22,310 nt of DNA from a virus, in IMG/VR virus record IMGVR_UViG_3300030385_000359, positions 5,086-27,395 of that record; one strand, written 5' to 3'. A program made the position numbers and the translations under genes. The notes beneath the pieces are model-generated. The model worked only from the letters and a program-made list of their open reading frames with translations. It was not told where the DNA came from and searched no databases. Of this stretch, positions 1-22,310 are shown in pieces (the first letter of the stretch is position 1; each line of letters opens with the position of its first letter).

Positions 1-227
1 TTGATGGAGTTAGTCATATAGACGTTGACGGTTTAGGATTATACAATTACGAAATCTATTCGGGATTAACTGGAGCGACAACTAAAGACGATTCGATTAT
101 CTCTCAACTGGTGTCAAATGGAATGGCATTAATACATGATGAAAACTGGGAGAACACTTATTATCAGAATGGAGAATCGGGAGTTACTGAATTGATTATA
201 CCAACAACAATCTCATACAATGGCTAA
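1..227 (+). CDS. Partial phage structural protein, C-terminal end
   Basis: An open frame enters from outside the window (first full codon at 3) and stops with TAA at 225-227, giving 74 residues. It contains GLYNYEIYSG and ends in TTISYNG. Small tail or virion proteins of Bacteroidetes phages often carry a similar GxYxYEIY motif and end in a short Y-N-G-like tail, so I infer a virion protein, though the fragment is too short to be sure. The stop overlaps the portal start by 8 bases, which suggests translational coupling and a shared late transcript. No start codon or N-terminus is visible. Confidence 0.6.
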   Translation, partial: DGVSHIDVDGLGLYNYEIYSGLTGATTKDDSIISQLVSNGMALIHDENWENTYYQNGESGVTELIIPTTISYNG

Positions 228-2193
228 GAAAGAATATACAACGATGTCTGCAATGGGAACGAGTTACAATCTTGTTGACTATACAGAAGTAGATAAGCAG
301 GGACAAGATTACATCCTTTATGGAAGTGATAATTTATTCCCTCAAAAGACAATTAACCTCTATCAAAATTCTGCTACTCATAATGCTTTAGTAAATTCAA
401 TATCAAGTTGGATTTATGGGAACGGTCTTGATGCAGAAAATAAAGAACAATATGCCGAAGAGTGGGCGAAGTTTCAATCTCTAATAACTAAAACGATTGG
501 AAAGAACGATGTTCAGTTAATGTGCATGGACTTGAAGCTTCATGGAGGGTTCTACATATCATTCACATATTCAATGGATAGAGAGTCTATTGCTGAACTG
601 AACGTGATTCCATTTGAAACAATGCGCTCGGGGAAGCCGAACGAGGAGGGAGATATAGAACATTTCTACTATTCTACAAACTGGGAAAAAGGTAGATTGG
701 CGAAAGTAACTACAATCAAATCATTCAGCCCTCAAAATAAGGAGATTTATCCTACTCAAGTTCTTTTTGTAAAGATGAATTCGGCAGGTTCTTATTTCTA
801 TCCAAAGCCCGATTATATCGGAGCATGGAATTATATTGAATTAGACAAAAACGTATCTCAGTTCCATTTATCACAGATAGAAAATGGTCTTGCTCCCAGT
901 TATATTTTTAACTTCAAAAATGGTGTACCTCCAAAAGAAAAGAGGGACGAGATTAAGAGGGATTTAGAGAGCGAATTAACTGGTTCACAAAATGCAGGAA
1001 AGTTTCTTTGTACGTTTTCAAACAGCGATAGTTCTGCTCCCGAAATAATTCCGATTCAATTAACTGATGCTCACAATCAGTATCAATTTCTTAGTGAGGA
1101 AATTACTAAGAAGGTTATGATTTCTCATCGTGTCATATCTCCTCGTTTGTTTGGAGTAATGGACGGAGGTGGTCTTGGAAACAATGCTGACGAATTAAAA
1201 ACAGCTTCTGAATTATTTGAGCAAGTATCTATCTCGGGATTTCGGGATTTAATTATTGATGCTCTACAATTAATTCTTCTTGAAGACAAAGCAGGATTGA
1301 AACTGAAATTCAAATCGTTCGACTTGTTTACCGAAGCAGAAGAGATAGGAGTTGATGCAGTTGAATCGGTTGATATTGTTTCAGACGAACCAGTTGTTGA
1401 GGATGTAGAAACAGAACAAGTTGATGCAAGTTATAACGGAGCGCAAATTAGTTCAGCGATTGATATAATTGCTAAAGTTCAAGAAGGTGTTTTATCACAA
1501 GCGCAAGCAGTTGTCTTTCTAATTCAATTCTTGCAGTTACCAGAGGAAATAGCAAGAGGATTCTTTACAGATGGCATTGAACAAGTGCTATCTAAAATCA
1601 CAGAGAATAAAGTATTAGACTTTGAAAAGAAACTTGCTTCGTATGGTGCTATAAACGATGATGAAGAATGGCAGTTGTATTCAGACGAGTGGGCAGATAC
1701 AAGCATAGAGAATTTCCATCAAGTAGCATTGAATAAATTGCCGACTGGTTCGATGGCAGATGCAGATGCTCGGTCTAAATATGGAGATGTCGGGATGTTC
1801 AAGGTTCGTTATTACTACAAGCATACAGCAGGGAAGACAGCAGAGGACAGTTCTCGTGAGTTCTGTAAGATTATGATGCAACTTTCTAATCGTGGAGTAG
1901 AGTGGCGATTTGAGGATATTTACAAAATGAGTTCAGAGGGAGTGAACGGTGCTTTAGCATCTAAAGGAAATTCAAAATATGATTTGTTCCTTTACAAAGG
2001 AGGTGCTAATTGCTATCATGGATGGATGCGAAGAATCTACATGAGGAAACGTGATGCCAAAGGTCGTATATTACCGAACGATGGAATGAAAAACGAAAAA
2101 AGAGTAGGGAACAATCCATACGTGAAACAGAAAGGAAAGGAAGCTATCGCTCCAATAACAACACCAAACAAAGGATTCGTAAATCCAAGATAA
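220..2193 (+). CDS. Phage portal protein with C-terminal extension
   Basis: This 657-residue protein looks like the portal, the dodecameric ring at the capsid vertex through which DNA is packaged and the tail attaches. Residues about 1-390 have portal-like features: an N-terminal YxLYGSDNLFP segment, a region around NSISSWIYGNGL, and a helix-rich part with ISPRLFGVMDGGGLGNNADEL followed by an acidic loop (about 380-410). Residues about 470-657 form an extra domain with YYYKHTAGKTAEDSSREFC, WRFEDIYKMS and GGANCYHGWMRR (Cys598, His600). This extension recurs in portals of Bacteroidetes phages; its role is unknown to me, perhaps head maturation. ATG at 220 is the first start and overlaps the upstream gene by 8 bases. 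Portal identity is a family-level call from sequence style, not from a search. Confidence 0.8.
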   Translation: MAKKEYTTMSAMGTSYNLVDYTEVDKQGQDYILYGSDNLFPQKTINLYQNSATHNALVNSISSWIYGNGLDAENKEQYAEEWAKFQSLITKTIGKNDVQLMCMDLKLHGGFYISFTYSMDRESIAELNVIPFETMRSGKPNEEGDIEHFYYSTNWEKGRLAKVTTIKSFSPQNKEIYPTQVLFVKMNSAGSYFYPKPDYIGAWNYIELDKNVSQFHLSQIENGLAPSYIFNFKNGVPPKEKRDEIKRDLESELTGSQNAGKFLCTFSNSDSSAPEIIPIQLTDAHNQYQFLSEEITKKVMISHRVISPRLFGVMDGGGLGNNADELKTASELFEQVSISGFRDLIIDALQLILLEDKAGLKLKFKSFDLFTEAEEIGVDAVESVDIVSDEPVVEDVETEQVDASYNGAQISSAIDIIAKVQEGVLSQAQAVVFLIQFLQLPEEIARGFFTDGIEQVLSKITENKVLDFEKKLASYGAINDDEEWQLYSDEWADTSIENFHQVALNKLPTGSMADADARSKYGDVGMFKVRYYYKHTAGKTAEDSSREFCKIMMQLSNRGVEWRFEDIYKMSSEGVNGALASKGNSKYDLFLYKGGANCYHGWMRRIYMRKRDAKGRILPNDGMKNEKRVGNNPYVKQKGKEAIAPITTPNKGFVNPR

Positions 2194-2196
2194 GAA

Positions 2197-2466
2197 ATGG
2201 CAATAACAGAACAAGAAAGAAAGGCAATAAAATACTCTCGCAAGGGAGGAATTGCAGATGCAGTACAGACAAGTGATGTAGCAAATTTATCCGTCCAAGG
2301 TGCTAAGATTTATGTCGGAAGTGGTGGGCATTTAAAAGTCAAGATTCATGGAGGAAGCATTGTACTCTTTAAAAACATTCCATCGGGAACATATTTAGAA
2401 TGGCTTGAGGTGGATAAAGTATATAGAACTGGAACAACTGCAAGAGATATTGTAGCTGTTTACTAA
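2197..2466 (+). CDS. Spike-base-like small virion protein
   Basis: An 89-residue protein starting three bases after the portal stop. The second half (GAKIYVGSGGHLKVKIHGG, VLFKNIPSGTYLEWLEVDKV, TGTTARDIVAVY) closely follows the pattern of the RCAP_Rcc01079-type spike base family: a glycine-rich start, F-K-N-I-P-S-G-x-Y/F, a V-x-x-V/I turn, then TGTTAxDIxAxY. Such proteins are small beta-rich virion components, thought to lie at the base of spikes or fibres or to decorate the head. Its position between portal and connector supports a structural role. The exact site in the particle cannot be read from sequence. Confidence 0.6.
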   Translation: MAITEQERKAIKYSRKGGIADAVQTSDVANLSVQGAKIYVGSGGHLKVKIHGGSIVLFKNIPSGTYLEWLEVDKVYRTGTTARDIVAVY

Positions 2467-2477
2467 ACATTTAAGAC

Positions 2478-3041
2478 ATGGGATTAACAGCACAAATCAT
2501 ATTCATAGACGAAGCATATATCAAGGCTTATTCTCACATTGACGGAAGCGTTGATTCTAAAGATATGCTCCCGAGTATTATTCAAGCACAAGATAGTCAG
2601 ATTCAGCCGATTCTTGGAACAGACTTATACAATGACTTGAAGAATAGAATTAAGACCGATACTTTGTTGACTACTCACGAAACGCTCTTAAATGATTACG
2701 TTCGGATGGCGACTTTGAAATGGTTCTTAGTTCATTTTTATCCCTATCTTCAAGGGAAGATTTTAAACGGAACAATCGGGACAAGAAATGTAGATTCGAT
2801 TACTACCTTTTCACAACAAGAAGTTGAAAGACTTGTATCAATAGAAAGGACGAATGCACAATTCTATACTGAAAGATTGATTGCATATTTACGAGAAAAT
2901 GCCAGTCTTTTATTTCCCGAATACTCTTCCAATAGTGGAGCAGATATGATTCCCGAAACGTCTACCTATTATGATAGTGGATTAACAATCTCGGGAAACA
3001 AGAAAGGAAACCTCAAAAACTGGAATTGCAATGGCAGGTAA
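2478..3041 (+). CDS. Head-tail connector protein (DUF6712-like)
   Basis: A 187-residue, largely helical protein. The N-terminus (FIDEAYIKAYSHIDGSVDSKDMLPSI, IQPILGTDLYNDL) and middle (LLNDYVRMATLKWFLVHFYPYL, then TIGTRNVDSITT) match the shape of the DUF6712 family found just after portals in Bacteroidetes phages and treated as head-tail adaptors, analogous to HK97 gp6. The adaptor ring sits under the portal. Start ATG at 2478 follows the previous gene by 11 bases. The last 11 bases overlap the next tiny gene. Confidence 0.65.
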   Translation: MGLTAQIIFIDEAYIKAYSHIDGSVDSKDMLPSIIQAQDSQIQPILGTDLYNDLKNRIKTDTLLTTHETLLNDYVRMATLKWFLVHFYPYLQGKILNGTIGTRNVDSITTFSQQEVERLVSIERTNAQFYTERLIAYLRENASLLFPEYSSNSGADMIPETSTYYDSGLTISGNKKGNLKNWNCNGR

Positions 3042-3132
3042 GAAGAAAGGCAGTTTGTCTAACGAACAGCAAAAGAAGTTGAATGAAAGGCTTCTTAAAC
3101 TTTATCTAAAAAAGAAATGCAAAGCAAATTAG
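3031..3132 (+). CDS. Tiny lysine-rich protein, 33 residues
   Basis: ATG at 3031 opens a 33-residue frame (MAGKKKGSLSNEQQKKLNER onward, ending LKKKCKAN) that overlaps the connector gene by 11 bases and the next gene by 16. It is strongly basic (about a dozen Lys or Arg) with a central helical stretch. The family is not recognised. The chain of short overlaps on both sides, typical of this genome, is the main support for it being translated. Confidence 0.4.
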   Translation: MAGKKKGSLSNEQQKKLNERLLKLYLKKKCKAN

Positions 3133-3269
3133 ACTTCATATCATTTAATGCAATAAACGGAATGGCATTATCATTTACAATCGCTAACGTAGAAACAGTA
3201 TTGACTCTTCTCGTATTACTCACAGCACTTTTATATAACATCAAGAAGCTAACAAATAATGATAATTAG
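3117..3269 (+). CDS. Small single-span membrane protein, possible holin
   Basis: A 50-residue protein with one clear membrane segment (about residues 24-41, VETVLTLLVLLTALLYNI) followed by a basic and polar tail (KKLTNNDN). It lies directly upstream of, and overlaps by 11 bases, the M15 peptidase gene. A short membrane protein next to a peptidoglycan hydrolase is classic for a holin or other lysis membrane factor, so I infer that role. Two further small membrane proteins sit nearby, so which one forms the hole is open. Confidence 0.5.
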   Translation: MQSKLDFISFNAINGMALSFTIANVETVLTLLVLLTALLYNIKKLTNNDN

Positions 3270-3615
3270 ATATTTCAAAGAGTCTGAGTTTGTTTGCGAT
3301 GGTCAAAACTGTTTTGCTAAAATGGACATGGCATTGCTTGAGTCATTAGACTTAGCAAGGGAGGTCGCTGATACTCCTTTTATTATAACATCAAGTTGGA
3401 GGTCAGAAGAAAAAAATAAGGCTATTGGAGGGAAGCCAAATTCTGCTCATTTAAAAGGAAAAGCAGTAGACATCTCTTGTAAGAATTCTGCTAAAAGGAT
3501 GCACATTGTTGATGCTTTACTTTATGCAGGTTTCAGTAGAATAGGAATAGCAAAAGATTTTATTCATGCAGACGTAGACAAATCACTACCTCAAGACGTG
3601 ATGTGGATATATTAA
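3259..3615 (+). CDS. M15-family peptidase, probable endolysin
   Basis: A 118-residue protein of the VanY / peptidase M15 type, a zinc peptidase cleaving peptide cross-links in peptidoglycan. The zinc-site motifs are intact: SAHLKGKAVDI (His64, Asp71) and the C-terminal FIHADVD (His103). The TSSWRS segment at 44-49 also matches the family. Length is normal for compact phage endolysins or tail-associated M15 domains. There is no signal peptide, so a holin would be needed for export. Neighbouring small membrane proteins fit a lysis cassette. ATG at 3259 overlaps the upstream gene by 11 bases. Confidence 0.85.
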   Translation: MIIRYFKESEFVCDGQNCFAKMDMALLESLDLAREVADTPFIITSSWRSEEKNKAIGGKPNSAHLKGKAVDISCKNSAKRMHIVDALLYAGFSRIGIAKDFIHADVDKSLPQDVMWIY

Positions 3616-3630
3616 CATAAAAACAAAAAC

Positions 3631-3789
3631 ATGATTGAATTTATTTTAAACAACTGGGGAGAGTTACTTATCGGATTAATGGCACTTGCAAAAGTGATTG
3701 TAAACTTAACACCGACAGAAACTGACAATGAAGTCTTCTCTAAATTAGATGGCATTATCAACTTTCTAATAAAGGACAAACTTAAATGA
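3631..3789 (+). CDS. Small membrane protein, possible lysis factor
   Basis: ATG at 3631 opens a 52-residue protein with one membrane segment (about residues 9-28, WGELLIGLMALAKVIVNL) followed by TPTETDNEVFSKLDGIINFL and a basic end. The N-W-G-E start and the LTPTETDN turn recur in small phage proteins near lysins. The preceding leader is AACATAAAAACA and similar A-rich sequence, like other gene starts here. I infer a holin-like or spanin-helper role. Its stop overlaps the next ATG (ATGA). Confidence 0.5.
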   Translation: MIEFILNNWGELLIGLMALAKVIVNLTPTETDNEVFSKLDGIINFLIKDKLK

Positions 3790-3929
3790 TAGAAGAGAAG
3801 CCCTTAGAAGAAGCATCGAAAGATATAGCGAGAAACACATGGGGAAACTGGTTGGAAGATTTAGAAGATAAAGAACAACCGACTTGCAACATTGATAATT
3901 CAGAAGACTGTGAAAATTGTGGGAGTTAA
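3786..3929 (+). CDS. Small acidic protein with C-terminal cysteines
   Basis: A 47-residue protein coupled to the gene before it by an ATGA overlap. It is acidic (many Glu and Asp), contains two Trp in NTWGNWLEDLED, and ends with three cysteines (CNIDNSEDCENCGS). No membrane segment or lipobox. Family not recognised. It lies between membrane-protein genes of the lysis-like cassette and overlaps the next one by 20 bases. Confidence 0.4.
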   Translation: MIEEKPLEEASKDIARNTWGNWLEDLEDKEQPTCNIDNSEDCENCGS

Positions 3930-4137
3930 TGCGATTGCGAAAGCAATAGGAAAAGTGAGTGAAGTCTTTAAGGAGGGACAAAGGCAAAAGAAATGGAGTG
4001 CGAAGCGTTCAGTTAGTGGTGTTCTTGTTACTGCTTCGGTTACTGATATGGCAAGCAATGGACTAACTTGGATGAATGTTTCATTATCATTGATAGCTGT
4101 TCTCCCTTTGTGTTTTAGTGTATTCCAAAGAAATTAG
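3910..4137 (+). CDS. Small membrane protein, holin-like
   Basis: Frame of about 75 residues starting with GTG at 3910 (a TTG at 3892 would add six residues; no ATG is available near the start). It has a basic soluble N-terminus (KEGQRQKKWSAKRS) and two hydrophobic stretches: SGVLVTASVTDMA, weak, and MNVSLSLIAVLPLCFSVF, strong, near the C-terminus. It is the third small membrane protein beside the M15 peptidase, so a holin or antiholin role is plausible. An AGAAG stretch four bases upstream favours the GTG. It is the last gene before the non-coding region at 4138. Confidence 0.45.
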   Translation: MKIVGVNAIAKAIGKVSEVFKEGQRQKKWSAKRSVSGVLVTASVTDMASNGLTWMNVSLSLIAVLPLCFSVFQRN

Positions 4138-4179
4138 ATAAAGAATTACAAGGTGTCAAAACGATGCCTTTTCTTTTGC

Positions 4180-4210
4180 TTGTGTATATAAAATATTTTT
4201 ACTATATTTG
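4180..4210 (+). promoter_or_regulatory. Bacteroidetes sigma-A-type promoter
   Basis: TTG at 4180-4182 is followed after 20 bases by TATATTTG at 4203-4210, an exact match to the TAnnTTTG -7 element of Bacteroidetes vegetative promoters, with the TTG -33 element at the expected distance. The spacer is A/T-rich. It lies at the head of the early-type gene block in the only large gap of the window and points along the + strand, so it probably drives 4256 or 4533 onward. Confidence 0.7.
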
Positions 4211-4212
4211 GA

Positions 4213-4230
4213 TATACCGAATAAGGTATG
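4213..4230 (+). promoter_or_regulatory. Inverted repeat at predicted transcription start
   Basis: TATACC at 4213-4218 and GGTATG at 4225-4230 form a near-perfect inverted repeat (five Watson-Crick pairs plus one T-G) around a six-base centre. It sits 3-20 bases after the -7 element. It could be a repressor operator or a hairpin protecting the RNA 5' end. Both are inference. Confidence 0.4.
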
Positions 4231-4255
4231 ACAGTTCTTTGACATATTGAAATGA

Positions 4256-4486
4256 GTGATTCGCAAGAAGTTACAGACGGCTATTTACGATTCAAAATCC
4301 CAAATGCAACAGCAGGAGGTTCAAGCAACAAATAGGTACTTGAATAAGGATAATGAGTCTATTGGAATACAAGCACAGATGCTAAGTGCTTTAATCGTTA
4401 GGACGTTTCACTCTTTCAAATTGTCGCCACAATGGGCGAGTACAAAATACATGAGTTATACTGATGATTACAGAAGTATGAAATGA
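4256..4486 (+). CDS. Doubtful small protein
   Basis: A 76-codon open frame with GTG at 4256; an in-frame ATG at 4304 would give 60 residues. The product (YLNKDNESIGIQAQMLSALI and so on) has no motif I recognise. A competing 27-codon frame with ATG at 4252 (MSDSQEVTDGYLRFKIPNAT onward) overlaps it. The stop codon lies in the first bases of the hairpin at 4484. I keep it only because the frame is open over most of the control region and lies just after a good promoter; the stretch may instead be untranslated leader RNA. Confidence 0.25.
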   Translation: MIRKKLQTAIYDSKSQMQQQEVQATNRYLNKDNESIGIQAQMLSALIVRTFHSFKLSPQWASTKYMSYTDDYRSMK

Positions 4487-4505
4487 CAAGGCGAAAGCTT
4501 TGTCA
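4484..4505 (+). ncRNA. RNA hairpin with GAAA tetraloop
   Basis: TGACAA (4484-4489) pairs with TTGTCA (4500-4505); inside, GGC and GCT close the stem around GAAA at 4493-4496, a GNRA tetraloop. This gives nine base pairs including one G-U. It is followed by TATATAAC, not a T tract, so it is a weak terminator candidate and may rather be an RNA-stability or processing element upstream of the gene at 4533. Confidence 0.5.
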
Positions 4506-4532
4506 TATATAACTAACTATAAAGACAAGATT

Positions 4533-4763
4533 ATGACAAATTTTAACTACACACAATTAGTAAAAGAAACAGAATTAAGAACAATCAATTTTTTAACTAA
4601 ATTAATACCTATTAAAATGAATGATGAGAACCCTTACAATGGCGTTAAGCATTCAGATAAAGATGTCGATGTAATTTTAGAAAATCTAAATTACTTTAAC
4701 ACTTGGACATCAAAGCAAATGATGGAATGTTTAAATTACTTTAAAAATAAAATAGGAGCATAA
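4533..4763 (+). CDS. Small early-type protein of unknown function
   Basis: A 76-residue protein. I chose ATG 4533 over the upstream TTG at 4500 because the latter lies in the GNRA hairpin, and because ATG 4533 is preceded by ACAAGATT, the same start context as the genes at 5098 and 6067. The sequence (NFNYTQLVKETELRTINFLT, then two N-Y-F repeats ending MMECLNYFKNKIGA) is mixed-charge and helical. Family not recognised. The stop codon falls in the loop of the GGAGCA/TGCTCC hairpin. Confidence 0.6.
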   Translation: MTNFNYTQLVKETELRTINFLTKLIPIKMNDENPYNGVKHSDKDVDVILENLNYFNTWTSKQMMECLNYFKNKIGA

Positions 4764-4772
4764 TGCTCCTTT
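4755..4772 (+). terminator. Weak hairpin terminator or attenuator
   Basis: GGAGCA (4755-4760), TAA loop, TGCTCC (4764-4769), then TTT. A six-pair GC-rich stem with a short T run is terminator-like, but the T tract is only three to four bases, so read-through is expected. The stop codon of the preceding gene is the loop, so translation reaching the stop would melt the hairpin. Confidence 0.4.
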
Positions 4773-4791
4773 AACCCTAAAGAATGAGATT

Positions 4792-5016
4792 ATGAAACCA
4801 GTAAATAAATTTTCAAAGCAACAATTAAGTGACCAAATGTTCCACATGGGAACAGCACTTTTAGAATGTGTAATTCAGTTAGATTTAAGGACTGATGATT
4901 TGAAAGTGTTTAAGTCAAAAAAAATAGGAGTGTACTATCTTGTAGGGAACGAAGCAAATGATAAAGGCTTACCAACTACTATCTATTTCAAAAAGGACTT
5001 TAACGAATTAAACTAA
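4792..5016 (+). CDS. Small early-type protein of unknown function
   Basis: A 74-residue protein starting at ATG 4792 after the shared GAGATT start context. The N-terminal part is helical (FSKQQLSDQMFHMGTALLEC); the second half looks like a small beta sheet (KKIGVYYLVGNEANDKGLPT, TIYFKKDF). Family not recognised. Its stop codon (5014-5016) is immediately followed by the first strand of the hammerhead ribozyme at 5017, so translation ends just before the ribozyme. Confidence 0.6.
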   Translation: MKPVNKFSKQQLSDQMFHMGTALLECVIQLDLRTDDLKVFKSKKIGVYYLVGNEANDKGLPTTIYFKKDFNELN

Positions 5017-5075
5017 AATACACTGACGAGTTCTAAAGGGAACGAAACACCAGAATCAAAACTGGTGTCTGTATT
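5017..5075 (+). ncRNA. Type I hammerhead self-cleaving ribozyme
   Basis: All three helices and the catalytic core are present. Stem I: AATACA (5017-5022) with TGTATT (5070-5075). Core: CTGACGA (5023-5029), matching CUGANGA. Stem II: GTTCT (5030-5034) with GGAAC (5039-5043), conserved G-C closing pair, loop AAAG. Core: GAA (5044-5046). Stem III: ACACCAG (5047-5053) with CTGGTGT (5062-5068), eight-base loop. Cleavage nucleotide: C5069 in a GTC triplet. The open ends are in stem I, so it is type I. It fills the gap between the stop of the 74-residue gene and the next start. Self-cleavage after C5069 would leave a 28-base 5' leader with a 5'-hydroxyl on the downstream mRNA and a 2',3'-cyclic phosphate on the upstream one. 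I did not fold it by computer; loop-loop contacts needed for fast cleavage cannot be judged. Confidence 0.9.
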
Positions 5076-5086
5076 AACTAAAAACA
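5074..5086 (+). repeat. Leader repeat TTAACTAAAAACA, copy 1
   Basis: This 13-base sequence lies 11 bases before the ATG at 5098. It occurs again exactly at 5496-5508, nine bases before the ATG at 5518, and as AACTAAAAACA at 7640-7650, six bases before ATG 7657. A looser form precedes 4533 and 3631. The first two bases are also the end of ribozyme stem I. Confidence 0.6.
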
Positions 5087-5097
5087 ATATTAAGATT

Positions 5098-5487
5098 ATG
5101 ATTACACAAGAAGAAAAAAATGAACGAGCAATGGGCGTTGCAAACTTTGCAATGAAAATGCTAACAGATAAAACTGAGGAGCTTAATAAGATGTCCGATA
5201 GATTGCAAGGAGTAGAGAGAACGACAGAGGGCTATTTAGCAGAGATGAAGCTTTGGAAGTGCTTGGCATTAACTGGAAAGATATATGTTAAGACATACGC
5301 TCAAGATTGTGATGGAGTTTGCAACTATTCAAATTCTGTATTTACAAGCATGGATGATTACAATGAGGCATATGATTCGTGGTGTGATAGCATTGAAGGG
5401 AGATGTTCTTGGGAGGTTGTTCCTAAGAGTGAACTTCACGATGAAGAAGATTGTGGAACATTCGGTCATGGATGGGATATAGTATAA
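5098..5487 (+). CDS. Early-type protein downstream of the ribozyme
   Basis: A 129-residue protein. ATG 5098 is chosen over GTG 5065, which lies inside ribozyme stem III; ATG 5098 has the shared TAAGATT context. The N-terminal part is a likely helix or coiled coil (EEKNERAMGVANFAMKMLTD, ELNKMSDRLQGVERTTEGYL); the C-terminal part is acidic, aromatic and cysteine-bearing (QDCDGVCNYSNSVF, YDSWCDSIEGRCSWEVVPKS, EEDCGTFGHGWDIV). Family not recognised. Because the hammerhead cleaves 28 bases before its start, this is the gene whose mRNA would begin at the processed end. Confidence 0.65.
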   Translation: MITQEEKNERAMGVANFAMKMLTDKTEELNKMSDRLQGVERTTEGYLAEMKLWKCLALTGKIYVKTYAQDCDGVCNYSNSVFTSMDDYNEAYDSWCDSIEGRCSWEVVPKSELHDEEDCGTFGHGWDIV

Positions 5488-5495
5488 GCAGATAA

Positions 5496-5508
5496 TTAAC
5501 TAAAAACA
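5496..5508 (+). repeat. Leader repeat TTAACTAAAAACA, copy 2
   Basis: Exact second copy of the 13-base leader found at 5074-5086, here nine bases before the ATG at 5518. It has no Shine-Dalgarno match. A-rich leaders are the usual translation signal in Bacteroidetes, so this is probably a shared initiation enhancer or a recombination scar between early-gene cassettes. Confidence 0.6.
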
Positions 5509-5517
5509 GAAAACGAA

Positions 5518-5841
5518 ATGAGAAATCCAATTACGAAAGTAGAGTTAGAAAGAATTATTGAGCATGGAATCAATAAGGTGTACAATGAATCAGATAAATG
5601 GTTCGTGGCAACATTTAGAGAATTACAAACAACAAAGACGGATGAAGTATATCTTATGCGATTTGAAGGTGTGAAAGAAGCTTTAGATTATTATGAGCAA
5701 CTAACATCAAAAGATTTATTAGGATTAATGGAGGGGAGAGCTAAAGTAATATTCGGAACAATGGAAGATGATTGTTTAAGAATATCAAATGTGAAATACT
5801 TCAAGTCAGAGGACTGGAGTTTAATCGTAATAAACAAATAG
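5518..5841 (+). CDS. Early-type protein of unknown function
   Basis: A 107-residue protein whose start at 5518 follows the TTAACTAAAAACA leader. Visible pattern: MRNPITKVELERIIEHGINK (helix), a beta-rich centre (WFVATFRELQTT, DEVYLMRFEGVKEALDYYEQ), and a C-terminal strand-rich part (AKVIFGTMEDDCLRISNVKY). This is a compact alpha/beta domain with no catalytic motif that I recognise. It ends two bases before the next gene. Confidence 0.6.
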   Translation: MRNPITKVELERIIEHGINKVYNESDKWFVATFRELQTTKTDEVYLMRFEGVKEALDYYEQLTSKDLLGLMEGRAKVIFGTMEDDCLRISNVKYFKSEDWSLIVINK

Positions 5842-5843
5842 AC

Positions 5844-6062
5844 ATGAGCAGATTATTCAACGAGTTAGTAGAGAAAATTTTAAACGGAAATCCATACTCT
5901 AAAGGTTCTGAACTGGGACACTTAGTAGATGCAGAGCATGAGGAGTTTGAGTTTGAAAGAAGAAAGTGGTTAAGCGGTCAGATAACATTATTCAACGGAG
6001 GAACAGTTGAGCAATGGGTTGCACTTGGAAGACCAAAAAATAACAACATTAAAACGATATAA
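5844..6062 (+). CDS. Small early-type protein of unknown function
   Basis: A 72-residue protein. ATG 5844, two bases after the preceding stop, is a better start than the upstream ATG at 5772, which lies inside the previous gene. It is acidic in the middle (HLVDAEHEEFEFERRKWLSG) and ends with GGTVEQWVALGRPKNNNIKT. Family not recognised. Spacing is consistent with co-translation with its neighbours. Confidence 0.55.
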   Translation: MSRLFNELVEKILNGNPYSKGSELGHLVDAEHEEFEFERRKWLSGQITLFNGGTVEQWVALGRPKNNNIKTI

Positions 6063-6066
6063 GATT

Positions 6067-6270
6067 ATGCAAGACAGACAAACGACACCCGATTTTAAAG
6101 AGGATAGAGTATTTGATAAGAATTTAATATTCGACACGTCAGATGAATTAAGGGAAGAAGTACTTTGCTTGCTTGATGATATTATAACTGATATTGATAA
6201 TGAAATATCAGATTATGATAGAGAGCTTATGAAGTCAGATATAATTAACCATTTAAAAAAGAAACTATAA
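6067..6270 (+). CDS. Small acidic early-type protein
   Basis: A 67-residue protein starting at ATG 6067 after the shared ATAAGATT context; an ATG at 6007 would overlap the preceding gene by 56 bases and is less likely. The centre is strongly acidic and helical (SDELREEVLCLLDDIITDID, EISDYDRELM) with a basic tail (NHLKKKL). Small acidic phage proteins sometimes mimic DNA to block host enzymes, but that is speculation here. The stop overlaps the next start (TAATG). Confidence 0.55.
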   Translation: MQDRQTTPDFKEDRVFDKNLIFDTSDELREEVLCLLDDIITDIDNEISDYDRELMKSDIINHLKKKL

Positions 6271-6596
6271 TGATTACAGATACAATGACAAGGCAACAAA
6301 CGAAGACATGGGAACGATATGAAAGTGTCTTATTAGAGCAAGGATATTGGATTGAGGAAAACTTCAACGATTATTTCAAGGATGCTATTTTACCTATGGT
6401 AGCACAAGAATATGAGCAAGATGGAATCCCCGATGTGCCTGCAAGAAGAGAAGCTTATAATAATCAGATTGATGCGTTGGTAAAAGGTGGAGGAATGACA
6501 GAGTTCTATGCAAATGAGATGGGAGGAATTCCCGATGAATTAGAGGAATTAGTATTTAGAATTCGTTATGTAACAACAAAGAATCCAATCTATTAA
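6270..6596 (+). CDS. Early-type protein of unknown function
   Basis: A 108-residue, acidic, Tyr/Trp-rich protein coupled to the gene before it by TAATG. It contains RQQTKTWERYESVLLEQGYW, then DYFKDAILPMVAQEYEQDGI, and GGGMTEFYANEMGGIPDELE. It looks like a helical fold. Family not recognised. Confidence 0.6.
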   Translation: MITDTMTRQQTKTWERYESVLLEQGYWIEENFNDYFKDAILPMVAQEYEQDGIPDVPARREAYNNQIDALVKGGGMTEFYANEMGGIPDELEELVFRIRYVTTKNPIY

Positions 6597-6598
6597 TA

Positions 6599-6745
6599 AT
6601 GGCAAAATTTGGACTAGCAAAAGAGATAGCAAAATTATCAATAGAGAAGCTATCAAAGAAAGAATTAGAAACTGAATTATTCAACTTGTATATTTTACTT
6701 CCAAGCAAAGACTTGAGGGATATACTTAAACTCTTAAAAGGATGA
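6599..6745 (+). CDS. Tiny helical protein, 48 residues
   Basis: ATG 6599 opens a 48-residue protein (MAKFGLAKEIAKLSIEKLSK onward), rich in Lys, Leu and Glu and likely one or two amphipathic helices. It starts two bases after the preceding stop and ends in an ATGA overlap with the next gene. Context alone supports it being translated; the family is not recognised. Confidence 0.5.
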   Translation: MAKFGLAKEIAKLSIEKLSKKELETELFNLYILLPSKDLRDILKLLKG

Positions 6746-6930
6746 AACTAGATAGATACGAAGCAAATTTGAAAGTACTTGGAAACATTGTTTACTCTTA
6801 TGATACTAAGGTAGCAATCATTCACGATAAGCATATTGAGGTGCTTGGATATTGGAGTCGAACAACTTCAAAGCATATTAATTATGTCGGTCAATATTTT
6901 GATAAACCAGTCTTAAACAAAACAACATGA
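6742..6930 (+). CDS. Small protein with GYWSxTTxKHINYV motif
   Basis: A 62-residue protein, ATGA-coupled to the previous gene. Its core is IVYSYDTKVAII, then IEVLGYWSRTTSKHINYVGQ. The pattern of a Y-x-T-x-V-A strand followed by L-G-x-W-S-x-T-T-x-x-H-x-x-Y is known to me from small phage and plasmid proteins of unknown function (I believe the DUF8033 type, not verified). Probably a compact beta-rich domain. The last four bases overlap the next start (ATGA). Confidence 0.6.
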   Translation: MKLDRYEANLKVLGNIVYSYDTKVAIIHDKHIEVLGYWSRTTSKHINYVGQYFDKPVLNKTT

Positions 6931-7340
6931 AACAGAGGATAGAGATTAAAGCAATGTTTGAAAATATTGTGGACGAAGTTGAAAACGGAATGCTTGAACC
7001 TATTGAAGCTTTGATTATTTCAAAGACGATGGAAAACTGCGCAAAGCATTTAAAAGAATTGTACACAGACGAAGCATTAATCCATGCAGAGAAATGGAGT
7101 GGACAAACAATGAACGGATATGAGATAACTTCTAAGAACGGAGCGACTCGTTATAAGTTTGACCATATAGAAGAATACGCAACATTTAAGGACGGTCTGA
7201 AACAAATGGAATCAACTTATAAAGATGCTTACTTATCAGCACAGAAAGGAAATGTGATTGTTGATTCAGATGGAGTTATTGTTCCACAAGCAGAACCAGT
7301 CTTTGGAAAAGAGCAAATCGTTTTAAAACTTTCAAAATAG
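6927..7340 (+). CDS. Helical protein upstream of the SSB-like gene
   Basis: A 137-residue protein, ATGA-coupled to the previous gene. The N-terminal half is helical (MFENIVDEVENGMLEPIEAL, MENCAKHLKELYTDEALIHA); the second half contains GYEITSKNGATRYKFDHIEE and a helix with YATFKDGLKQMESTYKDAYL. Proteins of this size with a conserved K-x-G-x-R-x-x-Y-x-F-x-H-x-x-x-Y segment often lie near SSB or replication genes in Bacteroidetes phages. I assign no function. Confidence 0.6.
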   Translation: MKQRIEIKAMFENIVDEVENGMLEPIEALIISKTMENCAKHLKELYTDEALIHAEKWSGQTMNGYEITSKNGATRYKFDHIEEYATFKDGLKQMESTYKDAYLSAQKGNVIVDSDGVIVPQAEPVFGKEQIVLKLSK

Positions 7341-7344
7341 AACT

Positions 7345-7599
7345 ATGGAAACAAGACGGCAATTTATATCACGAATGATATGGCTGACAGCAGAAATAGA
7401 AAAGTCTGATAAAGGCAATATGTTGAATGCTGTAAATATGTTGGAATATGAATTACAACGGAGGGAAATAGCAATCCTTGAAAGTATATCAAGAAAGGTA
7501 ATAAACAAGTATTCAGAATTGATGACTTGTGGCAATTCAGTAAAATACACAAAGAGCAAACTCAACTCTTTATTCTTAGAGGAGAAGCTTAATGTATAA
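7345..7599 (+). CDS. Small protein of unknown function
   Basis: An 84-residue, mostly helical, basic protein (METRRQFISRMIWLTAEIEK, NMLNAVNMLEYELQRREIAI, then VINKYSELMT). Starts four bases after the previous stop. Family not recognised. It is the last gene before the 57-base gap that holds the leader of the SSB-like gene. Confidence 0.5.
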   Translation: METRRQFISRMIWLTAEIEKSDKGNMLNAVNMLEYELQRREIAILESISRKVINKYSELMTCGNSVKYTKSKLNSLFLEEKLNV

Positions 7600-7656
7600 A
7601 ATAGTTTTTTCACATCAATAAAAGTTTATATATTCACACAACTAAAAACAAACAAA

Positions 7657-8160
7657 ATGCAAAAGACAAGCAAAGTGATTTCGGTAACTGCGAACGGTAC
7701 ATGGGACGGTTCTTATGGAACGATGTACAAATTTGAAATCGTATTTCAGAACGCAGATGTTGGAGAGTATTCTTCAAAGAATAAAGAGCAAAACAAATTT
7801 GAGGTCGGTTCGGAAGTCGAATATGAATATACTGGAGGGCAATATCCAAAAGTGAAACCAGTTTATAATGCTCCGACTGGTGGAGGTGGTGGAGGTTCTT
7901 ACGGAGGTAAGAGTGATGATGTACAGAAGAAAATAGTACGTCAATCAATGCTTAAAGCATCGGTAGATTTTCACGCTATCAATCCACAACTGAAACCGTC
8001 AGAAGTTGACATTCTAAAAACAGCCGAACGATTCGTTCAATTTGTGAATGGAAATAGTGAACTTCAATTATCAAAAGAGTTTACTTCATTACCTACTGAA
8101 CCAGTTAAGCAAGTAGCAAATCTTGAGGCAACAGCAAAGAAAGATGATTTGCCTTTCTAA
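7657..8160 (+). CDS. ssb: Single-stranded DNA-binding protein (SSB-like)
   Basis: A 167-residue protein that would bind and protect single-stranded DNA during replication. Residues 1-70 look like a small OB-fold beta barrel (KVISVTANGTWDG, MYKFEIVFQNADVGEYSS, VGSEVEYEYTGGQYPKVKPV). A glycine-rich linker follows (GGGGGGSYGG, 75-84), then a helical part and an acidic tip ending DDLPF (163-167). That tip closely matches the DDIPF/DDLPF ends with which bacterial SSBs recruit partner proteins. The extra helical segment (about 85-140) is not part of standard SSB. Its leader carries the AACTAAAAACA motif, and a strong terminator follows. Confidence 0.75.
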   Translation: MQKTSKVISVTANGTWDGSYGTMYKFEIVFQNADVGEYSSKNKEQNKFEVGSEVEYEYTGGQYPKVKPVYNAPTGGGGGGSYGGKSDDVQKKIVRQSMLKASVDFHAINPQLKPSEVDILKTAERFVQFVNGNSELQLSKEFTSLPTEPVKQVANLEATAKKDDLPF

Positions 8161-8173
8161 AATAGTAATAATC

Positions 8174-8208
8174 GAAAAGAAGCGTTCTAACAGCGTTTCT
8201 TTTTTTTT
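8174..8208 (+). terminator. Intrinsic terminator after the SSB-like gene
   Basis: AGAAGCGTT (8178-8186), loop CTAAC, AGCGTTTCT (8192-8200) form a nine-pair stem with two G-T pairs, extended by the flanking A and T runs, followed by a T tract to 8208. It lies 13 bases after the SSB stop. This is the best intrinsic terminator in the window and would end or attenuate the early transcript begun near 4210. Confidence 0.8.
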
Positions 8209-8223
8209 AAACCAACTTACATT

Positions 8224-8442
8224 ATGATAACATTTGAAGCGAACACTCCGCAAGAAAAGTGGATTAAAAAGCATTTTAACAGCAAGGCTGAACTTATAAG
8301 AGCAACAAAACTATCAAGACCAACGATAGACAAGATGTGTAAAGATTCGGAATTATTCTTTAAGTACATTCCTTTATTTGCACACATAACAAAACAATCG
8401 AAAGACAAGGTAGTTCAGCAGATGTTTAATTACGCTCTATAA
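8224..8442 (+). CDS. Small helix-turn-helix DNA-binding protein
   Basis: A 72-residue protein. The segment SKAELIRATKLSRPTIDKMC (about residues 20-39) reads as a helix-turn-helix, with A-E-L as helix 2 and S-R-P-T-I as the start of the recognition helix. This suggests a Cro-like regulator or a replication accessory protein. It is the first gene after the terminator and overlaps the replication initiator by one base (TAATG), so the two are likely co-expressed. Confidence 0.6.
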   Translation: MITFEANTPQEKWIKKHFNSKAELIRATKLSRPTIDKMCKDSELFFKYIPLFAHITKQSKDKVVQQMFNYAL

Positions 8443-9200
8443 TGGAGTATTCATTCAACATAGAATATGCCGAAAAATATGGAGTAGCAGAAGCAATCGT
8501 GATAAAGAATTTTCAGTACTGGATAAAGAAAAACAAATCTAATTCAAAAGCAAATCACGATGGAAGAACTTGGACTTTCAATTCAGTAAAAGCATTTGAG
8601 GATTTATTCCCATTTTGGACAGTAGGACAGATGAATAGAATCTTGAAGTCGTTAGTAGAGCAAGAAGTTTTATTGACTGGCAATTATAACAAGATGAAAT
8701 ACGATAGGACAAAATGGTATGCGTTCAGCGATGAATACTCATTTGTTGTTTTAGGTAGTTCCATTTCTCGAAAACAGAAAATGGATTTGTCAGAACCGAT
8801 AAATGGATTTACTGAAACCGATAAACCTATACCAAATGTAAAAGAAGATATAAAACAAAAATACTATAAAGACATGATAGTTGTCTACGACAACTTCTGC
8901 AAACATCAATTTGATGCTCCTGCCATGATAAACGGACAAGAGGGAAAAGCGATGAAAAGCATCATGAAGTATCTTAAAAATCTTTGCAAAGTAAAGGGAG
9001 ATGATTCGCCCGAGCAGATTATAGCATCTTTTGAATACATATTGGCGAACTGGGAAAAGTTAGAACCGTTCTTACAGAAACAAATTAAGCTTTCCCAAAT
9101 CAATTCAAATATCACTAACATTATTAATCAACTGAAAAATGGAGGAGAAAAAAGAAGTAGCAACAATCTCGCAGAACAGATACTTGACAAGTATAGATAA
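8442..9200 (+). CDS. Phage replication initiator-like protein
   Basis: A 252-residue protein. The first ~100 residues form the winged-helix domain common to phage replisome organiser proteins of Bacteroidetes and Firmicutes: FNIEYAEKYGVAEAIVIKNF, YWIKKNKSNSKANHDGRTW, the FPFWTVGQMNRILKSLVEQE recognition region, and YDRTKWYAFSDE. A polar linker (about 105-140) leads to a C-terminal helical region with WEKLEPFLQKQIKLSQINSN. It probably binds the phage origin and recruits the host helicase or loader. An origin may lie inside or near this gene, but I saw no clear iterons. Its end overlaps the next gene by 62 bases. Confidence 0.7.
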   Translation: MEYSFNIEYAEKYGVAEAIVIKNFQYWIKKNKSNSKANHDGRTWTFNSVKAFEDLFPFWTVGQMNRILKSLVEQEVLLTGNYNKMKYDRTKWYAFSDEYSFVVLGSSISRKQKMDLSEPINGFTETDKPIPNVKEDIKQKYYKDMIVVYDNFCKHQFDAPAMINGQEGKAMKSIMKYLKNLCKVKGDDSPEQIIASFEYILANWEKLEPFLQKQIKLSQINSNITNIINQLKNGGEKRSSNNLAEQILDKYR

Positions 9201-9675
9201 TCCAATTAGTTCTGATTTCAAAAGGAATGTTTTAAAAATGAGAATGAACGATATTGTCGAAATTGCTTTAGTCCATAAACCAACATCAATCTATCGGCAA
9301 TATAAAGACGATGAAGAAAAGACGATTGATATTCTAATGCTTATGCTAATCCAGTTTCAAGATTTCTACAACTGCAAACGGACAATGAATAAAGAGCAGT
9401 TGATGGAGGTTGCTTATTTGATTTGTGAAAGTTTTAGACATTTCAACAACTATGATATTGCAATGTGTTTAAAGCACGCTAAGACATCTGAAAAACTTTA
9501 TGACCGTATTGACGGTGGGATGATAATGGAGTGGCTGACACGCTACGACATTGAGCGTACTGGCATGATTGTAACTAAGAGAGAACAAAGCAAAGCACAA
9601 CAGAATGCCGAATGGTCTGCTTTAGGAGAAAGAAGTTCGGTTCAGAAACTTAAAGAATTCTTAAAAAACGAATAA
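9139..9675 (+). CDS. DUF6633-like replication-associated protein
   Basis: A 178-residue, mostly helical protein. Features: VATISQNRYLTSIDNP at the start, a middle with YNCKRTMNKEQLMEVAYLIC and FNNYDIAMCLKHAKT, then LYDRIDGGMIMEWLTRYDIE and a charged C-terminal helix. The LxDRIDGxxIxxWLxxYDxER stretch is the hallmark I associate with DUF6633, common next to replication initiators in Bacteroidetes phages. A helicase-loader role is a reasonable guess only. The 62-base overlap with the initiator is unusually long, but both frames look well conserved in style. Confidence 0.6.
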   Translation: MEEKKEVATISQNRYLTSIDNPISSDFKRNVLKMRMNDIVEIALVHKPTSIYRQYKDDEEKTIDILMLMLIQFQDFYNCKRTMNKEQLMEVAYLICESFRHFNNYDIAMCLKHAKTSEKLYDRIDGGMIMEWLTRYDIERTGMIVTKREQSKAQQNAEWSALGERSSVQKLKEFLKNE

Positions 9676-9676
9676 G

Positions 9677-9904
9677 ATGGAAACACATAAAGACAGATTG
9701 CTCAATTATCTAAAAGAGTATAAAAGAATAACATCTTTGGATGCTATTCGGGATTTAGGCAACACAAGATTAGCTGCATATATATTCCTACTAAAAGAAG
9801 ATGGACATAATATAAAATCAGAATCACACAAGGTTGCTACAAGGTGGAAGAATGAAGACGGAACAAGTAAGACAACGACAGTCGTTGAATATATTCTAAA
9901 CTAA
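9677..9904 (+). CDS. Winged-helix protein (HTH_39-like)
   Basis: A 75-residue protein with the pattern of the HTH_39-type phage domain: LLNYLKEYKRITSLDAIRDL (helices 1-2), then GNTRLAAYIFLLKEDGHNI (recognition helix) and a wing with ATRWKNEDGTSKTTTVVEYI. Probably binds DNA, as a regulator or replication accessory. Starts one base after the previous stop. Confidence 0.65.
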   Translation: METHKDRLLNYLKEYKRITSLDAIRDLGNTRLAAYIFLLKEDGHNIKSESHKVATRWKNEDGTSKTTTVVEYILN

Positions 9905-9916
9905 AACAAGAGTAAT

Positions 9917-9985
9917 ATGAAGATTGTATTTACATTATTAGCATTATCGCTAATCGCTTTACTTTGGAGTAGAGGAAAGGAATGA
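9917..9985 (+). CDS. 22-residue single-span membrane peptide
   Basis: ATG 9917 opens a 22-codon frame, MKIVFTLLALSLIALLWSRG plus KE, that is almost wholly one hydrophobic helix. It fills the gap between the winged-helix gene and the HNH gene and couples to the latter by ATGA. Very short, so translation is supported only by spacing and composition. Confidence 0.35.
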   Translation: MKIVFTLLALSLIALLWSRGKE

Positions 9986-10245
9986 AAAATCACACAAAGG
10001 TATATCTAAAATTTTTTGACTACTTTAGCAATGAGTTTATCCCTTGCGAATGTTGTGGAGCTAAAGCTGTTGACATTCATCATATTAAAGCAAGAGGAAT
10101 GGGAGGCTCAAGCAAAGATGATATTAATAACCTAATGGCGGTCTGCCGAAAATGTCATTTGGAATATGGGGACAAGACAAAATATGTGGAATGGTTACAA
10201 GTTCTCCACGATAAAAAAGTCAAAGAACAAACAGCCCGAATATGA
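9982..10245 (+). CDS. HNH endonuclease
   Basis: An 87-residue HNH nuclease. Motifs in order: zinc-site CECC (22-25), catalytic DIHHI (His33, His34), the Asn in DDINNL (about 49-50), and CRKCH (Cys55, Cys58, His59). All key residues are present. Small HNH proteins in phages act in recombination, in packaging with the terminase, or as freestanding homing-type nucleases. Position among replication genes rather than beside the terminase favours recombination or repair. The end overlaps the VRR-NUC gene. Confidence 0.8.
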   Translation: MKNHTKVYLKFFDYFSNEFIPCECCGAKAVDIHHIKARGMGGSSKDDINNLMAVCRKCHLEYGDKTKYVEWLQVLHDKKVKEQTARI

Positions 10246-10576
10246 ATTACAGAAAGCAGTCTGTAAGTATTTATCTCTTCAACATTCAGATATATTTTAC
10301 AACGGTTCAGCAGGAGGAATGAGAACATTTATGTCAGTAGCTAAGAAGATGAAAGCAACTGGTTACAAAGCAGGGTTTCCAGACCTATTTCTCTATGAAG
10401 CAAGGAAAGGATATAACGGTCTTGCAATAGAACTGAAAGTCAAAGGAAACTATGCAAAGAAAAATCAAAAGGACATTCTTGAAAAGTTAAGACAGAAAGG
10501 ATATAAAGCAGAAATCTGTACTGGATTAGACCAAACGATAGAAACAATTAATCAATACTTGAGCGATGAAACCTAA
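10187..10576 (+). CDS. VRR-NUC domain nuclease
   Basis: A VRR-NUC (PD-(D/E)xK fold) nuclease of about 129 residues. Motifs: PEYELQKAVCKYL at the start of the fold, GYKAGFPDLFLYEA (active-site Asp), LAIELKVKG (Glu and Lys of the ExK motif), KKNQKDILEKLRQKGYKAEI. All expected catalytic residues are present. In phages these proteins are thought to resolve branched DNA (Holliday-junction type) during replication or packaging. Start is uncertain: ATG 10187 is given, ATG 10166 would add seven residues; either overlaps the HNH gene by more than 55 bases. The end overlaps the next small gene by 11 bases. Confidence 0.8.
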   Translation, partial: WNGYKFSTIKKSKNKQPEYELQKAVCKYLSLQHSDIFYNGSAGGMRTFMSVAKKMKATGYKAGFPDLFLYEARKGYNGLAIELKVKGNYAKKNQKDILEKLRQKGYKAEICTGLDQTIETINQYLSDET

Positions 10577-10727
10577 ACCAAAAGTAAAAGAAAAGGATGA
10601 TATTTTTATCGGGAGGTGTCTTGGAGATTCTTTCATGATAGAAAATTACAAAAACAAAACACAACGAAAAGCAGAATGCTGTTCTCAGCTAAAGAAAAGA
10701 CCAAAGAAAAGGAATGTACGAACTTAG
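10566..10727 (+). CDS. Small basic protein, 53 residues
   Basis: ATG 10566 opens a 53-residue, very basic protein (MKPKPKVKEKDDIFIGRCLG, later RKAECCSQLKKRPKKRNVRT). It overlaps the VRR-NUC gene by 11 bases and queD by 14. Family not recognised. Its charge suggests nucleic-acid binding, which is inference. Confidence 0.45.
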   Translation: MKPKPKVKEKDDIFIGRCLGDSFMIENYKNKTQRKAECCSQLKKRPKKRNVRT

Positions 10728-11136
10728 TAAATCATTCAGATTTGAAACAGCGCACAGATTAGCAAAGGGCTATGAAGGAAAGTGCGCCAACATACATGGA
10801 CATTCTTGGAATGGAAGCGTAACATTAAGAACGGATATATTAGATGAATTTTCATTTGGTATAGATTACGGAAACATCAAGATATTCTACAAAGACTTGA
10901 TAGATGAATTAGACCATTCAATTCTCTTATACAGATTTGATACTGAACTGATTGATTTATGTAAAGAGAAAGGTTGGAAGTATATGTTATTTGATGAAAA
11001 TCCAACTTCGGAATGTATTGCCAAATATTTATTTGAAGCAATTAAAGAAAGAGCGTATGCCTATGATTCAGCAATCGAATTGATAGATGTAACAATCGAA
11101 GAAACTTGCACTTCTAAATGCGTGTATTATGATTAG
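10714..11136 (+). CDS. queD: QueD, 6-carboxytetrahydropterin synthase
   Basis: A 140-residue protein of the PTPS/QueD family. It converts 7,8-dihydroneopterin triphosphate to 6-carboxy-5,6,7,8-tetrahydropterin, step two of 7-deazaguanine synthesis. Signature residues are intact: zinc ligands His14 (FETAHRL), His28 and His30 (NIHGHSW); catalytic Cys24 (GKCANIHGH); Asp67-His68 (LDHSIL); Glu130 near the end (EETCTSKCVYYD). Length is typical. First recognised gene of the preQ0 operon, overlapping queE by 8 bases. Confidence 0.9.
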   Translation: MYELSKSFRFETAHRLAKGYEGKCANIHGHSWNGSVTLRTDILDEFSFGIDYGNIKIFYKDLIDELDHSILLYRFDTELIDLCKEKGWKYMLFDENPTSECIAKYLFEAIKERAYAYDSAIELIDVTIEETCTSKCVYYD

Positions 11137-11848
11137 AGTATCGGAAGACTTTTATTCTATCCAAGGTGAGGGAGCGACAATGGGAGTGCCTGCTGTTTTC
11201 CTGCGATTACAAGCATGCAATCTGATGTGCGGTGGACTTGGAACAGAAAGGGACGGAAAGTTGCACAACGGAGCTAAATGGAGATGTGATACGATTGAAG
11301 TTTGGAAGCAGGGAGTGAAACATTCAATTGAAGGTTTCGGAGATTATATCATCAAAACGTATGGAGATGTTCTTGATAAGGGAGCGCATCTTATTTGGAC
11401 TGGAGGCGAACCATTAATGCAACAGAAAGCTATAATTGATGTGATGGTTTATCTAGCGAAAGAAGGACTCACTCCATACGTTGAGATAGAAACGAACGGA
11501 ACGCTAAGACCGAAAAATGCTTTAGATGTATTTGTAGACTTGTATAACGTATCTCCAAAGCTTTCAAATAGTGGAGTAACTGCCATCAAGCGATACAGAA
11601 AAGAAGTCTTGAGTTGGTATCAATCAAAGAACGCAATCTTTAAATTCGTAGTTTCAAACGAAGAAGATTGGAGCGAAATAGTACAAATGGATTTGCCATA
11701 CAATATGCTATATCTAATGCCATCAGCAAGCAATAGAGAGGAGTTGGAAAAGTCTTCTAAAATTGTAACAAAAATCTGCTTAGAGAAAACAATTAAATTT
11801 TCAACACGTTTACAGATAGTTTTATGGAATCAAACAGTCGGAGTATAA
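11129..11848 (+). CDS. queE: QueE, 7-carboxy-7-deazaguanine synthase
   Basis: A 239-residue radical-SAM enzyme that rearranges carboxytetrahydropterin to 7-carboxy-7-deazaguanine, step three. FYSIQGEG near the N-terminus is the family hallmark, followed by GVPAVFLRLQACNLMC. The cluster cysteines are Cys30, Cys34 and Cys53: the third is displaced by 18 residues from the second (CNLMC, insert, RCDT), unlike the usual CxxxCxxC. Phage and clostridial QueE proteins with a similar insert exist. WTGGEPLMQ and VEIETNGT follow, and the C-terminus is RLQIVLWNQTVGV. Overlaps folE by 25 bases. Confidence 0.9.
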   Translation: MIRVSEDFYSIQGEGATMGVPAVFLRLQACNLMCGGLGTERDGKLHNGAKWRCDTIEVWKQGVKHSIEGFGDYIIKTYGDVLDKGAHLIWTGGEPLMQQKAIIDVMVYLAKEGLTPYVEIETNGTLRPKNALDVFVDLYNVSPKLSNSGVTAIKRYRKEVLSWYQSKNAIFKFVVSNEEDWSEIVQMDLPYNMLYLMPSASNREELEKSSKIVTKICLEKTIKFSTRLQIVLWNQTVGV

Positions 11849-12657
11849 CATGGAAAGAAATCTACGAAAGGATTTCAAAGTTGCCAAAAGGAAAGTATTA
11901 CGGAGTGCCAAGAGGAGGTCAAGTCATTGCAGGACTAACTGGAAGCGCAGTAGATAATCCAAACGATGCCGATTACATTATTGACGATTTAGTTGATAGT
12001 GGAAGAACGAGAGAAAAGTGGGAAAAGGAATATCCTAATAAACCATTCATAGCATTGTTCGATAAACAATTAGAATCTGAATTGACTGGTCGTTGGCTAG
12101 AATTTAGTTGGGAACAAGACTCAAGCAGGGATGCAGAAGATAGCGTGGCGAGGTTGCTTGAATACTTTGGAGAAGATTTATCAAGAGAGGGATTGAAAGA
12201 TACTCCGAAGCGATATGTGAAATTCTTCAAAGAGTTTCTTAATCCTCCGAAATGGAATTGTACATCATTTGAAAGTGAGGGATATGATGAAATGATTGTA
12301 CAATCAAACATTCCTTTTCACTCGTTATGCGAACACCATATCGCACCATTCTTCGGAGAGGGTTTCATAGCATACATTCCGAATAAAAGAATTGTCGGAC
12401 TTAGTAAGTTGGCAAGAACCTTAGAAACATTCTCAAGACGTTTACAGAACCAAGAACGAATCACAACTCAAGTAGCAGAATTCTTGCAAGAAGAGTTAGA
12501 CGCTAAAGGAGTCGCAGTTGTTTTGAAGGCGAAACATATGTGTATGGAAATGAGAGGAGTAAAGAAGCATGATACATATACCACAACTTCAAAATTGATT
12601 GGAGTGTTTAAAGACGATGCAGATGTAAGAAGTGAATTTCTAAACCTTATAAAATGA
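11824..12657 (+). CDS. folE: PRTase domain fused to GTP cyclohydrolase I
   Basis: A 277-residue fusion. Residues about 1-95 look like a small phosphoribosyltransferase: GKYYGVPRGGQVIAGL (23-38) and the PRPP-binding loop YIIDDLVDSGRT (51-62). Residues about 105-277 are GTP cyclohydrolase I, which turns GTP into dihydroneopterin triphosphate, step one of preQ0 synthesis. Zinc ligands are intact: Cys169 in LCEHH, His238 and Cys240 in KAKHMCMEMRG, with GEGFIAYIP and GLSKLAR between. The FolE part is near the length of stand-alone phage FolE. The extra domain could supply a nucleotide precursor or act on a deazaguanine base; that is inference. Overlaps queE by 25 bases and queC by ATGA. Confidence 0.85.
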   Translation: MESNSRSITWKEIYERISKLPKGKYYGVPRGGQVIAGLTGSAVDNPNDADYIIDDLVDSGRTREKWEKEYPNKPFIALFDKQLESELTGRWLEFSWEQDSSRDAEDSVARLLEYFGEDLSREGLKDTPKRYVKFFKEFLNPPKWNCTSFESEGYDEMIVQSNIPFHSLCEHHIAPFFGEGFIAYIPNKRIVGLSKLARTLETFSRRLQNQERITTQVAEFLQEELDAKGVAVVLKAKHMCMEMRGVKKHDTYTTTSKLIGVFKDDADVRSEFLNLIK

Positions 12658-13340
12658 AAAAAGCAATAGTTATATTCTCGGGAGGACAAGACAGTACAAC
12701 GTGCTTGTATTGGGCAATAAACCGATTCAAAAACGTGGAAGCAATCACGTTTGATTATGGGCAGAAACATAGTAGGGAAATAGAGAAGTCAATTGATATT
12801 TGTAAACTCGCAGGAGTAAAGCAAACGATTATTGATATTTCATTTCTTAATACGATTGTAGATAGTGCCTTAACATCGAACGGAGATGTGAACGAAATAA
12901 ACGAAAAGGGATTGCCTGCATCTTTTGTTCCAAATAGGAATCAACTATTTATCACTTTAGCACATTCATACGCTCAGAAGATAAGAGCAACGAAATTAAT
13001 TACTGGAGTCTGTCAAACGGATTATAGTGGTTATCCCGATTGTCGTCAAGCATTCATAAATGCTATCGAACAAGCAACGAATTTAGGAAGCGATTCAAAC
13101 ATTGAAATCCTCACTCCCTTAATGGATTTGGATAAAGCAGAAACATTTGATTTAGCAGAAGCAGAGGGCTGTTTAGATGTTGTGATAAATCATTCTCACA
13201 CTTGTTACAATGGCGATTCAAAGATGAATGACTGGGGAGCAGGTTGTGGAGATTGTCCTGCTTGTAAATTAAGAGAAGCAGGTTTCAACGAATACCATAA
13301 CAGAAAAGCAAAGCAACGAAATCCATTCAGAGCATTATGA
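12654..13340 (+). CDS. queC: QueC, 7-cyano-7-deazaguanine synthase
   Basis: A 228-residue ATP-dependent enzyme converting 7-carboxy-7-deazaguanine to preQ0, step four. The PP-loop SGGQDS is at 9-14, FDYGQKH at 33-39, FVPNRNQLF at 91-99, TGVCQTDYSGYPDCR at 117-131. The zinc site is complete: Cys184 (HTCYNGD), Cys198, Cys201 and Cys204 (GCGDCPAC). Length is normal. ATGA overlap with the folE fusion and 4-base overlap with the next gene show a single operon. Confidence 0.92.
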   Translation: MKKAIVIFSGGQDSTTCLYWAINRFKNVEAITFDYGQKHSREIEKSIDICKLAGVKQTIIDISFLNTIVDSALTSNGDVNEINEKGLPASFVPNRNQLFITLAHSYAQKIRATKLITGVCQTDYSGYPDCRQAFINAIEQATNLGSDSNIEILTPLMDLDKAETFDLAEAEGCLDVVINHSHTCYNGDSKMNDWGAGCGDCPACKLREAGFNEYHNRKAKQRNPFRAL

Positions 13341-14065
13341 AACTATACTTTGCAGGAGATGGATATGATGAAATATTGAAAGACGAGGGCAATGTTCTAA
13401 AGTCTTATTTCTACATAAGAAAAAGTAAAAATCCATTCGATAAAATCCTGCTTGATAGTGGTGGATTCTCGGCATGGAGTAGAGGTGTTGAAATTGATAT
13501 TGATGAATATTGTCGTTACATAAAACAGAACGCATATAAGATAAGTCATTACTTTGTTCTTGATGATATAATGTGTCATAAGAAAACAAGAGCGAATCAA
13601 GAGTACATGGAAAGCAAGGGACTGAAACCGATACCATGCTATCACGCATACGAACCTCTTGAAGTATTAGAACACTATTGTAAGAACTACGATTACATCG
13701 CTCTCGGTGGACTTGTTCCTTTAGCACGAAGAAAGCAAGAACTCAAAAAAGTGTTAGACGGTTGTTTCTCTATTATAAAGAAATACAAGGAAACGAAAGT
13801 ACATGGATTCGGAATGACTGGGACTGAAATTTTAGAACGCTATCCGTTTTATTCTGTTGATTCTACTTCTTGGCTCGGTGGAGCAATTAGAGGAACGGTG
13901 GAAAAATGGAACAAGTTAGACAGCAAATTGGATAACTTTATCTTCATGGATAAGAAAGGAGAAAAACTATACCGAAAGAGAGTTTCGTATATGTACCAAG
14001 AACAGAAAAAGAAAGAAAAATACATTACAAAGTTATGGCAAAAAAGAGGAATAGTTTGGGAGTAG
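13337..14065 (+). CDS. dpdA: DpdA-like DNA deazaguanine transglycosylase
   Basis: A 242-residue TGT-superfamily protein, the likely enzyme that exchanges guanine in DNA for preQ0. It contains LLDSGGFSAW (Asp40, aligning with the general-acid/base DSGGF region of TGT), YFVLDDIM (Asp76, Asp77), IALGGLVPLARR, VHGFGMTG and FYSVDSTSWLGG (Asp175, probable nucleophile). The C-terminal zinc site of bacterial tRNA TGT (CxCxxC...H) is absent, as in phage DpdA proteins. It is shorter than bacterial DpdA and fits compact phage forms. Position directly after queC makes DNA, not tRNA, the likely substrate. The end overlaps the ParB-like gene by 31 bases. Confidence 0.8.
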   Translation: MKLYFAGDGYDEILKDEGNVLKSYFYIRKSKNPFDKILLDSGGFSAWSRGVEIDIDEYCRYIKQNAYKISHYFVLDDIMCHKKTRANQEYMESKGLKPIPCYHAYEPLEVLEHYCKNYDYIALGGLVPLARRKQELKKVLDGCFSIIKKYKETKVHGFGMTGTEILERYPFYSVDSTSWLGGAIRGTVEKWNKLDSKLDNFIFMDKKGEKLYRKRVSYMYQEQKKKEKYITKLWQKRGIVWE

Positions 14066-14706
14066 GATTCACAGACATAGAGTTAAGCAAACTCATAAAG
14101 GCTGATTGGAATTACAAAGAAGAAGAAGAAGATAAATCACAGAAGCTGACCGAGAACTTCAAACGCAACGGACAGATTGAAAACATTCTTATTCGTGAAT
14201 TAGATACTGGATTCTTTGAAGTGGTAAACGGAAACCATCGTCTTGATGTAATGAATAAATTGAAACTGAAAAAAGCTCACGCTTACAATTTGGGGACAAT
14301 ATCATTAGCACAAGCACAGAGGATAGCAATCGAAACAAACGAAACAAAGTTCTCAGTTGATAATGTTGTTCTCGGTGGCATCATAAAAGAAATGCTATCG
14401 GAATTTAACATAGAAGAGTTATCTAAGACAATGGCTTATTCCGAAAACGAATTGGAGAACCTTAGTAAGTTATCTGATTTCGACTGGGAAGCATTTGAAT
14501 CGGATGAAGAGGGAATATCTTTAGATGCAGAACAGAACGATGCTTTCGTATTCAAGATTGAAGTAGAGGTAACAAAAGAAACATACGAAAGATGGCTTGA
14601 ATTGAAAGACAAGTTAGCGAAGGTTACTGGATGGGATAATGAATCCAAAGTCTTAGAATATGCAATACAAGAAACACTCTCAACACCTTTGGAATCTTTT
14701 ACATAA
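14035..14706 (+). CDS. ParB/Srx-like nuclease-domain protein
   Basis: A 223-residue protein. Residues about 10-110 carry a ParB N-terminal-like fold: IKADWNYKEEE, LTENFKRNGQIENILIRELD, FEVVNGNHRLDVMNKL (GNHR is the usual GxxR motif), LGTISLAQAQRIAIETNETK. The rest is acidic and helical and has no recognised domain. Phages often carry such a gene just before the small terminase; roles suggested include DNA nicking, CTP binding and packaging regulation. Which applies here is not visible. It overlaps the DpdA-like gene by 31 bases. Confidence 0.75.
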   Translation: MAKKRNSLGVGFTDIELSKLIKADWNYKEEEEDKSQKLTENFKRNGQIENILIRELDTGFFEVVNGNHRLDVMNKLKLKKAHAYNLGTISLAQAQRIAIETNETKFSVDNVVLGGIIKEMLSEFNIEELSKTMAYSENELENLSKLSDFDWEAFESDEEGISLDAEQNDAFVFKIEVEVTKETYERWLELKDKLAKVTGWDNESKVLEYAIQETLSTPLESFT

Positions 14707-14716
14707 TTTGACATAG

Positions 14717-15073
14717 ATGGCGAACAAGGATAAGTATTCAATAAAGCAGGTTGAAGAAGCATTGAATAAGTCGGGAGGATTTATTTCTATGGCTTGCAAA
14801 TTGCTTGATTGTACACGACAAACAATCCACAACTATCTCACAAAATATCCCGAACTGAAAGAAAGGTTAAATGATATTCATGCAACGTATGACGACATCA
14901 TTGAAGCTAAGTTAATTGAGAAAGCAAAGAGAGGAGATACAAGAGAATTGCTTTGGTACACTACTCACAAAAACTCATTCAAAGATAGAGGTTACAACAA
15001 TAAGCAGGAACTAGATATAACGTCTAACGATGAAAAAATACAGATAAATATAATGCCTTTTGAAGAAGATTGA
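14717..15073 (+). CDS. terS: Terminase small subunit
   Basis: A 118-residue protein directly upstream of the large terminase. The N-terminal half is a helix-turn-helix of the small terminase type (QVEEALNKSGGFISMACKLL, CTRQTIHNYLTKYPELKERL), followed by an oligomerisation-like helix (DDIIEAKLIEKAKRGDTREL) and LWYTTHKNSFKDRGY, common in small terminases. It recognises phage DNA and feeds it to TerL. It overlaps terL by 14 bases. Confidence 0.8.
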   Translation: MANKDKYSIKQVEEALNKSGGFISMACKLLDCTRQTIHNYLTKYPELKERLNDIHATYDDIIEAKLIEKAKRGDTRELLWYTTHKNSFKDRGYNNKQELDITSNDEKIQINIMPFEED

Positions 15074-16376
15074 TGTCAGACTGTTTAAGAAGCAAAGGGA
15101 GTGTTTTAAACTGCTTGAAGATTCCACAACGACAGAAGTTTTATTCGGAGGTGGAGCAGGAGGTTCAAAGACGTTTACTGGATGCTTATGGCAAATAGTT
15201 AGACGACTACAATATCCAAAGACTCGTTCTGTAATAGGTAGAGCAAAACTCAAGAACCTAAAATCAACAACTCTTAACACATTCTTCGAGGTTGCTGTTG
15301 ACTATTGTGGACTCACTCCAAATGTAGATTTCACATACAATGCGAATGACAGTACAATCAAATTTCTAAACGGTTCTGAGATATATCTAAAGGATTTATT
15401 TGCTTACCCATCAGACCCCGAATTCACTTCATTAGGTGGGCTTGAAATTACAGACTGCTTCGTAGATGAATGTGCGGAGGTATCAGAGAAAGCAATCAAT
15501 ATTCTAAATTCTCGTATCAGATATAAGCTAGATGAATACAATCTAATACCTAAAACCTTACTCACTTGTAATCCTTCAAAGGGTTGGTTATATACTCAAT
15601 TCTATAAACCACAACAGACAAATACATTACCAGACTATCGAAAGTTTATTAAGTGCCTTGTAACAGACAATAAAGCAATTTCAAGACATTATATCGACCA
15701 GTTAGGAAAACTTGATAAGGTGTCAAAAGAACGGTTGCTATTCGGGAACTGGGAGTATTCAGATGATGATGCTTTGTTATTCGATTATGACAACCTGCAA
15801 GATATGTTCACGAATACATTTGTAGAAGAGGGACAATCTTATATCACTTGTGATGTTGCTCGGCTCGGTTCGGATAAGACAGTCATTTGTTTATGGAATG
15901 GTCTGCGCTTAGAAAAAATGATTAAATTTGATAAGAATACAATCACTCAAGTAATATCTGAAATCAACGATTTAAGCATGGTTCATTCTGTACCGAGGAG
16001 CAATATAGTAATTGACCAAGATGGAGTCGGTGGTGGAGTGGTAGATGGCTTGAGTGGATGCATAGGGTTCATGAACGGTGGTAAAGCAATAGCAAATGAA
16101 AACTATCAGAATCTAAAGACTCAATGCTATTACAAATTGTCCAATCTTATTGCTAAGAATAAAATCTACATAAAGAATAAAACTTACAAAGACATAATCA
16201 TTGAAGAGTTAGAAATAATCAAACGAGATAAGGTTGACAAGGACAGTCAGAAATTAGCTATTGAGGGAAAGGACATTCAGAAAAGAAAGCTAAACCGTTC
16301 TCCCGATTATGCCGATGCTATTATGATGCGAATGTATTATGAATGTAGAACCAACTTCGGAGAATATGCGTTCTAA
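15060..16376 (+). CDS. terL: Terminase large subunit
   Basis: A 438-residue packaging ATPase-nuclease. Walker A GGGAGGSKT (30-38), Walker B ITDCFVDE (130-137), coupling motif LLTCNPSKGWLY (167-178). The C-terminal RNase-H-like nuclease has Asp265 (ITCDVARLG), Asp319/Asp321 (IVIDQDGVG) and Asp416/Asp419 (SPDYADAIMM), so both activities look intact. The start must be TTG at 15060 or later: a stop at 15051-15053 lies upstream in frame, and no ATG or GTG occurs before the Walker region. It overlaps the small terminase by 14 bases. Confidence 0.93.
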   Translation: MKKIDVRLFKKQRECFKLLEDSTTTEVLFGGGAGGSKTFTGCLWQIVRRLQYPKTRSVIGRAKLKNLKSTTLNTFFEVAVDYCGLTPNVDFTYNANDSTIKFLNGSEIYLKDLFAYPSDPEFTSLGGLEITDCFVDECAEVSEKAINILNSRIRYKLDEYNLIPKTLLTCNPSKGWLYTQFYKPQQTNTLPDYRKFIKCLVTDNKAISRHYIDQLGKLDKVSKERLLFGNWEYSDDDALLFDYDNLQDMFTNTFVEEGQSYITCDVARLGSDKTVICLWNGLRLEKMIKFDKNTITQVISEINDLSMVHSVPRSNIVIDQDGVGGGVVDGLSGCIGFMNGGKAIANENYQNLKTQCYYKLSNLIAKNKIYIKNKTYKDIIIEELEIIKRDKVDKDSQKLAIEGKDIQKRKLNRSPDYADAIMMRMYYECRTNFGEYAF

Positions 16377-16917
16377 GAAATACCATCCAATAGAATATAT
16401 CTATAAAGATTATAATTACTTTCTCGGTTTCGCAATAAAGAAAACGAGGGATAAACTTTTGGCAGAAGATTTAGTTCAAGAAACATTTCTTCAACTGCTA
16501 ACGATGAACCATCATAAACTCCTTATCATCTTGGAAGGTGGGAAGATTAAGACTTACATCTGCAAGATATTGATGGTCAAATACTTTAGCAAGAAATCAC
16601 AATTCAATAAGAAATACGTCCAATACAACAAGAACAAAATCAATGCTCAAGATAGTTTTATAGAGAAACTAGCAAACAAGCATTTTGATACAACGGACTA
16701 CGTTGATGAAATGGAACACAAGATAAACGACTGCTTAAATTCATTCAGCGAATACGATAGAAAGATATTTGAATTATACTACGAACTAGGATTATCTTAT
16801 TCTGCATTAGAAATAGAAATAGGAATATCTCAAAGGTCGTTAAGAAATACAATCAAACAAGTAAGGGACAATATAAAGCAGATGCTCAATGATAACGAAC
16901 AAGGAAAAAGCAAGTAA
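16366..16917 (+). CDS. Sigma-70-like RNA polymerase factor
   Basis: A 183-residue protein resembling an ECF-type sigma factor. Region 2 is visible as LLAEDLVQETFLQLL (about 31-45, AEDLVQETF being the core-binding hallmark). Region 4 is about 124-175, with YDRKIFELYYELGLSYSALE and IGISQRSLRNTIKQVRDNIK forming a helix-turn-helix. ATG 16366 is preferred over ATG 16339 because it overlaps terL by 11 bases, the usual spacing here. It would redirect host RNA polymerase to phage promoters, perhaps late ones. A terminase-control role has been guessed for similar genes beside TerL; not testable here. Confidence 0.7.
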   Translation: MRSKKYHPIEYIYKDYNYFLGFAIKKTRDKLLAEDLVQETFLQLLTMNHHKLLIILEGGKIKTYICKILMVKYFSKKSQFNKKYVQYNKNKINAQDSFIEKLANKHFDTTDYVDEMEHKINDCLNSFSEYDRKIFELYYELGLSYSALEIEIGISQRSLRNTIKQVRDNIKQMLNDNEQGKSK

Positions 16918-17308
16918 AAGAATTGCTATATGCGAATCATGTGCGCACTTTAGAAAAAGGTCAAGAACTTGTGGAACTCCAATAGTTGGAAACAAGGTGG
17001 GAAGTAAAAGAACCTGCGGATGCTTTATGGACGTGAAGACGAAGATAAACTTTGCATCATGCCCTCTTTCAAAGTGGGAGCAATATGAAGTATCTAAGAA
17101 AGACATCAAAGATATTAAGCATTTATTGGAAAGTGTTAAGTACGAAATATCGGGACAGCAGAAAACAGTCCTTTTTGATATGGTTAGAAAGTACATTGGA
17201 GGGAATAAAAAGACGAGTAATTGTATGCCTTGCCTCAAGTCTGCAATACAAGATATGAAGCGAATAGTAAAAGAGTACGATAGCGAAAGTATTGAAAATC
17301 AACTTTAA
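16889..17308 (+). CDS. Cysteine-rich, zinc-ribbon-like protein
   Basis: A 139-residue protein. The N-terminal part has paired cysteines in a zinc-ribbon pattern: CESC (15-18), RTCGT (28), RTCGCFM (43-45), ASCPLSKW (58). The ICxSC-H-x-x-x...CGCFMxxKT...CPxxKW pattern recurs in Bacteroidetes phages near TerL. The C-terminal part is basic and helical with another NCMPCLKS. Possibly a DNA-binding or virion-assembly factor; no catalytic motif. It overlaps the sigma gene by 29 bases. Confidence 0.6.
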   Translation: MITNKEKASKRIAICESCAHFRKRSRTCGTPIVGNKVGSKRTCGCFMDVKTKINFASCPLSKWEQYEVSKKDIKDIKHLLESVKYEISGQQKTVLFDMVRKYIGGNKKTSNCMPCLKSAIQDMKRIVKEYDSESIENQL

Positions 17309-17316
17309 ACTTTAGA

Positions 17317-17916
17317 ATGCAAAGAACTTTAGAAATATCAATTCCAACAGACTGGTCTGAAATAAGCATTGCCAAATACATGAAGTACGGCAATATTGAT
17401 ACAAGCGATGTAACGAACAATCTATCAGCAATCATCAGCATATTATGTGATGTGCCTTTGGAGGTTGTAGAGGTTATGAAAATGACTGACATTAAGAGGA
17501 TATACGATAATCTACACAAGCTAATAAGCAAGCCAGTAAACAAAGATATAATCAAGACAATAGAGGTAGATGGAATCATCTACGGTTATCATCCAAAGCT
17601 TGATGAATTAACAATGGGCGAATATGTAGATATTGAAACCTTTGCATCAGAAAATGAATTAGCTAAAATGCTTTCAGTTCTTTATAGACCAATCACGAAA
17701 CAGCAGGGAAACCGATATGATATAGAACCATACGATTCGGACGTTCATGTAGACAACCATCACAAATTCAGCAAACTATCTGTAAACATTGGAAATCCAA
17801 TAGCTGTTTTTTTTTGGAGTTTAGGCAAGAAGTTACAGAGCAGTTTCCAATCATCTTTCGCAAGACTGGAAGAAAATCAAATGGTTATGGATGGTTCTCA
17901 ATCATTGACGGATTAG
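17317..17916 (+). CDS. Tail-chaperone-like protein, short form
   Basis: A 199-residue frame. The first ~166 residues have the pattern of gpG-like tail assembly chaperones in Bacteroidetes phages: ISIPTDWSEISIAKYMKYGN, NNLSAIISILCDVPLEVVEV, a DKRIYDNL-like stretch, EVDGIIYGYHPKLDELTMGE, then NPIAVFFW. After the T9 run at 17807-17815 the frame continues for 33 residues of low-complexity Gln/Ser sequence (SLGKKLQSSFQSSF and so on), typical of a non-shifted end. A second frame opens in -1 at the same place and completes a conserved-looking domain. So this is the short form of a short/long pair. Confidence 0.65.
   Translation: MQRTLEISIPTDWSEISIAKYMKYGNIDTSDVTNNLSAIISILCDVPLEVVEVMKMTDIKRIYDNLHKLISKPVNKDIIKTIEVDGIIYGYHPKLDELTMGEYVDIETFASENELAKMLSVLYRPITKQQGNRYDIEPYDSDVHVDNHHKFSKLSVNIGNPIAVFFWSLGKKLQSSFQSSFARLEENQMVMDGSQSLTD
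17807..17815 (+). promoter_or_regulatory. T9 slippery site for -1 frameshift
   Basis: Nine T in a row in the reading register G TT TTT TTT T GG. A T-TTT-TTT heptamer lets both tRNAs slip back one base, moving ribosomes from the 17317 frame to the 17814 frame (codons TTG GAG). The tail-chaperone position and conserved -1 domain favour real frameshifting over a sequencing error. A strong downstream stem was not obvious. Confidence 0.6.
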
Positions 17917-18047
17917 CAAAGGGAGATATTCTAAAGTTCGATGCTATTACAAAACTGCCTTTGAATTTCTGTTTCACGAAACTATCTTTAAACACCGAAA
18001 GAGAATTAGCAAAAGAAAAAGCAATGCGTAAACAACAATCACGATGA
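17814..18047 (+). CDS. Tail-chaperone long-form extension (-1 frame)
   Basis: A 77-residue frame that joins the upstream protein by a -1 slip in the T9 run to give a fusion of about 243 residues. It contains QEVTEQFPIIFRKTGRKSNG, then YGWFSIIDGLAKGDILKFDA and LPLNFCFTKLSLNTERELAK. The GWxxxIDxLAxGDILKxxxI pattern is conserved in style among Bacteroidetes phages in exactly this position. There is no credible own start: only TTG in the T run. This parallels the lambda G/GT system, where the long form binds the tape measure. It ends in an ATGA overlap with the next gene. Confidence 0.6.
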   Translation: MEFRQEVTEQFPIIFRKTGRKSNGYGWFSIIDGLAKGDILKFDAITKLPLNFCFTKLSLNTERELAKEKAMRKQQSR

Positions 18048-19243
18048 TAAGTTATAAAACAGTAATCGAATACTTTTCTGCAATAAGCGAAAGGCATCAG
18101 CAGATACAATCATTCACATACGGAGAAAAGGATTTTATTGACGATGATAAGTTTACGAAATATCCTGCGCTTCATGTAATGCTTAACACGACAGCAGTAG
18201 ACGAGCAAGTTGTTGTCTATGGCTTTGATGTTTCAATCTATGATAGGTATAATGTAGATGATAACAGAATGAGGAATGAAGCAAATTGTATGTCTGACAC
18301 GTTATTAATTCTTCAAGACCTTTGCATGGAATTACATGGAGGGAAGTATTTCATACATGAAGACACAAATATTCGCTTAGAGTTACCAATCTTAGCAAGT
18401 CCTTTCATATTTGAACGAGGAGGAAATTGTGCAGGATTTACAACGTCATTTGATATAACAACTCCGAACGAAGTTACTGCTTGCAATATTCCATATTTCA
18501 ATCCCGAGATACAAAAGGCATTGACTTACATATTACCAAAATCAGTTCCATCTGAATTGGCATGGTGGAGCAGGGAACAAGTACATTCAAAAGCATCATT
18601 TGTAGATAATGAACTTGTAAGTCTTTCTCCAGTTGTTGATACTGTTTCGGGAAGTGATACATTGGTTATGGATGGTTCAGGTGTTACATGGAGCGTTGAA
18701 AAAAATGCCTTCAAACTATTAGATATATCAGAATCAAGTAAACTGAATTTAGAGCATGGTATAATTGACACGAATCAAGCAACTTTCTTTCTTAGAATAA
18801 AAGACTTTGGAAGATATGCGAGTGGAATAAATACGAATACATTATGCTATTTCGGTGACACTGCTTCGTTTACGAATGGATTTTATATTGATATAAATTC
18901 GTCTGGAGGAATAAGGTGTTTTTCGTTTTCAGATACTGAAACAGTAAATTCAGACTTTGCAGTAGTTCCGACAAATGGAACAACAGCAGAAGAACAACAC
19001 AGAAGAATTGAGTCTTTAACTTTGTGCATTCAAGTAACATCAACGAAAGTTATTATTTGGATTGGATTAGATAATAAGATGGAGTTTGATACGGAGTTTA
19101 CATTTGATGATAAGAAGTTTGGACTCGGGAATCCATCAAATATATATATGTCTGATTTCTATTTGCAGGAGTATATATATAGTCCGAACACAACAACTGA
19201 TGAAAGTATTAGAGAAACATTAATTTGGCTGAATGAGAGGTAG
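18044..19243 (+). CDS. Tail completion protein with LamG-like domain
   Basis: A 399-residue two-part protein. Residues about 1-160 resemble a neck or tail completion (tail terminator) protein: MISYKTVIEYFSAISERHQQ, YGFDVSIYDRYNVDDNRMRN, FEHGG-like ERGGNCAGFTTSFDI. Residues about 190-399 look like a laminin-G/concanavalin beta-sandwich: FKLLDISESSKLN, TNQATFFLRIKDFG, GFYIDINSSGGIRCFS, SLTLCIQVTSTKVIIWIGLD and a final FGLGNPSNIYMSDFYLQEYI. LamG domains bind sugars or proteins. A terminator carrying a display domain is unusual; it might decorate the neck. No frameshift is seen inside. ATGA start; it overlaps the next gene by 11 bases. Confidence 0.6.
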   Translation: MISYKTVIEYFSAISERHQQIQSFTYGEKDFIDDDKFTKYPALHVMLNTTAVDEQVVVYGFDVSIYDRYNVDDNRMRNEANCMSDTLLILQDLCMELHGGKYFIHEDTNIRLELPILASPFIFERGGNCAGFTTSFDITTPNEVTACNIPYFNPEIQKALTYILPKSVPSELAWWSREQVHSKASFVDNELVSLSPVVDTVSGSDTLVMDGSGVTWSVEKNAFKLLDISESSKLNLEHGIIDTNQATFFLRIKDFGRYASGINTNTLCYFGDTASFTNGFYIDINSSGGIRCFSFSDTETVNSDFAVVPTNGTTAEEQHRRIESLTLCIQVTSTKVIIWIGLDNKMEFDTEFTFDDKKFGLGNPSNIYMSDFYLQEYIYSPNTTTDESIRETLIWLNER

Positions 19244-19814
19244 TACAAAAATAGAAATTGATAAGTTTGGAGCGAGGGTTCTAAAACTTGCTATCATTAA
19301 TTTGGGAGCGACAAGGACTATTGATGGAAAGAAAAGAGTAACCAATCAATCGGGCAATTTAGCAAAGTCATTAGACTATCACGTTAAGCAGAAAAGAGGA
19401 AAAGGTGGAATGTTTGAACGTGGATTTGATTTAGAATTTACCAGTTCTAAAGACTATGCTTCATTCATTGAGCAAGGTGTTAAAGGTTCGGAAAGTACTA
19501 AACCATCAGCATCAAAAAGCCCTTTCAAATACAAGTCCAAAAATTTACCGAAAGGAGTATTAGCTGACTGGATAAAGAATAAGCCAATCCGTCTGAGGGA
19601 TAAGGATGGCAAGTTCCAAACAAAAACAGAATCCCGAATGAAGTCTTTAGAGTTTATGCTCGGGAGAGCTATTGCTACGAAAGGTATATCGGCAAGGCAT
19701 TACCTTAAAGATGCAGTAGAGAAAGCGATAGCATCAGATGGAGGCAATGTAGGAGTCGCAATGGCATTAGACCATATCAAAAACGATTTAATTCCAAAAC
19801 TAAAACAAAAATAA
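19233..19814 (+). CDS. HK97 gp10-like neck/tail completion protein
   Basis: A 193-residue, basic protein. The pattern of GNLAKSLDYHV, then EFTSSKDYASFIEQGVKG with a nearby SKSPFKYKSK, and GISARHYLKDAVEKAI near the C-terminus matches the HK97 gp10-like family: a N-L-x-x-S segment, Y-A-x-x-I-E-x-G, then P/A-R-x-Y-L. These proteins act at the head-tail interface. It overlaps genes on both sides by 11 and 1 base. The C-terminal extension past the family core is helical and lysine-rich. Confidence 0.6.
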   Translation: MRGSTKIEIDKFGARVLKLAIINLGATRTIDGKKRVTNQSGNLAKSLDYHVKQKRGKGGMFERGFDLEFTSSKDYASFIEQGVKGSESTKPSASKSPFKYKSKNLPKGVLADWIKNKPIRLRDKDGKFQTKTESRMKSLEFMLGRAIATKGISARHYLKDAVEKAIASDGGNVGVAMALDHIKNDLIPKLKQK

Positions 19815-21307
19815 TGGCACTCACTTTAGCAATGAACGATAGCAATTTCAATATAAGCTCGGGGATAAACTTAGCTTATATTACTCATGACGGAAACGAT
19901 TCGGGAGGGAGTCCAATAACGAAATACAAATTTAGGTATTTGCTTGATTTGACATATACGATTGATAATAACGGAACATTGCCAACGACTAAGACAGTAT
20001 CTTTCACACAACAACAAAATCAAGACGGAGCAGGGATATTCAGTCTATCTGAAATTTACCAATCAACAGTATCTCCAATGATTGTATCAAGGTTCAAAGC
20101 TGATGCTCCTGCGACAACTGTTCCAAATCAATACGCAAGCATTCACAATATGCCGAACGATAATACTGCTATTGGAAAGTTGTTTTCGTGGGGAGTATTA
20201 TCAAATGCAATAGGAATGGAAGCATTCAAAGGAAATGCTAATGTAATGAATTTGAAGTTCTACGAAATGTATGCAACGACATCGGGAGGAATTCCAACGA
20301 AGCAAGTTTGGTCAGAAAAAGAAAAAACAATCTTTATGATGTGGGGAAGAGGTCAAGAAGATGAAGGAGTTGTTATTGATTTCAGTCAATATGAATTAGA
20401 TGGAACGAGTAAGAAATTTCTATCTTCAAATTACAATAATGTTTCAACTGACAAATTCAATATCAACATTGGAGCAAACGAATATCACACTATTGCTTTT
20501 CTGAATAGATGTGCCATAAACACATCAGCAGACACTTATAGAATCAAGGTACAATATTTTGATTCAGCAAATTCTTCACTCGGTTCTTTATACTTGAATA
20601 ATACAACGACATCGGGAGGTGCTTATTATACGACTGCTTCGGATGGCGAAGATGAATCGTTCTATTTGTATGCAGGAATTGGATTAGATAACTTGCAAAA
20701 GATTGATACTTCGGAAGCTTCTTATTCGGGAACTCTTCCCGATTCTGTCGCAGGTGGTCGGTCAGCGATTGCTTATTATGTAGTGAAAATTCAAACAAGC
20801 GCAGGAGTTGATATGTCGGCACGTTATGACTTTACAATAACAAGCTATTGCGATAGATACGAGCAAAGTCGATTAGCATATATGAATAGATTTGGAGCGT
20901 GGGAATACATTACATTGAACCGAGAAAAGACTGAGGAATTAAAGATTAAGAGGGAATCAATTACAAAGCCTTTAATTAATCAAGCCAGTTCGTTTGCTCA
21001 ATTTGGAGATGCATATTTGAATTCAGTTTATCCATTAGATGTAGCAAAGCAAGGAACAATGACAACTTCTGTCAAAGGAACAGAAACATTCACTTTGTTT
21101 ACTGATAATCTAAAGGACTATGAAATAGAACAAATCAAAGACTTAATGCTTTCTCCTCAAATACATTTATTAGACGGAGCGAATGCTAAAGCGTTGATGC
21201 TTGAAACGAGTAACATGAAATTGAAAGGAGATAAAAATACTGGATTATTCAAGTACGAATTGAAATTCAAATATGCTAATCCAAAGCATAGACAAACACT
21301 TTCATAA
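19814..21307 (+). CDS. Large tail/baseplate structural protein
   Basis: A 497-residue beta-rich protein, TAATG-coupled on both sides. It has an N-terminal YKFRYLLDLTYTI, several threonine/glycine-rich strands, and a striking SRLAYMNRFGAWEYITLNRE about residue 350, a hallmark (L-x-x-x-N-R-x-G-x-W-D/E-Y) of tail structural proteins in Bacteroidetes phages, perhaps distal-tail-like. The C-terminus is helical then strand-rich (EIEQIKDLMLSPQIHLLDG). No tape measure is visible in this window. Exact position in the tail is not readable from sequence. Confidence 0.55.
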   Translation: MALTLAMNDSNFNISSGINLAYITHDGNDSGGSPITKYKFRYLLDLTYTIDNNGTLPTTKTVSFTQQQNQDGAGIFSLSEIYQSTVSPMIVSRFKADAPATTVPNQYASIHNMPNDNTAIGKLFSWGVLSNAIGMEAFKGNANVMNLKFYEMYATTSGGIPTKQVWSEKEKTIFMMWGRGQEDEGVVIDFSQYELDGTSKKFLSSNYNNVSTDKFNINIGANEYHTIAFLNRCAINTSADTYRIKVQYFDSANSSLGSLYLNNTTTSGGAYYTTASDGEDESFYLYAGIGLDNLQKIDTSEASYSGTLPDSVAGGRSAIAYYVVKIQTSAGVDMSARYDFTITSYCDRYEQSRLAYMNRFGAWEYITLNREKTEELKIKRESITKPLINQASSFAQFGDAYLNSVYPLDVAKQGTMTTSVKGTETFTLFTDNLKDYEIEQIKDLMLSPQIHLLDGANAKALMLETSNMKLKGDKNTGLFKYELKFKYANPKHRQTLS

Positions 21308-22310
21308 TGGCAACACAGATACGAGTTAAGACACAAGACGATTCAAGAGTTGTTTATTTGGATTTATCCGATTCACAGCCTATGACATCGAATTTTCAGT
21401 TCAAAGATATTCAGTCGTTTGATAAGAACAAAGGGAATCATACTTACAATTTTAGGCTTCCATCTACTCCGAATAACGATTTATTCTTCGGGCAATATTT
21501 TGAAGTAAATCAGCAAGGAAATTACAATCCTAAAATTAAGGTAGAAGCAACAATCACGAAAGATACTATTGATGTCTTTAACGGTTATCTTCAATTGACA
21601 AATGTGTTCGTCAAGAATGAAGTACAATCGTTTTATGAATGCGTAGTCTTTAGTTCTGTTGCAAGTTTAGGTCAAATCTTACAAGGGAAGTATCTATCTG
21701 AATTTGATTTTGACGAATACGACCATTCTATCACAATGACAACCGTAACAGAATCAATGAATAGAGCATCTACTCCGTTATTCAATGGAGATATTATTTA
21801 TTCATTATATGATTATGGAGCGCAATTCTATGGAGGGGACGAAGATGGTGCTATAAGTTTTCAATCTACTCCTTTAAATGTAATGAATTTAAGACCGCAG
21901 ATTCGAGTCAATAAAGTAATTGATAAGATATTAACTGCATCAGGATTTAGCTACACATCTGATTTCATTGATAACGAGATGGATGATTTGTATATGGAAT
22001 TGAACTCGGGAGGGGATGGAGTTGTAACAAGTTTAAATTCCAATCTTTATAAGGTTAATGTCTATTCTGATGGAAATCAGACAATCGGTTCTTCAAACGG
22101 TTATCACACGATTAAGAATAACGATACGACAAATCCTAACTATTCAAATGAATCGAACGAATTAAGCGAAACGACTGGAATCTATTCTCCGTCAAGTTTA
22201 TGGTTATTAACTTCATGGACGTTTGAATGTCATTTCACTTGCCCTTCTTCAATGAACGGAACTCAATATAGACTTGTTCTATATGATATAACGGACAGCG
22301 TACATATCTC
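21307..22310 (+). CDS. Partial tail/baseplate protein
   Basis: ATG 21307 (TAATG with the previous gene) opens a frame that stays open to the window end, 334 residues seen. The N-terminus (FQFKDIQSFDKNKGNHTYNF, RLPSTPNNDLFFG, YNPKIKVEATITKDTIDVFN, GYLQLTNVF) has the pattern of a hub or baseplate protein that in Bacteroidetes phages follows the N-R-x-G-W protein: a GNHTYNFRLP strand, then NPKIKVEA. Later it becomes rich in Ser, Asn, Thr and Tyr, beta-sheet-like, with no recognised enzymatic motif. The C-terminus is outside the window. Confidence 0.6.
   Translation, partial: MATQIRVKTQDDSRVVYLDLSDSQPMTSNFQFKDIQSFDKNKGNHTYNFRLPSTPNNDLFFGQYFEVNQQGNYNPKIKVEATITKDTIDVFNGYLQLTNVFVKNEVQSFYECVVFSSVASLGQILQGKYLSEFDFDEYDHSITMTTVTESMNRASTPLFNGDIIYSLYDYGAQFYGGDEDGAISFQSTPLNVMNLRPQIRVNKVIDKILTASGFSYTSDFIDNEMDDLYMELNSGGDGVVTSLNSNLYKVNVYSDGNQTIGSSNGYHTIKNNDTTNPNYSNESNELSETTGIYSPSSLWLLTSWTFECHFTCPSSMNGTQYRLVLYDITDSVHI

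Follow-up and report, generated by a model that had tools for sequence, protein, structure and literature searches.

Multiple hammerhead ribozymes are known to flank prophage genes, and their proposed function is to break long phage transcripts up into shorter mRNAs (Perreault et al. 2011, PMC3088659). Three tandem prophage arrangements cleaved in vitro, one of them also in E. coli, and in a halovirus the 5' end of an mRNA maps within three nucleotides of the hammerhead site (PMC3088659). What hammerheads do in phages has been described as an open question (PMC6155905, PMC10085705).

We analyzed a 22,310-nucleotide stretch of viral DNA, here called the window, which belongs to a 33,843-base IMG/VR virus record and contains a type I hammerhead motif at positions 5017–5075 of the plus strand. 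Like the clusters of Perreault et al. 2011 (PMC3088659), the motif lies between small phage genes in their coding orientation; unlike them, it stands alone, in what is likely a Bacteroidota phage, and has an A-rich leader of the Bacteroidota type. The HHphage hammerheads of haloviruses HF1 and HF2 (PMC3088659) are also found just before the start codon of a viral gene, but they lie 13 nt from the start, carry atypical core insertions and come from viruses of an archaeal host, whereas in the window the core is canonical and the leader would be 28 nt long. With the Rfam family RF00163 (Hammerhead_1) it shares the type I architecture and the core, yet it scores under the 34-bit cut-off, as do the listed type I phage copies of six other loci. 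A further array, L163 (IMGVR_UViG_3300021443_000054), resembles the window in having homologous genes, a similar stem III (GAAACACCAG...CTGGTGTC) and a similar leader; it contains four hammerheads, three of them intact and one with an additional U after A9, against a single copy in the window. An earlier note had described a complete hammerhead between two phage genes that would cut 28 bases before the next start. Sequence, structure, a chance control, a family-specific covariance model and the comparative context all support that reading well; since clustered gene-flanking phage hammerheads, and with them the idea of transcript processing, date from 2011 (PMC3088659), the window motif is a further member of a known group.

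Architecture of the hammerhead motif

Stem I, open to the flanks, is formed by six pairs between AATACA (5017–5022) and TGTATT (5070–5075). Its 5' arm is followed by the catalytic core CTGACGA (5023–5029; CUGACGA in the RNA, C3 to A9), then by stem II, in which GTTCT (5030–5034) and GGAAC (5039–5043) make five pairs, one of them U-G, around the loop AAAG. The core bases GAA (5044–5046; G12, A13, A14) lead into stem III, with seven pairs between ACACCAG (5047–5053) and CTGGTGT (5062–5068) around the 8-nt loop AATCAAAA and with A15.1-U16.1 as the closing pair. A single C (5069, C17) separates stem III from the 3' arm of stem I. The hammerhead core definition (C3 U4 G5 A6 N7 G8 A9, G12 A13 A14, H17) is matched at every base, by CUGACGA, GAA and C5069, and the three core-adjacent pairs are all present: 10.1-11.1 as G5030-C5043, 15.1-16.1 as A5047-U5068 and 1.1-2.1 as A5022-U5070. 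The minimum free energy fold of the motif is exactly the hammerhead secondary structure, with three helices around the core (-14.5 kcal/mol, z -2.76). In a 161-nt context the minimum free energy structure keeps the same three helices, yet its share of the ensemble is just 0.6%, and stem I is missing from the centroid.

These results bear out the earlier note base for base as regards the complete core (CUGACGA, GAA, A15.1-U16.1, C17) and the helices of 6, 5 (one G-T) and 7 pairs, which the fold reproduces. The note was also right that the motif exactly fills the gap from the stop codon to the next leader, with the TAA at 5014–5016 abutting the motif start at 5017, and that the predicted cut site, after 5069, lies 28 bases ahead of the start at 5098; cleavage between C17 (5069) and U5070 is predicted by applying established hammerhead chemistry to the sequence. 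The computations show the structure to be a hammerhead, placed as phage hammerheads typically are. The 59-base stretch almost certainly encodes a self-cutting type I hammerhead RNA, its self-cleavage being predicted from the intact core.

Recognition by covariance models

The earlier note had proposed a search with the Rfam hammerhead models. Both RF00163 and RF03152 (RAGATH-1-hammerhead) match the window, and both matches fall below the gathering cut-offs. RF00163, aligned over its full length, gives 23.4 bits against a cut-off of 34, with E values of 0.13 against all of Rfam and 4.5e-5 for a single family in a single genome; RF03152 gives 24.8 bits against 56.3, and we do not file the motif as RAGATH-1. 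In six other hammerhead-rich phage loci, no copy reaches the Rfam cut-off: the type I copies listed score 25–30 bits (best 30.2), and many copies are absent from the Rfam listing altogether. The Rfam cut-offs thus missed every phage copy checked, and standard annotation likely overlooks most phage hammerheads.

We built a covariance model, R1, from 40 other phage hammerheads, excluding the window and L163. It scores the window at 49.2 bits (E about 1e-12), the level of two of the three intact L163 copies. R1 found no match in L002 or L003, two relatives described below, in Flavobacterium phage 11b or in the first 50 kb of Cellulophaga phage phi10:1; the descriptor used in the scans below likewise gave no hammerhead in phage 11b or in that part of phi10:1.

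Stem I pairing and variation in the phage set

Patterns were scanned against viral contigs and, in one case, genome contigs, and a descriptor applied to the matches yielded at least 396 distinct type I motifs, including that of the window. The first scan fixed neither stem I nor the leader; the second and third fixed part of one, so leader sequences from them are not independent evidence. Covariation counts on the alignment A1 are partly circular because the scanner demanded pairing, and the fair test is one of stem I in matches to patterns that fix the core and not stem I. At least five contiguous stem I pairs are present in 106 of 120 and 78 of 85 such matches listed, with AU, UA, GC and CG pairs all represented; when the stem I partner was slid by one or two positions as a control, none had more than three pairs. 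The earlier note had counted a lack of paired-base conservation in related phages against its reading; in other phage hammerheads, stem I pairing is maintained by compensatory changes. We found no excess over control for an extension of stem I past an internal loop in this set.

Where a locus among the matches listed has more than one motif, the motifs share a single strand, in 88 of 88 cases. In these loci stem I identity is 0.76 within and 0.46 between genomes, compared with 0.48 and 0.40 for stem II and 0.63 and 0.50 for stem III; the excess of likeness within a genome over that between genomes is greater for stem I than for stems II and III. A common stem I within a genome could reflect gene conversion, a shared 5' tag, or a capacity of cut ends to pair and rejoin. 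RtcB RNA ligase, considered as a partner, is absent from the 20 viral records searched and present only in a cellular genome.

In the 172 motifs listed with a six-pair stem I, A predominates at the positions that flank this stem (78% at -1, 76% at +1 and 77% at +2), and loop II is mostly UNANU. The combination looks like a conserved tertiary contact in the phage set. A contact between stem I and loop II is needed for fast hammerhead cutting. The window has the flanking As of the family alongside a stem-loop II (5030–5043) of 14 nt with the loop UAAAGG, where the family mostly has 12–13 nt; with this longer stem-loop the contact may be weaker and the cutting rate may be lower.

Two core variants recur in the set. 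One has an extra base between A9 and stem II (L085, L097, L112, L163 at 2247, L285 and two in L349); the base is U in all seven, stem II is closed by G-C, and start codons follow 17–52 nt past the predicted cut. A viroid hammerhead carrying an extra A at this position is active. The other is a mismatch at 10.1/11.1 in otherwise intact hammerheads of L076, L349, L356 (1752) and L224, U-U in three and A-A in one; U-U here is a natural hammerhead variant that supports cleavage (PMC3088659). L349, a Candidatus Thermoplasmatota MAG contig and so assigned to an archaeon, has several type I hammerheads on one strand, mostly 35–50 nt before an ATG and some with a long stem II.

Placement, spacing and leader

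The upstream gene (4792–5016, plus strand, 74 aa), for which no Pfam or PHROG match was found, runs up to the motif. With the predicted cut at 5069/5070 and the next ATG at 5098, the leader of the downstream cut product would be the 28 nt from 5070 to 5097, with the box AACUAAAA at 5076–5083. The downstream gene (5098–5487, plus strand) encodes 129 aa. The gene after it (5518–5841, plus strand) has the same leader box and no ribozyme. The flanking genes, which the earlier note called early, can be placed in that class by position only.

The spacing is shared with the phage set. If the next start is taken as the first ATG that opens 40 codons or more, the predicted cut lies a median of 27 nt before it for 165 motifs listed and 26 nt for 73 listed, close to the 28 nt of the window; random positions on the same strand have medians of 106–107 nt, and the opposite strand gives 999 (none within reach) and 264. 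The upstream frame often stops at the motif start or shortly within it, at offsets of 0, +1, +6 and +10 in the phage motifs listed, where +6 is the TAA of stem I and +10 the UGA of the core; the window has 0. The window has the layout typical of the set, a stop near the motif start and a start codon about 20–40 nt beyond the predicted cut. A near-fixed distance from cut to start, abutment of the stop codon and sharing of stem I within a genome were not found stated in the open-licence papers searched, and earlier reports may exist.

The leader outside stem I has no structure in the 161-nt fold. It is A-rich, with A at -3 (..AAGAUU-AUG). Flavobacterium does without Shine-Dalgarno sequences and tunes translation through mRNA structure and an A at -3 (PMC6847099). 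No Bacteroidota-type promoter was found at 3000–9000 of the window with the pattern used. The shared leader repeat described in the earlier note is real: AACTAAAA precedes ATGs at 5076, 5498, 7640, 9899 and 19798.

The AACTAAAA box occurs on both sides of the ribozyme, at 5011–5018 and 5076–5083, and recombination between the two copies would leave a normal stop-leader junction. Such a two-sided repeat was seen in one of 388 motifs listed, that of the window, and may be chance. The idea that direct repeats mark insertion in general was considered and rejected, with no clear excess among the motifs listed.

Source phage and gene homologs

The large terminase is closest, among isolated phages, to those of Flavobacterium phage 11b (47.6%) and Cellulophaga phage phi10:1 (45.5%), which makes a Bacteroidota host likely. 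At the DNA level the region has no similarity to isolated phages, and no homolog of the downstream protein was found in them. A single-sequence search of viral contigs with this protein gave none, and a two-sequence alignment gave eight loci, L163 included. A hammerhead-like motif lies directly before the homolog in one of the eight, L163; L356 has hammerheads elsewhere in its own array.

L163 shares backbone genes with the window phage and has similar AACTAAAA leaders. The gene behind its first hammerhead, which is intact, is 39% identical to window 5518–5841, and that behind its fourth, the variant with the extra U, is 40% identical to window 5098–5487. L002 and L003 share the backbone (76% terminase identity) and have neither the ribozyme nor its flanking genes. 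Since these two lack the element and just one of eight homologs lies behind one, the element comes and goes and is tied to no single gene. Its absence at this locus in the two closest relatives also means that a gene-specific regulatory role is not supported. The 33.8-kb record contains one hammerhead only; several copies are frequent in the phage set without being required, and many members are likewise single within the stretch examined.

A probable role in transcript processing

The best explanation, which we hold to be probable, is that this type I hammerhead punctuates a polycistronic phage transcript by self-cutting. The motif would fold as RNA polymerase passes and cut itself between C5069 and U5070. 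Of the two fragments that hammerhead cleavage yields, the upstream one ends in a 2',3'-cyclic phosphate and the downstream one starts with a 5'-hydroxyl. The upstream product would end in the folded stems of the ribozyme, with the cyclic phosphate, just past the stop of gene 4792–5016, and the downstream product would begin with the 5'-hydroxyl, followed by the 28-nt A-rich, unstructured leader before the start at 5098. With the upstream message removed, the leader would be freed together with its stem I arm, and the two messages could decay separately. Uncoupling the stability and translation of both would be the likely benefit.

A different reading is that the hammerhead folds yet cuts slowly or never, as a remnant, neutral or in decay, of a larger array, carried along by an accessory gene. 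It is a single copy, L002 and L003 are without it, and its loop II region is one to two bases above the family norm; the variant-core copies in related arrays (extra U after A9; 10.1/11.1 mismatch) further indicate that hammerhead copies drift. Against this, no required core base is missing, the three helices are complete, the R1 score matches that of two of the three intact L163 copies, and the predicted cut-to-start spacing is the family norm. We therefore consider a remnant unlikely. Still less probable is a regulated switch, in which a protein, ion or metabolite controls cleavage and the ribozyme toggles the downstream gene. The location just upstream of a start codon would suit a switch, and salt-tuned hammerheads have been proposed for haloviruses (PMC3088659), but all 59 bases are ribozyme, with no extra aptamer-like domain, and the same layout is found before many different genes in other phages, which constitutive processing fits better. 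A chance look-alike, that is, an ordinary intergenic structure, terminator or mRNA stabiliser, would explain the Rfam score below cut-off and is scarcely credible given the R1 E value, the presence of all the core bases irrelevant to helix stability, and a control of 1,500 first-order shuffles of the window, in which a lenient descriptor for all three permutations gave 50 matches of any type, with at most 17 pairs and none reaching the window's 18.

Generating mRNA 5' ends is the one role to which the tight cut-to-start spacing, the stops abutting or within the motif and the use of a single strand all point. Based on these observations, we suggest, as the best explanation, that the ribozyme is a removable intercistronic cutter that would give the downstream mRNA a short, unstructured, A-rich leader. 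More broadly, phage type I hammerheads may be a widespread and largely unannotated form of operon punctuation, each filling the gap from stop codon to leader and cutting at a near-fixed distance of about 25 nt before the next start, with a stem I that tends to be shared per genome and so to provide a common mRNA 5' tag; the window copy would be the minimal, single-copy case in a Bacteroidota phage. We regard this generalization as evenly balanced. The window and L163 offer small constructs with which to study this role in a group of hosts whose translation does not use Shine-Dalgarno pairing.

Other features of the window and related records

In one virus record, L016, ten consecutive N occupy positions 366–375, within an apparent tape-measure gene. 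In the window itself, 10714–13340 contains genes matching PTPS (QueD-like), GTP cyclohydrolase I and QueC, and a 239-aa frame between them resembles QueE by eye. This set of genes suggests preQ0 synthesis and perhaps 7-deazaguanine modification of the DNA.
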